From IMG/VR virus record IMGVR_UViG_3300021519_000011, positions 1 through 61,084 of that record: a stretch of DNA of 61,084 nt. One strand, given 5' to 3'. The notes below the pieces were generated by a model that saw only the letters and a program-made list of their open reading frames with translations, ran no database searches and was not told the origin of the DNA. The DNA is from a virus. The translations under genes were made by a program, and so were the position numbers. This document shows, piece after piece, positions 1-61,084 of the stretch (within the stretch, counting starts at the first letter, position 1; every line of letters starts with the position of its first letter).

Positions 1-89
1 GCACCTAGCCTACCTAGGTGAGCCTTCAACTGAACCCTCTTTGGAGCCACAGCACCCGCCAGCCGCTCGTAGAATCGGTGCTAGCTTCG
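1..89. repeat. Left copy of 89-bp terminal direct repeat
   Basis: This stretch recurs at the right end of the window (60996-61084) with two substitutions, at positions 39 (C here, T there) and 67 (T here, C there). It opens with a 7-bp hairpin, CACCTAG/CTAGGTG with a 5-base loop (2-20), and holds a second inverted pair, AGCACC/GGTGCT (51-56 and 77-82). The simplest reading is an assembly overlap of a circular or permuted genome, with the mismatches coming from population variants. A true terminal repeat is possible but unproven. Confidence 0.9.
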
Positions 90-289
90 CCGCCGATATA
101 TGCACTATTCCGTCTACTACCCCCAGTAGTGCTGATACCTAACCCGCTGGTGTATTTGAAGCCGCCCAGATTAGACAGCAGAAATGAAAAAACCCCATAC
201 AACTGGAGTCTATTTTGGTCATTCGCTTATGTTTGTCAATCCAAGAACCAAGCATAAGAAAACTTTGCATAGACCCCATGTGTATAGGG

Positions 290-376
290 TTTCTTGGTTG
301 ATTATACATTAATGAACCGACCAAAGTCCATTGCTGCAAGGAAACTATAACACGGGTTTCAAATCCGTGCAAGAAA
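290..376 (+). other. tRNA-like cloverleaf, no clear anticodon arm
   Basis: A 7-bp closing stem (TTTCTTG at 290-296 with CAAGAAA at 370-376) encloses three hairpins. A D-arm-like hairpin is at 297-317. A bulged middle hairpin is at 325-346. A T-arm-like hairpin is at 351-369, with CACGGG/TCCGTG flanking a TTTCAAA loop. The closing and T-arm stems together give about 13 bp of stacked helix, as in tRNA. No 7-base anticodon loop or CCA end is visible, so it is not called a tRNA. It may be a decayed tRNA, a tRNA mimic or chance. Confidence 0.35.
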
Positions 377-382
377 AAGAAT

Positions 383-410
383 GGGGGGAAGGTATGCTCA
401 CTTCACCCCC
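383..410. other. Strong GC hairpin
   Basis: A G-run followed by GAAG (383-391) pairs with CTTC followed by a C-run (401-410), with one mismatch and a 9-base loop. No U-tract follows on the plus strand, so a standard terminator is not supported. It sits just after the tRNA-like fold. Confidence 0.5.
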
Positions 411-478
411 GAGTGCCGTGTGGAGAGGAGCCACTGGCAAAGGATACCCGAGGAAGGTATTAGCGCAAATATACCACA

Positions 479-498
479 TACTGTATAGATATACATAA
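479..498. promoter_or_regulatory. LexA-box-like palindrome (SOS-like site 1)
   Basis: The 20 bases TACTGTATAGATATACATAA match the enterobacterial SOS-box consensus (TACTGTATATATATACAGTA) at 17 positions and contain the core TGTA-N6-TACA. It directly abuts the AGGGTAAACCCT dyad at 498-509. The phage encodes a LexA-type DNA-binding domain (50107-50331) that could be the ligand; that link is inference. Confidence 0.5.
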
Positions 499-509
499 GG
501 GTAAACCCT
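498..509. promoter_or_regulatory. AGGGTAAACCCT dyad site
   Basis: AGGGT and ACCCT are inverted arms around AA. The exact 12-mer occurs four times in the window (498, 10713, 12400, 53825), with near copies at 22114, 42099 and 46787. This copy is non-coding. The binding partner is unknown; ParB-like or RHH proteins of the phage are candidates. Confidence 0.45.
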
Positions 510-512
510 AAC

Positions 513-531
513 CTATGTGGTAACGTTACCA
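513..531. promoter_or_regulatory. Palindrome TGGTAACGTTACCA
   Basis: A perfect 14-bp palindrome lies at 518-531. The 15 bases CTATGTGGTAACGTT (513-527) recur at 50493-50507, where they form a related inverted repeat. Likely an operator-type site; ligand unknown. Confidence 0.45.
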
Positions 532-538
532 GATACGC

Positions 539-910
539 TTAAAAAATAGGCACATTTGGGTATTCAGAGATAGTTACCTGACACCCACCACCTTTGATCT
601 TATCGCCGCGCTCAATGGTTATCTTCCATACTTGTTGGTCGTCATCAAATGCCCCTGCGTCCTGTAGGGAATCACAAATGCATTTGGCGGCATTATCAAT
701 ATCCATAAGGCGCTTGTCTCGTGGAAACAACATTACATTTAACTCTACTGGTGCGCTACCAAATCCCTTATGGTTGCTGGCCTTCCATATTTCCTTAACG
801 CGCCGTTTAAATTCAACGCCCCGCTTAGAAATATAACGGCGCTTGCCAGACTGAAGCCAGTAAGCATTGACGGAAACAAAATAAGGTAGGGTTAGGGTAA
901 TTACTAACAC
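539..910 (-). CDS. rusA: RusA-like Holliday junction resolvase
   Basis: 123 aa, close to the 120 aa of E. coli RusA. RusA is a homodimeric endonuclease that resolves Holliday junctions and branched DNA before packaging. The signature is visible: D70, D72 and K76 in the M-D-I-D-N-A-A-K segment and D89-D91 in the G-A-F-D-D-D-Q-Q segment, lining up with catalytic D70, D72, K76 and D91 of the E. coli enzyme. The N-terminal P-Y-F-V-S-V-N motif is also typical. The start is GTG without a strong Shine-Dalgarno. It diverges from the 989 gene and, on a circular map, reads toward the ParB/MT-A70 operon. Confidence 0.93.
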   Translation of the reverse strand: MLVITLTLPYFVSVNAYWLQSGKRRYISKRGVEFKRRVKEIWKASNHKGFGSAPVELNVMLFPRDKRLMDIDNAAKCICDSLQDAGAFDDDQQVWKITIERGDKIKGGGCQVTISEYPNVPIF

Positions 911-939
911 AATAGTTGAAAGAAAGTGGGTATAACCTA

Positions 940-968
940 TTTACAATTAATCATTCATGGATTATATT
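940..968 (+). promoter_or_regulatory. Sigma70-type promoter of the rightward operon
   Basis: TTTACA (940-945), a 17-bp spacer and TATATT (963-968) each match the sigma70 consensus at five of six bases. It lies 20 bp upstream of the 989 start, with a strong AGAGGAGAGG Shine-Dalgarno between. On the minus strand the same gap has TTGCCT (988-983) and TATAAT (966-961) with a 16-bp spacer, a possible divergent promoter for rusA. Recognition by the host polymerase is inferred. Confidence 0.6.
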
Positions 969-988
969 CCCAATCAGAGGAGAGGCAA

Positions 989-1843
989 ATGAAAAAGGTG
1001 TGTGTAGTTAACTTCTGGGACGGCGCGTTCGACGGGGACTTCTTTGAGTTCTTTTTTAGCGCGGCATTTGACGGCATAGAGTATGTGCATAGCCCGCATG
1101 ACGCTGACGTAATTATTAGCTCCGTCTTTGGTCGTACACAAACAAATCCCGCAAAAACAATTATGTATATTGGCGAGAATGTACGTCCTAACTACATGGG
1201 ATACAACCACTCCCTTTCATTTGATCACGATACTTATGGTGGACGTAATTTCCGTTTACCTCTTTGGTGGTCACGCCTTGCATGGGACGGATTTACACAA
1301 AAGCCCCGCAAACAAAATTCCCACAATCATGGATACGAAGACCTTATATCCATTGATTCCCTAACAAACGGGCGCACTCTTGATTTGAGCCAGAAGACTA
1401 AGTTCTGCGCCATGATTGCTGGGAACCCTGAAGGATTGCGAGTTAACTTGTACAACTCATTGAACAAGTACAAACCAGTAGACGGATACGGACTTATGTT
1501 TGGTAACTCATTGCGCCAATCTAAGTTTGACATATTGCCTGAGTATAAATTTTGCTTATGCCCTGAGAACTCGGTCTATGACGGCTATGTAACCGAGAAG
1601 TTAATTGACGCTTACGCGGGCGGTACGGTGCCAATCTATAGTGGGGACTCATCGGTAGCTGAGGACTTTAACTACAACGCTTTTTTAAATTATCAAGAGA
1701 TTAGAGATATGGAACAGTTTGTAGAACACGTTTCTTTTTTTGATCGCAACACAGAAGCATACCGATCTGTATATGAACGCCCCCTACTGGACGAATCACC
1801 AAGTCTTGATAACGCAATTGCTTTTGTAAGGAGTATTGTATGA
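989..1843 (+). CDS. GT10 (fucosyltransferase-like) glycosyltransferase
   Basis: 284 aa from the ATG at 989, chosen because it follows a strong purine-rich Shine-Dalgarno. The C-terminal half has the family 10 donor-binding signature near residues 187-219: Y-K-F-C-L-C-P-E-N-S, then Y-V-T-E-K-L, then G-G-T-V-P-I-Y-S-G. The family moves fucose or a related sugar from a GDP-sugar to an acceptor glycan. The N-terminal acceptor half is divergent, so the acceptor is unknown. It leads the operon, overlaps the next gene by ATGA, and shares the region with two more glycosyltransferases and a sugar-type methyltransferase. Confidence 0.85.
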   Translation: MKKVCVVNFWDGAFDGDFFEFFFSAAFDGIEYVHSPHDADVIISSVFGRTQTNPAKTIMYIGENVRPNYMGYNHSLSFDHDTYGGRNFRLPLWWSRLAWDGFTQKPRKQNSHNHGYEDLISIDSLTNGRTLDLSQKTKFCAMIAGNPEGLRVNLYNSLNKYKPVDGYGLMFGNSLRQSKFDILPEYKFCLCPENSVYDGYVTEKLIDAYAGGTVPIYSGDSSVAEDFNYNAFLNYQEIRDMEQFVEHVSFFDRNTEAYRSVYERPLLDESPSLDNAIAFVRSIV

Positions 1844-2184
1844 ACGCAAATGAACTAGCTGATAAATTAGAAAAGTGTTGCTTAGTATCATGGGGCGAGT
1901 GCAACCACGAAGATTACGATACTGATATTTGGACAAAAATGAAGTCTGCTACCATGCTACGCCAGCAACAAGAGCAAATCAACAACCTGAAGCAATGGGA
2001 AAAGCGCCAGCTTGATGTCATTGAGGCGTTAAAACAAATCATTGACGCAAACAACCTAAACCAAAACATTGGGCAGTTTGTAAAGCCAGACTTAACAATT
2101 GAGGAAGTCATGTCAGAGCATTGCACCCGTTACAAGTTAGGTTATAGCCCATTAAATGATTATGCATCGGTAAAAGCAAAATGA
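1840..2184 (+). CDS. Small coiled-coil protein, function unknown
   Basis: 114 aa. It starts in an ATGA overlap with the GT10-like gene, implying translational coupling. The centre (about residues 37-70) is rich in Gln, Glu, Lys and Leu and looks like a coiled coil. The N-terminus (N-E-L-A-D-K-L-E-K) resembles short helical leaders of many phage early proteins. No catalytic motif, signal or membrane segment is visible. Confidence 0.75.
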   Translation: MNANELADKLEKCCLVSWGECNHEDYDTDIWTKMKSATMLRQQQEQINNLKQWEKRQLDVIEALKQIIDANNLNQNIGQFVKPDLTIEEVMSEHCTRYKLGYSPLNDYASVKAK

Positions 2185-2426
2185 ATACAGAAAAATTAGG
2201 CGGAACAAAAACATTTGAAATTAAAGAAAGTTATGAAGTTGAAGGTATTACTGAGGACTTTATTTGGTATAACTCAAAAATACTAAAAAATAAAATGAGT
2301 TCTTGGGAATATGAGTTTGAAAGAATTATTAATGTAATGGAAAGCCGCCATAAAGAACACCTTGAAATTATTAACGATTTGATGCGTGAGAACAATTTTT
2401 TAAGATCAAAGGTAAAAGAAAAATGA
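2181..2426 (+). CDS. Small charged protein, function unknown
   Basis: 81 aa, Lys/Glu-rich and mostly helical by composition, with a coiled-coil-like C-terminal half. It begins in an ATGA overlap with the previous gene and ends in another with the next. I recognise no family. Confidence 0.7.
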   Translation: MNTEKLGGTKTFEIKESYEVEGITEDFIWYNSKILKNKMSSWEYEFERIINVMESRHKEHLEIINDLMRENNFLRSKVKEK

Positions 2427-2674
2427 AAACACGTTTTGATTTAGAGCAGGACATACTAGCTTTGTGGGGAGTTAAAGAAGTGGTAGATAACTTAATCTTT
2501 CGGGCGTGTGATCACGCTGAAATACTTACCGAAGATCAGTTAGCCAACTACTTAATTATGGTATCTAACTTACTAGAGTTACAGGGCGAGAAAGCATTTG
2601 ATACTTTTAAACAGTACGAACAAGTAGACGAATATGCTTCAGAAGAGGCTAAGGAAAAAAGGACAATACTATGA
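2423..2674 (+). CDS. Small acidic protein, function unknown
   Basis: 83 aa with a hydrophobic-patterned helical core (about residues 10-55) and an acidic tail. ATGA overlaps on both sides place it firmly in the operon. It has no Cys cluster, signal or catalytic motif. Confidence 0.7.
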   Translation: MKTRFDLEQDILALWGVKEVVDNLIFRACDHAEILTEDQLANYLIMVSNLLELQGEKAFDTFKQYEQVDEYASEEAKEKRTIL

Positions 2675-2883
2675 AAATAATAACGAAGTTGCGTAAAGAA
2701 AGAAAAGACGGTTCAGCTATTTGTGAACTTGATTTGGATAGGGAAGCTAAGGACTGGCTAATAGGCGAGGGGTTTGTGTCCGTCTTAAGTAAAGCATTGG
2801 GGGTTTCAGAGTCATTTGCAAAGAAGCAACCTAAACGAATAAGAGAGTTAGTAAAAGATTTAGATATAGATGGGCGTTGCTAA
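2671..2883 (+). CDS. Small protein, possible helix-turn-helix
   Basis: 70 aa with a basic N-terminus (M-K-I-I-T-K-L-R-K-E-R-K). Residues about 28-60 (L-I-G-E-G-F then S-K-A-L-G-V-S-E-S-F-A-K-K) could form a small helix-turn-helix, but this is only compositional. Its stop overlaps the radical SAM start as TAATG. Confidence 0.65.
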   Translation: MKIITKLRKERKDGSAICELDLDREAKDWLIGEGFVSVLSKALGVSESFAKKQPKRIRELVKDLDIDGRC

Positions 2884-3752
2884 TGAAATCTAAGTACGGC
2901 ATACAGCACCCACACTCGCCAGTAATGGAGCTAACTACTATGGTTGGGTGTCCGCTGATGTGTTCTTTCTGTCCACAAGAAAACTTGCGCGATAACTACG
3001 GCGATAAGACCAAGTACCTAACACCAGTAGATTTAATTCACGTTCTAACAAAGCTGCCGCGCAATACTCGCATAGATTTTTCAGGTATGTCCGAACCTTG
3101 GGCTAACCCAGACTGCACTCAAATGCTGGAAGAAGTCCTATACATGGGATTTAACATAGCGATCTACACGACCCTGTACGGCATGACGAATGAAGATGCG
3201 CGTAGGGTTAAGAAAGTATTGGAAGACCACCCTAAACAGGTAGAAGTAATTATGTTTCACCTACCCGATTCCAACGGCAACATGAAGGGCTGGAAATACT
3301 CAGAAGAATGGGTAGAGTCGTTAAAGATAATGACCCAGCTTGATCTTCCTTGTGGCTTTGGTGCTATGACTATGGATGGTTCAGGTAAGGTTCATGCTGA
3401 TCTTCAGGACATGATTGGAGATTTGGCTGGCTGGCAAGGCCATACGCGGGCTGATAGCCTTAAGATAGAGCAGGTAGGCGACCAAGCAGTAAGTCTTACC
3501 CCACGCCATGACTTTGCCCTAACTTGCGCTTCTACGCCGTTTTACGACCGCAACGTCTTACTACCCAACGGCGATGTAGTGCTGTGCTGTATGGACTACA
3601 ACCTCAAACACGTTATAGGGAACTTATTAGAGCAGACCTATGATGAGATTTTTCAAAGTAAACCACTACTTGATCTGATTGCTATGAACGAGAAGCCTGA
3701 GTTTAACAAATGCAGTATTTGTAAATCGTGCGATAACGTGAGGAAGATATGA
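2883..3752 (+). CDS. Radical SAM enzyme with SPASM-like tail
   Basis: 289 aa from the ATG at 2883, which overlaps the upstream stop as TAATG; a TTG 6 bases upstream is less likely. C23-x3-C27-x2-C30 (G-C-P-L-M-C-S-F-C) is the canonical motif binding the 4Fe-4S cluster that cleaves S-adenosylmethionine. D-F-S-G-M-S-E-P-W fits the following strand. The C-terminus (L-L-P-N-G-D-V-V-L-C-C, then I-G-N-L, then C-S-I-C-K-S-C) is a shortened SPASM-like region that could bind an auxiliary cluster. The substrate is unknown; neighbours suggest a sugar or peptide modification. Such enzymes are uncommon in phages. Confidence 0.88.
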   Translation: MKSKYGIQHPHSPVMELTTMVGCPLMCSFCPQENLRDNYGDKTKYLTPVDLIHVLTKLPRNTRIDFSGMSEPWANPDCTQMLEEVLYMGFNIAIYTTLYGMTNEDARRVKKVLEDHPKQVEVIMFHLPDSNGNMKGWKYSEEWVESLKIMTQLDLPCGFGAMTMDGSGKVHADLQDMIGDLAGWQGHTRADSLKIEQVGDQAVSLTPRHDFALTCASTPFYDRNVLLPNGDVVLCCMDYNLKHVIGNLLEQTYDEIFQSKPLLDLIAMNEKPEFNKCSICKSCDNVRKI

Positions 3753-4000
3753 AAGAAGAATTTTTAGCGTGGGCAAAGAAAAAGCGATTGCTAGAGGAAA
3801 GCAATACTGAATCAACAGATCATATGGTTGGGTGGCTATGGATTACTTGGCAAACAGCTTGGAGAATAGGGGCTGCTACTCATAAACCAACAATGGATAA
3901 GTTGCGTATGGAACGAGATGCCTATGAACAAGAGATACAAAAAACACTTACGCAGAAATATTATTTTGAGGCTTTAGCAGAACAAAATGAAAAATTATGA
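3749..4000 (+). CDS. Small protein, function unknown
   Basis: 83 aa joined by ATGA overlaps to the radical SAM gene before it and the methyltransferase after it. It has a Trp-rich centre (G-W-L-W-I-T-W-Q-T-A-W) near residues 28-39 and a helical charged C-terminus. Similar short Trp-rich proteins occur in phage early regions, but no function can be assigned. Confidence 0.7.
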   Translation: MKEEFLAWAKKKRLLEESNTESTDHMVGWLWITWQTAWRIGAATHKPTMDKLRMERDAYEQEIQKTLTQKYYFEALAEQNEKL

Positions 4001-4728
4001 TTGATCAACTAAAAGAATTGGTTAAAGCACTACGCCCTGTACAAACGAATTTTAAGCTCATACGGGTAGGCGGCGCTAATGATGGCGGTTACTTAATACC
4101 TGACGATTTAGATGGTATAGCGGCTTGCTTCTCGCCCGGAGTTGCTGATACGGCTAGCTTCGAGGCGGGGCTATGTTGTAGGGGTATTGGGTCACACCTT
4201 GCAGACGGATCGGTTGATGGCGCGCCAAAAGGCATCACACCACTATCGTTTACCAAGAAGTATCTAGACGGATACAACGACGAGAACAACATAAGTTTAT
4301 TTTCTTGGGTATTGGGGACGGATGCGTATCAGTTTGGCGAGGACTTGATTCTTCAGATGGATATTGAAGGCGCAGAATATGCAACTATCATAGCCACCCC
4401 GCTATGTATATTAAAAAAGTTTAGGATTATCTGTGTAGAAGTTCACGACACCGATGCATGGTTTAACCCGATTGCTTGGAATACTGTTCAGACATTCTTT
4501 GCCAAGTTAACTGAAGACTTTCATGTAGTACATAATCATCCTAACAATAACTGTGGAAATGTAGAGGCTGGTGGTTTTATTTTGCCGCGGGTATTTGAAT
4601 TAACCTTGTTACGTAAAGATAGGAGTGAGGCGCTTGGTTTTATAGAAGACTTACCTCACCCATTGGATGCCCGCAATGTATTAGATAAACCTGTATTAGA
4701 ACTGCCAAAGGAATGGTATGGAGCGTAG
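3997..4728 (+). CDS. FkbM-family methyltransferase
   Basis: 243 aa. It shows the FkbM layout: N-terminal D-G-G-Y-L-I-P (about 29-35), a SAM-site-like F-S-P-G-V-A-D-T-A-S-F-E segment (45-56) and the diagnostic M-D-I-E-G-A-E motif (121-127), then I-I-C-V-E-V-H-D. Known members O-methylate sugars or small molecules, and phage members usually travel with glycosyltransferases, as here. The likely role is capping or decorating a glycan made by the neighbouring enzymes; that is inference. Confidence 0.85.
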   Translation: MIDQLKELVKALRPVQTNFKLIRVGGANDGGYLIPDDLDGIAACFSPGVADTASFEAGLCCRGIGSHLADGSVDGAPKGITPLSFTKKYLDGYNDENNISLFSWVLGTDAYQFGEDLILQMDIEGAEYATIIATPLCILKKFRIICVEVHDTDAWFNPIAWNTVQTFFAKLTEDFHVVHNHPNNNCGNVEAGGFILPRVFELTLLRKDRSEALGFIEDLPHPLDARNVLDKPVLELPKEWYGA

Positions 4729-4879
4729 AGACGAATTTGCTAAAGCAATTATGGCTGGCATTATTGCTGCTGATTGGAAGTTTGATCTAACTGAAAAGAA
4801 GTGGGATGAGATTGCCGCCCGCCGTGCTTATGAGTTAGCAGACGCTATGATTAAAGAACGGGAGATTAATAATGTATAA
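4718..4879 (+). CDS. Small phage protein, function unknown
   Basis: 53 aa. The pattern E-F-A-K-A-I-M-A-G-I-I-A, then A-R-R-A-Y-E-L-A-D-A-M-I, matches a very common class of short phage proteins of unknown role. The start overlaps the methyltransferase end by 11 bases, and the end overlaps the next gene by 8 bases. Confidence 0.7.
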   Translation: MERRDEFAKAIMAGIIAADWKFDLTEKKWDEIAARRAYELADAMIKEREINNV

Positions 4880-5042
4880 AAACATTGGACTTGGAATACT
4901 TTTTGTTGCTTTGATTTTGTCGTTCAGTATGCGCAGCAACAACTGCCAAAAGGTAACGGTAGAACCATATAAACAAAATCAAATGGTGGACGGCTGTGTA
5001 ATGCAGAAGTCGGGCGAGAATTGGATAAGAACATGCGGATAA
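4872..5042 (+). CDS. Small membrane-anchored protein
   Basis: 56 aa. Residues about 5-20 (I-G-L-G-I-L-F-V-A-L-I-L-S-F-S) form an N-terminal membrane segment or uncleaved signal, followed by a short outside domain with three cysteines (C25, C42, C55). It overlaps both neighbours. Function unknown; the cysteines suggest an oxidising compartment. Confidence 0.65.
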   Translation: MYKNIGLGILFVALILSFSMRSNNCQKVTVEPYKQNQMVDGCVMQKSGENWIRTCG

Positions 5043-5701
5043 TGGTAATCACCCCTACTACTGGGAAAGATACGTTGGAGAAAGCTATTGAAAGCGTTAA
5101 AGCACAAACAATAGAAACAGAGCATTTGGTTGTGTCTGATGGGGTGCATATGGATCGCCCAGACGTGCGTTACTTTATGACTCTACCCGAAAACGTAGGC
5201 GGTAATGGGTGGTATGGACACCGAGTATATGCAGCTATGCCACTAATGGTAAATGCTGATTACATTTTGTTTTTAGATGAAGATAATTGGTTTGAGCCAA
5301 ACCACGTAGAGACGATGATTAATAAGATCAAAAGCAAAAACCTAATGTGGGCTTATAGCTTGAGGAGAATATGTGATGAATCAGGACAATATGTTTGTGA
5401 CGATGATTGCGAATCACTCGGTCGCTGTCCAACGTTTTACGATAGTAATCTCAATTTTGTTGATACTAATTGTTATTGCTTTCGGCGTGAATTCTTGGTT
5501 ACTGTGGCGCACTATTTCTACGGCGGCTGGGGTGCAGACCGCCCCTTCTATAAAGCTACCAGCACAGCTTTGCCTGCCTTCGGATGCACAGGAGAGGCTA
5601 CGGTTAATTACCGAGCGCCCGAGAGATTACATCAGATGTTTGCAGAAGGAAACAAATTAATGAAAGAAGCATACAAAATCTTACCTTGGAGAATGAAATG
5701 A
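5033..5701 (+). CDS. GT-A glycosyltransferase (family 2-like)
   Basis: 222 aa from the ATG at 5033; an ATG at 5042, overlapping the upstream stop, is also possible. The N-terminus (I-T-P-T-T-G-K-D-T-L-E-K-A-I-E-S-V) is the nucleotide-sugar strand-loop-helix of GT2-like enzymes. F-L-D-E-D-N (80-85) is the D-x-D metal/sugar-nucleotide motif. Acceptor and sugar are unknown. It overlaps the next gene by ATGA and is one of three glycosyltransferases in the cluster. Confidence 0.85.
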   Translation: MRIMVITPTTGKDTLEKAIESVKAQTIETEHLVVSDGVHMDRPDVRYFMTLPENVGGNGWYGHRVYAAMPLMVNADYILFLDEDNWFEPNHVETMINKIKSKNLMWAYSLRRICDESGQYVCDDDCESLGRCPTFYDSNLNFVDTNCYCFRREFLVTVAHYFYGGWGADRPFYKATSTALPAFGCTGEATVNYRAPERLHQMFAEGNKLMKEAYKILPWRMK

Positions 5702-5913
5702 TCTGGGAAATAGCCTGCAAGATTGATGAATTAAACAACAAGATATCTAACGCCGCGGATGCTCTTGAGCTTATTGCTGACGACTTAACTAGCGCACCAC
5801 ATAGCGGGGCATTATGGTTGGTTCGAGACGTACTGAATGAAACAAGTAAGTCCATTGAGTTATTGGTAAGTGATTTAATGCATGAAGATAAACCTAAAGG
5901 AAAAAAGAAATGA
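5698..5913 (+). CDS. Small helical protein, function unknown
   Basis: 71 aa from the ATG at 5698, in ATGA overlap with the upstream glycosyltransferase and preceded by GGAG. It is amphipathic and helical (K-I-D-E-L-N-N-K-I-S-N-A-A-D-A-L-E-L-I-A) with a Lys-rich C-terminus. The heptad-like spacing suggests a coiled coil. Confidence 0.7.
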   Translation: MIWEIACKIDELNNKISNAADALELIADDLTSAPHSGALWLVRDVLNETSKSIELLVSDLMHEDKPKGKKK

Positions 5914-6707
5914 GCTTTAAGAAGAACAAGGTAGCACAGATGATTCAAGTACAAAAGCCGCCCCAACAGACTAAGTTGTTTGTAGCTACCCCAATGTATG
6001 GCGGGATGTGTACTGGAATGTACTCTTCAGCGATCATGCAGATGGTAGGCGTATGCGGGCAAAACGGCATTCAAATGTATTACTCCTTTATGATGAATGA
6101 GTCCTTGATTACCCGTGCTAGAAACTCGATGGCTTATGATTTTATGGAAACGGATGCCACCCATCTTATGTTTATTGATGCGGACATTGCCTTTAATCCC
6201 GCTGATATTCCCCGCATGGTTTCAGCGGATAAAGATATTATCTGTGGGCTTTATCCCAAAAAAGAAATTAACTGGGTTCAGGTATCTGAGGCTGTTAAAG
6301 CTGGTGTACCACCAGATCAACTACATCTTCATACCGGAGCATTTGTGCTTAACCTAGCACACGGAGAAACCCAGACCACTGGCAATGTTAACCAGCCTAT
6401 TGAGATTGCCAATGGTGGCACAGGCTTTATGTTGATTAAGCGCAAAGTTTTTGAAACGCTAAACGATAAAGTTCCAAGTTATACAAACGATATGTATCAC
6501 GCAGTAGATGTAGTGCGTAAGGTTAAGATCATTAAAGAGTTTTTTGCTACTTCTATTGATGAAGAATCTAACCGCCTTTTATCTGAGGATTATCACTTCT
6601 GTAAGATTTCAAGGATGGCTGGATTTAAAGTGTTTTGTGCGCCTTGGGCTAACTTTAGTCATACAGGTTCTTACAACTTTAGCGGTACTTTACCGAGGTC
6701 TGCATGA
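5910..6707 (+). CDS. Phage glycosyltransferase, GT-A/Anp1-like
   Basis: 265 aa. After a 20-residue lead it has F-V-A-T-P-M-Y-G-G and then R-A-R-N-S-M-A, followed by the D-A-D metal motif (90-92 in M-F-I-D-A-D-I-A-F). The C-terminal D-Y-H-F-C segment plausibly carries the catalytic base. The set matches a phage glycosyltransferase type related to Anp1/GT62. It may act on a phage structural protein, a host surface glycan or modified DNA; neighbours do not decide. Confidence 0.82.
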   Translation: MSFKKNKVAQMIQVQKPPQQTKLFVATPMYGGMCTGMYSSAIMQMVGVCGQNGIQMYYSFMMNESLITRARNSMAYDFMETDATHLMFIDADIAFNPADIPRMVSADKDIICGLYPKKEINWVQVSEAVKAGVPPDQLHLHTGAFVLNLAHGETQTTGNVNQPIEIANGGTGFMLIKRKVFETLNDKVPSYTNDMYHAVDVVRKVKIIKEFFATSIDEESNRLLSEDYHFCKISRMAGFKVFCAPWANFSHTGSYNFSGTLPRSA

Positions 6708-6850
6708 GTGGCTGGTTAATAATTTTAACTGGCCTTATATACGCTTGGATAGCAGTGGAGCAGGGGCTTAAAGGGAACATACCCATGTTGATCTGTTACA
6801 TCTGCTATGCGGGCGCTAACGTAGGTTTATGGATGATGGCAACTAAATGA
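6704..6850 (+). CDS. Two-helix membrane protein
   Basis: 48 aa, almost entirely hydrophobic: helices near residues 3-18 and 27-45 separated by a short charged loop (E-Q-G-L-K-G-N). It starts in an ATGA overlap with the glycosyltransferase. Such proteins can be superinfection-exclusion or glycan-flipping partners; nothing here proves either. Confidence 0.65.
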   Translation: MSGWLIILTGLIYAWIAVEQGLKGNIPMLICYICYAGANVGLWMMATK

Positions 6851-6857
6851 GGAAACT

Positions 6858-7148
6858 ATGAGGAAGATATTAATAGCTGTATGTTTATACAGTGGTGCTG
6901 TATCGGCACAGATAACAAGCTGGGAGAACAGTCCGATGAACTTTAAAAATTCAGATATGAATTGGAATAATAGTTCTAGCAATTTTAAAAATTCTCCATA
7001 TAATTGGGAAACCAGTGAATACAACTACAACACAAAATCTGGGGTTTACGATAATAGCGGTAACCGCCTTGGTTATGAAACAATGAACAGAGACGGCACA
7101 ATAAACTTTTACGATGACAGCGGCAACCGCGTGGCATACGGAAGATAG
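6858..7148 (+). CDS. Exported Asn/Ser repeat protein
   Basis: 96 aa. The first 18 residues are a signal peptide (M-R-K, hydrophobic stretch to A-V-S-A, cleavage before Q-I-T). The mature part has about seven short imperfect repeats built on W/F/Y-x-N-S and N-S-x-x-N-[FW], then two copies of D-N/D-S-G-N-R-[LV]-x-Y near the end. The periodic aromatic-Asn pattern suggests a small beta-solenoid or surface adhesin in the periplasm or outside. An SOS-box-like palindrome lies in its first codons (6875-6894). Confidence 0.75.
   Translation: MRKILIAVCLYSGAVSAQITSWENSPMNFKNSDMNWNNSSSNFKNSPYNWETSEYNYNTKSGVYDNSGNRLGYETMNRDGTINFYDDSGNRVAYGR
6875..6894. promoter_or_regulatory. LexA-box-like palindrome (SOS-like site 2)
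   Basis: AGCTGTATGTTTATACAGTG contains CTGTAT-N4-ATACAG, a perfect inverted repeat with the TGTA-N6-TACA core. It overlaps codons of the signal peptide, so regulation from inside the gene, or chance, are both possible. Confidence 0.4.
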
Positions 7149-7156
7149 AGGAAAAG

Positions 7157-7327
7157 ATGATTGATTACGCAGAAAACTTACTTGCGCTTGCAAAAGGTAC
7201 AAAGGAACTTGACCACCTATTGCTTAGTAATGAAGATCAAAAAGCAGTAGATAAGGTTGATGATTTGATTGTTACATTGATTGATTTGAAGCTTTGGCTA
7301 AAGAGAAAAAATGCGGATAACCAATAA
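7157..7327 (+). CDS. Small helical protein, function unknown
   Basis: 56 aa, Leu/Asp/Lys-rich and helical throughout, starting 8 bases after the previous stop behind GAGGAAAAG. Its end overlaps the nuclease start by 17 bases. No family recognised. Confidence 0.6.
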   Translation: MIDYAENLLALAKGTKELDHLLLSNEDQKAVDKVDDLIVTLIDLKLWLKRKNADNQ

Positions 7328-8192
7328 ATTTAATTTGCCTCAAACGTTTGTTAATGTATTGAGCCGAGATACTTACACCAAAGGTAAGGCGCATTTGTCC
7401 GCTACTGAGATTATTAATAGCCCGCAGATTGTGCAGCTTAAAGTATTACATGCTGATGAGATTGAGGTTGATGTAACCGATATGATCTGGTCTATCTTCG
7501 GTACGGCGGTTCATGCAGTATTAGAACAGGGCAAGGACGATAACCATATCGTAGAGGAAAGGTTACACGCTGAGATTGATGGTTGGAATATCTCTGGCGC
7601 AATTGATTTACAAATTGTGAATCCAAATGGCATAGAGGTTAACGATTATAAAACCGTAGGTGCATGGGGAGTAATGAATGAGAAAAAGGAATGGGAAGAG
7701 CAACTTAACATTTATGCTTGGTTGGTCGAAAAGGTTAAGAAAACGCCAGTCAATAAACTCAAGATTATTGCAATTGTTAGGGATTGGAACCGTAGGGACG
7801 CTATATCTCGTGCTGGCTATCCCGAAACTCCTGTTGCAATCATTGACATTTCTGTTTGGCCTATGCAAAGACGTGAAGAATTTATTCGTGATCGCATTCA
7901 CGCCCATTCAGAAGCCTTATTCGCAACGGAAACCGGCGGGGCATTGCCGCCCTGTAGTCCGGAAGATATGTGGGAAAAATCCACCGTCTTCGCCGTTAAA
8001 AAAGATGGAGCAGTAAGAGCAAAGATTTTATGTAGCACTTTAGAGGAAGCAGAAGAAGAGCTACAAAGGCTGGGGAAAGGTTTCTTTATAGAAACCCGAC
8101 CCGGAGAGAGAACACGATGCGCTAACTTTTGTCAAGTTAGTGGGTGGTGTAAGCAGTATCAAACTTACTTACAGGAGAAGCAAAATGATTAA
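7311..8192 (+). CDS. PD-(D/E)XK exonuclease, Cas4-like
   Basis: 293 aa. Nuclease core: G-T-A-V-H-A-V-L-E (64-72), E82/E83, G-A-I-D-L (97-100, D99) and N-D-Y-K-T (111-115), matching the H, D and [D/E]-x-K metal ligands. The C-terminus has C-A-N-F-C then C-K-Q-Y, a cysteine cluster like the iron-sulphur closure of Cas4/AddB-type nucleases. It probably resects double-stranded ends to feed the annealing protein at 8837. Confidence 0.85.
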   Translation: MRITNKFNLPQTFVNVLSRDTYTKGKAHLSATEIINSPQIVQLKVLHADEIEVDVTDMIWSIFGTAVHAVLEQGKDDNHIVEERLHAEIDGWNISGAIDLQIVNPNGIEVNDYKTVGAWGVMNEKKEWEEQLNIYAWLVEKVKKTPVNKLKIIAIVRDWNRRDAISRAGYPETPVAIIDISVWPMQRREEFIRDRIHAHSEALFATETGGALPPCSPEDMWEKSTVFAVKKDGAVRAKILCSTLEEAEEELQRLGKGFFIETRPGERTRCANFCQVSGWCKQYQTYLQEKQND

Positions 8193-8391
8193 ACGTATCG
8201 AAATTAAACACACCCCAATTCCAACTGGGCAATTGGCTAAAGAACTTGGTATTAATTTAAAGAAGGATTTTATTATTAGGAATTTGCGGATAAAGCCATT
8301 TCTTGATACCAAAATAACCGCTTATTGGGATGATGTTCCCTTGATTAGAGCAAGGCTTGGCGCTTACTTTACTAGAACTTCAAAGTTATAA
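8185..8391 (+). CDS. Small basic protein, function unknown
   Basis: 68 aa from the ATG at 8185, which overlaps the nuclease end by 8 bases and follows AGGAGAAG. Lys/Ile-rich with predicted beta strands (I-K-R-I-E-I-K-H, F-I-I-R-N-L-R-I). No motif points to a function. Confidence 0.65.
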   Translation: MIKRIEIKHTPIPTGQLAKELGINLKKDFIIRNLRIKPFLDTKITAYWDDVPLIRARLGAYFTRTSKL

Positions 8392-8402
8392 GGAGATAGG
8401 TT

Positions 8403-8621
8403 ATGTTTAAGAAAATATATTATTACCTTAAAAAAGAACTTTGGGGCGGAGATAAAGATTGGCAGCCAGCAAAGGACACTATTTACTACGGCATAATGAG
8501 TGACGAGGAGATAGCAGCTATGCGCAAGCGTAATGAAGTTGCTATGGCTAAAGCTAAGAAAAGCCTAGGTAAGAAGTGGTTGCTGCATCCAGCTAACAAG
8601 GTAGTAAAAAATGACGGCTAA
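8403..8621 (+). CDS. Small basic protein, function unknown
   Basis: 72 aa behind AAGGAGATAGG. The N-terminus is aromatic and basic (F-K-K-I-Y-Y-Y-L-K-K) and the rest helical and Lys-rich. It overlaps the DUF3310 gene by 11 bases. Confidence 0.65.
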   Translation: MFKKIYYYLKKELWGGDKDWQPAKDTIYYGIMSDEEIAAMRKRNEVAMAKAKKSLGKKWLLHPANKVVKNDG

Positions 8622-8859
8622 TAACTTTCAAGTTGGTGGAGATCATTATTCAAAGAATGCAATCCAGCCTTGGGATTATATAGTTGCTAATGAACTCGGT
8701 TACCTTGAGGGGAACATTGTTAAATACATAACAAGGTGGCGAGATAAAGGCGGGTTACAGGATATTGATAAGGTAATCCACTATGCACAGAAGTTAAAAG
8801 AAGTAGAAACATTGAGGAACTTAAAAGAGGAATATGATGGAATACAAGGAACTGCGTAG
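8611..8859 (+). CDS. DUF3310 (SaV-like) protein
   Basis: 82 aa. It carries the full DUF3310 signature: V-G-G-D-H-Y near the start, I-Q-P-W-D-Y-I, L-E-G-N-I-V-K-Y-I-T-R-W, then D-I-D-K-V-I-H-Y. The family is widespread in phages beside recombination genes and has been described as nucleotide-kinase-like, with no firm activity. It sits directly before the annealing protein. Confidence 0.92.
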   Translation: MTANNFQVGGDHYSKNAIQPWDYIVANELGYLEGNIVKYITRWRDKGGLQDIDKVIHYAQKLKEVETLRNLKEEYDGIQGTA

Positions 8860-9562
8860 TATTGATGTATCCAAGTACACAGAGAAGAAGAATGGCCTTA
8901 CTTATCTGTCTTGGGCATGGGCCGTGGATCAATTATTGCTAGCTGATCCTAAAGCGCACTGGTTTTATCCAGAGTTTCAGCGCTGGGGTAATGGAACCGT
9001 AATGGTGTTCTGTACTGTTGTAGCGAATGATATCGCCCGCACAGCGCAGTTGCCCGTTATGGATTACCGTAATAAGCCTATTGCTGAACCCGATTCATTT
9101 GCTGTTAATACGGCGATGCAGCGGGCTTTAGCTAAAGCGATTGCGCTCCACGGTATTGGCTTATATATCTACAACGGTGAAGATATTCCGCCTGAATTGG
9201 GGAATGATGTAACTATGGTGGAAACAAAGCCGGTTACAAAATCTATTACCATAGAGGCCAAACCGAATGAAGCAACAATTACCATTGCAAAACCAGAAGA
9301 TAAATCTCTATTTGCCAGCGAGAAGGTATCGGCAAAGCTACCCGGAGAATGGACTCTTAAACCAATTGGAGATGACTTTATCGGGTCGTTAAATGTTGGG
9401 CTGGATGCAATGCTGCAATTAGCCGCATCACCTGAAGATGTAGCTAATATCTTTAAGGTTAATCGTTCTGCTTTTGATAAAGCCAAGGCTCAGAATCTAG
9501 ATGCATACAACGAAATGATGGCTAAATTTACCGTAACCAAGAAATCTTTAACTAAGGAATAA
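8837..9562 (+). CDS. Sak3-type single-strand annealing protein (DUF1071)
   Basis: 241 aa using the second of two adjacent ATGs (8834 and 8837), which is better spaced from AGAGG. The family signature is clear: L-T-Y-L-S-W-A-W-A (about 21-29) and A-V-N-T-A-M-Q-R-A-L-A-K-A-I-A-L-H-G-I-G-L-Y-I (split here: A-V-N-T-A-M, Q-R-A-L-A-K-A-I, H-G-I-G-L-Y). Sak3 proteins are Rad52-like recombinases that anneal complementary single strands. With the upstream nuclease it forms a Red-type recombination pair. Confidence 0.9.
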   Translation: MEYKELRSIDVSKYTEKKNGLTYLSWAWAVDQLLLADPKAHWFYPEFQRWGNGTVMVFCTVVANDIARTAQLPVMDYRNKPIAEPDSFAVNTAMQRALAKAIALHGIGLYIYNGEDIPPELGNDVTMVETKPVTKSITIEAKPNEATITIAKPEDKSLFASEKVSAKLPGEWTLKPIGDDFIGSLNVGLDAMLQLAASPEDVANIFKVNRSAFDKAKAQNLDAYNEMMAKFTVTKKSLTKE

Positions 9563-9564
9563 AA

Positions 9565-9834
9565 ATGGAATACCCAAACAAAGGATCGCTTTTCCCATCA
9601 ACAGTTCGCAAATCTGAGAAATCACCTGATTTTTTTGGCAGCATTAAGGTGGATCGTTCTTATCTACGCGATCTTATGGATAAGCACACTGAAGATCTTA
9701 TTGAAATTAAGTTATCTGGTTGGAAGCGCGAATCTAAAACTGGCAATCGGTTTTTATCATTAGCTGTAGATACCTATGTAAAACCTGAAGGCGCACCAGT
9801 TCCAAAATCTCAGGAGAAAGATCCGTGGGAATAA
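9565..9834 (+). CDS. Small OB-like protein, possible ssDNA binder
   Basis: 89 aa. The pattern N-K-G-S-L-F, then P-D-F-F-G-S-I-K-V-D, then K-T-G-N-R-F-L-S-L-A resembles short phage proteins with a predicted OB fold next to recombinases. The tail K-D-P-W-E is acidic-aromatic, like an SSB tail. An ssDNA-binding or recombinase-accessory role is inferred. Confidence 0.65.
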   Translation: MEYPNKGSLFPSTVRKSEKSPDFFGSIKVDRSYLRDLMDKHTEDLIEIKLSGWKRESKTGNRFLSLAVDTYVKPEGAPVPKSQEKDPWE

Positions 9835-10100
9835 AGAAGGCTTTGAACAAAGAAAGCAAAAGGTTCTTTAGCTTTGAAGAAATTAATGAAGAGCTTGCCG
9901 CGCCCATACCAGTAGATTGGGAAAGGCTATGTAAACAGCTTCAGGCAGCATTAGCTAAGGAGATGTGCGAGAACCAAGATTTAGAGGCTGAAAGAGATAG
10001 GCTACTCATGGAAATGATAGAGCTAAAAGGCGTTATTAAGTATCTTGAAAAGCAACTAATTATCACGTTTGAAAGGACGTATGGAAACCAGCCAATTTGA
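9825..10100 (+). CDS. Coiled-coil protein, function unknown
   Basis: 91 aa. Residues about 35-80 form a strong heptad-type coiled coil (L-E-A-E-R-D-R-L-L-M-E-M-I-E-L). It overlaps both neighbours (10 and 20 bases). No catalytic motif. Confidence 0.65.
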   Translation: MGIKKALNKESKRFFSFEEINEELAAPIPVDWERLCKQLQAALAKEMCENQDLEAERDRLLMEMIELKGVIKYLEKQLIITFERTYGNQPI

Positions 10101-10497
10101 GGCCAAGAAGGTAGCTTTAAAGCAAACTAAGGACGGTCATGTACTTACCCTAGCAATACACCCTGATGATTCTCCAGAAGAGATTCTGAGGGATTTTGTA
10201 GGTGCTAGGTATATGGTAGTCATGGTTCGCTTGGCGGATACAGAAGTGCCATTCAATCGGGATGAGTTTGCGGGCGCCCAGATGGTGAAGCTGGCTGGCA
10301 TGTTATGTAGGGATTCCAAATTCTGGGATTACTTATATGAAGATGGGCAGCTATTTGAAACCAGCGAGGCCGCTTGTATTGATTGGTTACAGTCCTATTT
10401 AAGCGTACCATCTAGGGCTGAGATTAAAACTAACCTAGAAGCACAAGGTGCATTAAAGATTCTATATGCACAATACAAGGAATGGAAAAATGAGTGA
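10081..10497 (+). CDS. Conserved phage protein, function unknown
   Basis: 138 aa from the ATG at 10081, preceded by GAAAGGA; a TTG at 10069 has no such site. Segments such as G-A-R-Y-M-V-V-M-V-R-L, V-K-L-A-G-M-L-C-R-D and F-W-D-Y-L are typical of a conserved family in recombination modules of environmental phages. Its role is unknown; position suggests an accessory to recombination or replication. Confidence 0.7.
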   Translation: METSQFEAKKVALKQTKDGHVLTLAIHPDDSPEEILRDFVGARYMVVMVRLADTEVPFNRDEFAGAQMVKLAGMLCRDSKFWDYLYEDGQLFETSEAACIDWLQSYLSVPSRAEIKTNLEAQGALKILYAQYKEWKNE

Positions 10498-10777
10498 TGA
10501 TAATTTAGTGCCGTATAGCCTTTATTTGCCGCGAAAGCAGATAAACCAGCTTAAGGTTATGGCAAAGAACCGAAAGGCATCTTCTTTTATTAGGGATGCT
10601 TTGATTATGGCGTTGGAAAAGAACGATGCTTTTACAAGTGGATATAACAAAGGACTAAGAGATGCGTGTAAAGCTGTTGCCGATATCAAAGAATCCAACA
10701 TGATTGTTATTAAGGGTAAACCCTTAAGTGAAGTTCTTATTGAACAAATTCATATGCTAGAAGAAAATGGAAAATAA
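10490..10777 (+). CDS. Ribbon-helix-helix-like DNA-binding protein
   Basis: 95 aa from the ATG at 10490, overlapping the previous gene by 8 bases. Residues about 6-40 show an RHH layout: a short strand Y-S-L-Y-L-P, helix R-K-Q-I-N-Q-L-K-V-M-A, a turn, and helix S-S-F-I-R-D-A-L-I-M-A-L. Such dimers usually bind inverted repeats as repressors. The gene itself carries one exact AGGGTAAACCCT site (10713-10724), raising autoregulation as a possibility. Confidence 0.65.
   Translation: MSDDNLVPYSLYLPRKQINQLKVMAKNRKASSFIRDALIMALEKNDAFTSGYNKGLRDACKAVADIKESNMIVIKGKPLSEVLIEQIHMLEENGK
10713..10724. promoter_or_regulatory. AGGGTAAACCCT dyad site in coding sequence
   Basis: An exact 12-mer copy, flanked by further symmetry (TTAAGGGTAAACCCTTAA), inside the RHH-like gene. 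Similar sites are listed at 498, 12400 and 53825. It encodes G-K-P, so coding constraint alone could explain one copy but not the set. Confidence 0.4.
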
Positions 10778-10955
10778 AGATCGGGAACACATGAGGTTCT
10801 TAGCGGCTTGCTTTGCGTTAATGAATTGTGGAAATCCAAAGGCAGCAGTTAATCTTGCAGATGAATTATTGGAAGAATTGGATAACCAAAAAACAGGTGG
10901 CGGCATTGTTGATATTGTTCCTAAACGTAGGCGCAGGCCAAGGAGTGGCACATGA
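10767..10955 (+). CDS. Small protein with basic tail
   Basis: 62 aa. A helical body (M-R-F-L-A-A-C-F-A-L-M, A-D-E-L-L-E-E-L) ends in a strongly basic tail (K-R-R-R-R-P-R). The tail could bind nucleic acid. It overlaps both neighbours. Confidence 0.6.
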   Translation: MENKDREHMRFLAACFALMNCGNPKAAVNLADELLEELDNQKTGGGIVDIVPKRRRRPRSGT

Positions 10956-11119
10956 GCAATGATGAAATAGAAGAGGTTATACTAGCGTTGAAAGCAGCAG
11001 GTATGCAAATGCCTGAATACGAAATTTTGCCGGACGGGTCATATCACTTTTTTCAAAATGGACAAGCGAAACTTAATACTACAGTACATAGCCAAGAACC
11101 CCGGAGTCCTATCAATTGA
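10952..11119 (+). CDS. Small protein, function unknown
   Basis: 55 aa, starting in an ATGA overlap and overlapping the next gene by 62 bases, unusually long for this operon. D-E-I-E-E-V-I-L-A-L-K-A-A-G then Y-E-I-L-P-D-G-S-Y-H-F looks protein-like, so it is kept. The C-terminal third may be only read-through of the overlap. Confidence 0.45.
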   Translation: MSNDEIEEVILALKAAGMQMPEYEILPDGSYHFFQNGQAKLNTTVHSQEPRSPIN

Positions 11120-11309
11120 TATTAATGTAGGGTTAAATAGAGCTTCTGTTGGCGCCCATACTAAAGCCCTAATGGACGACGGCAAATTAATCAGAGACGA
11201 ATCCAACGGTTGGCATATAGCCAAGGATTATGTTGTAGATTTTGAAAGAAATACACCCATAGATATAGCCAGTGAACACATTAGAAAAATGATTGATGTA
11301 CCGAAATAA
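11058..11309 (+). CDS. Small winged-helix-like protein
   Basis: 83 aa. N-L-I-L-Q-Y-I-A-K-N-P-G-V-L-S-I-D-I-N then N-R-A-S-V-G-A-H-T-K-A-L, then D-G-K-L-I-R-D-E, follows a winged helix-turn-helix with the wing at G-K-L-I-R. A small transcriptional regulator is plausible. Its end overlaps the nuclease gene by 14 bases. Confidence 0.55.
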   Translation: MDKRNLILQYIAKNPGVLSIDINVGLNRASVGAHTKALMDDGKLIRDESNGWHIAKDYVVDFERNTPIDIASEHIRKMIDVPK

Positions 11310-11583
11310 GAAACTATTAGAAATTGTACGAGAATCTCCTTGCCAAAATTGCGGAATACAAGACAACACGATTGTTGCGGCGCACAGTAACCAGCTTCGC
11401 GACGGTAAGGGTAGAGGACTTAAATGTAGCGATTACAGAATTGCGGCCTTGTGCTATCGCTGCCATTCGGATCTCGACCAAGGAAGATCGTTATCTAAGG
11501 ACCAAAGGGTTGAGATGTTCGAGAGTGCGCACCGTGCCACCATTGGTTGGCTTTTTGAAAACGAACATATTGTAATAAAATGA
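11296..11583 (+). CDS. YbcO-like (DUF1364) nuclease
   Basis: 95 aa from the ATG at 11296; a TTG 3 bases upstream is possible. C-Q-N-C-G, A-A-H-S-N-Q, and C-Y-R-C-H-S-D-L-D-Q-G match the Cys/His pattern of the lambdoid YbcO/DUF1364 family, an HNH-like metal-dependent nuclease of about 96 aa. In lambdoid phages the family sits beside recombination genes, as here. It ends the rightward operon. Confidence 0.75.
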   Translation: MYRNKKLLEIVRESPCQNCGIQDNTIVAAHSNQLRDGKGRGLKCSDYRIAALCYRCHSDLDQGRSLSKDQRVEMFESAHRATIGWLFENEHIVIK

Positions 11584-11652
11584 GAGGCGCTGTGGACTAA
11601 TGCAGCGTACTTACTGATAGAAGGAGTTCTGATTGTTTCCAGTTCACCTCTC
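11582..11652. terminator. Convergent gap with nested stems
   Basis: Between the convergent genes ending at 11583 and 11665. GAGAGG (11582-11587) pairs with CCTCTC (11647-11652) around an inner hairpin CGCTG/CAGCG (11588-11592 and 11603-11607). There is no U-tract, so an intrinsic terminator is weakly supported, although position favours it. Confidence 0.3.
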
Positions 11653-11664
11653 CAGATTAGTGTA

Positions 11665-12018
11665 CTACAACTCTAAAGGATCAAACCCCAATTCAGTAGC
11701 TATAGAATGCGCCCGCCTACGGAACGTTGCGTCATGCTTTGTCCATGCATCAGATACAGTTCCTGATCTGGACATATGAATCATTTCATGCGCCATCGTC
11801 CTAATAACTGTATCTAAATGCCCGCAACGTGCATCTGAGATAGTAATAATATGCTCGTGCTTTTCCCCGTCATCGTACAGATACGAACCCATAGTTTCTG
11901 GATCCGTTTCCACGACAAACTTAATCTGTTCCGGCAATGGTAACGACCACTTCATAAATGGTTCGCAACAGTACAGGGTGGAATAGATATTTTTAAGGAT
12001 TTGGGTAGTAAGTTTCAT
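11665..12018 (-). CDS. SprT-like zinc metalloprotease
   Basis: 117 aa. H77-E-M-I-H81 is an HExxH zinc motif, with H95 (W-T-K-H-D-A-T-F) as the likely third ligand. This is the SprT arrangement, also found in the DNA-protein crosslink protease SPRTN. The phage copy is a minimal catalytic domain with no zinc ribbon. It overlaps the phosphoesterase upstream by 4 bases and is last in the leftward late block. Target unknown. Confidence 0.82.
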   Translation of the reverse strand: MKLTTQILKNIYSTLYCCEPFMKWSLPLPEQIKFVVETDPETMGSYLYDDGEKHEHIITISDARCGHLDTVIRTMAHEMIHMSRSGTVSDAWTKHDATFRRRAHSIATELGFDPLEL

Positions 12019-12977
12019 GTTTGGTTAATACAGCCGCGGAATTCAAAACGATTTTCCCCGCATACTTGAATTAACTCAGGAAGCATAAGCCTTCCCTCTT
12101 CAAACGATAACAGGGCAAAACCGGAGCGCCAATCTTTAGGGCCATCCTCAGTATATCCCATGTACTGCTCTCCATTGGGATCCGATAGGGTACCTGTTTG
12201 GACGCCATAGCGGGTTCCGTTGTAATCGGTTAGGGGCTGTACAGCCAGATTGTGGGTATGGCCTGTAATCATGTTTACGCCCGCATTGAGGGCATTTGAC
12301 CTACCAGCGCCAAATCCACCCTTCCAGCGGTGCTTAATACAGGTATCTTCATTTACCCAGTACGACCAACAAGGAAGCCAATGGGGGAAGTGATCTTTAA
12401 GGGTAAACCCTGATACTCCCTCGTATTGGGGTGCCTGAGCCGCTAGGAACGTTTCAAAGCGGGCGTCATGGTTACCCATTGTCCATATCAATTCAGCGCC
12501 TACAGAGGCCTTTTGAATGCCTTCCATGAATGTTTGGCAAGCCTCAAGCTCTTCCTTTACGGTTGGGCTTTTGGACCAGCCAATTCTGGGGTGCCGTGAG
12601 TTCTGTGATCCATCAAACATATCTCCATTGGCAACAACTACTTTGGGTTGGAATTCCTTAATGATAATAAGTAAAGCCTGATAAGCCGTGGTGTAATCGT
12701 CAGGCCAGAAATGAGCATCACTGAATACTACAACCCGGCCTTTTTCCATCTCTATGCCGCGACGGGCATGACCAACGGTTTGTTCTAATTTTTTAGGTGC
12801 GGTATATCTGCTGTCCTTCAGAGTGGGGAGGCTTATCTGGTGCCTTGCCTCAATTGATCTGCGCCTATTGTGGACAGATCGGACGTCCATGCCGTGCTTT
12901 GAAGCAAACTTAATGGGACTACTAATAATGTTCCATTCGTTAATAAACTCTAAGTCCGTCAAGTAATATCCAGCCAT
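12015..12977 (-). CDS. Calcineurin-like metallophosphoesterase
   Basis: 320 aa. Metal-ligand motifs in order: S-D-A-H (86-89), N-G-D-M (117-120), G-N-H-D (168-171), and G-H-T-H near residue 240. About 80 residues precede the core and look like a helix-turn-helix (W-N-I-I-S-S-P-I-K-F-A-S-K-H-G), typical of a phage phosphoesterase type. The substrate could be a nucleotide or DNA end. It contains an exact AGGGTAAACCCT at 12400-12411. Confidence 0.87.
   Translation of the reverse strand: MAGYYLTDLEFINEWNIISSPIKFASKHGMDVRSVHNRRRSIEARHQISLPTLKDSRYTAPKKLEQTVGHARRGIEMEKGRVVVFSDAHFWPDDYTTAYQALLIIIKEFQPKVVVANGDMFDGSQNSRHPRIGWSKSPTVKEELEACQTFMEGIQKASVGAELIWTMGNHDARFETFLAAQAPQYEGVSGFTLKDHFPHWLPCWSYWVNEDTCIKHRWKGGFGAGRSNALNAGVNMITGHTHNLAVQPLTDYNGTRYGVQTGTLSDPNGEQYMGYTEDGPKDWRSGFALLSFEEGRLMLPELIQVCGENRFEFRGCINQT
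12400..12411. promoter_or_regulatory. AGGGTAAACCCT dyad site in coding sequence
   Basis: Exact 12-mer inside the phosphoesterase gene; it encodes part of G-F-T-L-K on the minus strand. One of four exact copies. Confidence 0.35.
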
Positions 12978-13068
12978 CAGTCCTCTCCTCTATCATGTGG
13001 TTAGATAGCGTTTTACCACAAGTAAATTAAATTATCATTACATTTATATGATTTATAAGGGTATTCAC
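12978..13068. promoter_or_regulatory. Intergenic gap with TGTGGT/ACCACA inverted repeat
   Basis: The 91-bp gap upstream of the phosphoesterase has a GAGGAGAGG Shine-Dalgarno complement at 12980-12990, and TGTGGT (12996-13001) inverted with ACCACA (13015-13020). The half-site ATGTGGT is shared with the palindromes at 513 and 50493. AT-rich sequence follows. It probably carries a local promoter and operator. Confidence 0.45.
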
Positions 13069-16000
13069 TTACTCTTGTGTTGCTTTTATTCTTTCATTTA
13101 ATCTGGTCATGATTTGTTGTTTACGATCATCTAGTAATTTAATCTGATCTTCATCAGCGCCCATCTTGCGCATTTGCTTCTGGCGTTTATTGATTGCAGA
13201 TATTTGATTTTCAGAGTTATTAGCTTTTTGCCATAAGCGGGCATCAGGATTTTCTTTCATATACTCAGCAACGTTTTCTTTGCGTTCCCGCATTCCTTTA
13301 ATGGTAGCTTCGTGTTCTGCCATTTTGGTTACATTGTCATAGAAATGTTGAGAATTAGCGGCTGGTGATTGGGTATCGCCATAGAATCTGCCAGCCAAAG
13401 GAATATTATAAGAAGCAAGATCTTCTGTTTTTCCTTCAACAACTGCTGTAGCAGTTTTGCCAATTTTCATGGCTTCCCTACCTACGCCACCAGTAGCCTG
13501 CCCCACCAAGTAATCTAATTGATCTGCTGTTGGGCTTAAAAAACCCTTAGTATCTTCTGTGCCGCCAGTAATATAGTTAATTGCTTCTGCAACATGCTTA
13601 TTGATATCGCTAGATTGCTCGCGTGAACGGCTTAAACCGGTGGTTGGAGATGTTGTACGGTCCAATTTAGCAATTGGCCTACCAAATGGATCTCTGTTTG
13701 TAGCCAAAGCTACTACCGGATCTAGCGCTGTAGGAGCAATCGTTTGTAATGATAGATCTCCACCGCCCAATGGGTTAAATGAATCGGCTATTACAGCAGC
13801 CATATTGCCCGCATGTTTATTAAAATCTCCGTGCAAACCAGTTTCAACCACAATACGGCCTATGTTTGGCAGGAAATGCAATCCTAAAGGATATGGAATA
13901 GCAAGATATTTTCCATCTGGGGTTGGAATAATTAAATTTCTAGATTTTACAAACTCTGGTGGATCGTTATCGCCAAAGCCAGCCATCTCCATCATGCCAG
14001 CCTGAAGCGCGCCCAAACCTATACCACCCAAAACAATTTTTTTACCAGCGGGGCCTTTTAAGGTTTGTGCCATACGAGCAGTACCTTGAGCAGACGCATT
14101 AAAAAACGCAAAGTAATTGTTTACTGCTTGACCATAAGCGCCCTTGCGGTCAAAGTTTACGGTTAATTCTTTAGCAATAGTGGCTGACTTTTGAGCAGAT
14201 ATATTTTTATCTCTTGCTACTTTATATGCAGATAGACGAATTGCATTTTCAATAGAATCGTTAAAGTCTGAAAGACCTTTAAAAAATCCACTAGCCATTT
14301 TTTTTGCTGCATTGCTATTAAGTTTTTTAATGTGTTCATTAATAACATTTTCTTGATCTGCACGTCTTGAAAGCTGTTCACGATATAAAGTTTGACCGCC
14401 ATTTTCCCTAAACTCTTTGTATAGCTTTCCTAAATCAGTATCAGGGTATTCACCAGTACGCATGGTGTGCCAAATAGTACCCATAGCAGACTTAATTCCA
14501 CCGGCAACTTTAGATTGCTGTCCAGCAAGTTCTGTATTAGAAAGGTTTGCCATAGCCGAACCAAAGTCACGCGTAAAGTTTATTACTCCAAACACCGGGT
14601 TCCATTGAGTATTAACTTTAGCCATCCATTGTGTAACTTTTCCAACCTGTTGCCCAAACAATCCAACCGTAGGAGTATCCATGCCGCGAAAAGCTTTAGC
14701 CATATTTGCAGATACTGGGTTTTTGGTATTAAAGAAAAGGTAACTATCTTCACCATTAATGCGAATAGGTAATACATTATCTTTATACCGTTCTAATGGA
14801 TTGGTTTTATAAACTACCTCATCAAGACCGGTTTTTTTGTTTTTTGCCAATGTACGAGTTTGTCTTTCAATCATCATCCCTACAATATCGTCCCCATTTA
14901 ATCCCATATTATCCAGTTCTCTTGCAAGCAATTCAGGATTTTTTATGGCTTTAGGACTTACTGGTATTGCAAGATCTGGGTTTGGATACTTAACAAACAT
15001 ACCAAACAAAGCATGATCAACTTTCATCTTTGCTGAATTTTCAATAGCAACTTCTCGTTGTCCAACTATGCTGTTTAAAATGTCCAATACTTCGCGTTCA
15101 GAACCCATGGCCCGTTTTTCAAATATGTTTTTAGTAGCCATTCCTTTTCCGCCTAGGGGACTTCTCATAAACTCTTCTTCCATATCGCGCTGCAATGGAA
15201 CGTATTCGTCTCCATATGTGTTACGCCAAGAATCAACTTCTTCTTGTGTTTTTTGTCCACTTTTAAGAAGGATTTCTTGTGTTTCTCTAACTATCTTATA
15301 AACATCCTTAGCAACATTTTCTAGGGCTGCTTTTTTATCTTTTGGTAGATTATCAAGATATGCTTTAGCATCGTCGGTATGAATACCAGAACCTTTATTT
15401 TTTAAAGCATATTCATGGACTGTTCCATCGGCATCTACAACATCTGGATTGACCTTGTTCATCTGCTTGTTACGTTGTTCTGCATGTTTATTATGCAGAT
15501 AATCAGTAACTTCTTTTGTAGTCAAATTAAGTTCATCTATTTTTTTAGCTAATGGTTGAAGATCTTTGCTGTTAAATTTTTCAAATTGATTGGCAGCGTC
15601 ACTTTTCCACAACCCGTCTTTTTGATACGGATTAAATTGTTCTGAAATTTCCCCAAATTTATTTTTAATGGCAGCAACTGTACGTTTTAAATCAATATGT
15701 TTATCTTGAAATTTGCGGATAATATTTTCTTGTATCCACGTATTTGGAGAAACGTCATAACTAGGCTCAGTAGTTTTTGGTAAATTTTTAATGTCTACTT
15801 CTGGAAACGCATTTTTCCACTGACCAATGTTTCTTTTGTTTACGCTAGAAAGCACATTTTTGGCGGGGGCTTTTTGAGCTTCAGTTTCAAACTTGGCTTC
15901 TGCAGACGTTTTAATTCTTTCCCCAGTTAACTTGTTAGTTGCAGCGGCTTGGAATATATCGTTTTCATTTTGGAATCCACGACCGCGGAATACATTACCG

Positions 16001-17724
16001 ATGCGCTTAAGAGTGCCAACAGCCCTAGACATAATAGATTTAATTTCTGAAGGTTGCGTTCTATAGTCTGCAAATGCTTTAGCAATAGCTTCTTCATGTT
16101 GAGCATCTTTAGCAAGATGGATGTAGTCTTTTTCAATCTTGTATTTTTGCAACCAATTTTTTTCTGCTTTGGCTGAAAGAATTTTCCATTCATTATCAGA
16201 AAAGAATCCATGATCTTTCATTGCATGTAAAGATTCATGATTCATTGTGCGCGGAATATTTTTACCTTGTAAAGACAGGGTAATCATATCTTTAAGATAT
16301 TGCCCGGTAATGGGTTGTAGACGACCGTTTACATAACCCTGCAAAGAATCTTGAAGACTTAAGCCAATATGGTCTAAACCCATTTGATTCAAAGACGATC
16401 TTAGGGTTTTCCCTAACTCTTCATGTTCTGCTGATAATTTCTCTGTTGGAGGGGCTAAAACTTCTTCGGCTGCTGGTGCAGCAGTTTTTGTTGCAATTGG
16501 TTCTGTAATGGTTGCTGGCGCCTCTAAAGTAGATTCTGTAGATGCTTTAACTTCTGGCGTTGTAATATCCGGCGGCGTTACAACTGTAGATTTTTCTACA
16601 TTAGGCTCAATCTTAATAGGAACAACTGAATCAACTTTATCCATTCCAATATATTCATACGCTGGATTACCGTTTTCTAATACGCCAGTACCGGTTTTAA
16701 TAAATTTTCCATCTTTATTTTCAGTTACCACACCTTGGGATGTTATTTTTTCTCCATTTAAATTTGTAAAAGAGTAATCCACTGGAGTTCCATCCGGGAT
16801 ATCTTTTGCAGCCATAACAACTGGAGCTTCTTCAATGGGTTTGATGGGAACACTAACGGTTTCTCCCGGCTTTGAAACCATATCCATCATAACTTGATAA
16901 TCTTGAGAGGCGGACTTTGGGGCAACCTCAGCGGACTCTATACCAGCGCTAGGAGGGATTTCAATTTCTTCTTTAGGGATAGTCTCACCCGGACGGCGCA
17001 ATGCGTTTAAAGAAGCTTTGGTAGCTGCTGATGCTGGTATTTCTCCTATGCGGGTTAACCCTCGTCCAAGAGAAGTTTCTTTCTGCCCTAAAGCGCCACC
17101 TAATCCAGCAATACCAACCTTAGTCCAGTCAATAGGTTCTTCACCCATAGCTTCTTGACCAGCTTGTACACCAGCACCAACACCAGTATTAAGTATGGCG
17201 TTTGAAATTGCCGCTGATTTTTCTGCTGCCAGTCTTTCTGCTGCGGCCGCCTCTAATCCTTTGCCACTTCTAAACAATGCGCCACTTGGACGGAATGCTA
17301 ATAGGTTTGGAGCAATTTCTCCAGCCATAGACGAATAAGGGTTAGCTTTTGTTTCTTTTGCAAATGTAGCTGGGTCTAACCCTATGGCTTTAGCAAAGTC
17401 AGGATTTGCTTCTAAGAATTTTTCTTGTGCAGCAGCGGCAGCGGCAGAACCAGCAAAACCCGCTCCAAGCCCACCTGCAATAGCTCCAACTGGGCCAGCT
17501 ACCATACCAGCAGTAGCACCAGCAGCGCCTGAAATAATACCAGCGGCTGCGGGTAACGCGCCGCGTAATACTCCATGCCCAAAAGATCCTAATGCGCTAG
17601 TTTCTGATTCTTGTGGTTGGGCTTGAAATTGACGGATCATTGCCGCAATTTCTCTAGCATCATCTACATTACCAGCAGCATCTGCTTTTTCCAAGGCAGA
17701 AAACATTTGATTTAAATCAGCCAT
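13069..17724 (-). CDS. Giant virion polyvalent protein (LPD38-like)
   Basis: 1551 aa. N-terminal helix, then a Gly/Ala-rich membrane-interacting stretch (about 50-100), a low-complexity linker to about 430, a zincin-like segment with H496-E-S-L-H500 and E-E-A-I-A-K-A-F (544-551), a long helical region, and a C-terminal half that matches the large polyvalent protein domain 38 type (N-P-V-F-G-V-I-N-F-T-R-D, then Y-F-A-F-F-N-A-S-A-Q-G). Such giant proteins are packaged in podovirus heads and ejected with DNA. It is first of a set with the transglycosylase and two tail-type proteins, like T7 gp14-16; function inferred. Confidence 0.8.
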   Translation of the reverse strand: MADLNQMFSALEKADAAGNVDDAREIAAMIRQFQAQPQESETSALGSFGHGVLRGALPAAAGIISGAAGATAGMVAGPVGAIAGGLGAGFAGSAAAAAAQEKFLEANPDFAKAIGLDPATFAKETKANPYSSMAGEIAPNLLAFRPSGALFRSGKGLEAAAAERLAAEKSAAISNAILNTGVGAGVQAGQEAMGEEPIDWTKVGIAGLGGALGQKETSLGRGLTRIGEIPASAATKASLNALRRPGETIPKEEIEIPPSAGIESAEVAPKSASQDYQVMMDMVSKPGETVSVPIKPIEEAPVVMAAKDIPDGTPVDYSFTNLNGEKITSQGVVTENKDGKFIKTGTGVLENGNPAYEYIGMDKVDSVVPIKIEPNVEKSTVVTPPDITTPEVKASTESTLEAPATITEPIATKTAAPAAEEVLAPPTEKLSAEHEELGKTLRSSLNQMGLDHIGLSLQDSLQGYVNGRLQPITGQYLKDMITLSLQGKNIPRTMNHESLHAMKDHGFFSDNEWKILSAKAEKNWLQKYKIEKDYIHLAKDAQHEEAIAKAFADYRTQPSEIKSIMSRAVGTLKRIGNVFRGRGFQNENDIFQAAATNKLTGERIKTSAEAKFETEAQKAPAKNVLSSVNKRNIGQWKNAFPEVDIKNLPKTTEPSYDVSPNTWIQENIIRKFQDKHIDLKRTVAAIKNKFGEISEQFNPYQKDGLWKSDAANQFEKFNSKDLQPLAKKIDELNLTTKEVTDYLHNKHAEQRNKQMNKVNPDVVDADGTVHEYALKNKGSGIHTDDAKAYLDNLPKDKKAALENVAKDVYKIVRETQEILLKSGQKTQEEVDSWRNTYGDEYVPLQRDMEEEFMRSPLGGKGMATKNIFEKRAMGSEREVLDILNSIVGQREVAIENSAKMKVDHALFGMFVKYPNPDLAIPVSPKAIKNPELLARELDNMGLNGDDIVGMMIERQTRTLAKNKKTGLDEVVYKTNPLERYKDNVLPIRINGEDSYLFFNTKNPVSANMAKAFRGMDTPTVGLFGQQVGKVTQWMAKVNTQWNPVFGVINFTRDFGSAMANLSNTELAGQQSKVAGGIKSAMGTIWHTMRTGEYPDTDLGKLYKEFRENGGQTLYREQLSRRADQENVINEHIKKLNSNAAKKMASGFFKGLSDFNDSIENAIRLSAYKVARDKNISAQKSATIAKELTVNFDRKGAYGQAVNNYFAFFNASAQGTARMAQTLKGPAGKKIVLGGIGLGALQAGMMEMAGFGDNDPPEFVKSRNLIIPTPDGKYLAIPYPLGLHFLPNIGRIVVETGLHGDFNKHAGNMAAVIADSFNPLGGGDLSLQTIAPTALDPVVALATNRDPFGRPIAKLDRTTSPTTGLSRSREQSSDINKHVAEAINYITGGTEDTKGFLSPTADQLDYLVGQATGGVGREAMKIGKTATAVVEGKTEDLASYNIPLAGRFYGDTQSPAANSQHFYDNVTKMAEHEATIKGMRERKENVAEYMKENPDARLWQKANNSENQISAINKRQKQMRKMGADEDQIKLLDDRKQQIMTRLNERIKATQE

Positions 17725-17733
17725 TACTAACCT

Positions 17734-19902
17734 TTATTGGTTGTATTTATTTAATAGGTCTTGCTGACCCTGATTCAAAGTTGGGGCTGGTGTTGAAGAC
17801 CCAAACTTATACCACGGCTCTGATTTTGGTTTAATTGGATCCATTACTGCGGGTAATTTTACAGATATTTCTGGATCAACTTTATATTTTTTTGCTAAAG
17901 CGCGTGTTACTAAATCTTTATTTGCTTGATATTGTTCATATCTGTATGGGGTTAATGTCCCATCTGCTCTTTCTTGCGCAATAGCTTTATTAATTTCTAA
18001 AATTTGAGAGTTACGACTTAGTGCAGATTCAAATTTAATTAAAAGTTGATCTTCTTCAGAAAGTTTTTTATTCTCCGCAGCATTGCGTAATTTAATAATT
18101 TCTTTATTGTATTGTTCTTTAATTGCTGCGTCTTTATCAGCACCTTCTTTTGCCGCGGAATATTTAGCCAAACCAAGACGGGTTGCTGCAATATCTTTTA
18201 ACTCATCAGAAGTTTGTTTTCTTAATGCGCCATAAGTACTTACGCCCTGCTCGGCGCCCTTACCAATGTTAGTCATGGCATATGGAGATTGACCGCCCAT
18301 CATTGCAAACCCAGCCTGCATAATAGCTAAATACTTGTTCATATCGCCATTTTCTTTGGCTTGTGCTGCGCGTTCTTGAATATCTTTTGCCAGCCCTTCA
18401 AAGTATTCGTCTACTTTAGATTTTGGCGCTGCCATTTCGATTGGTGTTGTTGGCTCTGGTGCTTGTAAAAAATTACCACTTAATCCATAAGTTTCAGGAT
18501 TCTGGCGACCATCTAAAGACATATTAGGTCTAACTACGGGAGTAGCTAACGGTTGTCCAGCAGGAACATTTCCCCCCTGTAATTTACCAGCAGCAATATC
18601 ACGTTGATTTGCATTAGCAGTAGCAATCATTCTTGCATTTTCTCTGCTTAACTCCGTAGGAACAGGTTGAACTGATGGTGCTGCTTGAGCGCTTGAAACA
18701 AAAGGAATGTTTAAGTTTGATGCTTTAGCTGCATTAAATGATGCTGCCTGTTCTTCTGGTGACGCAGAAAAGAAACGTTCAGTTGGGGCGCCAATGTATT
18801 TTTGATATATGGATGGCAATTGGTCAATTCCTAATTTTGTAATAGGATTGTAATTTTCTGGTGTTGTAAATGCCCGTGCCAGATCTTTAGCGTTTTCAAC
18901 TACTGCACGACTTCTATTTAAGTATTCATTATCGTCATCAGTAACTTCATCACCTTTAGCAAAGTGAGCAATACCACCTTGAGCCATTCTTATGTAATTC
19001 TGTGTTTCTGGTTTTAAAGATTCAATTCCTTCACCACGCTTAAGCATTTGTCTTACGCGGCCCGGACCAGCATTGTATGCAGCCAATCCAAGATAGGGGT
19101 CTTGGAAGGCGTCTACTTGTTTTTTCAAATAGCGGGCGCCACCCAAAAGATTGTCATATACATCTTTGCGGTTAACGCCAACTTCTTTAGCTGCGGCTTC
19201 CATCAATTGCATTGGACCAAAAGCACCCGCTTTAGACACAGCATTAGCAGGATCTTTGTGACCGCCAGTTTCTTTATAAAGCGCATGAAGCATAATATTT
19301 GGATCAAGACCAACTTTTTTTGCTACCTCAATAGCTTGAGCTTCATACGGATGACCACTGCGTTTAGATGTTTCAAAGTTTGTCATTCTAGATGCATTGT
19401 TTACTTTAGCTTTTTCAGCCTCATAAGATTGTGGTAATTTATCCATTAATCCACGAATACCACTAGGAATTGAGGCCAGCATTTCCTCAATATTAATGCC
19501 AGCTCTTTTGGGAAACAATTTTGCCATCTCAATATCTTCATCATCTTCTGCTTCTCCACCATCAGCAAAGGCTACAATTCCACCGCCAGCCATACCTTGT
19601 GCCATGCCCGTAGGTAAGCTTGTTACTCCCGGCTGGTTTTCTGGAAGATTCGCCATTTGAGCTTGTTGAGGTTGAGCCATTTGAGGCTGTGGAACCATTG
19701 AAGGATTAGCTTGATTCAATACATCCTCTGCTACAGTACGAGATGGTGGCTGTCCTTGACCGGCAGTTTGTAAATGCTGGCGGCGCTGAATCTCAGCTAA
19801 AGCTAGGAACTGAGGAACTACACTATTAGGATCGCGGGCGTAGTTGATTAATGTACCTTGTGGCACATCCTTTAACTGTTCAGATAATTGTGAAATATTC
19901 AT
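17734..19902 (-). CDS. Virion-associated lytic transglycosylase
   Basis: 722 aa. The SLT domain spans about 185-305: catalytic E211 in H-A-L-Y-K-E-T-G-G, G-A-F-G-P-M-Q-L (226-233) and A-A-Y-N-A-G-P-G (274-281). It would cut peptidoglycan so DNA can cross the wall. The domain is bracketed by near-identical motifs, G-G-I-V-A-F-A-D-G-G-E (107-117) and G-G-I-A-H-F-A-K-G-D-E (309-319). The rest is Gln/Ala-rich and helical. It sits between two ejection-type genes. Confidence 0.9.
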   Translation of the reverse strand: MNISQLSEQLKDVPQGTLINYARDPNSVVPQFLALAEIQRRQHLQTAGQGQPPSRTVAEDVLNQANPSMVPQPQMAQPQQAQMANLPENQPGVTSLPTGMAQGMAGGGIVAFADGGEAEDDEDIEMAKLFPKRAGINIEEMLASIPSGIRGLMDKLPQSYEAEKAKVNNASRMTNFETSKRSGHPYEAQAIEVAKKVGLDPNIMLHALYKETGGHKDPANAVSKAGAFGPMQLMEAAAKEVGVNRKDVYDNLLGGARYLKKQVDAFQDPYLGLAAYNAGPGRVRQMLKRGEGIESLKPETQNYIRMAQGGIAHFAKGDEVTDDDNEYLNRSRAVVENAKDLARAFTTPENYNPITKLGIDQLPSIYQKYIGAPTERFFSASPEEQAASFNAAKASNLNIPFVSSAQAAPSVQPVPTELSRENARMIATANANQRDIAAGKLQGGNVPAGQPLATPVVRPNMSLDGRQNPETYGLSGNFLQAPEPTTPIEMAAPKSKVDEYFEGLAKDIQERAAQAKENGDMNKYLAIMQAGFAMMGGQSPYAMTNIGKGAEQGVSTYGALRKQTSDELKDIAATRLGLAKYSAAKEGADKDAAIKEQYNKEIIKLRNAAENKKLSEEDQLLIKFESALSRNSQILEINKAIAQERADGTLTPYRYEQYQANKDLVTRALAKKYKVDPEISVKLPAVMDPIKPKSEPWYKFGSSTPAPTLNQGQQDLLNKYNQ

Positions 19903-19904
19903 AG

Positions 19905-21107
19905 TTAACCTAATAATTGATGCAAGCGAATGTCATTTAAACCAGAATTAATAAGGCCGCCTTGAGCGTAACTTTTATACTCAAAATCTTTTGGCAAACC
20001 ACCCGCCGCTCCCAGTCCTTTATATAAACCATACATACCAAGACCAGCAACCCCTAAACCACCCAGTTGAGATGCATAATTTGGCGGTGCTGTGTAGCCT
20101 TGTTGTGTTCCAGTACCAGTTTGAGCAGTACTTGTAAACGGCAAGTTAGATAATGAGCTTTGTAAGAATTGATTTTGTGTATATGGAAACTGTTGCTGTT
20201 GTAAACCAAATTGATTTTGTAACTGTAAGTTAGCAATCCGTGCTGCATTTTGTTGTGCTGCAATATTACCCAAAGTACCACCTGCTGTAGTAGCACCAGC
20301 ATAACCTTGTTGCGCACCTTGAACGCCTTGAAGTCCCAAGCCAGCACCCTGCATTGCACCTTGAAGCCCTTGAATACCAACTTGTTGGCCTTGCATACCA
20401 GCCTGTAAACCTTGAAGTCCTAGGGTAGATCCAAACTGTTGAGCCTGTTGAGCGTTTTGAAATGCTTGTTGTTGTCCTGTAGCTTCGATGCCAGATAAAC
20501 GATTCTGTAAACCGCGGTTGGCTTCCGCCTGTTGAAGTGCTAAACGGTTTCCACCAAACGCACCAGATCCTACAGATTGAGCCGCCATCTGAGGGGCTTG
20601 AATTTGATAATCTCTAACTGCTTGTTGTTTTTGCCAATCTACTACATTGTTCATATACGGCGACATATACTGTGCCATTGCTTCTGGGCTTGTAGCTTGA
20701 GCGGTATACATATCGCCAGCACGACTTGCCGCCGTACCCATTGAAGCACCTACAGCCCCGTATTTAGGAGCTTCTGCGCCGTATTGGAATCCTCTTTGTC
20801 CATAATCTAAAGCAATTGGAGCTGTACTTAAACTGCCTTTACCACCAGCCTCAGCCAAAGCAGAACCAGAAGCAAACCCACCGGGCAACTGAAGTCCAGC
20901 CGCGCCTACATATGATTGATTTAATAGGCCCGGAGTCTGTTGGTTTGCAACTAAATCTTGAGCGCGGTTTAAATAATTAGTAACATAGGGTTGGAACTGC
21001 GGTTGAATACTAGGCGTAGTCGTAGACGACTGGTTTGTAGTCCCTTGCGATGTTGGGCTAGAGGGTAGCGATTGCGCTCCCAGTATGTTATCGAGCCATG
21101 AAGCCAT
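19905..21107 (-). CDS. Gln/Gly-rich internal virion protein
   Basis: 400 aa, very rich in Gln, Gly and Ala. About residues 205-275 hold degenerate G-L-Q-G-L-Q / G-M-Q-G-Q-Q repeats. A hydrophobic segment G-G-L-G-V-A-G-L-G-M-Y-G-L-Y lies near 350, and the C-terminus has S-Y-A-Q-G-G-L-I. It resembles T7 gp14-type or ejection proteins in position and composition, not by a defined domain. No enzymatic motif. Confidence 0.65.
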   Translation of the reverse strand: MASWLDNILGAQSLPSSPTSQGTTNQSSTTTPSIQPQFQPYVTNYLNRAQDLVANQQTPGLLNQSYVGAAGLQLPGGFASGSALAEAGGKGSLSTAPIALDYGQRGFQYGAEAPKYGAVGASMGTAASRAGDMYTAQATSPEAMAQYMSPYMNNVVDWQKQQAVRDYQIQAPQMAAQSVGSGAFGGNRLALQQAEANRGLQNRLSGIEATGQQQAFQNAQQAQQFGSTLGLQGLQAGMQGQQVGIQGLQGAMQGAGLGLQGVQGAQQGYAGATTAGGTLGNIAAQQNAARIANLQLQNQFGLQQQQFPYTQNQFLQSSLSNLPFTSTAQTGTGTQQGYTAPPNYASQLGGLGVAGLGMYGLYKGLGAAGGLPKDFEYKSYAQGGLINSGLNDIRLHQLLG

Positions 21108-21118
21108 AATTTAATTCC

Positions 21119-22759
21119 TTATGCAGGTAATACTTTTTTGTCGTTAATAGCTCTAATTTGTCGCTTAGTGCCGTGTGCGTTCTTACGAATTCTGTCCATC
21201 ATTGCGTATAGTTTCTTGGCTCCAGAATCTGTAGAGCCACCACCTAAAGCACTAACTACGTCGCTTGAAACTACAAATTCACCGTCCGCAAGTCTAGCTG
21301 GCTGATTACCACCTATTGTAGCTGGTATATCATCACTTAATCCAGTACCACCGCCCTTTAGCAGCCTGCCGCCATCTGAATAAGAGCCTAAATCCCCACT
21401 ATCTAAACCTGCAATTCCGCCTTCTGCGTATCTATAAAGCATTGGTTGAGCATATGGTGTTGGACTATAGTTCATTCCGGGATAGGATTGGTTTGGAGAG
21501 TATGTAGGAAACGCATATGGCATTGGGGCCTGTACTACTGGAGCAGGAGTTGCTTGGGCTGTATTTTGAGATGAGGTTTGAGTTGGCGCTCCACCACTTG
21601 AACCACCAGAACCACTAGTTAATGCTTTTGCCGCCAAACTACCCAGCGCTAATTTTTGCATTGTTGTCATTCCAGTACTAGGAAGATTCCAAGTAAAATT
21701 TGAGCCAAAATCTAATCCATGAGTTGCGGCATTAGGAGCATTGGATGCAAGATTAGTAGCTTGAGTACCCGCATCAAGAGCTGTAATCCCACCAGCCGTC
21801 TCAGCAGCGGCGGTTGGAAGTGTAAAACTAGCCCCCCCAGCTACTGGGGTATAAGCACCACCTGCGCCAGCCATTATTTCAGCGGGAGTTAATGCGGTAG
21901 GAACAGCGGTACCAGCCGCAGGAACGGCACTAGCAGCACCAGCATTAGCCAGCGTTGTACCAGCACCAATCGCGCCAGCACCAAAGGCGGCGGCCCCACC
22001 AAGCGCAAGAGAAGCTAATATCGGTGCGCCAGTATCAGCCATAAAGTTACCTGTATATCTAGTACCTTCAGGCAAAGTAAAGATAGGCTGATTATTTTGG
22101 TCCATCTGCATTCTGGGTTTACCCTCAGCATCAGTAAATGCAGCAATACCTTTTGTAGCTCCTCGTTCAATAGGCACTTCAACGCCACCAATTTTATAGG
22201 CAGTTTGATTTTTTTCTAAATTCCAAGATATGTTTTCGCCCGCTGGATTCCAATATTTTCCATTAAACTCATAATCTTTAAGGGACGGTAATGCTTGAGT
22301 TACGAAACCGTTTGGATCTACAGATAAAGTCGAGCCATTAGGGTTAACAAAACCTCTCCCGTTCCATTCGTATCCATGTTCAGTGGGATTAAAGTCTTTA
22401 CCGCTAGCATCTCCAGCCAACATCTGATCCATTGATTGAAGTTTTACTGGCTGATCTGGTGTCCAAGTTGATTCTGTTTTAGGATCTTCTACAAAAGTAC
22501 GGTTATCGCCACTATCAACATAATGACCACCAGTAGGACCGCCATCTTCAAAACGCCGTATAGAGGCAATACCCCCACTAGCCATCATTTGCCCGCTATA
22601 GGCATCGGTTCTGGGTTCGTAACCAGCGTTAATTGCAGAAGAACTTACAGGCGTTTGTGCAGAAGTGGCATACTCAGATGCACTTTGGTTGCTTCCGGGA
22701 TAGACGTCATTCTGCCCAATTACTGGCGCGTTTAGTCCCATTATTCCGTTAGAATACAT
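21119..22759 (-). CDS. Tail/ejection protein with conserved C-terminal domain
   Basis: 546 aa. Contains S-G-G-I-A-S-I-R-R-F-E-D-G-G (61-74), an Ala/Gly-rich middle, Y-A-E-G-G-I-A-G near 440 and a conserved end: D-D-I-P-A-T-I-G-G-N-Q-P-A-R-L then A-D-G-E-F-V-V-S, then Y-A-M-M-D-R-I-R-K. That end occurs in many podovirus virion proteins. Its function is unknown; location suggests assembly of the ejection apparatus. Confidence 0.7.
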   Translation of the reverse strand: MYSNGIMGLNAPVIGQNDVYPGSNQSASEYATSAQTPVSSSAINAGYEPRTDAYSGQMMASGGIASIRRFEDGGPTGGHYVDSGDNRTFVEDPKTESTWTPDQPVKLQSMDQMLAGDASGKDFNPTEHGYEWNGRGFVNPNGSTLSVDPNGFVTQALPSLKDYEFNGKYWNPAGENISWNLEKNQTAYKIGGVEVPIERGATKGIAAFTDAEGKPRMQMDQNNQPIFTLPEGTRYTGNFMADTGAPILASLALGGAAAFGAGAIGAGTTLANAGAASAVPAAGTAVPTALTPAEIMAGAGGAYTPVAGGASFTLPTAAAETAGGITALDAGTQATNLASNAPNAATHGLDFGSNFTWNLPSTGMTTMQKLALGSLAAKALTSGSGGSSGGAPTQTSSQNTAQATPAPVVQAPMPYAFPTYSPNQSYPGMNYSPTPYAQPMLYRYAEGGIAGLDSGDLGSYSDGGRLLKGGGTGLSDDIPATIGGNQPARLADGEFVVSSDVVSALGGGSTDSGAKKLYAMMDRIRKNAHGTKRQIRAINDKKVLPA

Positions 22760-22795
22760 AGAAGTCCTTCTTAATATGTGCTGATTTTATCATGT

Positions 22796-23440
22796 CTATA
22801 GCCTTGATACAAAAGATAATGTAGCCACTACAGACGGGCTAACAGGTCTAGCATAGGGGGTTGTAAGCGCTGGCAAACTAACTAAAGATACATTGCTATT
22901 GTCCGTAGCCCAGTACAAAGCAACACTATCCCCAGTATTTAAAGAAATAAAGAAGTTGGCTGCCGCAAGTGCATAGCTAAGTTCACTTGCATTTTTCCTT
23001 GCTGAAAGCACAATTCTACTAGCCGTAGCTGCTATATCCGCTCCATTTTTACGCAACCAAATATCTGCATAGTGGATCTCATTGTCGCTATTTCGAACTT
23101 GAACGCTGAACTGAAAGTTATAAATCCCGTTTTGGGACACGGTAACGGCACTATTAGCCAAGGTCATGCCACTAGAGTAATCAAAAGTATTAAGGGTAAC
23201 TAGGGTAGCGGTGTTTGCCGTAGCGGTTACATTGGAGTTGTTCTGAACGGATATATAGGTATTCCCCAGATACTGCCCACCAGTAGCCCCCAATAGCGCC
23301 CCGGTAACATTATCTACTTGGTTAAAGTATAGGCGTAATGCATTGCTAAATTGATCTTGATAGTTTTGGTTGTACTCTACCGGCCCAATAGGTAAGTTAG
23401 GCGCAATGGTATTACGGATGCTTGTAGCATTTGATGCCAT
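22796..23440 (-). CDS. C1q/jelly-roll-like virion protein
   Basis: 214 aa. The C-terminal 140 residues look like a C1q/TNF-type jelly roll: N-G-I-Y-N-F-Q-F-S-V-Q-V, D-I-W-L-R-K-N-G and G-D-S-V-A-L-Y-W. The N-terminal 50 residues are helical (F-S-N-A-L-R-L-Y-F-N-Q-V) and may dock to the tail. It abuts the gp10-like protein by 1 base. Likely a trimeric tail or decoration protein. Confidence 0.65.
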   Translation of the reverse strand: MASNATSIRNTIAPNLPIGPVEYNQNYQDQFSNALRLYFNQVDNVTGALLGATGGQYLGNTYISVQNNSNVTATANTATLVTLNTFDYSSGMTLANSAVTVSQNGIYNFQFSVQVRNSDNEIHYADIWLRKNGADIAATASRIVLSARKNASELSYALAAANFFISLNTGDSVALYWATDNSNVSLVSLPALTTPYARPVSPSVVATLSFVSRL

Positions 23441-25596
23441 TAGCTTCTCCGTCCGTCTGGTCTAATATCAATCCGTGGTGCGCCCAATTGCCAAGTTACG
23501 CCTAAACCATCAGAGCTAATTTTCATTGCCATTTGGCGGGCGCGAATCCTTGTATATATTTGGCCCGTAAATTCTTGAACCGTATATTGTGGGTATACAG
23601 CAAAGTTATTAGCACTTATTGTTGCAGCGTTTGATGGGCTTCCATAGGCTGAACCTGAGTTTTGGCGGGGTTGTAATTCCATTGTAACAGTTGGGCCATC
23701 TACATTCGAGCCATTAAAGTTAACGTCAGGCAACATTCTCCAAACATAACCGAAGTTATGCCCATCTCCAATATCAAAATCAGAGGACTGCACATAAGAG
23801 TAAATAGGCAAAGAAGTAGCCGTAGAAGAATCATCAGTACCAAGCTCATGGTTAATTACACAGCCAGTTGAGTTTAATAAAGAATCCACACCGTTTTGGA
23901 AAGTACCCATTGGAGTTTGACGTAGTCCTGAATCTAGCCAGAAAGTACGATTTAATGTGCCGTAATACCATACGCGGTCAAGGTAGTTATAGATTACATA
24001 CTTATCTACCACAACCGAATTAGTAGAACAGTAGAACCACCAGATTTCATTAAAGCCTTCATTACTACCGACAGTAACCTGCCATGACTGGTCCTTATTA
24101 AGATCAGCAAAAACATATTGACGCAATGCACAAGGTAAAGTTTCCACCCGACCAGAGTACATATAAAACTTATCGCCGCCCATCCAGTATGTGATGTTAT
24201 TTACCGTAATAACTGAATTCGGACTCATTACCGAAATATTATCCATCAATACTTGAAAGCCCCAAATGTAAGGCGGCCCTAAATATTGCATAGAATAAAG
24301 GGTTGAATCTGTAAATACTAGTACTTCTTGGCGGGTATTGATCGTAGTAGAAATATAAGAACCATGCGAAAGCCTAAACTCACCCGCTTGATTTGTAATA
24401 TCTGGTACCCACTGGTACGGGTTTTCTTGGTCTGACCACCGTACTAACATAGGATCAAAATCCGTTGTTGGGTTAGTTGGATCGTAAGAATTAGCACCAA
24501 ACGCCATAACAAACCGCTGAATATCAGAAGCCAAAACTTCAAGCGTTTTATAAGGAACAAATTGCCCGCTATAAGAAGCTGTATTAGCTAAGTCAGATAA
24601 CTTTTTACCACGGTACGTTGTGCCTAGGTTTGCATCCCAATAGAAAATTTGCCCGCCACGTTGAGCAAATACAAGATCTTGACCATAGTTATCGTTAGTC
24701 CAAATAACAAGCTGTTCGCCTACACTAACCCCCAAAGGTGCAGCATTTCCCCATCCATATTGACCCCAAGTACCGGCGCCCCAACCATTACCATTAACGT
24801 AGTATTCAAGTCCTACATGGCACAAAACTTGGCAAGTTACATTTCCACCTACATTAGAGGCAGAAGAAGTGCAATAGGTTACGTTAGATAAATTATTATC
24901 CGCAGTTGAAGCCAAGAAATAATATACTGCTGATCCGTAGCTTAAAATCTGATGTTCGCCATTAATTACCGTATTAGCTAACCCGCCAACCGAAACCGCA
25001 CAGTTAGATAGGATAAGGTAATCCCTAGTATTAGCATTATTAGTACCATCAAAAATCTTAACAAACGCACTTGAGACGTTAGCATTTGCCGTATGAGATG
25101 CCGCGGTGGTGTTGTTAACTCCACGTACACAGTTTGTAGCTGAATTTGAACTTAATGCATTATAAAAAATAACTTCGTTATCAATCTTAACGTAGCCATT
25201 TTGGGGTGGAAAATTAGTAGATGCAGTAAATAATAAGGTTGTTGTAGTTGCGTTTACGTTTGCAGCTAGTGTAGTACGGCCCGTAGATAGGGCGTTGCTT
25301 AAAGTAAGAGTTTGTACAACAGGAGTAATATCGTAATATTGACCACCATTCTCTACATAGTATTTAAGATTAGTACCTATTCCAAGGTAGTTATACCCAA
25401 CCAAAGTTGCCCAATTCCACATAGAACGGCATACGCCCCAGAACTTATATTGGCTTAATCGAATCCAGCCACCAAGCTTTTCAGGAAAACCAGACCTAAA
25501 ACGGATCTTATCGCCGTCATAAAACCCGCCTTCATTGGCGTAGTTAGTACCTTCTCTATTAAGACCGGGACGGAGAATGATTTTAGTTAATGGCAT
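23440..25596 (-). CDS. gp10-like tail hub/stabilisation protein
   Basis: 718 aa. The N-terminus (L-R-P-G-L-N-R-E-G-T, F-Y-D-G-D-K-I-R-F-R, F-P-E-K-L-G-G-W) matches the podovirus packaged-DNA stabilisation/tail-hub family like P22 gp10, which plugs the portal exit. The body is strand- and Trp/Tyr-rich. Near residues 115-175 there is an inserted beta domain (T-T-L-L-F-T-A-S-T, I-D-N-E-V-I-F-Y, C-V-R-G-V-N-N-T-T-A) shared with the 37834 protein. Confidence 0.75.
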   Translation of the reverse strand: MPLTKIILRPGLNREGTNYANEGGFYDGDKIRFRSGFPEKLGGWIRLSQYKFWGVCRSMWNWATLVGYNYLGIGTNLKYYVENGGQYYDITPVVQTLTLSNALSTGRTTLAANVNATTTTLLFTASTNFPPQNGYVKIDNEVIFYNALSSNSATNCVRGVNNTTAASHTANANVSSAFVKIFDGTNNANTRDYLILSNCAVSVGGLANTVINGEHQILSYGSAVYYFLASTADNNLSNVTYCTSSASNVGGNVTCQVLCHVGLEYYVNGNGWGAGTWGQYGWGNAAPLGVSVGEQLVIWTNDNYGQDLVFAQRGGQIFYWDANLGTTYRGKKLSDLANTASYSGQFVPYKTLEVLASDIQRFVMAFGANSYDPTNPTTDFDPMLVRWSDQENPYQWVPDITNQAGEFRLSHGSYISTTINTRQEVLVFTDSTLYSMQYLGPPYIWGFQVLMDNISVMSPNSVITVNNITYWMGGDKFYMYSGRVETLPCALRQYVFADLNKDQSWQVTVGSNEGFNEIWWFYCSTNSVVVDKYVIYNYLDRVWYYGTLNRTFWLDSGLRQTPMGTFQNGVDSLLNSTGCVINHELGTDDSSTATSLPIYSYVQSSDFDIGDGHNFGYVWRMLPDVNFNGSNVDGPTVTMELQPRQNSGSAYGSPSNAATISANNFAVYPQYTVQEFTGQIYTRIRARQMAMKISSDGLGVTWQLGAPRIDIRPDGRRS

Positions 25597-25598
25597 AC

Positions 25599-26048
25599 TT
25601 ATCCTAGTACAAAGTTATTTTGCTTTGAGCAGTTTTCACTACCCTTTAAAACTTGCAAGTTACTAGGAACATGCAATCCGGATACTAACTTCCCTTGAAG
25701 CGGAATAATATGGTCTACATGCCACGGCTCATTATGAAGCTTTGTAAGTATTTCGGCAAGCCTATACTGATTTTCAATGCGCTCAAAATCTATATTTGTA
25801 AGCCATTTTGGGGTACGTTGTTTTTTGGCTGCTTTACGTTTTGCTTTATTGGCATTAGCTTTGGCTGGGTTTAATTTTTTGTATTCCGCAACATGTGCCT
25901 TAATTTGGTCTTTTTTTTCTTCATATCTTTTTTTGTTGCTTGCAATAACTTTTTCTGGGTTTAACTCAACCCATACTTTTTTATAAGCAATCAATTTATT
26001 TCGATTATTTAACCGATATTGTTGTTGATATTCTTTATCGTATGCCAT
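25599..26048 (-). CDS. HNH endonuclease (paralogue 1)
   Basis: 149 aa. Basic N-terminal half (Lys/Asn-rich), A-K-R-K-A-A-K-K-Q-R-T-P-K-W-L-T, then the HNH motif W-H-V-D-H-I-I-P-L-Q-G-K, V-S-G-L-H-V-P-S-N-L-Q-V and N-C-S-K. It is inserted between the tail hub and endolysin, overlapping the latter as TAATG. It is paralogous to 35187 and 37310. Likely a free-standing homing endonuclease. Confidence 0.88.
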   Translation of the reverse strand: MAYDKEYQQQYRLNNRNKLIAYKKVWVELNPEKVIASNKKRYEEKKDQIKAHVAEYKKLNPAKANANKAKRKAAKKQRTPKWLTNIDFERIENQYRLAEILTKLHNEPWHVDHIIPLQGKLVSGLHVPSNLQVLKGSENCSKQNNFVLG

Positions 26049-26635
26049 TATGTAAGTACCAATAGTGCTTTAGCAATTTTTTCTTTGCGTTCTTGTAAAC
26101 CAGTAATGCCGCCATTTATCCGTCTTGTCATAGTTTCAATATCACCAGAATCAGCTAAATCATTTAAGCCACGTTTTCCCCAGAACCAGCCCGCACTTAG
26201 AGCGGCATATTTGGGAGTGAGTAGTAAATCAGGGTTATCAATAATATCGACACCAATACTACTTCCGCAATTTGCATAATTTTCTCTACCTGTTAATTGT
26301 ATTAAACCTCTACCGTGAAACTTCCAGCCATCACCATCTTGAAGATTGCCCATGCGCCCAGCGTATACAAAGTTAGCAAGTTTCTCTGGGTTGTTAGCAT
26401 AGGGCTGTGCCATACTAATATTAGGAAAACGGCTGGGCCATACCTGCATTAGTCTTTGGGCGGAGTAATTAAGGTTTTCTTGTAGGCGAGTAAAGTTAAC
26501 GCTCTCAACAGAACACTGACCAATAAACGCTGCTTCACGCTTTGGTGTTGAGATATCATATTTAACAAAGACTTGATTTAACGGGATTTCCCATTTGGTG
26601 TCTATGCCAAGTTCTTTTAATTGCAAGCTGTTCAT
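26048..26635 (-). CDS. GH19-type endolysin (chitinase/lysozyme-like)
   Basis: 195 aa, a single catalytic domain with no signal or binding domain. E44 in Q-C-S-V-E-S and E53 in L-Q-E-N-L-N-Y-S fit the two GH19 acids. F-H-G-R-G-L-I-Q-L-T-G and the W-F-W segment are diagnostic. It would cleave peptidoglycan glycan strands after holin action. It overlaps the i-spanin gene by 4 bases. Confidence 0.92.
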   Translation of the reverse strand: MNSLQLKELGIDTKWEIPLNQVFVKYDISTPKREAAFIGQCSVESVNFTRLQENLNYSAQRLMQVWPSRFPNISMAQPYANNPEKLANFVYAGRMGNLQDGDGWKFHGRGLIQLTGRENYANCGSSIGVDIIDNPDLLLTPKYAALSAGWFWGKRGLNDLADSGDIETMTRRINGGITGLQERKEKIAKALLVLT

Positions 26636-27051
26636 TTTGCGTTAAAGATCCCAATTTGTTCTGACAACCAACCCTGAAGACTAACCAGCATCTGCGTAGT
26701 TATTGCGCATTTTTCAATAAATTTAGGGTCGGCGGGGGTGCCATCAGTTGGGTTGGCGGTAGCGGAAACTGTGCCTGTTTGATTGGTACTGGAGAGGCGC
26801 ATCCCACCATAAGTACGCTTAATAAGAGCGATACGGTTTTCATAGTCATTTTTTACCTTTTCATTAACTTGAGCGGCTTCTTTAGCCTTAGATTTATTAA
26901 TCATTTCCTGCTCTTTAGCAGCGAGTTCAACTTTAGATACATAGGCATCATACTTAACAGATTCGTATTTGCCATAGCCAATGCCAGCTACAGCAGCTAA
27001 AGACAACGCAGCGTATATATAAAACTGAATGGGTATAGTTAGTCCGAACAT
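26632..27051 (-). CDS. i-spanin (Rz-like)
   Basis: 139 aa. One N-terminal transmembrane helix (about residues 8-27), then a charged coiled coil, then a C-terminal helix with C-A-I-T-T-Q-M-L-V-S-L-Q-G-W-L. This is the Rz i-spanin layout, anchored in the inner membrane and reaching the o-spanin across the periplasm. An o-spanin gene is nested in another frame (26700-26849). Confidence 0.85.
   Translation of the reverse strand: MFGLTIPIQFYIYAALSLAAVAGIGYGKYESVKYDAYVSKVELAAKEQEMINKSKAKEAAQVNEKVKNDYENRIALIKRTYGGMRLSSTNQTGTVSATANPTDGTPADPKFIEKCAITTQMLVSLQGWLSEQIGIFNAK
26700..26849 (-). CDS. Nested o-spanin lipoprotein (Rz1-like)
   Basis: 49 aa, wholly inside the i-spanin gene in another frame. 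The signal sequence has a lipobox L-M-V-G-C at residues 13-17, so the mature lipoprotein would begin at C17. The mature part is proline-rich (F-P-L-P-P-T-Q, then A-P-P-P), as in Rz1. AAAGG lies 6-10 bases upstream of the ATG at 26849; the ATG at 26843 is an alternative start. It should sit in the inner leaflet of the outer membrane and pair with the i-spanin. Confidence 0.88.
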   Translation of the reverse strand: MTMKTVSLLLSVLMVGCASPVPIKQAQFPLPPTQLMAPPPTLNLLKNAQ

Positions 27052-27608
27052 TATACGAACCTAATGGTGAATGCAAAAGTTGCTGGATAGTTCTTAATCA
27101 GTGCTGTGTTGTCATGCCACTGGTCTGGCGTAATAAACGCTGGGTCAACCAGCGCACGGATGTTGTGTCCAAAGTTTAAAATCATCATTTTGCCAAAAAC
27201 ATAGTGGTATGAGTTGTATTGCCATAAATTATGGCCTTCTACACGAATCGTGCCTTCATGGGTTTCGTTGCAGTTAATATCGCCCTGATAGCTCATACCA
27301 GAAGATCCGTCAATAAACTTAACATCAAAGCCGTAGAACGGATTACGCCATAGCCATTGCACTTTTGACCACCAGCAAGGGTTATGCTCTGCCCTAAAGG
27401 TTTGATCGCCATCTAAGCTGTTATCAGGCGTTTGAAACCATGATAAGAAAGAAAACAAGCGCGGGCCTGATTGCCATACCGTAGCATTGTTACACCAGCC
27501 AATTTGGGTGGAGTACATAATGCCGATAATAAATGCTAATGGAAAGGTTAAAACGGTTCCAATTAAGTTAACAGGCACTAAAACTAAAGCATATAAAAGA
27601 TAGTTCAT
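27051..27608 (-). CDS. Membrane-anchored lysis-cassette protein, function unknown
   Basis: 185 aa. One or two N-terminal membrane helices (about 4-32) precede a Trp/Asn-rich domain (Q-W-L-W-R-N-P-F-Y-G-F-D, H-N-L-W-Q-Y-N-S-Y-H). It lies between the holin candidate and the spanins, with single-base or 4-base overlaps. I know similar unassigned proteins in phage lysis regions. Confidence 0.65.
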   Translation of the reverse strand: MNYLLYALVLVPVNLIGTVLTFPLAFIIGIMYSTQIGWCNNATVWQSGPRLFSFLSWFQTPDNSLDGDQTFRAEHNPCWWSKVQWLWRNPFYGFDVKFIDGSSGMSYQGDINCNETHEGTIRVEGHNLWQYNSYHYVFGKMMILNFGHNIRALVDPAFITPDQWHDNTALIKNYPATFAFTIRFV

Positions 27609-27811
27609 TCTTTATCCAATGGCATAGTAGTGTAAAACCGTAAAACTGCACAAGTAACCCCAATACACATCAAAATAATTCCGTAATACTTGGGGTCAAT
27701 AACATTTTGCAGATACGAGAAGTTCTCATATACCGCACCTACAACCATTAACGCAAGCGAAAACCACATGGTTCTAGACTTCGCCATCTGTTTAACGGTT
27801 ACTCGTTTCAT
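27605..27811 (-). CDS. Candidate holin (two transmembrane helices)
   Basis: 68 aa. Basic N-terminus (K-R-V-T-V-K-Q-M-A-K-S-R), helix at about 15-30 (M-W-F-S-L-A-L-M-V-V-G-A-V), a polar link, and helix at about 41-58 (Y-G-I-I-L-M-C-I-G-V-T-C-A-V-L). Size, topology and position before the endolysin cluster support a holin. A second candidate is at 40805. Confidence 0.65.
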   Translation of the reverse strand: MKRVTVKQMAKSRTMWFSLALMVVGAVYENFSYLQNVIDPKYYGIILMCIGVTCAVLRFYTTMPLDKE

Positions 27812-27948
27812 TTGGACTTCTTAACTACAGTTTTCTTTACTACCTTTTTGGCAACGGGCTTTGCTTTTGCTGGCGGGAAAGGCCAAGGCGCAGGTACGGG
27901 TTTGCGAATATAGCCCAACTTATCAAATACATAATCAATAATAAACAT
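27808..27948 (-). CDS. Small Pro/Lys-rich protein
   Basis: 46 aa with a hydrophobic-acidic start (F-I-I-D-Y-V-F-D-K-L), a proline segment (K-P-V-P-A-P-W-P-F-P-P) and a lysine/valine tail (K-K-V-V-K-K-T-V-V-K-K). It overlaps the holin candidate by ATGA and the upstream gene as TAATG. Function unknown. Confidence 0.65.
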   Translation of the reverse strand: MFIIDYVFDKLGYIRKPVPAPWPFPPAKAKPVAKKVVKKTVVKKSK

Positions 27949-28160
27949 TAGAATATCACTCCAAGTATAGGCACAGAAGTCACGGCAACAGCCAGATTCT
28001 GTTTAGGATCAGATAAATCGGCGCCACAATCGCTACATACTAGCGCCGCCAGTTCAGCTTCATCTACATCTCGGTTGCAAATTGGACAAAGAATTTCTAT
28101 TTTTGTTGCACAGTCCGCGTCTTTACCGGGAATGTCTTGAGCTTGTTGTTCTATAACCAT
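27948..28160 (-). CDS. Small zinc-ribbon protein
   Basis: 70 aa. C-P-I-C and C-S-D-C-G are spaced like a four-Cys zinc ribbon, and the C-terminus is hydrophobic (V-A-V-T-S-V-P-I-L-G-V-I-F), maybe membrane-associated. It overlaps the glycine-rich fibre gene by 10 bases. Confidence 0.65.
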   Translation of the reverse strand: MVIEQQAQDIPGKDADCATKIEILCPICNRDVDEAELAALVCSDCGADLSDPKQNLAVAVTSVPILGVIF

Positions 28161-28915
28161 GTTAGTGTTCCTGAAGTATAAAATGTGTGTACATAATATA
28201 AAACGCCTGCGGTGGTATAAGAAGTTAACGTACCGCCCGTCATTTTTTGTGATGTAGCTCTATATCTAATAATAACAATTCCAGAACCGCCAGCACCACC
28301 GGGCAACCCAGTATTTAAACCAGAGCCACCGCCACCTGAACCAGTGTTTACTGTAGCGGGCGATCCCGGTAGATCTCCGCTTGCTGGTGATCCTATTCCT
28401 CCATTACCGCCGCCGGCAGTACCTATACCTGCATAATAATAACCTCCACCACCACCGCCACCAGCTATGGTCTGAGAAGAGCCTGAAATTGATGATGTTG
28501 ATCCCGGCCCACCAGTACCGCCGCTGCCCCCAGTTCCTTGACCGCCATCTCCTGATGAACCCGCACCACCACCAAATGCATCTGTTCCTGTTCCGCCGCC
28601 CGGAATATAACCATTACCAGAAACACCACTTGCATATCCACCACCACAACTAACTACGCCGCTAATTGTAGTCGTACCACCTGTTCCTCCGTCAATGCTA
28701 CCGGGGCCACCTGCACCAATGGTAATAGTTATTAATGTAGTTGCGGGAATAAAAGAAGTTGTGCCTGCTAAGTATTTACCTGCACCAGCACCAAAAGTAG
28801 AGGTAGCTCCACCACCACCACCACCTACTGCTACATAGGAAATTTGCAGAGGAAACCCATTGGTATAACCATAGGATTTAGCACCTGCTGTTCCACGAGT
28901 ATTTACTATTGGCAT
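28151..28915 (-). CDS. Glycine-rich tail adhesin
   Basis: 254 aa. About residues 30-215 are glycine-rich runs split by short Ser/Thr segments, as in polyglycine-helix adhesins of phages. Near residue 212 a signature G-G-S-G-I-V-I-I-R-Y-R marks the end of the fibre domain. Likely receptor binding. It abuts the next fibre by 1 base. Confidence 0.7.
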   Translation of the reverse strand: MPIVNTRGTAGAKSYGYTNGFPLQISYVAVGGGGGGATSTFGAGAGKYLAGTTSFIPATTLITITIGAGGPGSIDGGTGGTTTISGVVSCGGGYASGVSGNGYIPGGGTGTDAFGGGAGSSGDGGQGTGGSGGTGGPGSTSSISGSSQTIAGGGGGGGYYYAGIGTAGGGNGGIGSPASGDLPGSPATVNTGSGGGGSGLNTGLPGGAGGSGIVIIRYRATSQKMTGGTLTSYTTAGVLYYVHTFYTSGTLTWL

Positions 28916-29775
28916 TATGCAAACTGAGTTTGTGAAGCAAAAACACTAAAAGTACCACTTCCAGTTTTGACAATATTGTATGTGTATATGTCAACAGAGC
29001 TTGGGTTTCCTGTTGTTGGCGCGGTGCCTCCCTGCCATTTAGGGGTTGCTGAACCCCCGTCAATAGTTACAGTAGGTATGTAATAGGGCGTTCCACCATT
29101 TGTCATAAAGACTGCTACACAAGTTGATTGCCCAGTAGATATTAGGTTATTAAGAGCCGTAGTAGCACTTCCACGAATATTAAGGGTGCAATTTGCAGTG
29201 GCACTAGCAGTAGAGTAATAAACCGTCTGTGTCAGGGTATCAAAATTTAAAGTACTGCCAATACCCGTAGCAGAAATAGTGGTTCTTTCATTGATTTCTG
29301 GGGTTGTAAAGAAAGATGTAACAGCTAATGTATTTGAGGTTATTCCACCAGTAACAGTTAAATTACCATCAATAAGGTTTAAAGTTGTTGCAGAATAGAC
29401 ATCTGTACCGTCGCAGAAAACCACCGCGGAAGCTGCATTTGTTAAGGCTACTCCATTACCAGAAGATGTTTTAATCGTAACCGTAGCGTTGGAAAAGTTT
29501 CTAACAATGTAGACTTTTTGTGATGGGGGAACAACAACATTGCAGGGGGCAGCCAATAATCCATTAAGCATTAATACAGCATTTCTAGCTTGATCTGATA
29601 GCCCGTTATAATCAGTAAGTGTTACATCGCCAGTAAGTGTAAGTGGAAGTACCCCAGTAATCGCCTGTTCTAGCAAGGTTCCAAGGTTTAAGTTTGTGGT
29701 TGTACCCCATGTACCGGCTTGTTCGCCGTTTCCAATAAGTTCTAGTTTAAGACTTGGGCTGTAAGTTGATGGCAT
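28915..29775 (-). CDS. Tail fibre/structural protein
   Basis: 286 aa. N-terminal Y-S-P-S-L-K-L-E-L-I-G-N-G-E, then G-T-W-G-T-T-T-N is a tail-protein start common to aquatic phages, followed by strand-rich T/N/V sequence with no enzymatic motif. Probably tail fibre stem or host-facing protein. Confidence 0.65.
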   Translation of the reverse strand: MPSTYSPSLKLELIGNGEQAGTWGTTTNLNLGTLLEQAITGVLPLTLTGDVTLTDYNGLSDQARNAVLMLNGLLAAPCNVVVPPSQKVYIVRNFSNATVTIKTSSGNGVALTNAASAVVFCDGTDVYSATTLNLIDGNLTVTGGITSNTLAVTSFFTTPEINERTTISATGIGSTLNFDTLTQTVYYSTASATANCTLNIRGSATTALNNLISTGQSTCVAVFMTNGGTPYYIPTVTIDGGSATPKWQGGTAPTTGNPSSVDIYTYNIVKTGSGTFSVFASQTQFA

Positions 29776-29784
29776 TTTTGTCCT

Positions 29785-30687
29785 TTACGCTGCTATAAGT
29801 TCCCACTCTGTGGTTTGTGAATCATCAATCTGACCCCAACTAGCGCTAGAATCATCGTCTATATTTGTCCAATTTGGGTCTTGGTTATTAGGTATCTGGC
29901 CCCAAACCAATACATTGCCAATTATACCCGTAGCCTGAACGCCTGTTAAGTAGATATTAGCATTGGCTCTAGTTGATACAGTACCTACATATCCTACTGC
30001 TTGCACCCCAGTTACAAGGATGTTTTGGGTTAATTTAATCTCTACAGTACCAAGCTGTCCTATGCCCGTTACACCCGTTAAAAATACCCTAGCATTAGCC
30101 GCCGTAGTAACCGTTCCAACTTGACCTACTGCTTGGACTCCTGTTACATAAATATTGGCGCCCGCCTTGGCAACAACCGTTCCAACTTGACCTACGCCTT
30201 GAACCCCAGTTACATATACATTAGCCCCCGCAGTAGCTGAAGCAGTACCTAGCTGAGTTACGCCTGTAACACCTGTTAAATTGACTACCGCGCTAGCAGT
30301 TGTAGTTACAGTCCCTACTCTACCTACTGCTTGAACCCCAGTAACATTTACCCCAGTACCTCCCTGAGTGGTTACGGTTCCAAGTTGTGCTGGGGCTTGA
30401 AGTCCTGTAAGGTTGACTACCGCGCTTGCGGCTACGGTTAAACTTCCAACCTGTCCTACGCCTTGAACGCCAGTAAGATTTACTACCGCGCCCGCTTGAG
30501 CCGTTACAGTACCTACCTGACCAACAGCTTGGACACCTGTTAAGTTGACTACCGCATCACCAGTAACGTTTGCTGTGCCTAGATACCCGACTGCTTGAAC
30601 GCCAGTAACAGCAACATTAACACTAACCGCCCCGCCGGGCAAAGCACCAAACGGGGTCGAGGCAAAGGGATCAAAGCCAAATAACAT
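29785..30687 (-). CDS. 22-residue-repeat virion protein (beta-solenoid)
   Basis: 300 aa. After a 27-residue lead come ten 22-residue repeats plus one partial, each beginning T-G-V-Q-A-V-G-Q-V-G-T-V and ending near V-N-L. The end is acidic and Trp-rich (W-T-N-I-D-D-D, W-G-Q-I-D-D, W-E-L-I-A-A). Exact length and strand alternation fit a beta-solenoid or rod. Probably a tail spike shaft. Confidence 0.7.
   Translation of the reverse strand: MLFGFDPFASTPFGALPGGAVSVNVAVTGVQAVGYLGTANVTGDAVVNLTGVQAVGQVGTVTAQAGAVVNLTGVQGVGQVGSLTVAASAVVNLTGLQAPAQLGTVTTQGGTGVNVTGVQAVGRVGTVTTTASAVVNLTGVTGVTQLGTASATAGANVYVTGVQGVGQVGTVVAKAGANIYVTGVQAVGQVGTVTTAANARVFLTGVTGIGQLGTVEIKLTQNILVTGVQAVGYVGTVSTRANANIYLTGVQATGIIGNVLVWGQIPNNQDPNWTNIDDDSSASWGQIDDSQTTEWELIAA
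29947..30606 (-). repeat. Ten tandem 66-bp coding repeats
   Basis: In-frame units of 66 bp encode the 22-residue repeats of the 29785-30687 protein. They have diverged, so copy number is probably stable, but recombination between them could vary the shaft length. Confidence 0.85.
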
Positions 30688-30689
30688 GG

Positions 30690-31760
30690 TTAGGCTGTGT
30701 AAGTGCCGCTAGCGGTATATTTAAGGATGGTATTAGAGCCATTAGTGGTTACGGTTGGTGAGCCTGAAGTGGTTCCAGTATAAGATGTGGTAGGAATAGA
30801 TAAAATAACTACCCCTGAACCACCAGTACCGCCAGCGCCAATATTTAAACCAGAACCACCGCCACCACCGCCAGTATTTGTTCCACCATTTGAACCGCCA
30901 CCAGTATTTCCATTTCCACCACCACCAGCACCACCCGGACCTGCCCCTCCTACATAACATCCACCACCACCACCGCCACCATAATAAGTAGATGTTCCGG
31001 TAATTGAAGATGCTAGCCCAGCTCCACCAGCAGCACCATCATCTGTTCCAGTATTCGTTGCCCCAACCGCGCCTGCACCGCCACCACCACCACCAGAATA
31101 TTTGCCAACAACATTGGCGCCACCACCGCCAGCATATCCTTGGCCTGAAGTTCCAGCCGCACCCGATGCACCTTGACCACCACCACCACCACCAGAACCA
31201 CCTACGCCACCCGCGCCACCTGCTGCACCCCCCCAACCACCACCAACTGAAGTTACTGATATAACACTTATGGATGAATTGCTACCAGTACTACCATGAG
31301 AAGAGGATTGGTCTGGCGCACCAGCGCCTCCAGCGCCAACTGTAATGGTGTATACACTTCCCGGAATAAATGAAGCTGTACTTGTTAAATATCCGCCGGC
31401 ACCTGCGCCACCACCAGCCACATTATAACCACTATAACCATTACCGCCACCACCGCCTCCGGCAACAGAAAGATACGTTACTGTATATGAGGTTGCTTTT
31501 ATAATAGTCCAAGCATTACCAACATAACCTTCTAAACCGTAGCCAGAATCTGTGTTGTACCGAATCATTCCGTTAACACCCGTTGGGCGTTGGGCTGTAG
31601 TACCACGAGGCAAAGTAATTGCGCCAGTAGAGGTAAAGTTAGCGTTTTGATCTGTGCCAATAATGACGGCTGATGTATTAGCAGTTTGAAGCGCTAAAGT
31701 TCCAGATGTATCTACGGTTTCTGTTAAGCCCGCAGTGCTTGCATTTATAGTTACGCTCAT
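30690..31760 (-). CDS. Glycine-rich tail adhesin with anchor domain
   Basis: 356 aa from the ATG at 31760, overlapping the upstream stop; a TTG at 31775 is weaker. Residues about 1-85 repeat the N-terminal module of the 31757 protein (A-N-F-T-S-T-G-A, R-P-T-G-V-N-G-M-I-R-Y-N). Residues about 105-325 are glycine-rich with the G-G-S-G-V-V-I-L-S closing signature. The N-terminal part likely attaches to the tail and the glycine part binds receptors. Confidence 0.72.
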   Translation of the reverse strand: MSVTINASTAGLTETVDTSGTLALQTANTSAVIIGTDQNANFTSTGAITLPRGTTAQRPTGVNGMIRYNTDSGYGLEGYVGNAWTIIKATSYTVTYLSVAGGGGGGNGYSGYNVAGGGAGAGGYLTSTASFIPGSVYTITVGAGGAGAPDQSSSHGSTGSNSSISVISVTSVGGGWGGAAGGAGGVGGSGGGGGGQGASGAAGTSGQGYAGGGGANVVGKYSGGGGGGAGAVGATNTGTDDGAAGGAGLASSITGTSTYYGGGGGGGCYVGGAGPGGAGGGGNGNTGGGSNGGTNTGGGGGGSGLNIGAGGTGGSGVVILSIPTTSYTGTTSGSPTVTTNGSNTILKYTASGTYTA

Positions 31761-32035
31761 GGGAATGTCGTCCAAGTTCCGCCTACATAGACTTCTAAGT
31801 TTGCTGTGCTGCCGTTATAGCGAATCATTCCGTTTACTCCAGTAGGTCTATTATTTGTAGTGCCCGCAGGTATTGTTACAGCGCCAGTAGAAGTAAAGTT
31901 AGCTATTTGTCCAGAATCTATTACTACAGCGTTAGATCCATTTGTTTGCAGCACAAGGTTAGCCGTACCGTCAGAACTTTTAATAATTGCTGAGAAGGCT
32001 GTGGAGTTTCCGGCTTGTGCATTTATTGTGGACAT
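31757..32035 (-). CDS. Stand-alone fibre anchor module
   Basis: 92 aa. Nearly the same layout as the N-terminus of the downstream adhesin (A-N-F-T-S-T-G-A-V-T-I, T-G-V-N-G-M-I-R-Y-N, V-Y-V-G-G-T-W-T). It ends after the anchor, suggesting a duplication that lost its tip, or a truncated fibre. Confidence 0.65.
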   Translation of the reverse strand: MSTINAQAGNSTAFSAIIKSSDGTANLVLQTNGSNAVVIDSGQIANFTSTGAVTIPAGTTNNRPTGVNGMIRYNGSTANLEVYVGGTWTTFP

Positions 32036-32037
32036 GG

Positions 32038-32376
32038 TTAGCTAGACCACTGCTCTGTAGGTTGGGTGGGCCATGTTGGGTTTTCTACTGGATTTACTGC
32101 GTAACCACGAATAACATTACGATAAGATAAAAACTCAGCTTGGTTTGTTAAATACGGATTATTTTCTGGCGATGCAATATCCGCAATAGAAGTCCAGTCT
32201 GTTGAATTTAAAATAGTAGTTGCTTGTGCTTTACAATCTAATTTTTTAGCCTCTACTTGAACTGCTGCTGTGTCATAAATAACGGGGTTGCCTTCTGCGT
32301 CAAATGCCTCATTGCTGTAAATAGTAACAACTTGTGGATAGAGAATGTAAATTGCTTGGGTAAAATATTGGTTCAT
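32038..32376 (-). CDS. Tail fibre assembly-like chaperone (copy 2)
   Basis: 112 aa from the ATG at 32376, in ATGA overlap with the fibre before it. The C-terminus (D-W-T-S-I-A-D, Y-L-T-N-Q-A-E-F, Y-R-N-V-I-R-G-Y, P-T-E-Q-W-S-S) resembles tail fibre assembly/XkdW-like proteins. It is paralogous to 33326-33667. Likely folds the adjacent fibre. Confidence 0.75.
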   Translation of the reverse strand: MNQYFTQAIYILYPQVVTIYSNEAFDAEGNPVIYDTAAVQVEAKKLDCKAQATTILNSTDWTSIADIASPENNPYLTNQAEFLSYRNVIRGYAVNPVENPTWPTQPTEQWSS

Positions 32377-32903
32377 GCTGCAATCTCCAAAGCAACTATA
32401 TTTAAAGACCATCCATCAGAGTTGTATCTAACGCTGCTTCCACTACTACTTTTAATATAAACCGTGTAAGTAGTTGCAGAACTTGTTGCAGGGCTGTCTA
32501 AAAAAACCAAATTTGTAGGTACATGATTATCTGTGCCTCCATTGATGTAAAGTCCGCCAGAACCAACAGAACCATTTAAATTAGAACCGCCTCTGTACAA
32601 AGTGTAATATCCCCAATATGCAGACCCTTGTGTATTAATCATCCCTTGGTGCATAACTAAAATTTTACTTGTGGAAAACTTTGGAGTAATGGTTACTAAA
32701 ATTCCAGTTGTAACATAAGAGGTAGATGTTGTAGTTGTTGCATTTGTATAACTTGACTGAACCACTTGCAATACTGACCCAGTTGGTAGACGAGCAAACG
32801 GCAAAGTTCCAGCACTAATGTTGGTAGCATTAGTTGCGCTTGTGGCTTGAATACTTACATCGGGAAACGTTAAACCATTTGACCCATCAATAATTACCGT
32901 CAT
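32373..32903 (-). CDS. Tail fibre protein (copy 2)
   Basis: 176 aa. N-terminal D-G-S-N-G-L-T-F-P-D, then V-L-Q-V-V-Q, I-T-P-K-F-S-T-S-K-I-L-V and D-S-P-A-T-S-S-A-T-T-Y align with the 33664 fibre, while the tip differs. Predicted jelly-roll-like receptor-binding domain. It is paired with its own chaperone gene. Confidence 0.72.
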   Translation of the reverse strand: MTVIIDGSNGLTFPDVSIQATSATNATNISAGTLPFARLPTGSVLQVVQSSYTNATTTTSTSYVTTGILVTITPKFSTSKILVMHQGMINTQGSAYWGYYTLYRGGSNLNGSVGSGGLYINGGTDNHVPTNLVFLDSPATSSATTYTVYIKSSSGSSVRYNSDGWSLNIVALEIAA

Positions 32904-32912
32904 ATTAAATCC

Positions 32913-33326
32913 TTAAGGTTGAGGGTCTAATAGTACCCAAGACAATGTTGCTTCATCCCAGTAGTAGGCTTGACCGTCGGTTGGATAAGGTACTGGAGCT
33001 TCCCATAGGAAAGTTGAAGTATTTAGAATCCAAGATGGATACGGCTGAGGTGCATAGAAAACGCCTACAACTCCGTCAATAACATAAGAGTTATCGTATG
33101 TATACCCAATACCAGCATAGTTAGCACGAAGCGGAGTTCCACCATCGGGCGTATGGGGTTCAGCGGGAGGAGATGGTGCGTAATGCACGTTTCCATAGGT
33201 GTTATATGAAGTTTGTACCCACATTCCGGGTTGAGTATCAACAAACTCTTGGTCTGCCGCAATAACTTCAGTTACTAAAAATTTAGAGGCTTCTGAAGTT
33301 GCCTCGCACTTTGCAAAATACGACAT
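32913..33326 (-). CDS. Cyanophage-like structural protein
   Basis: 137 aa from the ATG at 33326, in ATGA overlap. W-V-Q-T-S-Y-N, L-R-A-N-Y-A-G-I-G-Y-T-Y, Y-P-S-W and a repeat of P-x-P-T-D-G match a small conserved protein family of cyanophages and other aquatic phages. Function unknown; it lies between the two fibre/chaperone pairs. Confidence 0.75.
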   Translation of the reverse strand: MSYFAKCEATSEASKFLVTEVIAADQEFVDTQPGMWVQTSYNTYGNVHYAPSPPAEPHTPDGGTPLRANYAGIGYTYDNSYVIDGVVGVFYAPQPYPSWILNTSTFLWEAPVPYPTDGQAYYWDEATLSWVLLDPQP

Positions 33327-33667
33327 TATGAACTCCATTGTTCGGTTGGCGCTACAGGAAATACTGGGTCTACTACTGGATTTACTGCATATCCTCTAAC
33401 GGTGCTTCTATAAGCAATAAATTCAGCTTGGTTTACAAGGTAAGGATTGGCTTTAGTTGAGTCGCCTACATCGGCAATAGAAGTCCAATCGGTTGCTGTA
33501 AGAATAGCTTTAGCTTGATTTTTACAAGCAATTTTGTTAGCTTCTACTTCAACCGCAGCAGCGTCATATTCAACAATATTGTCATCTTTGTCGTATGCTT
33601 TTTCACTAATAGTGTGAGTAGTTTGTGGATATAAAGCATAAATTGCTTGTGTAAAATATTGACTCAT
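33326..33667 (-). CDS. Tail fibre assembly-like chaperone (copy 1)
   Basis: 113 aa. S-Q-Y-F-T-Q-A-I-Y-A-L-Y-P-Q at the start and the same conserved end as the 32038 protein (P-T-E-Q-W-S-S). It overlaps the fibre at 33664 by 4 bases. Confidence 0.75.
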   Translation of the reverse strand: MSQYFTQAIYALYPQTTHTISEKAYDKDDNIVEYDAAAVEVEANKIACKNQAKAILTATDWTSIADVGDSTKANPYLVNQAEFIAYRSTVRGYAVNPVVDPVFPVAPTEQWSS

Positions 33668-34272
33668 GCTGCTATTTCCATTAATGTTACTGTTGATATT
33701 CCTCGTTTACCAGTTGCATTCGCTTGGTCTGTTGCAGACCTATTAAAATAAATAGCAATAGTATTATCGTTATTTACATAAAATTGGTAAGTTGTAGAAG
33801 AAGTAGTTGCAGGAGAATCTAAATAATTATAGACAAAAGTATTTGTTTGGTTTCCGTCAGTTACAAAAGCCATTCCCATGGAAACTAATTGTTGCCCTGA
33901 AGCTGTTGCCCCAAGACCTATTGATGTTGAGTTTCTTTTAAAGTATCCACCATAAGTTGTTAAAAGTGATGAATACATAATTTGGGCAATTATTAATATT
34001 TTGCTTGTAGAAAAATTTGGCGTAATAGTGGCATTTATTCCAGTAACAAGTTGTTCTGTTCCATTAGCTGTAACTGAAAGTGTGGTATTTAAAGTATTAC
34101 TAACTACTTGCAATACCGTACCAGCCGTTTTGTTAGTAATAATAGTGCCTGTTAAATTAGGAACAGTAATAGTATTAGTACCAGCGCCAGTAGTAAAAGC
34201 TAAGTTACCAGAAGTATCACCAGTAATAACTATTGCGGTAGAGGCTGTATTTCCTGCGCTTATAGTACTCAT
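33664..34272 (-). CDS. Tail fibre protein (copy 1)
   Basis: 202 aa. N-terminal S-A-G-N-T-A-S-T-A-I-V-I-T-G-D-T-S-G resembles the anchors of 30690 and 31757. The distal half has V-L-Q-V-V-S, I-T-P-N-F-S-T-S-K-I-L-I and D-S-P-A-T-T-S-S-T-T-Y, as in 32373. Likely a receptor-binding fibre. Confidence 0.72.
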   Translation of the reverse strand: MSTISAGNTASTAIVITGDTSGNLAFTTGAGTNTITVPNLTGTIITNKTAGTVLQVVSNTLNTTLSVTANGTEQLVTGINATITPNFSTSKILIIAQIMYSSLLTTYGGYFKRNSTSIGLGATASGQQLVSMGMAFVTDGNQTNTFVYNYLDSPATTSSTTYQFYVNNDNTIAIYFNRSATDQANATGKRGISTVTLMEIAA

Positions 34273-34737
34273 TTAAATAACCACCCATCTAGAACCGCTA
34301 GAAATAGTAACAGATACGCCGTTTGCTGTAGTAATTGGGCCTACTGAGAAACCATTAGTACCTGTAGCAATCGTATAGTTTGCTGTAGCGTTTGCTTGAT
34401 TTACTATAATTGCTTGCCCGCTTCCGCCTAATGCAGAAGTTTCAGACGGATAAGTAACAAATACGTCCTTAGTACCAGCCGTAAAATTAGCAACCGCGCC
34501 CGCATTACTTGAAGACAGAATCGTAGTACGAGCTAAAGAAACGTTACCAGAATAGTACGTGCCAATACCTACTTCCCAAGTAGACCCTGTTTGATCCGCT
34601 ATGGTGTAATACGTTGTATTGGCATTACCTACTACCGCAAATGACTGATAACCGGTCTGCGCACCACCTAATACAATAGTGCCAGTACCAGTTGTAGTGG
34701 TATTTTCTTTAACGCGGTCTGCAAGAATCAGAGCCAT
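34273..34737 (-). CDS. Conserved tail structural protein
   Basis: 154 aa. L-A-D-R-V-K-E-N-T-T-T-T-G-T-G-T, Y-Y-T-I-A-D-Q, W-E-V-G-I-G-T-Y and D-V-F-V-T-Y-P belong to a very common virion family in environmental phages, probably a fibre base or collar protein. Exact place in the virion is unknown. Confidence 0.75.
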   Translation of the reverse strand: MALILADRVKENTTTTGTGTIVLGGAQTGYQSFAVVGNANTTYYTIADQTGSTWEVGIGTYYSGNVSLARTTILSSSNAGAVANFTAGTKDVFVTYPSETSALGGSGQAIIVNQANATANYTIATGTNGFSVGPITTANGVSVTISSGSRWVVI

Positions 34738-34750
34738 CTAAAGCTCCTGT

Positions 34751-35185
34751 TTAGGCAATCCGGATAATGGCTGAAGTCGAGTCTGCTGTTGGGAATATAA
34801 CGCTAAATGTACCGTTAGTAGCAGTCTTATCGCCACCAAAAGCCAACACAGCAACAGCCGTATTTGCAGTAGAGTTATAAATCAACGCACCGTTAGCTGT
34901 AATATTCGCATTAGTCCAAGAACTATTCGCAAACGACATAAACGCTACGTTACCTGTAGAGGTAGGACTTGTACTAATCGTTAGTGTATTACCACCAGCG
35001 GTGTAGTTTGAGCTAGAGCTAGTCTGCTCATTTAAAGTCGTGTACGCGGTTGTTGCGTTTGATAGAGTCGCTGAACTAGTATACAAAGCGATCTTATATA
35101 CGGGCGTAGCACCAGATGTTAAATTTTGTTGACCAGCAAGGATTTGTACCTTGAACGAGTCACACATTGCTTGGGTAATTGCCAT
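34751..35185 (-). CDS. Conserved virion protein
   Basis: 144 aa. The start A-I-T-Q-A-M-C-D-S-F-K-V-Q-I-L, then Y-K-I-A-L-Y and the strand-rich body match a frequent tail-module protein. Strand content suggests a jelly-roll or tube-like domain; function unproven. Confidence 0.7.
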   Translation of the reverse strand: MAITQAMCDSFKVQILAGQQNLTSGATPVYKIALYTSSATLSNATTAYTTLNEQTSSSSNYTAGGNTLTISTSPTSTGNVAFMSFANSSWTNANITANGALIYNSTANTAVAVLAFGGDKTATNGTFSVIFPTADSTSAIIRIA

Positions 35186-35186
35186 T

Positions 35187-35750
35187 CTATGCTCCTAAAA
35201 ATTTATTAGATTTGCTGATATTAACTGCTGCTGGAATAACTTGCAAATTATACGGCGTGTGCAAGCCAGATACGGTTTTACCCTGTAAAGGTACTACATG
35301 ATCTACGTGCCACACAAACCCAGTCATTTTACTCCTTAATGCAGCTAATTCATAGGCTTGCCCAATCATCCAATGGTCAATTTCTGTAAGCCATGCGGGG
35401 GTACGTTGGAGTTTTGCTGCTTTGCGTTTGGCACCAATTTTTGCAAAAATATGCAAATTCTTCTTTTGGTAATTTCTGCTTTTTTGACGCATCAGATCTA
35501 AATTTTCCAAGCGAAATTCTTTTGACCTAGCGATAAGGCTTTCAGCATGGTTCTTATACTGGGTATCATTATGTTGCTTTACTTTGTTTGGGTTTTTAGC
35601 CCGCCATGCAACAAGAAACTCAGCACGGCAAGCCATACATTCACCTGTTTTAGTGCGGCGATTGGCAATATGTTTACTTGTTTTGCAGGGCTTACCAGTA
35701 AAATACTGTTTTTCTTCTGCGGCTAGTGCGCCTTTACGGGTCGTATGCAT
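35187..35750 (-). CDS. HNH endonuclease (paralogue 2)
   Basis: 187 aa. N-terminal C-K-T-S-K-H and C-M-A-C resemble a small zinc site; then A-K-R-K-A-A-K-L-Q-R-T-P-A-W-L-T and the HNH core W-H-V-D-H-V-V-P-L-Q-G-K. Overlaps the adaptor by 1 base. Same family as 25599 and 37310. Confidence 0.88.
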   Translation of the reverse strand: MHTTRKGALAAEEKQYFTGKPCKTSKHIANRRTKTGECMACRAEFLVAWRAKNPNKVKQHNDTQYKNHAESLIARSKEFRLENLDLMRQKSRNYQKKNLHIFAKIGAKRKAAKLQRTPAWLTEIDHWMIGQAYELAALRSKMTGFVWHVDHVVPLQGKTVSGLHTPYNLQVIPAAVNISKSNKFLGA

Positions 35751-36439
35751 TACGGATTAACCTTAATAGAGGCTTGTCCTACTCGGTAAGCATCGTTGCG
35801 CTCTAATCCAGTACCCAGTCTGTTGAGCTGTTGCATTGCTTCATCATACTTAGCCTTGTATAGCGCTAGCAAGTCTGACTCACCTTTCATATAAGAATAC
35901 GCTTCCACTATACTGCCCCAAAGCAGCGCGGGCGAGTAGTTATCACCAAGCCAAGACGTACCAGCATCGACAATGGATTCTGGATAAGCGTTGTAATGAA
36001 GCTCAATACCGTAGTTTGCATCAGGTTTTGGGCCTAGCATAAAGCTCAGTTCATTAGGATCATTCAGTCTAGAACCAAATAAGGCGTAGTATCGGGGTAA
36101 GCCCGTAGCTGTTGGATCTGGGTAAGCTGCACGAATGAAGTTAACGTCTTTGTTTAAAAGGTACTCATATGCACCATCCCCATCAATAACCGCCATTGAA
36201 TAGGTAGATAAGTAGTCGTTAGGACATCCTAAATAAACTGTAGTCGAAGAGCAATTTCCTGTAACGTTTTTACGCAAAGAAGGTATCTGTATCGTGTTAT
36301 AGATACGCTGTTCCGCCTGTTCAATGAAAGTATTAATCTGCGTTGTATAGCTGACCGTACTTCCATTGGCGAGATAAGTCGCCGGAAATTGGTTTTCCGT
36401 ATAGGCTTGAATCTGATCGAACAGTTCTTGGTAATTCAT
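35750..36439 (-). CDS. Head-tail adaptor-like protein
   Basis: 229 aa. I-E-Q-A-E-Q-R-I-Y-N-T-I-Q-I-P-S-L-R, Y-L-N-C-style strands and a helical C-terminus (L-L-A-L-Y-K-A-K-Y-D-E-A) fit the SU10-type adaptor family between portal and tail. The call rests on pattern and position. Confidence 0.65.
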   Translation of the reverse strand: MNYQELFDQIQAYTENQFPATYLANGSTVSYTTQINTFIEQAEQRIYNTIQIPSLRKNVTGNCSSTTVYLGCPNDYLSTYSMAVIDGDGAYEYLLNKDVNFIRAAYPDPTATGLPRYYALFGSRLNDPNELSFMLGPKPDANYGIELHYNAYPESIVDAGTSWLGDNYSPALLWGSIVEAYSYMKGESDLLALYKAKYDEAMQQLNRLGTGLERNDAYRVGQASIKVNP

Positions 36440-36696
36440 TAGCCCATTGGTCCTCTAGACATAACGCCTTTAGTGGCTGCACCAGTACCACGGATCTTAA
36501 TACCCGAAGTTTTTACTTCATCATTCTGGCTCTTAAATACACCACCTACAGACATTTTAATATCGTCTACGCCATTACCAGCTTTAACTACCGCTGATTT
36601 TTCGCTTACGGGACCGCCACTCATCGTGTGTGGTTCAGCGTATACAGCAGCCGCACCAACTTCTTTGCCCATTTTCTTTGCGCTAAATTTAGCCAT
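36439..36696 (-). CDS. Small basic virion-region protein
   Basis: 85 aa. Lys-rich N-terminus; D-D-I-K-M-S-V-G-G-V-F near the middle; C-terminus K-I-R-G-T-G-A-A-T-K-G-V-M-S-R-G resembles tails of small conserved proteins in aquatic podoviruses. Function unknown. Confidence 0.65.
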   Translation of the reverse strand: MAKFSAKKMGKEVGAAAVYAEPHTMSGGPVSEKSAVVKAGNGVDDIKMSVGGVFKSQNDEVKTSGIKIRGTGAATKGVMSRGPMG

Positions 36697-36878
36697 TATC
36701 GACCTCTTTGGTTTGCGGCACGGGCTAAGTTACGACCTACTGCCTTCATGTTCTTGTTTAGGCTACTTTTGTTGGCTTTTGGGCCACTCAAAATAACTTT
36801 CTTACCGTCGTCTGGGAATACCTGAGTATCAGTTTTACCTGTCTTAGTTACTCCATCTGCTGATTTTCTAAATCCCAT
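36696..36878 (-). CDS. Small basic protein, function unknown
   Basis: 60 aa, Lys/Arg/Asn-rich (L-S-G-P-K-A-N-K-S-S-L-N-K-N-M). Overlaps the next gene by 1 base. Perhaps nucleic-acid binding or a scaffold accessory. Confidence 0.6.
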   Translation of the reverse strand: MGFRKSADGVTKTGKTDTQVFPDDGKKVILSGPKANKSSLNKNMKAVGRNLARAANQRGR

Positions 36879-36888
36879 GTCATGCTCC

Positions 36889-37317
36889 TTAAGTTATGCT
36901 AATTGTTACTGTACCAAGTTGTCCGTAACCCTTCAAGTCATCTGGCGTTAATGCATTATCAAATCTTCTTGAACCACCTACGGGATTCCAATTCCACTGA
37001 AACACCCTACTACCCATATCTGGGTTACCAAACCCATCAACCCCAGTGCCGCCGTTAATGTCAATCTGCAAACCACTAGTACCTGACTGCTGATAACTCA
37101 CATCTGGTCTTGGATCCCGTACTGCTTGTGGGTCAGAAATTGGAAACATACCAAGTTGTAATTGTGGTTGATCCGGGTCCCAGCAGCTTGGGCAGACTTT
37201 AATATTATATAGTTTAGTTTTAAGTACTTGCTTTTTTAATTCCTTTAACATGTACCTTTGCCCGCAACGATCACATTCGGCAATTGAATTTTTGCCGGAG
37301 GCATACTTGCTAGGCAT
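36889..37317 (-). CDS. Zinc-ribbon virion-associated protein
   Basis: 142 aa. C-D-R-C-G and C-P-S-C-W form a four-Cys ribbon (about residues 15-45), followed by D-P-D-Q-P-Q-L and D-P-Q-A-V-R-D-P-R-P-D-V. This layout is a common conserved protein of head-tail modules. Function unknown. Confidence 0.72.
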   Translation of the reverse strand: MPSKYASGKNSIAECDRCGQRYMLKELKKQVLKTKLYNIKVCPSCWDPDQPQLQLGMFPISDPQAVRDPRPDVSYQQSGTSGLQIDINGGTGVDGFGNPDMGSRVFQWNWNPVGGSRRFDNALTPDDLKGYGQLGTVTISIT

Positions 37318-37825
37318 AACTTTCCTCCAGTCGGTTGTTTTTTAAACGATTTTCTCTTGCCGTAATAACCCGCAAATTACTAGGTACATGTAACCCTGAT
37401 ACTGTTTGTCCGTGCAATGGGATTATATGATCAACTTCCCAAGGCTCTACGCCGTGTTTGTTTAACATTGCCGCTAATTGATATTTACATTTTATACGCA
37501 AAAAGTCGCTTTCGGTTAGCCACGCTGGAGTTCTGTTTGTTTTACCGGCCCGATATTTTGCTTTATTGGCAACAATTCTTCCTTTATTTCTTTGCCGCCC
37601 CTGCTTAGAAAGTTCCGCAGCCCGCTCTGGATTCTTATTTCTCCACCGAATTGTTTTTTGTACTAATTTTTCTGGGTGTTTTTCTGCGTATCTTTTATTT
37701 TGTTCTGCCACTTTTTCTGGGTTAGCTTTTTTCCATGCCTTAAGGCGAGCGCAAGCCTTTTCTTTATTACGGCTGGCGTAATCTTTTTGGTATGCTTTGC
37801 GAGCTTCTAGGTCTTTAAGGGGCAT
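37310..37825 (-). CDS. HNH endonuclease (paralogue 3)
   Basis: 171 aa. Repeated K-N-P-E-K/R segments in the basic N-terminal half, R-T-P-A-W-L-T, then W-E-V-D-H-I-I-P-L-H-G-Q and L-H-V-P-S-N-L-R-V. Note E-V-D-H where the others have H-V-D-H. Overlaps the zinc-ribbon gene by 8 bases. Confidence 0.87.
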   Translation of the reverse strand: MPLKDLEARKAYQKDYASRNKEKACARLKAWKKANPEKVAEQNKRYAEKHPEKLVQKTIRWRNKNPERAAELSKQGRQRNKGRIVANKAKYRAGKTNRTPAWLTESDFLRIKCKYQLAAMLNKHGVEPWEVDHIIPLHGQTVSGLHVPSNLRVITARENRLKNNRLEESYA

Positions 37826-37833
37826 TCATAACC

Positions 37834-38754
37834 TCAATAAAACATTTCGCGTGGTACAAATCGAATAGAAGCCTTTTCACGATCTTCATCGGCGGCAAGT
37901 TGGAACTGCTGTTCATAATCCGCTTTTAGTGTCATTACTCTATTTGGATCTACTTCTGGCTTTTTCATGGCAATATAGTAAGCCAATCCAGCGACCATGC
38001 AAGGTAAAAAGCGGAAAGGAATATCTTGCTCAGTAACGCCTGTGCCTGCATCTTGAAGCCGTCTTAATCTCCAGTACACAAACATATACTGGCTTCCGGG
38101 TGAATTGGGGGTAGGCCATACATTAATGCTAGGCAAATTATTCGTATAAGCTACTGTAGCCGTTACATGACTTGTTGCCGTAGTGCCATTTTGGGCGCGG
38201 GCGCAGTTAATAAGTTGGTTTCCGCTAACATTAGCATAGTAGATTGTTTCTGTGTTTAGGTTAATAAACCCATTAGAAGCTAGTACGGTAGCATCACTTA
38301 CATCAATAGTAGTCGCTGAGGAGGTTACATTAGCCGTTAAAACAGCCGTAGTGGGGTTTGTTTGGCCTGTTTGACGGTTTATCCACACTTGTATCGGGCG
38401 CCCCTGTGCGAGCTTATTTGGCAGTGTTGAATAGGTGGATTCAGAAATACGGGTGATATTAATATCAATCTGGTTAGACGTACCATTATTCGTACGTATT
38501 ACTTGGTCTAAAAGGTCAATAGTATCAGTAGGAAATGGGTATGATGCTTGCCCAGTAACCATAGGAATTTGGCCTTGTTCAATAGTCCAGAGGTTAATTC
38601 CACGATTTGCCCACTCAATTGTCAATAGGTTTAAAGACCTACGGGCAGTCCGCATATCATAACCTGTGCGCAGCTCTAAGCCAGCCCGCTCAAAAGCCTC
38701 TTCAACTAAATCGTTGAGGTCTAGGTTAAATACTGATTGCCCTATTGTTGTCAT
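37834..38754 (-). CDS. Head-tail adaptor/connector protein
   Basis: 306 aa. N-terminal L-V-E-E-A-F-E-R-A-G and R-T-A-R-R-S-L-N-L-L, W-A-N-R-G-I-N-L-W are typical of the podovirus adaptor family. About residues 140-205 hold a beta insertion (A-T-T-I-D-V-S-D-A-T-V-L, I-Y-Y-A, G-T-T-A-T-S-H) that resembles the one in the gp10-like protein at 23440. Confidence 0.75.
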   Translation of the reverse strand: MTTIGQSVFNLDLNDLVEEAFERAGLELRTGYDMRTARRSLNLLTIEWANRGINLWTIEQGQIPMVTGQASYPFPTDTIDLLDQVIRTNNGTSNQIDINITRISESTYSTLPNKLAQGRPIQVWINRQTGQTNPTTAVLTANVTSSATTIDVSDATVLASNGFINLNTETIYYANVSGNQLINCARAQNGTTATSHVTATVAYTNNLPSINVWPTPNSPGSQYMFVYWRLRRLQDAGTGVTEQDIPFRFLPCMVAGLAYYIAMKKPEVDPNRVMTLKADYEQQFQLAADEDREKASIRFVPREMFY

Positions 38755-38960
38755 AGTCCTGAAGCTGCTTTCATTGCGATAAGTTCCGCAGTTAGTCTTG
38801 CTATTTCTTCATCTCTCTCGTCTAACTTCCGCATTAGTCCAGAGTTCATATCTGCCCAAAGAACCATATCTTTCATGCGCTCTTTGTGGTCTTCAAACAT
38901 AACTTTAAATAACTTATCAGACGCCTCCATTTGGCGGTCAATAAAATCTTCTGGTTTCAT
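38751..38960 (-). CDS. Small coiled-coil protein
   Basis: 69 aa, helical and charged (E-D-H-K-E-R-M-K-D-M, R-K-L-D-E-R-D-E-E-I). Overlaps both neighbours by 4 bases. Likely an assembly helper, but no function is visible. Confidence 0.65.
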   Translation of the reverse strand: MKPEDFIDRQMEASDKLFKVMFEDHKERMKDMVLWADMNSGLMRKLDERDEEIARLTAELIAMKAASGL

Positions 38961-39133
38961 TTTAAACCTTTTAATGTCTCCGCTAATCTAGCACGTTTGC
39001 CTAATTTACCGGGTTTTTTTGCCACAGCAGCTAACTTTGATTCTGGAATAGGTTTTCCAGCTTTAGCACCAAGCGCTTTGCGTAATGATCCGGGTTTTTT
39101 AATTGCGTCTTGAATCCAATTTTTAGTAGCCAT
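38957..39133 (-). CDS. Small basic conserved protein
   Basis: 58 aa. W-I-Q-D-A-I-K-K-P-G-S-L-R-K-A-L-G, then G-K-L-G-K-R-A-R-L-A-E-T is a highly conserved small protein of aquatic podoviruses and other tailed phages, near head genes. Function unknown; charge suggests DNA or scaffold contact. Confidence 0.8.
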   Translation of the reverse strand: MATKNWIQDAIKKPGSLRKALGAKAGKPIPESKLAAVAKKPGKLGKRARLAETLKGLK

Positions 39134-39381
39134 TATTTCTTCGCTGTTTTTAAAGAGTTAATAAAAGCTTGCTTAGTTGGTGCGCCTTTAGATCCGGGCT
39201 TTCTCATCTTCTCGCCAGAACCAGCAGCAATCCGTTTTTTCTTCGCGTTGATATTAGCGTACAAACCAACCTTACCGCCCTCAGCAAATTGAGTGAAATC
39301 AGTATTGTCTCTGCGGGCTTTCTTTACGCCACTAGGCATTTTAGATGGGGATATATCGCCCATACCACGGCTAGGTCTCAT
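39133..39381 (-). CDS. Small conserved head-region protein
   Basis: 82 aa. G-M-G-D-I-S-P-S-K-M-P, then F-A-E-G-G-K-V, then Y-A-N-I-N-A-K-K-K-R-I-A-A-G-S-G-E-K (18 residues) and P-G-S-K-G-A-P-T. This family is widespread in environmental phages; role unknown. It carries the [FY]-A-x-G-G motif and abuts its neighbours by 1 and 4 bases. Confidence 0.78.
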   Translation of the reverse strand: MRPSRGMGDISPSKMPSGVKKARRDNTDFTQFAEGGKVGLYANINAKKKRIAAGSGEKMRKPGSKGAPTKQAFINSLKTAKK

Positions 39382-39626
39382 ACCATTTTTCCTTTGGTTT
39401 TACCTTTAACACAACATCCATCCGCACGAGCAGAAGCTGAAGAAACCTTACCGCCTGATTTCATACCAGTAACATTGCCCATAGTATCTACGGCAGGAAT
39501 GTTCTGTTCGGTTGTGCCAAACATTTCATAGTCGCGTTGCTTTTCCTGACGGATTCCGCGCTCTTTATTAGCTTTGTAATAAGCTTCGCGCTTCTCTTTT
39601 TCTTTGCCGGTTTCTGTGTATGCCAT
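39378..39626 (-). CDS. Small protein with RADGC tag (member 1)
   Basis: 82 aa. Charged N-terminal half (E-K-E-K-R-E-A-Y-Y-K-A-N-K-E-R) ends in K-S-G-G-K-V-S-S-A-S-A-R-A-D-G-C then C-V-K-G-K-T-K-G-K-M-V. The tag is shared by the three genes upstream. Function unknown. Confidence 0.72.
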   Translation of the reverse strand: MAYTETGKEKEKREAYYKANKERGIRQEKQRDYEMFGTTEQNIPAVDTMGNVTGMKSGGKVSSASARADGCCVKGKTKGKMV

Positions 39627-39629
39627 GAT

Positions 39630-39998
39630 TTAGCACATCCCGCCAGATTTCATTTTAATCATTGTGCCTTTGCTTTTGCCTTTAGTAGCGCAGCCATCAG
39701 CTTTAGATAATTGACCACCTTTAGATAATTTTAAAGTTGTTCCTTTACCGCCTTTATGCTCTTGCATATCGTGCTGTTTAAAGGCTTTCTTAATCATCGC
39801 CGTGTCTTGGGCTTTGTCCATTTTTGTATCTTCTTTCATATCGCTCTTAGCCATACCGCCACCTTTAAATGTTTTGCCTTTATCGGCTTTGTTAAAATCC
39901 ATTCCCACGGACTGTGGGATACCAACTTTCTTAGCAAATGCTGGGTTATGAGCAACTGCCGCCATGAGGTTGTGCTGCTTTTTAGATACGCTAGGCAC
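39630..39998 (-). CDS. Small basic protein with RADGC-like tag (member 2)
   Basis: 122 aa. P-S-V-S-K-K-Q-H-N-L-M-A-A-V-A-H, a head-region start known in many phages, then a Lys/Met-rich body. The tag reads K-G-G-Q-L-S-K-A-D-G-C-A-T-K-G-K-S-K-G and is followed by a second K-S-G-G. Overlaps member 3 by 8 bases. Confidence 0.72.
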   Translation of the reverse strand: MPSVSKKQHNLMAAVAHNPAFAKKVGIPQSVGMDFNKADKGKTFKGGGMAKSDMKEDTKMDKAQDTAMIKKAFKQHDMQEHKGGKGTTLKLSKGGQLSKADGCATKGKSKGTMIKMKSGGMC

Positions 39999-40407
39999 GA
40001 GTCTTACCCCTTATTGCGCAACCATCTGCACGAGCAGAAGCTGATTTTACTTTACCGCCCGACTTATATCCAGCATCATCGTAGTCTGACCTATATGCCA
40101 CAGTATCACTCTTAACCTGTTTTAAAATATCTTTTCTAGCTAACGCATCTGGGGTAATTGATGCATTACCGTTAAACCCTTTTTGTATAAATCTTGGTGC
40201 ATTTTTCATCAAAGCTACTTTACGAGTAATCGCATCAATCATAGGGTGGTCACCCTCTGCGGTTTGGAACTCAGATTTTGCTGGAACGGCTACTGGCGTT
40301 AATTTATCAGCTACTTTATCAGCAACAACTTCAGCCTTATTCTTTTTGGCGGCTTCAAAATCGTCAATAAACGAAGATCCGCCTTCAGCAAACTTTTTCT
40401 TTTTCAT
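39991..40407 (-). CDS. Small protein with RADGC tag (member 3)
   Basis: 138 aa. Starts K-K-K-K-F-A-E-G-G-S-S-F-I-D-D-F and ends K-S-G-G-K-V-K-S-A-S-A-R-A-D-G-C then A-I-R-G-K-T-R-A. It thus has both the [FY]-A-x-G-G motif and the tag. Function unknown. Confidence 0.72.
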   Translation of the reverse strand: MKKKKFAEGGSSFIDDFEAAKKNKAEVVADKVADKLTPVAVPAKSEFQTAEGDHPMIDAITRKVALMKNAPRFIQKGFNGNASITPDALARKDILKQVKSDTVAYRSDYDDAGYKSGGKVKSASARADGCAIRGKTRA

Positions 40408-40808
40408 ACAAAACGTCCTTTAGTTTTACCTTTGATAGCACAACCATCTGCACGTTTGGAGGCTGAAGACGTAGAACCACCTTTAGCCATTTTCTTTACA
40501 GCGCCGCCTTTTTTCATTCCCGAAGCTCGCAAAGCGCCCATACCAGCCAAACTAGCACCAAGACCCCTACCGCGAGGAACCATTAAGCCCATAGGTCTAG
40601 CAACTACATCCGGTCTATCCATATTGTCTTGAAAACCGCCCGCCGTATCACTAAGAACAGGAGCAAGTCCAGCGCTAACAGGACCACCACGCACAGGAGC
40701 AATTCCAGCGGCTACAGGAACATCAGCGGGAGCGTCTTCTACATATCTTTGTGATTCACCGTCGTCAACAAAACGTCCGCCAGCAGCAAATTTTTTCATC
40801 TTTTTCAT
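40404..40808 (-). CDS. Small protein with RADGC tag (member 4)
   Basis: 134 aa. Starts K-K-M-K-K-F-A-A-G-G-R-F-V-D-D-G and ends K-G-G-S-T-S-S-A-S-K-R-A-D-G-C then A-I-K-G-K-T-K-G-R-F-V. A Pro/Gly/Val-rich middle is low complexity. It is the closest match to member 3 in layout. Confidence 0.72.
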   Translation of the reverse strand: MKKMKKFAAGGRFVDDGESQRYVEDAPADVPVAAGIAPVRGGPVSAGLAPVLSDTAGGFQDNMDRPDVVARPMGLMVPRGRGLGASLAGMGALRASGMKKGGAVKKMAKGGSTSSASKRADGCAIKGKTKGRFV

Positions 40809-41053
40809 TTATGACTCCAATATCCAATAATTAAACCAATAACTCCAGTGATAATACTAACTCCACCACCGATAGCCATTAACGTTTTCCAGCCACCTTT
40901 AGCTTCAGACAGGGTTTTTTCAATGTTTTGGAGCGTAGCTTTAATTTCAGCCATCTCTACTATCATTTTATCCATGTCTTCCTGCAAGTGTTGAATGTTA
41001 CTGGCGTGAGTAGCTAATTCTCTTGCCGTCTCAATTGGATCAATATTATTCAT
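40805..41053 (-). CDS. Coiled-coil protein with C-terminal membrane helix
   Basis: 82 aa from the ATG at 41053, overlapping the next gene as TAATG. A coiled coil (I-Q-H-L-Q-E-D-M-D-K-M-I-V-E-M-A) precedes a C-terminal helix (L-M-A-I-G-G-G-V-S-I-I-T-G-V-I-G-L-I). The layout resembles XhlA-type lysis proteins or anchored virion proteins. Confidence 0.65.
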   Translation of the reverse strand: MNNIDPIETARELATHASNIQHLQEDMDKMIVEMAEIKATLQNIEKTLSEAKGGWKTLMAIGGGVSIITGVIGLIIGYWSHK

Positions 41054-41310
41054 TAACACTTCCATCGAGCTAGACTAGCCGCTTTACGAGTAGGTCTGCC
41101 CTTTTCATCTTTCATGGGTCCGGGCATTCCAGACATACGCGCGCAAAAAGATTTCTTCCTAGCTCCGCCTTCAGGCTGTGGAGCCTTTAGGTTAGAGCCA
41201 GTAGCGGCGTTATATTTAGCACGACCTTTGGCAGTCAGTCCAGCTCCCTTAGATACAGGAAGCTTTTCACCACGACCTATTGCTAGAGAAGGACCTTTTT
41301 TCTTAGCCAT
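41053..41310 (-). CDS. DUF6321-like small basic protein
   Basis: 85 aa from the ATG at 41310. G-L-T-A-K-G-R-A-K-Y-N, T-G-S-N-L-K-A-P-Q-P-E-G-G, K-S-F-C-A-R-M-S-G-M and a terminal R-W-K-C are a recognised conserved small protein (DUF6321) near capsid genes. Function unknown. Overlaps the upstream gene by 8 bases. Confidence 0.8.
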   Translation of the reverse strand: MAKKKGPSLAIGRGEKLPVSKGAGLTAKGRAKYNAATGSNLKAPQPEGGARKKSFCARMSGMPGPMKDEKGRPTRKAASLARWKC

Positions 41311-41791
41311 AAAATACGATTGCGCCAGTAACGTTGCTAAGTTCTGCATAAATGCCATTATTAGCTTTAATACCTTCGCCGGGCAATAACATATAAGTTT
41401 CTGCTTGAATGTTCGCTGTATCCCAAGACATCAACCAACGGGTATTAATAGAACAGTTTCCTGCCGCAGTACCCGTATTAATATCGGTAAAAGTAAACGC
41501 ATTAGCATTAGCTAAAGAAGTAACCACATAATTGCCGTCCGTTGCATTATTTGATGTTGCTACAAATCCAAATGCTTGCCCATTGGTTAAACCATGAGCC
41601 GTTACGGATACAGTTACAGTAGTGTTAGCACGAGCGTAAGTACCAGTTAAAGGAGCGGCGGTTGAATCCCACAAGTTTACATAGCCAGCAGTTGCGCCAG
41701 CAGTAGATAAAACACCCTTTAAACGGCAAGTACTTGTTACAGCATTACCCGACACATTGAAGTGCGAGGCTTTTACGTCATATTGCATCAT
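41303..41791 (-). CDS. Capsid-module structural protein
   Basis: 162 aa (ATG at 41791, or 41788). Strand-rich, with V-S-V-T-A-H-G-L-T-N-G-Q-A-F, a common bacterial/phage beta-domain turn, and W-D-S-T-A-A-P-L. A decoration or head-tail component is plausible. Confidence 0.65.
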   Translation of the reverse strand: MMQYDVKASHFNVSGNAVTSTCRLKGVLSTAGATAGYVNLWDSTAAPLTGTYARANTTVTVSVTAHGLTNGQAFGFVATSNNATDGNYVVTSLANANAFTFTDINTGTAAGNCSINTRWLMSWDTANIQAETYMLLPGEGIKANNGIYAELSNVTGAIVFYG

Positions 41792-41839
41792 AATTAATCT
41801 CCTAAAGATTTAAGTGGGGGACGAATCCCCCTAGATTAA

Positions 41840-42349
41840 TTAAACGTTTTGCTGACCGTTGTCCGCTACGTAATAACTAATTAAACCCGTTACAGGACCA
41901 CCAACAGCACCAGCGGCGCCAATAGCAGAGGTAACAATAATTAAATTAGTTGCGTTAGCTACGTTGCCTAAAGAAGCGCCGCCACCTGTGCCACCTACGT
42001 TAATAGTTGTACGAGCAACTACGTTAGCAGCGTTTGTAAAAGCCGCAGGAACGTTAGTACCTAAAGCAATCGCTTGTCCGGGGCCGCCACCAGTAATTGG
42101 GGTAAACCCTATGTTAGCTGCTGAGTTTGCACCAGTTGAACCAGTAGTAATACTTACACGTAAAACAACCGTGTTAGCTGGCAGAATAATTGGAGCCGTA
42201 TTAGTAGCAGAAACTGTTACGTTTGCGGAAGTAGAGGATGCGTTGGCGATGTAAAACTGAGCGATCATTTCCATTGAACCAGCATAAGCTGTACGAGTAG
42301 AATCGCCACCTGTTGAACGCCATAACGACGAGGTAGTTGCTAAAGTCAT
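41840..42349 (-). CDS. Capsid-module structural protein, strand-rich
   Basis: 169 aa from the ATG at 42349, preceded by AAGGA; the upstream ATG at 42367 lacks one. Ala/Thr/Val-rich with repeated strands. First gene after the capsid terminator, behind a structured leader. A decoration or minor capsid role is inferred. Confidence 0.65.
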   Translation of the reverse strand: MTLATTSSLWRSTGGDSTRTAYAGSMEMIAQFYIANASSTSANVTVSATNTAPIILPANTVVLRVSITTGSTGANSAANIGFTPITGGGPGQAIALGTNVPAAFTNAANVVARTTINVGGTGGGASLGNVANATNLIIVTSAIGAAGAVGGPVTGLISYYVADNGQQNV

Positions 42350-42376
42350 GATAAATTGTCCTTGCATATAAGATCA

Positions 42377-42419
42377 GCTTATCAATCAATATGCTGTCTG
42401 CCGGGACAGTTTGATAAGC
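42377..42419 (-). other. Nested-stem leader
   Basis: GCTTATCAA (42377-42385) pairs perfectly with TTGATAAGC (42411-42419). Inside it CTGTC (42394-42398) pairs with GACAG (42405-42409). Between the capsid terminator and the 42349 start, so it would form in the leader of a minus-strand transcript. It may be an RNA switch, processing site or operator. Confidence 0.5.
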
Positions 42420-42480
42420 CGGTTTTCCCGGTTTCTCCAATAATACTACAACTATAAATAAATACAACACTTTGAAAAAG

Positions 42481-42505
42481 AAAAACCCCGCCTTTTGAGC
42501 GGGGT
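42481..42505 (-). terminator. Intrinsic terminator after the capsid gene
   Basis: Minus-strand hairpin ACCCCGC/GCGGGGT (7 bp, 7-base loop TCAAAAG) at 42505-42485, followed by a U-rich tract (complement of 42472-42484). It lies 26 bases after the capsid stop and would end or thin transcription there, allowing high capsid expression. Confidence 0.85.
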
Positions 42506-42530
42506 CTTCGTAAGTCTTATATAAGACTAA

Positions 42531-43439
42531 TTAAGCACCTGCTGAACCGAACATCCCGAGGGGATCGCTCCAGCCAAAGCTATAACGCTCGCGTGACTTG
42601 TAGCGGACATTGCCCGTGTCGAAGTCGCCGTCCATTGACTGAGCCAAAGGCGAACGCACAAAGTGCTTCATACCGTTTGGAACGTCCGTGGTCAAGAACC
42701 AACCATTGGTGTCGGTTAGGAAATGGTTAATGGTATAACCTTCCGAAACAGAACCGTTGTTCTTAATGGCGTTGATGTCATTGTCGTTTGTACCAACACG
42801 TAATTCAGTTTCGAGCAAGCGAGTTGCAACGAACTGGAGTGAAGGTGGAACGATCAATTTCTTAGGCTTGGAAGCAATTAACAGACCACGTTCGTCAGTC
42901 CACAAGCTAATTTGAATTACAGCGGCTTCTAACGAAGTCTCATTCAAGTCGGCAGGGGTTGTAGGAATGTTGCTGTTAGTACCGCCAGATACCAATGGGT
43001 GTGATGCGCTGAATAAAGGAACGCCGTCGCCACCGTTATAGCCAGTAGTGAAACCGTTATTCAATACAGCAGCAGCTTTAACCTGTTTGGTATAAGCCAT
43101 AGCACGAGCTAAGGACTTGGTATAACGAGCTGATAGGCTATCGTAGAGGTTGTCTTCGATTGCTTCTTCAGTCAAGCTAAAGCCAAGGGCAATAGTTTCG
43201 TGGTTGTAGCGAGCAGTCCATGCTTCTTGAGCATTGTCATAAGCGATGGCAGAGCCTTCGTTTTTAACAGGTGCAGCAGAAAAGCCGGAAAGCTTTGTTT
43301 CTTCTTCAAAAGAACGCTCTGAGGTCTCAGTTTCGTAGATCTCTTTGTGTTCTTCACCGTAGCGAGCATACTCTAAGCCGAACAATGCATTCAGTCCGGG
43401 GAGCAACTCTTTCAGTAGTTGTGCGCGTGAAATAGCCAT
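42531..43439 (-). CDS. Major capsid protein (HK97-type)
   Basis: 302 aa. N-terminal L-L-K-E-L-L-P-G-L-N-A-L-F-G-L-E-Y matches a capsid family of Mu-like and podovirus phages. A helix-rich middle (L-T-E-E-A-I-E-D-N, A-R-A-M-A-Y-T-K) and strand-rich C-terminal half fit the HK97 fold. It follows scaffold and upstream minor protein and is terminated by a strong hairpin, consistent with high expression. Confidence 0.9.
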   Translation of the reverse strand: MAISRAQLLKELLPGLNALFGLEYARYGEEHKEIYETETSERSFEEETKLSGFSAAPVKNEGSAIAYDNAQEAWTARYNHETIALGFSLTEEAIEDNLYDSLSARYTKSLARAMAYTKQVKAAAVLNNGFTTGYNGGDGVPLFSASHPLVSGGTNSNIPTTPADLNETSLEAAVIQISLWTDERGLLIASKPKKLIVPPSLQFVATRLLETELRVGTNDNDINAIKNNGSVSEGYTINHFLTDTNGWFLTTDVPNGMKHFVRSPLAQSMDGDFDTGNVRYKSRERYSFGWSDPLGMFGSAGA

Positions 43440-43451
43440 TTAATTAGCTCC

Positions 43452-44078
43452 TTAAACGTAATTCTGGGCCGCAGCCAACAGAATTTGGGGGTTAGTGAAC
43501 TTCACGATAACTTCCGTGTAGGCGTTTGAGCCAGTGGCTGTTTCAGGAACTACTGCAATCACACGAACAGGTGCTGCTGCTGCGTTACCACTACCAACTA
43601 CGGGAGCAATAAGCGAAACGGCGGAATCACCAGTAGTGGCTGATCCTGTACCTTGACGTAGAGTTTGATTAGTACCAACAACAGACGAGTTAGCTGTAGT
43701 AATAGTAGTGTTACCAGAATAGGTAATAGCTACTTTAAAAGCTGCCATAGGATCGTCAACAACATAAGCAACAGCAGTACTAGCAGCAGCATTACCGGGG
43801 TAATATTGAGCTTGAACTAGCTGACTTTGACTATTAACGTACTGAACACCCATAAACACACCATAAGTTAAGTTAGCGGTATTGTCTGTGGTTGAATCAA
43901 TAGTTACAGTCGATTTAATAATATTGCCACCTTTGATCATAACTACGTCACCGTTGTAAATCGCAGTGTTATAAGTACTGGCGATTGGTAACTGACGTGT
44001 AGCCCCAGCATAGGGCAAAAAGTCAGCACGGTTAACTGGAACTAGACCATAGGGAGCAGAAACGGTTGGATAAGCCAT
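43452..44078 (-). CDS. Minor capsid/decoration protein
   Basis: 208 aa. A-P-Y-G-L-V-P-V-N-R near the start and a strand-rich Thr/Ala/Val body. Such proteins next to the capsid gene often act as decoration or cement. No catalytic motif. Confidence 0.7.
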   Translation of the reverse strand: MAYPTVSAPYGLVPVNRADFLPYAGATRQLPIASTYNTAIYNGDVVMIKGGNIIKSTVTIDSTTDNTANLTYGVFMGVQYVNSQSQLVQAQYYPGNAAASTAVAYVVDDPMAAFKVAITYSGNTTITTANSSVVGTNQTLRQGTGSATTGDSAVSLIAPVVGSGNAAAAPVRVIAVVPETATGSNAYTEVIVKFTNPQILLAAAQNYV

Positions 44079-44100
44079 TTAAATCTCCTAGATAAAAAAA

Positions 44101-44550
44101 TTAAGAACCTTTACCAAAGCTCGTCGAGGATTTTCGCTCTGAAAAGAGGGGCATCCTTGGGTCACTTTGGCGCATAAGATTATTGTCTACAGCTTCCGTT
44201 TGGGCTTGGCTTTGCTTCGCGTAATGCGCGTTGCGTTGCTGAACAAACTCAGTCGGAGTCTTGCAAAGTAATAATCCGCCAATCTCAATATTGTCCTTAA
44301 AGCGACTATTGGGATCAACTAAGAGTTGAAATTTAGGTTGTTCTTCGACTCTAACGGGTTCCCAACCTTCTCTCAGTTTTGCTGAAAGATTGCGAGGATC
44401 TGCTACGTTTAGGTTCGAGACACGAATCCATCGATACGAAAAACCAGCCTCTTTGTCAGGCTCAGGGAGCAGCTCAGGTTGCGACCACTCTGTAGGTCGC
44501 TCATAAACTGCACGGGTTTCTACATCACGTTTTGTTCTTACTTCAGCCAT
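44101..44550 (-). CDS. Conserved head-module protein
   Basis: 149 aa. F-S-Y-R-W-I-R-V-S, N-L-S-A-K-L-R-E-G-W-E-P-V and L-L-C-K-T-P are characteristic of a conserved phage protein just before capsid genes. Its function is unknown. Overlaps the scaffold gene by 8 bases. Confidence 0.72.
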   Translation of the reverse strand: MAEVRTKRDVETRAVYERPTEWSQPELLPEPDKEAGFSYRWIRVSNLNVADPRNLSAKLREGWEPVRVEEQPKFQLLVDPNSRFKDNIEIGGLLLCKTPTEFVQQRNAHYAKQSQAQTEAVDNNLMRQSDPRMPLFSERKSSTSFGKGS

Positions 44551-45520
44551 TTTGGGCCTCCAATTTAGTTAGTTCACGGGCATATTGCTCAGGGGTCAGT
44601 CCTAGTTTTTTAGACAAGAGAACTTGCGTTTTGCTCAGACGTATCTTTTTAGGGGACGTACTGCGCGTTGCTGGCGCTACTACCGTGCTAGCTTTTGGTC
44701 GATTTTCCCTTACAGGTTCATCTTCCGCGTCGTTAGTATCCTCGAAATTTTCGGGGAATCGTTTACGCATTGTGTTATCAATGCGGTTGTAGTACTCATC
44801 AGATCCAGCCGATACACCACTGCGAACTAACTTTTCATGCAATCCTAGAGCAAGACTGGTCATTTCTTCATCTTGACCAAACCAATCATTTCGTTTTTGC
44901 CAGCTTACTGCTTTATGGTCGGGTGTTGTTACTTGCTGATTATTGCTTTGTACCTCGTTTTGCTCTTCTTGTAAAGCTTTTTGATAAACGTGCTGATAAT
45001 TCTGCGCTTTATCCATCCGCAAACTAGCTGCGGTCATCTTTTCCTGAGCTTCTAAAAGCTTGTCTGCATCGCCAGATTCATACGCGGACTTAAATTCAGC
45101 TTTCGCCATATCCATTTCTCGCGCTGTAGCCTGTTTTACTGTGTCAACATAGGCTGTTTCACCGTTGGAAAGGCGTTCTTTGAGGGTTTTATTCTCATCC
45201 ATAAACCTTTTTGCAACGCGTACAGCCTCTTGTTGCTCACGTAAAGCAGCTTCTTTGGCTCTGCGTTCATCGTGCCAGACTTTTTTAAGCTGTTTTAGCT
45301 TGTCTTTAGCTTCTTCTTGGTACTTATCTAGCTCGGTTTCTTCCAATTCCTTAACAACTGAGGGATGTAAGTTCTTACGATCACGATCAGCGGGTGGGGT
45401 ATCGTCTTCAATCTCGATATCTATGTCAGATTTAGCTTCAACTTCAGGTTCTGGTGCTTTTTTCTCTTCTATTTCGTCAGGAAATTCAAATTCTTCCATC
45501 TCTTGTTGATTTTCAGCCAT
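44543..45520 (-). CDS. Scaffold protein
   Basis: 325 aa. Acidic N-terminus, long charged helical middle (about 80-200) and basic C-terminus (K-K-I-R-L-S-K-T-Q-V-L-L) are typical of a capsid scaffold. Position between portal and capsid supports it. It would shape the procapsid and leave or be cut before packaging. Confidence 0.8.
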   Translation of the reverse strand: MAENQQEMEEFEFPDEIEEKKAPEPEVEAKSDIDIEIEDDTPPADRDRKNLHPSVVKELEETELDKYQEEAKDKLKQLKKVWHDERRAKEAALREQQEAVRVAKRFMDENKTLKERLSNGETAYVDTVKQATAREMDMAKAEFKSAYESGDADKLLEAQEKMTAASLRMDKAQNYQHVYQKALQEEQNEVQSNNQQVTTPDHKAVSWQKRNDWFGQDEEMTSLALGLHEKLVRSGVSAGSDEYYNRIDNTMRKRFPENFEDTNDAEDEPVRENRPKASTVVAPATRSTSPKKIRLSKTQVLLSKKLGLTPEQYARELTKLEAQNG

Positions 45521-45530
45521 TTTCTACTCC

Positions 45531-45941
45531 TTAAGCGCGTTTAATGCCGCGAGGATCCTGAACTACAGACTCTACGGAATCGTCGTTGATCAATCTGAAT
45601 TCACGACCATGTATTAAAAGGCGTGTTCCAGCGTTTGGTCTAACAATTACAAAGTCACCCTGCTTACACCAAGGACCCGTAGGGAATCTCTTCTCATCTT
45701 TGTAACAATCAGGCCCCAAATGAACCACGAATAGGACTGTTGCCAGTTTTTCTTCGAAATTAATGGTATCGCTAGACTTTAATATGCCACTTTCATACTC
45801 TTCTTCAGCCTCTGGGATAGCGCATAGGATGCGATAACCTGAAGGAATGGGAAGTTGTCGTGCTTTTTCATCTGCTTCTTTGTTGAGTAATGCTGATAAA
45901 TCTACCGCCCTACCTAAATCTACTGCCGTTTGGTCACTCAT
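45531..45941 (-). CDS. GroES-like co-chaperonin
   Basis: 136 aa from the ATG at 45941, overlapping upstream by 8 bases. G-Y-R-I-L-C-A-I-P, G-I-L-K-S, V-V-H-L-G-P-D, G-P-W-C-K-Q-G-D-F-V and a R-L-I-N-D-D-S-V end match the phage co-chaperonin branch of the GroES fold (as T4 gp31). It probably lets host GroEL fold the capsid protein, encoded nearby. Confidence 0.85.
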   Translation of the reverse strand: MSDQTAVDLGRAVDLSALLNKEADEKARQLPIPSGYRILCAIPEAEEEYESGILKSSDTINFEEKLATVLFVVHLGPDCYKDEKRFPTGPWCKQGDFVIVRPNAGTRLLIHGREFRLINDDSVESVVQDPRGIKRA

Positions 45942-46128
45942 CCGAGTTCTCCACGTTTTTTGCAAGGTCTGCGATAAAAAGACGTGCGGTCAACAGACCC
46001 TGAACTTCACCACACATCTTTTGGTAATCGGAATAGTCTTTAGCTGCTCCTGTACCAAGGGATTCCTGCAATCGTTGAACTTTGTCATCTATCTTTTCAG
46101 TTAAATGATTAAGCGCTTTTTCTAACAT
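45934..46128 (-). CDS. Small helical protein, function unknown
   Basis: 64 aa, helical, with a hydrophobic-patterned end (L-L-T-A-R-L-F-I-A-D-L). Between portal and co-chaperonin, overlapping the latter by 8 bases. A small assembly factor is plausible. Confidence 0.65.
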   Translation of the reverse strand: MLEKALNHLTEKIDDKVQRLQESLGTGAAKDYSDYQKMCGEVQGLLTARLFIADLAKNVENSDE

Positions 46129-46130
46129 CG

Positions 46131-48617
46131 TTAACCTCTATTCGTTTGTTTGGACATCATTTGGTTGTGCTTGGCAATATCCACTCCAAGTTTGTTTGCT
46201 TCCGTTGTTGACTTAGACATCAATCTTGCAGCTTCAATTTCGCGTTGAATTTGTAGATCTGCATTGTCTTTTTGTACCTTAGCGTTTATTTGCATTCCCG
46301 CTATACGTTCTTGTGATGCTATTCTTTCTTGCTCAATAGCCATTTGTTGTGCCTTAGCCTGCGCATCAGACTGGGCCTTCATTTGCTTAGTTTGAGCTTC
46401 TTGAGCCTTGATTTGCAATTCCGCTTGCTGAATTTGAACCAATGGGTCTTGAGCTGCTTGTTGAGCTTGTTGCGCTGCAATAGCAGTTCTATCTTGTTGT
46501 AATAATTTCTGTGCTGCGGGCGCGGCTAATCTAGCAATCTGAAGTTCTACTTCTTCTGGTAATTCATAGTCCTCTTCTTCGCTATAAGGAATTGGAACGC
46601 CAATCATTTCTTCCATTTGTCTGCGATATGCATAACCTAAATGCTCTTGAATGTGGGACATTAAAGCGCCCATAATCATTTGCGCTTGTGGGTTTTGACC
46701 AATCGTTTGCATGATTTTTGGATCTTGCATTAGAGCCATATGCACTGCAATATGGGCATCGTGGTCTTGATATATAAACGCCTTTAATGGTTTACCCTTA
46801 AGGTTATCCATATTTTCCGTAATTGGATCGCGCGGTTTTTGATCATCGGGCAAAGGTACTAACTTGTTAGCATCCTTGATTCCTAGAACATCTAACATCT
46901 GGCGATGCAGCAATGGCATATTATAAAGTTGTGGCGCTGACTGGGCTAATTGAAGAGCAGCTTGATACTGCATAATCTTTTGGCTCATCGTAGCCGCATT
47001 AGGATCTGAAACTGGAATAACTTCTACATCGTCATAGTCCGATTTCTTAGCCTTGCGGTCACCTTCTGCTGGATCATATGAATACTCTTCAGGGGTGTAA
47101 TCCGCAATAATGGTCTTTAGTAACTTAAACTCGCGCTTCATTGAATAATGAATACGGGCTTGTACGGCAGACATAACTTTTAAAGTTCTTTCCAGAATAG
47201 CAAGGGTTGTCCCTACTGGGGTATTCCCTGACATATCTGCAACTTTTAAGTCAGCAGCAGAAGCGAACCGGCGACCTTCGTCTACGATCTTATCCAACAA
47301 CCCAGCCAGAACCATTGACGGCTCTTTGTATGGCAAAGTCATAATGTTGTCTTTCATCGTACCGCTAGGTACGTCAACGTCGCGGAATTCGCCGGGCGCT
47401 ATCGGCGTGTCGTCTCCTTTAACCCGCAATCCACGGGTCTTAAAGCCACCCGGCAAGTTGGAAAGTGACCCTGCATCAACCAACTGACGGAGGATAGAAG
47501 TTCCCGATTTAGCAAAAGCCCCGATAAGATGAATGAGACCAAAACAATAGAAGCCAAAACCGGGAATATAGCCGTAGTGAACAAAGTGCTGACGTTTCTT
47601 ATGAGTTTCATCATCTGGGTTCCAATTTCTCCTGATTGCCAAAACTGAATTGCTACCTTTTTCAATGGTTACAACATAAGGTAAAGCAATCCCCGTAGGT
47701 TCTCCATCTTCATCTTCATGCTCGTAGCCCTCTAAGTCGAGGTCAACGTGCATTTCCAACACTTTAAATCTGTCATCTGAGGTGGCTCTAAAGCCAAGCT
47801 TCTCTGCAATTTTCTTTTCTACTTCATCTAATACGTTGTCTGGCTCGCCTAGGTCTATATCTCTATAGAATCCAGCAACCTGAAGTTTGCGTAGTTCATT
47901 TTCGCTTTTGCGCATAACGTGAGTAACGCGCTCGGCTGACTCAAGACTAGATGCTCCGTAAGGAACAACCATATCTTCAGCAGGTACATACATAGCTACC
48001 TGACGTTGAAGACTTGGATCGTAATAAATTTTCTTAAATGCGTTACCTGCAATCCCCAAGCCCCAGAGTAAACGCTCTTGCTCAGGGCGATATTCCTGCA
48101 TTACGTCTGTTAATTGGTAGTTCATATCCGCTTGAACACGTTCAGCAGCAGCTTTCTTTTCAGGTGTTTCTTTGCCGATAATCTGGGTCTTTACAGGACC
48201 AGAGGCTGGAAACGTTTCCATGATGGTTTCAGATTGGAACTTAACGACTGCTTCAGAAAGCAGTGGGTGATAAACACCACAGGCGCCGGGCCACGGTTCC
48301 ATACGGTCTTCAATCTTCATACCTAAAAGCTCTAGACCGTCTACATAAGCCTGAATCCAATCTCTACGGGATGCTATATCTGAATCAAAATCGCCAATTA
48401 AATCTCCAGCAATTTCGGATAAAGCGCCGTCACTCATGTATTCTGCTAGGTTAGCACCAAAATCTTGATCGCTTTCCTCTTCTGGTTCTAGGGTAATCTC
48501 TAACCCGTCTATACCAATGGTTACTGATTCTGGATCTTCGATTTCAATATCAAGGGCGGGTTCCTGTGAAGAATCCATGCCTTCGGGTAGTTGGTATAGT
48601 GCTTTTTCAATTGCCAT
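46131..48617 (-). CDS. Portal protein
   Basis: 828 aa, long for a portal, as in P22-like podoviruses. Acidic N-terminus, W-I-Q-A-Y-V-D-G-L-E-L-L-G, W-P-G-A-C-G-V-Y-H-P-L, then D-E-G-R-R-F-A-S-A-A-D-L, and a C-terminal Gln/Ala-rich coiled coil (about 690-815) that would build the portal barrel. It forms the DNA channel. Confidence 0.88.
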   Translation of the reverse strand: MAIEKALYQLPEGMDSSQEPALDIEIEDPESVTIGIDGLEITLEPEEESDQDFGANLAEYMSDGALSEIAGDLIGDFDSDIASRRDWIQAYVDGLELLGMKIEDRMEPWPGACGVYHPLLSEAVVKFQSETIMETFPASGPVKTQIIGKETPEKKAAAERVQADMNYQLTDVMQEYRPEQERLLWGLGIAGNAFKKIYYDPSLQRQVAMYVPAEDMVVPYGASSLESAERVTHVMRKSENELRKLQVAGFYRDIDLGEPDNVLDEVEKKIAEKLGFRATSDDRFKVLEMHVDLDLEGYEHEDEDGEPTGIALPYVVTIEKGSNSVLAIRRNWNPDDETHKKRQHFVHYGYIPGFGFYCFGLIHLIGAFAKSGTSILRQLVDAGSLSNLPGGFKTRGLRVKGDDTPIAPGEFRDVDVPSGTMKDNIMTLPYKEPSMVLAGLLDKIVDEGRRFASAADLKVADMSGNTPVGTTLAILERTLKVMSAVQARIHYSMKREFKLLKTIIADYTPEEYSYDPAEGDRKAKKSDYDDVEVIPVSDPNAATMSQKIMQYQAALQLAQSAPQLYNMPLLHRQMLDVLGIKDANKLVPLPDDQKPRDPITENMDNLKGKPLKAFIYQDHDAHIAVHMALMQDPKIMQTIGQNPQAQMIMGALMSHIQEHLGYAYRRQMEEMIGVPIPYSEEEDYELPEEVELQIARLAAPAAQKLLQQDRTAIAAQQAQQAAQDPLVQIQQAELQIKAQEAQTKQMKAQSDAQAKAQQMAIEQERIASQERIAGMQINAKVQKDNADLQIQREIEAARLMSKSTTEANKLGVDIAKHNQMMSKQTNRG

Positions 48618-48625
48618 AGTTTTTC

Positions 48626-50110
48626 CTAGTAATACGCGGTTTTGCGTCTATAAATTGGTTCATCTACTTCGTCTGATGGTAGCCGAATAAAGCCGCCTTT
48701 TCTAAAACGGATCAAAGCCTGTGTGGAGGAGTCCACTAAGTCATCGTGATCCGAGTTTGGAAAAGAAGCCATTTCTTCGATTACTTCATCAGCCCACCTT
48801 TTGCCGGGCGCCCACACCTTGCCAGACGCAAATAAATCTGTTACGGAATTCAGCCTTGCTATCTTATCATTACCACGGGTAGGTGTAAACTCTGTTACGG
48901 GTATACCCATACGCCTTAATTCAAATATAAGTGGCGTTCCTGAGGCTTTTGCCTCAACAATAAAAGCATCTGGTTCCCATTCTTTGTACATCTTAAAAGC
49001 CCGTTCTTTAAGTTCTGGGAACTCTAGCCTTTCTTTCATCGCATCCAAAAGAATAATATTAGGCTGCATCTCATCTTCATTAAGATAAAAAACTCCCCAT
49101 GTTGTGCAGGCTGAATAGTCCGAACGTTCATTCTTAGTAAAGGCGGTATCCCAAGATTGGATAATAAACTCACACTTCGGCGGGGTATCGGTTTCCCATT
49201 TCTGCCACCAATCTCTTTTAACTAGGGCGCCCTCTTCTGAGGTAGGACTCTGTTGATACTGAGCGTTCCATTTAGAAACTGGAAGTTCTTCCTTTAAAGC
49301 GAGTAATTCATTTAGGGGCCAGAACGCGGGCCATAATGGTCTTTCGCTAGGCAGTATCGCTGGGAAACTAATTACTTCCCACTCATCGCCATCTCGCTCA
49401 AAGGCCGATTTTAAAATTCTTCCAGTTAAATCTTTTAGGCTCCAGCGGGTCATAACAACCACAATCGCTCCGCCCGGCTGTAGTCGTTGTCTTGGACCAG
49501 AGGAATACCACTCAAAGACCTTATCGTAAACCTCTGGGTTAGTCGCGGCAATCGCGGCCTCTTGCTCCGAGTGGGGATCGTCAATAATCAAAAGGTCCGC
49601 ACCTTTACCAGTAACGGTACCGCCAACACCAATAGCGAAGTAAGTGCCCCCCTTATTTGTGTCCCAGCGCCCCGCAGCCTTGGAATCTGATTTCAAATTT
49701 ACTTCTGGAAATACCTCGTGGTACTGTGAGGATCCTACCAAGTTCCGTACTTTTCGTCCAAAGCCAACAGCCAGTTCCGCAGTATTGGAACACTGGATAA
49801 TCTTCTTATCAGGGAACTTTCCCAGAAACCACGCAGGAAGCATGTAACTAGCAAACTCAGACTTAGTATGGCGAGGAGGCATATTAATAATAAGACGACG
49901 AAGTTTTCCATCTGCTATATCCTGAAATTTCTGGGCCATAATCTTATGATGACCACCGTTAATAAAGCCGGGCCACATTTGGTGCACAAAGGCCATAAAA
50001 TCATTCTGGGACTTTTCCCGTTTTAGGGAGTCTTTGTATTCCTGAGCCATAGCAAACAAAACATCTTGTTCTTCTTCTGGAAGGCTTTCGATTAGTTTTT
50101 CTAGCTTCAC
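48626..50110 (-). CDS. terL: Terminase large subunit
   Basis: 494 aa. ATPase: M-P-P-R-H-T-K-S (about 77-84) is the deviant Walker A and L-L-I-I-D-D-P-H the Walker B. Nuclease: Q-S-W-D-T-A-F, F-I-V-E-A-K-A-S-G and D-H-D-D-L-V-D-S supply the RNase H-type acids. It drives and ends DNA packaging. It overlaps the mini-LexA gene by 4 bases. Confidence 0.95.
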   Translation of the reverse strand: MKLEKLIESLPEEEQDVLFAMAQEYKDSLKREKSQNDFMAFVHQMWPGFINGGHHKIMAQKFQDIADGKLRRLIINMPPRHTKSEFASYMLPAWFLGKFPDKKIIQCSNTAELAVGFGRKVRNLVGSSQYHEVFPEVNLKSDSKAAGRWDTNKGGTYFAIGVGGTVTGKGADLLIIDDPHSEQEAAIAATNPEVYDKVFEWYSSGPRQRLQPGGAIVVVMTRWSLKDLTGRILKSAFERDGDEWEVISFPAILPSERPLWPAFWPLNELLALKEELPVSKWNAQYQQSPTSEEGALVKRDWWQKWETDTPPKCEFIIQSWDTAFTKNERSDYSACTTWGVFYLNEDEMQPNIILLDAMKERLEFPELKERAFKMYKEWEPDAFIVEAKASGTPLIFELRRMGIPVTEFTPTRGNDKIARLNSVTDLFASGKVWAPGKRWADEVIEEMASFPNSDHDDLVDSSTQALIRFRKGGFIRLPSDEVDEPIYRRKTAYY

Positions 50111-50331
50111 TCTAGTTTATGCACCCTAATATACGAAGGCCGAATACTGCGGGCGTGTCTGGGCAGCATTTTGCAATACCCAAGTTCTACTAACTTCTTC
50201 ATAGTACGATGTACATTACCTCTACCCTTATCGCCCGTTATTTCCATAATGTAATCTATAGACGGACCAAACCCATGCATTTTCCAATGCTTATTAATAA
50301 TGTCATATATGTAGGCTTGCTTCTCAGTCAT
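50107..50331 (-). CDS. Mini-LexA: LexA-type DNA-binding domain without a peptidase
   Basis: 74 aa from the ATG at 50331. The longer upstream frame is low complexity and lacks a site. M-T-E-K-Q-A-Y-I-Y-D-I-I, G-F-G-P-S-I-D-Y-I-M-E-I-T-G, G-N-V-H-R-T-M-K-K-L-V-E-L-G-Y, then R-S-I-R-P follow the LexA N-terminal winged helix (compare L-T-x-x-Q, G-x-P-P-T, L-K-A-L-A-x-K-G, R-G-I-R-L). No S24 autocleavage domain follows, so RecA-triggered self-cleavage is not expected. A perfect TGTAGATATCTACA lies 13 bases upstream. Probably a small repressor that binds this and the other LexA-box-like sites. Confidence 0.75.
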   Translation of the reverse strand: MTEKQAYIYDIINKHWKMHGFGPSIDYIMEITGDKGRGNVHRTMKKLVELGYCKMLPRHARSIRPSYIRVHKLE

Positions 50332-50338
50332 ATTCTTC

Positions 50339-50364
50339 AGCTTCTGTAGATATCTACACAAGCT
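50339..50364. promoter_or_regulatory. LexA-box-like palindrome before mini-LexA (site 3)
   Basis: A perfect 14-bp palindrome TGTAGATATCTACA (50345-50358), extended by AGCTT/AAGCT with one mismatch, starts 8 bases upstream of the mini-LexA start. The central 16 bases CTGTAGATATCTACAC keep the CTGT-N8-ACA form. Likely an autoregulatory operator. Confidence 0.5.
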
Positions 50365-50389
50365 GCTTTTATAAAAATATACATACCCC

Positions 50390-51256
50390 CTACCCCTTTG
50401 TTTTAGAAACAGAAGGGGGGGTGTTCCCTGTAGGAACTTCTTGCCAATCGGGGTGGTTTTTTGTACCCCCACCCCCCTCTTCATCATCATTTCTATGTGG
50501 TAACGTTTCCACATGCGTGTAACTCGTTGATTCTATTGGGGCGTTTTTGGCTAAATTCGTTTTCTTTGGTGATTGTGTGTCTGGAATAGTATGTAGTAAT
50601 TGCGCCCGATCATTTTGGGACAAGGTGGGGTCGGGAGTGGGTGGGGTCGCGCCCGTGCCGTCCTCGAATGGTGCTGGCCTTGGAAGCCCGCTTATCTCCG
50701 CTAGCAACTCGATAGCCTCTAAGTCCTCGCCTATATCAACTGTATTCGCTTGCATGGCTTCTTTTATCTGCGCTAATAGATCGGCGCGTAGTTTATCGCT
50801 GGACTTGTGAACGATCTGCTCGCTTACGGACTTGTATACGGATAACTCAGCCACTTGGCCTAGCTTCGATAGGGCTTGTATGCGCTCTCCTGCCTTACTA
50901 TTGGGGTCTGTAGCTTCCTTTGTAAGCTGAGATACTACAAGGGAACGTAACCGCCTTATCATTTCACTACTCGTTTGATAATCAACATATGCTTTAGCCC
51001 TCTCGAGCGCCTCTACTTCTGCCTGTATTCTGCTATCTTTTGCCAATCTGCTCGCATTGTCGCTCATGGTCTTGCGCTTGCCCTTGTGCTGGTAGGCTTT
51101 ATCGAATGCTTCCGTTTGATTGAGGCCATCTACTAATCCCCGCGCAAACTGTTTCTGCTTATGGGTTAGGTTCCGCTGATTGCCTAATATGGCCTCGGCA
51201 GGTAACTGCGCTAGGCTCTGTTTAATCTGCTCTTTACTTAGCTTTTGTATCTTCAT
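50390..51256 (-). CDS. terS: Terminase small subunit
   Basis: 288 aa. N-terminal K-Q-F-A-R-G-L-V-D-G-L-N-Q-T-E-A-F then A-S-R-L-A-K-D-S-R-I is the helix-turn-helix of Terminase_2-type small subunits, followed by a helical oligomerisation region to about residue 190 and a disordered Pro/Thr/Asn-rich tail. It would recognise the packaging site and load the large subunit. Its presumed promoter overlaps a LexA-box-like site (51298-51317). Confidence 0.8.
   Translation of the reverse strand: MKIQKLSKEQIKQSLAQLPAEAILGNQRNLTHKQKQFARGLVDGLNQTEAFDKAYQHKGKRKTMSDNASRLAKDSRIQAEVEALERAKAYVDYQTSSEMIRRLRSLVVSQLTKEATDPNSKAGERIQALSKLGQVAELSVYKSVSEQIVHKSSDKLRADLLAQIKEAMQANTVDIGEDLEAIELLAEISGLPRPAPFEDGTGATPPTPDPTLSQNDRAQLLHTIPDTQSPKKTNLAKNAPIESTSYTHVETLPHRNDDEEGGGGTKNHPDWQEVPTGNTPPSVSKTKG
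50493..50514. promoter_or_regulatory. Inverted repeat ATGTGG/CCACAT
   Basis: ATGTGG (50495-50500) and CCACAT (50509-50514) flank TAACGTTT. The first 15 bases match 513-527 exactly. It lies inside the terS 3' coding region, 160 bp before mini-LexA. Possibly an operator or origin site. Confidence 0.4.
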
Positions 51257-51592
51257 TTGATGGGTATAGATTAGGAATTAGGCCATATTATCACAACTAC
51301 TGTATAAGCATACAGTAAAACGGTGGATTACAAGTATCTGCTTTTGTTTCTCTCCCTATAAGATTACCAACTAAGCTATTCCAGAACGGAAGATTAGCGG
51401 GCTTTTAATTTAATCTAGCCCCTGACACTTTTTAAAACGAGCGTCTTTACATATAAGACGTAAGGTAAATTATTTAAAGATATACCCTCACAAAATCGAT
51501 TTTCAACTGTCCTATATGTAAGACCTAAGATTTTAGTTAATCAATCGTCTTAGTAGTAGAAGTCCCTTAAACCTAACGGAGATTTAAACAAA
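51257..51592. promoter_or_regulatory. Divergent regulatory region between terS and the rightward small-gene block
   Basis: 336 bp without a gene. Leftward: GATAAT (51292-51287) as a possible -10 for terS, overlapped upstream by the 51298-51317 palindrome. Rightward: a hairpin CGTCTT/AAGACG (51444-51462), then two direct repeats, AAGACGTAAG (51457-51466) and AAGACCTAAG (51520-51529), before a GGAG site near the 51593 start. Nothing resembling a tRNA passes inspection. Confidence 0.6.
51298..51317. promoter_or_regulatory. LexA-box-like palindrome before terS (site 4)
   Basis: TACTGTATAAGCATACAGTA differs from the E. coli SOS-box consensus only at three central bases, and both 8-base arms are perfect inverted repeats. 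It overlaps the expected -35 of the terS promoter and lies 42 bases from its start. A repressor binding here would hold down the packaging operon. Confidence 0.65.
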
Positions 51593-51787
51593 GTGAATAC
51601 AAAACTAGAAAACGCAATAAAACAAAGCCGCCTATCCTATTTAGCCCTGACTGATGACGAAAAGAAAGAGCGCGACTGTATACGCTTATGTAATTCTTTT
51701 GCTATGGTTAAAGAGCTATTTCCCGATCTAGATGGTAAACGGGCTTTAATCATGGCTGGCGCGGTAGTCGAGAGCTTATTTAAATAA
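51593..51787 (+). CDS. Small helical protein, function unknown
   Basis: 64 aa, GTG start after an AACGGAGA site. L-S-Y-L-A-L-T-D-D-E-K-K-E-R-D then K-R-A-L-I-M-A-G-A-V-V-E-S-L. Compact helical protein. First gene of the rightward small-gene block and followed by a terminator. Confidence 0.6.
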   Translation: MNTKLENAIKQSRLSYLALTDDEKKERDCIRLCNSFAMVKELFPDLDGKRALIMAGAVVESLFK

Positions 51788-51792
51788 TGGAG

Positions 51793-51829
51793 ATAGCGGG
51801 CTAATAACCCGCTATTAACCCTATTTTTT
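51793..51829 (+). terminator. Probable intrinsic terminator
   Basis: ATAGCGGG (51793-51800) and CCCGCTAT (51808-51815) form an 8-bp stem with a 7-base loop, with TTTTTT 8 bases later (51824-51829). The spacer is longer than usual, so it may be partial. It would isolate the 51593 gene. Confidence 0.6.
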
Positions 51830-51932
51830 ACTCAAGTATTAGACAATTTAAATATATTGTGATCTAATCGAGGTTATGCAATACATCAATACAATTTTTT
51901 AACCCTGTAACCCTTATATATAAAGGCACAAT

Positions 51933-52784
51933 ATGAATTTATTCGATATTCAAGAGGACGAAATACTGGCAGCACCAGCCACGGCAGCAGTCGCGCCCGT
52001 AATTACGCTTTATAAGGAAGCCTGTAAAAAGTGCAACGGCTCAGGCCGCTGGGTTGGTGGATACGTTAATCACACCGTCCGCACCTGCTTCGCTTGCGAG
52101 GGTCGCGGCTTTCACGAATACAAAACTAGTGGCACTCAACGCGCAGCCGCCCGCCAATCAGCAGAAAACCGCAAGGTATCGCAGGCAGCCGCAGCCACCA
52201 GCAGCGCGCAGGCATGGGCAGCCGCTAACCCCGCAGCATATGATTGGTTATCTAATGCCCGTGGCGATTTTGCCGCTTCATTATCTCAAGCCCTTACTAA
52301 ATACGGCAGCCTGACAGAAAAGCAATTAGCCGCCGTTTTAAAATGCGCAGCTGCTGATCTTGACCGCAAGGCAGCCGCCGAACAACGTGCCGCAGCCGCG
52401 CCGCAGCTTGATATATCCCGCATTGAATTAACCTTCCAGACCGCCAAAGATAAGGGCATTAAACGCCCAAAATTGCGCCTCGATACCTTTACGTTTTCCC
52501 CTGCGCCTGATAGCGGTAAAAATGCTGGTGCGATTTATGTTAAGGCCAAAGATGAGGACGGCACGTATTTGGGCAAAATTATGCAAGGTCGTTTTTTAGC
52601 TAGCCGCGATTGTGCAGCCGATCAACAGGCCGCGGTTATTGCAGCCGCTAGCGACCCCGCAGCAGCCGCCATAGCTTACGGCAGACGCTTTGGGGCTTGC
52701 TCTATCTGTGGCAGGGAATTGACTGTAGGGGAGAGCATAGACCGCGGTATCGGCCCGATTTGTGCTGGTAAATTTGGATTTTAA
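51933..52784 (+). CDS. DnaJ-like zinc finger/DUF6011-type protein
   Basis: 283 aa. N-terminal C-K-K-C-N-G-S-G then C-F-A-C-E-G-R-G is a DnaJ-type CxxCxGxG pair; an Ala-rich middle (about 70-165); and C-terminal C-S-I-C-G-R-E-L-T, S-I-D-R-G-I-G-P-I-C, the DUF6011 signature. Its GCA/GCC-rich codons contrast with the AT-rich neighbours. Function unknown; two zinc sites suggest nucleic-acid or protein binding. Confidence 0.8.
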   Translation: MNLFDIQEDEILAAPATAAVAPVITLYKEACKKCNGSGRWVGGYVNHTVRTCFACEGRGFHEYKTSGTQRAAARQSAENRKVSQAAAATSSAQAWAAANPAAYDWLSNARGDFAASLSQALTKYGSLTEKQLAAVLKCAAADLDRKAAAEQRAAAAPQLDISRIELTFQTAKDKGIKRPKLRLDTFTFSPAPDSGKNAGAIYVKAKDEDGTYLGKIMQGRFLASRDCAADQQAAVIAAASDPAAAAIAYGRRFGACSICGRELTVGESIDRGIGPICAGKFGF

Positions 52785-52797
52785 ATAACAGATCGAA

Positions 52798-52830
52798 ACC
52801 CGCGCAAGCGGGTCTAAGGGTTTAGCCCTT
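52798..52830 (+). other. Two tandem hairpins after the zinc-finger gene
   Basis: ACCCGC-GCAA-GCGGGT (52798-52813) has a GNRA tetraloop. Five-base AAGGG/CCCTT (52816-52830) follows. No U-tract, so probably an RNA-stability or attenuation element before the 52866 gene. Confidence 0.5.
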
Positions 52831-52865
52831 ACTGATGAGATCACTAACCTAGAGGAGTATTACAA

Positions 52866-53174
52866 ATGGAACGAATTACAGACAAACAACTGGACAATCT
52901 AGCCACTTGGCTTAATGAATTAACCGATAGCCCTAAAGAATATTCATACAGAGATCAGGACGGGAAATTCCGTTCTAATGTAGGCAACTACCATATCAGC
53001 CACGCTTATGGCGGCGTATGCTTGCACCGTATTGTGAACGAGGGCGGCGGTATAAATTGCCCTATCGTTGGCGGGCATATCCCTAAGCGGGCATTGTTTG
53101 AACAAATGCACGCATATATTAAGGGCTTATTGGATGCCAAAAAATTAACCCAAAAAGAGGAGATCACAGCATGA
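52866..53174 (+). CDS. Conserved phage protein, function unknown
   Basis: 102 aa. L-A-T-W-L-N-E-L-T-D-S-P, N-Y-H-I-S-H-A-Y-G-G-V-C-L-H-R and G-H-I-P-K-R-A-L are hallmarks of a common phage early family. It follows the leader ACTAACCTAGAGGAG (52843-52857), which recurs at 53990. Confidence 0.72.
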   Translation: MERITDKQLDNLATWLNELTDSPKEYSYRDQDGKFRSNVGNYHISHAYGGVCLHRIVNEGGGINCPIVGGHIPKRALFEQMHAYIKGLLDAKKLTQKEEITA

Positions 53175-53356
53175 GCCAATATATAGAAAATCAATTTTTT
53201 AGCGTATTACCCGAGCCAATCCTAAAAGGCACTGATTTAGACCTAAAAATTCAAGTATCGGGCAAGTTTGGTAAGACCAACTGGCTAAACATTGACAAAG
53301 AAGATGCCCTATTGATTCAGCGCATTTTAGAAAATTCTTACGATAGGAGACGTTAA
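53171..53356 (+). CDS. Small protein, function unknown
   Basis: 61 aa, in ATGA overlap with the previous gene. Strands (K-I-Q-V-S-G-K-F, W-L-N-I) then a helix ending in D-R-R-R. No motif. Confidence 0.65.
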   Translation: MSQYIENQFFSVLPEPILKGTDLDLKIQVSGKFGKTNWLNIDKEDALLIQRILENSYDRRR

Positions 53357-53359
53357 GCC

Positions 53360-53470
53360 ATGACTAATCACCAATGGACGCATTACACCCTAGCAAGGGC
53401 TTACAGCAAGGGAATATTGACAGCGCAACAGGTCGCGGAGTTTATCGCTATATATAGGGGGTTTAAATGA
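53360..53470 (+). CDS. Very small protein
   Basis: 36 aa. T-H-Y-T-L-A-R-A-Y-S-K-G-I-L-T-A-Q-Q-V-A-E-F-I reads as two short helices (quoted in pieces: Y-T-L-A-R-A-Y, A-Q-Q-V-A-E-F). It ends in an ATGA overlap with the next gene and has GGAGACG before it. Confidence 0.55.
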   Translation: MTNHQWTHYTLARAYSKGILTAQQVAEFIAIYRGFK

Positions 53471-53781
53471 TTGAGGACTTCACAGGGCAGGGCATTCTAG
53501 AGGATGCCTACTCATACAACAGACCAGCCGAGATCATAGCAAACGGGCTTTTAAACGGGCTTATCCGCGCGGGATACACCAAAGAACAGGCCATAAACCT
53601 ATTCTATTCTAAAGCCCTTAGATGGGCATTAGACGGCGCACTAGGGGAACACTTGCACGAGATCGGGTACCAATACGGGCAGATCATGGCGCAGGAATAC
53701 AAGCCGGAAGAGTTTAACTACACATTACCGCCCGAGCAACGCTATGCGCTGATGGATCACAATCACCGAGAATCAGCCTAA
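53467..53781 (+). CDS. Helical phage protein, function unknown
   Basis: 104 aa. Helical, with G-Y-T-K-E-Q-A-I-N-L-F-Y and L-G-E-H-L-H-E-I-G. No recognised family. Last gene before a 230-bp gap. Confidence 0.65.
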   Translation: MIEDFTGQGILEDAYSYNRPAEIIANGLLNGLIRAGYTKEQAINLFYSKALRWALDGALGEHLHEIGYQYGQIMAQEYKPEEFNYTLPPEQRYALMDHNHRESA

Positions 53782-53824
53782 ACAGTACCCTGAAATGCCT
53801 CATTTAAAGGGGGTATTTTGGAGT

Positions 53825-53836
53825 AGGGTTTACCCT
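53825..53836. promoter_or_regulatory. AGGGTAAACCCT dyad site (minus orientation), in a 230-bp gap
   Basis: The gap 53782-54011 holds the exact 12-mer in reverse (AGGGTTTACCCT). Then TTGCAT and TAAGAT spaced 17 (53942-53970) give a weak rightward promoter, and ACTAACCTAGAGGAG (53990-54004) leads to the 54012 start. Confidence 0.45.
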
Positions 53837-54011
53837 ATGTTTTCGCATTAATTAATTAGTGCGTGGATTTTTTGCAGCATGAGGCTATTTTTCCGCTGTT
53901 TAGCTGAGACGCAAGAGTGGGTCAGGCTTAGTGAAATAGTTTTGCATTACGCAATATATGGTAGTAAGATTTATATTGTATTGAGGAATACTAACCTAGA
54001 GGAGAAACAAA

Positions 54012-54299
54012 ATGACTAAATTAACGATTGAAATAGAATTACCAGAGGGTCAGGCTATCCCAAGTGCTGACGATATTGCAAGGCTTACCAATCCTGATTG
54101 GATTGCGTCATGGTGGCATATTGACGATGTAAAAGAGCAATATTTGGGTGATGAAGAATACAGCAAACTAACCGACGAGGAAGCTCGAGAAGTTTTAAGG
54201 CTTGCTGATAAATACCACGACTGTGAAAACGGCCTTAATTGGGAAGTATTTGACTCATGGGCTGAACATGTAAAAGCACAACGCAAGGAGGCAGCATGA
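54012..54299 (+). CDS. Conserved phage protein, function unknown
   Basis: 95 aa. L-T-I-E-I-E-L-P-E-G, W-W-H-I-D-D-V-K, L-T-D-E-E-A-R-E-V-L-R-L-A-D-K matches a common early phage family. Overlaps the next gene by 4 bases. Confidence 0.7.
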   Translation: MTKLTIEIELPEGQAIPSADDIARLTNPDWIASWWHIDDVKEQYLGDEEYSKLTDEEAREVLRLADKYHDCENGLNWEVFDSWAEHVKAQRKEAA

Positions 54300-54481
54300 G
54301 CTACGACTCTGATTATGAAAATATTTACATGGTGGAATTTGATTCAGGTCGAATCATTCATGTAAGCCAATTTACAGTTGAAGATGTAATTGAATATTGT
54401 GCTGACACATATGAAGGCCAAGCTATCAAATCAATCTATGAAGAAGTTTATGTTGCTGACGAGGAAGAAGAAGATGCCTAA
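54296..54481 (+). CDS. Small acidic protein
   Basis: 61 aa, in ATGA overlap with the previous gene. Acidic, with the end V-A-D-E-E-E-E-D-A. Acidic small early proteins are often host-protein inhibitors; no direct evidence here. Confidence 0.62.
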   Translation: MSYDSDYENIYMVEFDSGRIIHVSQFTVEDVIEYCADTYEGQAIKSIYEEVYVADEEEEDA

Positions 54482-54635
54482 ATATGAAATTAGTTATACA
54501 TCATGGGTAACGATTGAAGTGGAAGCACTAACAGAAGATGACGCACTGGAAACTGGTGATCTTGTGCTTGAAAGAATGACTGGTGCTGATTTTAGAGAAT
54601 GTTGTGATTATCAAGGAATAAGGAGGGAAGCATGA
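54474..54635 (+). CDS. Small protein, function unknown
   Basis: 53 aa from the ATG at 54474, overlapping the previous gene by 8 bases. Y-E-I-S-Y-T-S-W-V-T-I-E-V-E-A then E-D-D-A-L-E-T-G is a two-strand-one-helix pattern. It ends in ATGA overlap. Confidence 0.6.
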   Translation: MPKYEISYTSWVTIEVEALTEDDALETGDLVLERMTGADFRECCDYQGIRREA

Positions 54636-54838
54636 AATATAAGGTATATCTACTTGATAAAACTTTAGAGGCCGATACGCCTATCGAGTTGCACAACATG
54701 GTTTGGGATTGGCAGATAGATCACCAAGTTTCAGAGGAAGATTGGACTAGCCCCGCGGTTTGGTTTGGTAATGAGGTAATCGGGGCAGTAAATTACAACG
54801 GGAGGATATGTGCGTCAGAACCAAAAAAGGAGGATTGA
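54632..54838 (+). CDS. Small protein, function unknown
   Basis: 68 aa. Y-K-V-Y-L-L-D-K-T-L, a Trp-rich centre (M-V-W-D-W-Q-I) and a Lys/Glu tail. ATGA overlap with the previous gene. Confidence 0.6.
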   Translation: MKYKVYLLDKTLEADTPIELHNMVWDWQIDHQVSEEDWTSPAVWFGNEVIGAVNYNGRICASEPKKED

Positions 54839-54980
54839 GGACTTAACCAATAGCATTGTTTACATGGAAACCATGTATCTAGCAGTAGAAGGCTATAAAA
54901 AAGAGATTGTAGAAAAAAACTTACAAAGGACTACGGAGGAATTATGCAACTTGATAAAAGTTATTTCATTACCCAAATAG
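54810..54980 (+). CDS. Possible small helical protein
   Basis: 56 aa from a GTG at 54810, with GGAGG just before. It overlaps the previous gene by 29 bases and the next by 37. R-R-I-E-D-L-T-N-S-I-V-Y-M-E then E-G-Y-K-K-E-I resembles small phage early proteins. Confidence 0.45.
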   Translation: MRQNQKRRIEDLTNSIVYMETMYLAVEGYKKEIVEKNLQRTTEELCNLIKVISLPK

Positions 54981-55180
54981 AACAGTATCTACTTAAAATG
55001 GACAAAGACGAAATGAAACCATATGCCGTTAAAGTGAATTATAGTGGTACTAAGTGGTATTTTTTAGACGCGCCGGACGAAAGCGAAGCTGAGGAAGTAG
55101 CTTGCGAAATGTTTGGAAACGAGTTTAAATTGAAGGATGTAGAAATGGAAGCATTTGCGGAAGGAGATAGTGATGACTAA
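54944..55180 (+). CDS. Small acidic protein, function unknown
   Basis: 78 aa behind GGAGGAATT. Y-A-V-K-V-N-Y-S-G-T-K-W-Y then E-S-E-A-E-E-V-A-C-E-M-F suggest a strand-helix domain; tail is acidic. Confidence 0.62.
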   Translation: MQLDKSYFITQIEQYLLKMDKDEMKPYAVKVNYSGTKWYFLDAPDESEAEEVACEMFGNEFKLKDVEMEAFAEGDSDD

Positions 55181-55361
55181 TGAAAAGGAATTTTTTGACG
55201 CTCTTTTAAAAATGGAGAAGATAAGACCGACTGAACCATTGACGGACGCAGAGATCGAGCAAATTTATTTTGATGTATCTCGATTAACCTCAATTAGCCC
55301 GCTACTTGACTTTGTTAGACGGATTGAACACGCACATGGAATAGGAGTTAATGATGAATGA
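55173..55361 (+). CDS. Small protein, function unknown
   Basis: 62 aa from the ATG at 55173, overlapping the previous gene by 8 bases. Helical, with D-A-E-I-E-Q-I-Y and P-L-L-D-F-V-R-R-I-E-H-A-H. Confidence 0.6.
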   Translation: MTNEKEFFDALLKMEKIRPTEPLTDAEIEQIYFDVSRLTSISPLLDFVRRIEHAHGIGVNDE

Positions 55362-55434
55362 TAACTTACAAACTGGTGATTTGATCTGTGCTTTCCTATT
55401 TGGAATATTCATTGTCGCGTGGTGTTTTGTATGA
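55351..55434 (+). CDS. Possible single-helix membrane peptide
   Basis: 27 aa from the ATG at 55351 (or 55354), after GGAG. L-I-C-A-F-L-F-G-I-F-I-V-A-W-C-F is one membrane helix. It overlaps both neighbours. Short length keeps confidence low. Confidence 0.4.
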   Translation: MMNDNLQTGDLICAFLFGIFIVAWCFV

Positions 55435-55613
55435 CGCGGGACAGGCTTATAGGTTTAGTAGACCAAATGGATTCTATGGGAGGGTTTGCTGGTAAAATAG
55501 GTCAAGCTGCTTTATTAGCTGACAAAGACAATCTTCAAAGGCTGATGGATGCCTTTCCTGAGTATTTTATTGAGCAAAAGGCTATCTCTTGGACGCGACT
55601 ATTATTTACCTGA
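55431..55613 (+). CDS. Small protein, function unknown
   Basis: 60 aa from the ATG at 55431, in ATGA overlap. L-I-G-L-V-D-Q-M-D, G-K-I-G-Q-A-A-L-L-A-D-K and Y-F-I-E. No family recognised. Confidence 0.6.
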   Translation: MTRDRLIGLVDQMDSMGGFAGKIGQAALLADKDNLQRLMDAFPEYFIEQKAISWTRLLFT

Positions 55614-55780
55614 AAGATGGAAAAGACGGGAAGATTGAGGTATCTATGGAACTGATTGGCGATCCAAGCCAATCATTCCTAGTTGGTAACGCTATCGTTA
55701 ATAACCTTTATGTATTAGAAAATACCGTATTTGTTAACAACGAGTTTACCCAACAACCACCTACGACAAGAGTGCAATAA
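55589..55780 (+). CDS. Small strand-rich protein
   Basis: 63 aa from a TTG at 55589 after AAAGG; ATG at 55647 would give a shorter form. T-I-I-Y-L-K-D-G-K-D-G-K-I-E-V looks like a beta hairpin. Its end overlaps the convergent primase gene by 20 bases. Confidence 0.5.
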   Translation: MDATIIYLKDGKDGKIEVSMELIGDPSQSFLVGNAIVNNLYVLENTVFVNNEFTQQPPTTRVQ

Positions 55781-56549
55781 GGCTTTTACCTGCTATATCA
55801 GCACCAACCCGTAACTCGAAATCATTAAAATCTTCGCCTGTATTTGGGGAAACCCAATACGGGCGATTTGTTTTCTTAGCCGTCCTAATTCCTACGGGGT
55901 CATGGTCAGCGATTATCAGGCCGTCAGGGAACTGCTGAGATACTTCCAATAGGTTGCTAGCCGAGAAGCAAACAATGATCTTGTAGCGTGTTTTAATGGC
56001 TTTCAATGCCCGTCTTATGGACATAGCAGTCGCGTATCCTTCACACAAGAGTGGAACACCCTTGTTATCAAATACTGCAACCGCGCCCTTATTCTTCTGC
56101 CCAGAAAGAAACTTCTTATTCCCATCAGCATCTATCAGTTGGAGGCCAGAGATTGCGCCATCTATCCGCATAGGAATAACTAACTTCCCCTCCCAGACCA
56201 ATGCTTCCTCTTCTGGAAAACCTTTCCGGCCTAGATAAGCATGAGTGGCTTTAGTCGCTTGCTTAAGTATCCAGCCAGCTTTGGATGCCGCCTTCTGGTT
56301 ACGTTCTTCAGTATTCTTTTGGGATTGTTGTATCTTAACTCTGTATAAGGGATCATTTCTAGCTTCGCCTTTCCAAAATAATGCTTTCTCATGGACTGCC
56401 CAATTCTTAACCGCGCCCGAATTACCATCAAATATATAAGAACCATTACGTTTCTTTGGATGATCTAAAGTAGGAACTCTAGTCCACCGATCATACACAA
56501 GGTGATCTATGATTAAACCGTGCTGCTCTGCAAACGCTTGAAAGCTCAT
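55761..56549 (-). CDS. Toprim-domain primase-like protein
   Basis: 262 aa. Toprim motifs: L-C-E-G-Y-A-T-A (169-175, E170) and I-I-A-D-H-D-P (212-218, D215/D217). G-R-K-G-F precedes L-V-I-P-M-R. This is a primase/DUF-type Toprim protein often encoded with a superfamily 2 helicase. No zinc-binding N-terminus is visible, so it may need a partner. Confidence 0.82.
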   Translation of the reverse strand: MSFQAFAEQHGLIIDHLVYDRWTRVPTLDHPKKRNGSYIFDGNSGAVKNWAVHEKALFWKGEARNDPLYRVKIQQSQKNTEERNQKAASKAGWILKQATKATHAYLGRKGFPEEEALVWEGKLVIPMRIDGAISGLQLIDADGNKKFLSGQKNKGAVAVFDNKGVPLLCEGYATAMSIRRALKAIKTRYKIIVCFSASNLLEVSQQFPDGLIIADHDPVGIRTAKKTNRPYWVSPNTGEDFNDFELRVGADIAGKSLIALLS

Positions 56550-56557
56550 GTAATGTC

Positions 56558-56719
56558 CTAATGTATATTGGAACGCATTTGTTGTAATAAAGATTCTTGT
56601 AGCTCTTCTAAGAAATCAATGTAATCTTTGTTTGATGGTTTACGTTTACCTGTCTTTTCCCGCACCGATTTAGTTAGATACTTATCAAAAGCTCTTAATT
56701 CATCTTCTATATTCTTCAT
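56558..56719 (-). CDS. Small protein between primase and helicase
   Basis: 53 aa. N-I-E-D-E-L-R-A-F-D-K-Y-L, a basic segment and L-E-E-L-Q-E-S-L-L-Q-Q. Helical; probably a replication accessory by position. Confidence 0.6.
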   Translation of the reverse strand: MKNIEDELRAFDKYLTKSVREKTGKRKPSNKDYIDFLEELQESLLQQMRSNIH

Positions 56720-56729
56720 TTAAATTCCT

Positions 56730-58208
56730 TTACGCGGCTAATTTTGATTTTGAATATGCAATGAACCGGCTTTTAATCCACTTCATAGTTTGTATTGAAG
56801 TGGGACGAACTTCCTTGGGAATAGAACGGGGAAATACTCCATACTTTTCCTTGTATTTGTGGGATGCCCAGCCTTCTTTGTAACCCTTTTGCTGCCCGTA
56901 ATACAGTAGCTCAGAATAGAACTGTTTGTTATCCGCAATCCCTTGGCTATTGGATGCCACCAACTCAAGTAACTCACCATTTACGGATGTAACACCAGTA
57001 GGCGGCTTCTTTTCAAAGCCACATGAGCCACAGATATTGGATTTAAATATCCACAGAGCCTTACAGCATGGGCAAACAGCTTCTTTCTTTTCCTTTTCAG
57101 TAGGCTCTTTCTTAACCTTTTCTACTGCGCTATCCTTTAGCTCAGTTACGCCCTCGTAAAAAACCTTATCCCAATCATTACGAAACCGCAAGAAGTTACC
57201 TGAATGATCTAGCCATAGGCCAAACTCTTTGCCCTCATTGGGGCGCATGATTCTGCCCATCTGCTGAACGTGAGAACTAAAGGACTTCGAAAATGGGCGG
57301 GCTGATACACCGATCATTACATCTGGCACATCAAAGCCACGAGTTAAGATATCAGTAGCTATCAATCCATGAATATTTGTGTCGGGCTTGCTGAATTCCT
57401 CAATCATGTCCTTCTTATATTGATCGTCCTCTAGATAGGATATGGAAATAAAGTTATATCCTGCCTCTGCAAACTTTTTAACTAACTCGCGCCCGTGTTC
57501 TACGCCAGCACAAAACACAATCGTTTTCATTGGTTTGCCAAATATCTCATGGGTTTTCTTGTGCCATTCGTGAACTACATCTCCAACGATCTTGATGCCA
57601 CGCTCAGTTACATCCTCTGCCGCCCATTCTCCAGCCCGCTTCTTAGCGCCGGTCATATCAATCTCTTTAGCAACAAAAACTTTAAGGGGAACTAACCAAC
57701 CTTTCTCAATTAGATCGCCGGTAGGAGTCGCGCCCACCACATGAGTATAGATATCACCTAAGCCTTTAGTAAATGGCGTAGCAGTAAGCCCTATAACCTT
57801 GATCTGGGGGTTATCTTTAATGAACTTAACTACACCTCTACGGGTAATGTGGCATTCATCAACGATCAATAGATCAATGTCAGGGAATGTTTGGCGCTTC
57901 TCTAGGGTTTGGGCAGAGCAAACTTGGATATGCTCATAGGGACGGTGACGCCAATGTCCAGCTTGCATTACTCCGTGTTCTATTCCGTATTTAGTTAAGC
58001 GGCGGCTGGTTTGATCTACTAAAACTATTCGATCCATCACCATTGCGCACTTCTTGTATTTCTCAGCAACAGCTTTCATAATCGCCATTGCTACCTCAGT
58101 TTTACCGAACCCCGTTGGGGCATACAACAGTTGACATCTGTGTCCGTTTGCAAAGCCATCACGTAGCTTCTGAACAACTTCCTCTTGATGCTCGCGTAAT
58201 TCTAACAT
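56730..58208 (-). CDS. Superfamily 2 helicase with zinc finger
   Basis: 492 aa. Walker A A-P-T-G-F-G-K-T (30-37), D-E-C-H (117-120), L-T-A-T-P (141-145), G-F-D-V-P and Q-Q-M-G-R-I-M-R complete the DEAD/DEAH helicase set. C-P-C-C then C-G-S-C-G (about 375-400) form a zinc ribbon. Likely unwinds DNA for replication or recombination with the Toprim protein. Confidence 0.9.
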   Translation of the reverse strand: MLELREHQEEVVQKLRDGFANGHRCQLLYAPTGFGKTEVAMAIMKAVAEKYKKCAMVMDRIVLVDQTSRRLTKYGIEHGVMQAGHWRHRPYEHIQVCSAQTLEKRQTFPDIDLLIVDECHITRRGVVKFIKDNPQIKVIGLTATPFTKGLGDIYTHVVGATPTGDLIEKGWLVPLKVFVAKEIDMTGAKKRAGEWAAEDVTERGIKIVGDVVHEWHKKTHEIFGKPMKTIVFCAGVEHGRELVKKFAEAGYNFISISYLEDDQYKKDMIEEFSKPDTNIHGLIATDILTRGFDVPDVMIGVSARPFSKSFSSHVQQMGRIMRPNEGKEFGLWLDHSGNFLRFRNDWDKVFYEGVTELKDSAVEKVKKEPTEKEKKEAVCPCCKALWIFKSNICGSCGFEKKPPTGVTSVNGELLELVASNSQGIADNKQFYSELLYYGQQKGYKEGWASHKYKEKYGVFPRSIPKEVRPTSIQTMKWIKSRFIAYSKSKLAA

Positions 58209-58299
58209 CTTATCTCCAGTTACTTAATAGGACACCGCCTATTGTCGGGTGGGGTACTCGTGTCATTGAAGGAGTAGAACTCCCACTTTCCCCCGTAAA

Positions 58300-59121
58300 C
58301 TATGCTGCTTCTTTTTCCAGCTTTTTAGCTCTACGCTCCCAGTAAGAAACTTGTTTTTTTAATTCCGCGCACTCACGTTGGAATGAATCGCGGGATGCTT
58401 TAAGGACTCTGTTGTCTGCCTCAAGAATCTTAATTGTCTTTTCCATTTCATCAAACTTAGCTTGGGCAAGGCCACGTTCTTCAGGCGTAGCCTCCATCGC
58501 AGCAACTGCCAACCGTGCCTGTAGCTTTTCGTTTTCAGCAACAATATCCTGCATCTCCGATGCAATCTCTTGGTTTTTATCCGCTTCAGTAAATTCGTAT
58601 TGCGGATTTTTCGGTGCAAATTCATTGTATTCTTTCTTGGGACTTTTAATATCGTATTCTGTTCCTCTTCTGTTAACATTAATAATCTCAGGCTGCTTAC
58701 CGGAAGCCTTGCGAATCTTTGCAACGAATGGGTGAGATACACGCAATATCTTGGCTAATTGCCTATCGCTTTGATTGGTATATCTTTCTTTTTCTAACGC
58801 CAAATTAAGTGCATGGCGCTTATCTTCAGGGGAATAGCGCTCACCGTTATCGTGGTTAGCATGAACTAATGCGTAATCAAACGCATCTTCATATGTTCCC
58901 ATACGTACATCTGCATCAATGATTTCCAAGCCCGATTTCTTATGGGCATAGTAACGCTTCCAGCCATCGGCTAAATGGTAATCATCGCCGTCATGGAAAA
59001 GAACAATTGCAGGAAACTTATCTCCATCTAGCAAGGCTTGCGCATATTCATCAACGATCTCTTGATTAATGCCAACCCGCATCATTAATTCTGGTTCTAT
59101 TTTAATTTCTGATAGTTTCAT
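58300..59121 (-). CDS. ParB-like nuclease/DNA-binding protein
   Basis: 273 aa from the ATG at 59121, preceded by GAGGAA. I-N-Q-E-I-V-D-E-Y, F-P-A-I-V-L-F-H-D-G, L-A-D-G-W-K-R-Y-Y-A (a ParB G-x-x-R-like region), then a helix-turn-helix (S-D-R-Q-L-A-K-I-L-R-V-S-H-P) and a C-terminal coiled coil. It may bind phage dyad sites. The ParB fold here is the short ParB/sulfiredoxin type. Confidence 0.8.
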   Translation of the reverse strand: MKLSEIKIEPELMMRVGINQEIVDEYAQALLDGDKFPAIVLFHDGDDYHLADGWKRYYAHKKSGLEIIDADVRMGTYEDAFDYALVHANHDNGERYSPEDKRHALNLALEKERYTNQSDRQLAKILRVSHPFVAKIRKASGKQPEIINVNRRGTEYDIKSPKKEYNEFAPKNPQYEFTEADKNQEIASEMQDIVAENEKLQARLAVAAMEATPEERGLAQAKFDEMEKTIKILEADNRVLKASRDSFQRECAELKKQVSYWERRAKKLEKEAA

Positions 59122-59128
59122 ACATTCC

Positions 59129-59314
59129 TCATTCATATCGTTTTAAAGTACTTAAAGCCATCTTAAGCTCATGTTCGCCCGCTTTGGGATTATTAGCTAC
59201 TCGCAAGCACTCTATGGCCTGCTCTTTCCACCTAATTGATTGTTGCACCGAACCCGTTTTAACGGAATTAGGGATTACCTTAGCTTGATTTTTTATCTGT
59301 TCTCTGATACTCAT
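59129..59314 (-). CDS. Small protein, function unknown
   Basis: 61 aa. Helical with a basic N-terminus; overlaps the nuclease gene by 35 bases and ends 7 bases before the ParB-like start. Confidence 0.6.
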   Translation of the reverse strand: MSIREQIKNQAKVIPNSVKTGSVQQSIRWKEQAIECLRVANNPKAGEHELKMALSTLKRYE

Positions 59315-59798
59315 ACGATCTCTGGCTTAGTTGTTTTAAATCACTTGATTCTTGCTCGGTTAATGATGATACATTCTTCATTGATGCCAATGGAAAGTAA
59401 GTAATATCACGATAATTTAGGGGATAATTAATGTCTTTGCCATTATGGTTAATAACCTTAGGCTCTAACAAAACATCCAAATAGTTCCCATAAATCCTTT
59501 TTTCAAACTCATCTACAAAAAACAAAAATACTCGCAAGTTGTGTTGATTGCTGATAAATAAGTAATCCTTTAGGTGGCGATCATCTATGCCAGTATCAGG
59601 ATAATAAGTTCTACGGGCTTTAGTTTTTACATCAACAATAGCCAATGATTTTTTATCGGGCGTAGCAATTAGCCTATCAAAAGGATGAGCGCCATCAAAC
59701 ACAGGGTGATAAGGAATAATGTTATTTTTAAGCAGGTAAGCATCTACCAAACCCTCTCCCAAATCCCCTTTTTTAACTTCAGTTCTATCTTGCCACAT
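59280..59798 (-). CDS. PD-(D/E)XK endonuclease
   Basis: 172 aa. E15 in G-E-G-L-V, H-P-F-D-R-L-I-A (D41), I-V-D-V-K-T-K (D56, K58/K60) supply the PD-(D/E)XK metal-binding set, as in Holliday-junction or restriction-like enzymes. It overlaps the MT-A70 gene by 1 base. A nuclease paired with a methyltransferase may act in self-protection or host DNA attack. Confidence 0.75.
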   Translation of the reverse strand: MWQDRTEVKKGDLGEGLVDAYLLKNNIIPYHPVFDGAHPFDRLIATPDKKSLAIVDVKTKARRTYYPDTGIDDRHLKDYLFISNQHNLRVFLFFVDEFEKRIYGNYLDVLLEPKVINHNGKDINYPLNYRDITYFPLASMKNVSSLTEQESSDLKQLSQRSYEYQRTDKKSS

Positions 59799-60913
59799 TA
59801 GAATTTATCAGTATCGTTTCCAAAGGTTTCCCAACCTTCTCGTTTCTCACGGCTAAAGTATTCCAGCTTTCTACCAATCGTAACCTCATCTACCATCTGA
59901 TAAAACGCATCTGGCTTACGGCTATGTTGGCGGCGCGATTCTCTAATAATGTCCCGCCATGTAGTGTTATTCCATTTTGGTTTGCCTTTAACCGCAACCA
60001 AACAAAACTCGCACTGCATTCTTAGCCAGCTTCCCATGCCAATTTTTTCTTTATCCCATACCATTGTTGCCTTATATTCAAAACCCCAATGATTTAGTAG
60101 CTCTTTAGCATCAAAGATAAATTGATGGGTAGTCCATAGGAATACCACGCTATCTTTGGCAAAAGGAATCTCCATCTTCAATAGCTCATCTTGCTTCATC
60201 TCTGGGTAAGGATTGGCTACACGGCTGCCTTCTGGATCATACTTGCGCCCGTAATTCCAAGGAGGATCAAGCACAACTATCTCAAATACACCCGATGGAA
60301 GAACGGCCTTACCGGTAGCAATATCTTCTTTTTGTTTGGCTACGTCTTCCTCGTGTTGTTGCTTTTTTTCTGCATTTTTAATTTGTTTGTGGGCTTCATT
60401 AATACTAATCTCACCTTTAGCTAAAGATTTCTTTGCTTCCTCTGATCCTTTTTCCTCAATCTTTTTAATTTTATCAATCGTATTATTTGATATTCCAGCT
60501 ATTTTTGCTAACTCTTCTCTGGTGGTTACAGCTTCGGTAGATATCTTCATAAGCTGAGGATTTTTTCCTCCTGAGCTGGTTTTTTGATTTACCTTAGCTC
60601 TTGCAGCAATTTCTGACTCTAAACGTAACGCCAAAGTACCGCGAACATAGTTGTTTAAACTTCTACGCCCAAATTGATTGGTAATAATCCATTCAATTAC
60701 CTCACTGCGATTTTCAAAAGCGCGATCTATTGTTTTAAATGGCAGATCATTGCGCTTACAAATGTCATAACGGTTATGCCCGTCTACTAACACCCCGTTC
60801 CAAAGAACTAATGGGTCTCTACAACCATCCCGCTTAATGTTTTCCTCAAGTTGTAAAAGCTCTGCTGGTGCTAACTCCGGAATTAAATCTTTAAACTCGT
60901 TATCAATTTTCAT
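59798..60913 (-). CDS. ParB-domain/MT-A70 adenine methyltransferase fusion
   Basis: 371 aa. Residues about 10-80 form a ParB N-domain (V-L-V-D-G-H-N-R-Y-D), then a helix-turn-helix (R-E-E-L-A-K-I-A-G-I-S-N-N-T) and a charged linker. Residues about 208-371 are an MT-A70 methyltransferase with D216-P-P-W219. It would methylate adenine N6 at specific sites. SD GAGGAAAAG is strong. First gene of the leftward operon after the non-coding region. Confidence 0.88.
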   Translation of the reverse strand: MKIDNEFKDLIPELAPAELLQLEENIKRDGCRDPLVLWNGVLVDGHNRYDICKRNDLPFKTIDRAFENRSEVIEWIITNQFGRRSLNNYVRGTLALRLESEIAARAKVNQKTSSGGKNPQLMKISTEAVTTREELAKIAGISNNTIDKIKKIEEKGSEEAKKSLAKGEISINEAHKQIKNAEKKQQHEEDVAKQKEDIATGKAVLPSGVFEIVVLDPPWNYGRKYDPEGSRVANPYPEMKQDELLKMEIPFAKDSVVFLWTTHQFIFDAKELLNHWGFEYKATMVWDKEKIGMGSWLRMQCEFCLVAVKGKPKWNNTTWRDIIRESRRQHSRKPDAFYQMVDEVTIGRKLEYFSREKREGWETFGNDTDKF

Positions 60914-60995
60914 TTCTTTTCCTCTTTGTTAAAATACTACCGCCCCTTTGTATCAACTTCATACACGTCGTTAAAACTGAACCCGTTTGGTGGAC
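60914..60995. promoter_or_regulatory. Upstream region of the methyltransferase operon
   Basis: 82 bp. On the minus strand TTTAAC and TACAAA at 17-bp spacing are a weak promoter; then AGAGGAAAAG is the ribosome binding site. It joins the terminal repeat, so the promoter may lie across the junction in 1-538. Confidence 0.4.
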
Positions 60996-61084
60996 GCACC
61001 TAGCCTACCTAGGTGAGCCTTCAACTGAACCCTTTTTGGAGCCACAGCACCCGCCAGCCGCCCGTAGAATCGGTGCTAGCTTCG
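60996..61084. repeat. Right copy of 89-bp terminal direct repeat
   Basis: Matches 1-89 at 87 of 89 bases (differences at 61034 and 61062). See the left copy. Confidence 0.9.

Follow-up and report, generated by a model that had tools for sequence, protein, structure and literature searches.

Conserved SOS-box-like operators and a terminase-linked LexA-type protein in a clade of uncultured phages

A LexA-type winged helix in the terminase cassette

The window analyzed here is a whole virus record of 61,084 bases (IMGVR_UViG_3300021519_000011). On its minus strand an open reading frame for a 74-aa protein, designated mini-LexA, lies between terS and terL, and the GTG start of terL overlaps its stop codon, the two being shared as GTGA. 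The cassette contains the following features:

50390-51256, minus strand: terS, terminase small subunit, first gene of the putative late operon (PF03592, 32.5 bits)
50376-50397, minus strand: conserved element AGGGGTAGGGGGTATGTATATT at the terS stop, with a C-tract at about 50415-50421
50339-50364, minus strand: 26-nt hairpin before mini-LexA that holds the 50345 site, not a LexA-type operator
50107-50331, minus strand: mini-LexA, 74 aa, LexA-type winged helix without an S24 peptidase
48626-50110, minus strand: terL, terminase large subunit (PF17289; phrog_38, E=5.7e-111)

The original prediction of a LexA-type winged helix without a peptidase at this place was borne out by Pfam, AlphaFold2 and Foldseek alike. 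mini-LexA matches LexA_DNA_bind (PF01726) with 25.3 bits against a Pfam cut-off of 23.7, and its best PHROG match is phrog_3502 (E=1.1e-9), a family of unknown function whose profile is 131 positions long as against the 74 aa of mini-LexA. Structure prediction yielded a LexA-like fold: the AlphaFold2 model, generated from an alignment of 37 family members, had a pLDDT of 92.2 and a pTM of 0.80, and its top PDB matches in Foldseek were E. coli LexA structures (1jhh and 3jso, the latter a DNA complex; TMq 0.80-0.82). The fold and the Pfam LexA_DNA_bind match are thus held in common with the N-terminal domain of E. coli LexA (1jhh, 3jso, 1lea), whereas mini-LexA, at 22-23% identity, has neither the linker nor the S24 domain and ends at residue 74 with no C-terminal domain for self-cleavage and dimerisation. 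In E. coli LexA the helix-III residues contacting CTGT are S39, N41, A42, E44 and E45 (PMC3091678); the alignment places G36, G38, N39, H41 and R42 of mini-LexA at these positions, none of the five being kept. A link of mini-LexA to anti-phage defence was looked for and none was found.

The presence of the gene between terS and terL proved to be strongly conserved in relatives, all of which are metagenomic contigs. Among uncultured relatives selected by terL, mini-LexA lies directly 5' of terL in 76/76 examined loci; among loci selected by mini-LexA, terL follows downstream in 77/78, the remaining locus being truncated. Conservation of mini-LexA is about at the level of TerL, and terS evolves faster than its neighbours, as illustrated by locus L006, which is identical to the window at 58% in terS, 99% in mini-LexA and 99.6% in TerL. 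A tblastn search of named phages found no mini-LexA homologue, and the five named phages nearest by TerL have no mini-LexA reading frame before terL. With at most five mismatches allowed, the AGGGGTAGGGGGTATGTATATT element at the terS stop was recovered at 87 of 104 loci, and in most contigs it occurs once per genome. The GGGGTGGGGGG element at this stop is present across clades, and it was not found near terL of the five named phages without mini-LexA.

This linkage raises the possibility that mini-LexA assists the packaging motor in a structural or recognition role, as an additional DNA-binding component of the terminase that may act at the CCCCCC / GGGGTGGGGGGTATATATTTT sequence at the terS stop. 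Its position 5' of terL whatever the promoter type, its TerL-like conservation beside a variable TerS, and the distribution of the GGGGTGGGGGG element all point in this direction. However, the argument is one of genomic linkage, and the element could as well serve as an intrinsic terminator or as a pac/cos site read by TerS; where genes are inserted before mini-LexA, it stays with terS. We therefore put this role forward tentatively.

A candidate LexA operator at the terS promoter

The upstream region of terS contains three features:

51298-51317, minus strand: palindrome with perfect arms around the terS-promoter box
51300-51315, minus strand: candidate LexA-type operator (SOS box) CTGTATGCTTATACAG, an exact CTGT-N8-ACAG, conserved in relatives
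51285-51293, minus strand: extended -10 TGA-TAATAT of the predicted terS promoter, read from the sequence, 6 nt downstream of the box

Four sites sharing the core TGTA-N6-TACA had been proposed as operators. All four are present in the window, together with a fifth, at 8866-8879, which was absent from the earlier list. Against 1.22 sites expected, five were reached in 1/100 shuffles; the core does exceed shuffled sequence, but taken alone it is only mildly enriched, and survival of the sites in relatives was therefore examined. An operator matrix built solely from the terS promoters of relatives and then run over the window gave its top scores at 51299 (22.2 bits), 6876 (21.3 bits) and 480 (13.6 bits); the fourth proposed site, at 50345, scored 2.3 bits. 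The claim that chance would seldom produce the two perfect CTGTAT-N4-ATACAG sites was upheld, no shuffle scoring 20 bits or more with this matrix. Conservation divided the list: the sites at 51298 and 479 are kept in relatives, and those at 50345 and 6875 are unconserved or poorly conserved.

The operator-like site over the terS promoter recurs at the corresponding place in many relatives. An exact CTGT-N8-ACAG was found in 17/61 non-redundant terS upstream regions (mean 0.07 and maximum 2 in 500 shuffles), where it is the most frequent of 3,840 dyads (256 four-base arms x 15 spacings), and the flanks of the box diverge strongly between the sequences that bear it. An extended -10 (TGN-TAnnnT) could be paired with 16 boxes and in 12 of these starts 6 nt past the box, so that the box spans roughly -37 to -22 and covers the -35 region. 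Several terS promoters carry tandem boxes, 17-18 or 32 bp apart. The position of the box, its mostly fixed spacing and the tandem copies are features that a repressor operator would be expected to show. On the TerL tree the box-bearing rows are found mainly within one clade (16/23 rows, support 100/98), and the box-less relatives have other promoter-like sequences upstream of terS. In the window, the genes from terS (51256) leftward to about 12015 all run in the same direction, so the terS promoter looks like a late-operon promoter. An exact and conserved SOS-box palindrome that overlaps a predicted promoter makes the terS-promoter site a convincing candidate for a LexA operator.

The mild enrichment of the core and the lack of conservation at 50345 and 6877 are what might be expected if the boxes were chance palindromes in an AT-rich phage. 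However, the occurrence in 17/61 regions against 0.07 in shuffles refutes chance for the palindrome at 51300, and position-specific conservation is seen again at the second promoter described below, leaving chance as a hardly credible account of the boxes.

A similar box at the promoter of a putative small RNA

The site at 479-498, also among those originally proposed, precedes what may be a small RNA gene, designated RNA1:

481-496, minus strand: second candidate LexA-type operator ATGTATATCTATACAG at the RNA1 promoter, with equivalents in five genomes
468-476, minus strand: extended -10 TGG-TATATT of RNA1
374-466, minus strand: RNA1, ~93-nt putative small RNA with three hairpins, the terminator last

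This site, which is one base off the SOS box (CTGT-N8-ACAT on the plus strand), has positional counterparts in G001, G003, G005, G011 and G014, making six genomes with the window. Downstream of each of these boxes come, in order, a -10-like sequence and a short region closing with a terminator-like hairpin. The first two hairpins of RNA1 have UUCCUC/CUCCUC loops, and the final one is G+C-rich with a T run. The stems are kept through base changes, as checked by hand for the base pairs, the MAFFT alignment of the six RNA1 sequences having mis-set them. A covariance model built from three near-identical members found G004 (E=8e-10) and G006 (E=6e-8), both with a different palindrome at the RNA1 promoter, and weakly G005, G014 and G011; the same model of three near-identical sequences found no RNA1 in 24 further contigs. 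RNA1 matched no Rfam family, and downstream of it, at 54-176, lies a Betaproteobacteria-1 RNA (RF02932). From the sequence we infer that RNA1 is expressed and that its loops may have an anti-Shine-Dalgarno role.

The sites at 50345 and 6877

An operator of its own had also been assigned to mini-LexA, at 50345-50358. The distance from the end of this site to the start codon is 13 nt rather than 8, and the site is part of the 26-nt hairpin at 50339-50364, which folds as RNA with z=-4.9. In L005, L006 and L007, whose mini-LexA proteins are 93-99% identical to that of the window, hairpins occur at the same spot and are all different (GGAGAATTCTCC; TTATCAGA-TTT-CTGATAA; CAGATATCTG). The window, G003 and G001 each carry elsewhere a second, genome-specific copy of the hairpin, which in the window is found at 60530, inside an MT-A70 methyltransferase gene. 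An autoregulatory operator before mini-LexA was rejected on the basis of the unrelated hairpins in relatives, with their unconserved sequence, and the low matrix score. A clade-wide RNA hairpin at this place was likewise rejected, as it is clear in the closest relatives only and fold energy elsewhere is mostly unremarkable.

The remaining proposed site lies within a coding sequence:

6877-6892, plus strand: CTGTATGTTTATACAG, inside the open reading frame 6858-7148, kept in G006 only

The palindrome at 6875-6894 forms codons 7-12 of this frame and is shared with one of four orthologues (G006; not G005, G011 or G014), so it no longer stands as an operator. The site is probably incidental, and chance is its best reading.

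Host LexA as the probable reader of the boxes

The original prediction was that mini-LexA might read the boxes and so hijack or block host SOS control to time packaging, a proposal that the comparison of relatives weakened. The members of group B (L019-L030, L041-L043) share the window's recognition helix, GRGNVHRTMKKLV, and lack a terS box, and the box-bearing L031/L036 and L104 have altered recognition helices. Since GRGNVHRTMKKLV is shared with box-less group B and no LexA contact residue is kept, the CTGT box is probably not the target of mini-LexA. A phage protein, mini-LexA included, could bind the box; as a non-cleavable reader, mini-LexA would exert SOS-insensitive feedback on terS and RNA1 or compete with host LexA. 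Its LexA DNA-binding fold, its location in a box-carrying operon and its presence in every box-bearing relative examined would agree with such a role, but the discordance between helices and boxes, the lost base contacts, the missing dimerisation domain and an upstream site of its own that is no conserved box make it quite improbable.

The observation is thus probably two separate things, an SOS-box late promoter and a terminase-linked mini-LexA, and not a lock and its key. E. coli (PMC8565304) and most Betaproteobacteria (PMC6595937) use CTGT-N8-ACAG as their SOS box, and host LexA is for this reason the most likely reader of the phage boxes. No repressor of the LexA/CI type with an S24 peptidase (PF00717) was found in the window and seven related contigs; this eliminates a phage-encoded full LexA/CI in these eight contigs and favours host LexA.

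We propose that the late operon (terS, 51256, leftward to about 12015) would start at the extended -10 promoter, with the LexA-type operator occupying its -35 region. Host LexA would bind the box and keep the packaging and virion genes off, and RNA1, a regulatory-looking RNA with a similar operator, would be held off likewise. The SOS response, with RecA activated by host damage or phage replication, would then remove LexA and turn the late genes on. mini-LexA, the second gene of the operon, would be a DNA-binding factor in its own right, belonging to the terminase cassette throughout the clade, and not the usual reader of the box. That host LexA reads the boxes and represses the late operon until SOS we regard as probable.

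A counterpoint to a phage that waits for SOS is that no tyrosine or serine recombinase (integrase, resolvase) was found in the contigs tested, so the phage is possibly virulent; lysogeny may also take place as a plasmid. RF02932 occurs in both box-bearing and box-less members; it fails as a marker separating box-bearing hosts, and host class therefore does not obviously explain the absence of the box. Host assignment by genome contigs was discarded, as it gave two matches, both to metagenome-assembled genomes and perhaps mis-binned.

If the host-LexA model is true, the virion genes of an uncultured phage clade would be under host SOS control. With neither a LexA/CI-type repressor nor a tyrosine/serine integrase found, SOS would serve as a timer of late genes and not as a prophage switch. 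The analysis also defines a putative small RNA with an SOS box, RNA1.

Comparison with known systems

By analogy, the late-promoter system of Bacillus phage GIL01, comprising tandem LexA boxes at P3, LexA-gp7 and the activator gp6 (PMC6182141, PMC4551915), is a close precedent. Host LexA represses P3 at the tandem boxes, and gp6, a truncated LexA homologue, acts at this LexA-repressed late promoter via a different palindrome (PMC6182141), GaCACAnnTGTGaC, located at -43.5. The original statement that no parallel had been described was consequently too strong. Its narrower form, that no LexA domain inside a terminase operon is known, stood in so far as a limited search of the open-access literature turned up no account of a LexA-type domain with a fixed place beside TerL. 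The near-invariant LexA-like protein that accompanies TerL in all the close TerL relatives examined thus seems to be undescribed.

Like GIL01, the present phages have LexA-type boxes, often in tandem, on a late promoter and encode a truncated LexA homologue without a peptidase domain. Unlike GIL01, they are TerS/TerL phages with CTGT-N8-ACAG boxes, mini-LexA is encoded beside terL in the late operon, and no gp6-type palindrome is seen at the terS promoters. The co-occurrence of a LexA-type box with a truncated LexA homologue, and the activation of a LexA-repressed late promoter by such a homologue in GIL01 (PMC6182141), would suit mini-LexA as a gp6-like late activator that recruits RNA polymerase from an operator of its own while host LexA represses. 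However, gp6 is an early gene and mini-LexA lies in the late operon, and upstream of terS the highest-ranking dyads are the CTGT box and forms nested within it; no second dyad of the gp6 type is prominent clade-wide, though a half-site or degenerate site may be present. We consider a gp6-like activator unlikely. Neither this role nor that of a packaging partner would conflict with host LexA as the reader of the boxes. Taken together, a rather speculative picture is that a LexA-family fold was recruited to the packaging cassette as a permanent third component acting with TerL, perhaps at the C-tract/G-tract element, and that in a sub-clade the late operon and an anti-Shine-Dalgarno-like small RNA were wired to host SOS.

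The co-option of a host regulator to time the late phase has been described as 'lytic deferment' for CtrA-controlled phages of Alphaproteobacteria (PMC9437464). As in those phages, sites for a host regulator are found here at phage promoters and are proposed to time lysis; unlike in them, the site is a LexA-type box and the RNA1 promoter would be a second target.

Structured elements beside RNA1

Two structured elements lie near RNA1, a putative small RNA of ~93 nt (window 374-466, minus strand) with a LexA-type operator at its promoter:

54-176, minus strand: RF02932 (Betaproteobacteria-1 RNA), Rfam match of 89 bits
195-345, minus strand: second structured, terminator-ended, transcript-like region, conserved, between RNA1 and RF02932

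Because RF02932 is encoded in the window phage and, by Rfam search, in 14 of 29 related contigs, the Betaproteobacteria-1 RNA family is at least partly phage RNA. The 195-345 region was seen in all contigs aligned (8/8), and comparison with Rfam gave no credible match for it.

Elements at terS

51257-51275, minus strand: TATACCC-like motif, a short distance upstream of the terS start
about 50376-50421, minus strand: bipartite element CCCCCC-N(about 20)-AGGGGTGGGGGGTATATATTTT, at the terS stop

The TATACCC-like motif is shared by many clades just upstream of the terS start, where no Shine-Dalgarno sequence is apparent. Comparison of the relative L006 with the window revealed 58% identity in terS and 99-100% in the adjoining mini-LexA (a 74-aa LexA-type winged helix) and TerL; terS appears to have undergone cassette exchange in L006. 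The bipartite element, a candidate pac/cos site or terminator, was found in 87 of 104 loci (<=5 mismatches allowed), mostly as a single copy per genome and with near-fixed spacing of its halves.

Palindromes

50339-50364 and 60530-60555: window palindrome, two copies
5778 and 16717: L054 palindrome, two copies
12170 and 1546: L071 palindrome, two copies
522-533 and about 50496-50515: AACGTT-core palindromes, window; also in L061 and L064

The two-copy palindromes match in sequence within one genome and differ from genome to genome. TGGAACWWGTTCCA has five exact sites in each of G007 and G008, contigs of group B (relatives lacking a LexA-type box at terS and sharing the window's mini-LexA recognition helix). 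The AACGTT-core palindromes stand close to RNA1 and within the terS 3' end. Those of the window, L061 and L064 (GGTAACGTTACC, TGTCAACGTTGACA, CTGGCAACGTTGCCAG) look similar to LacI-family operators.
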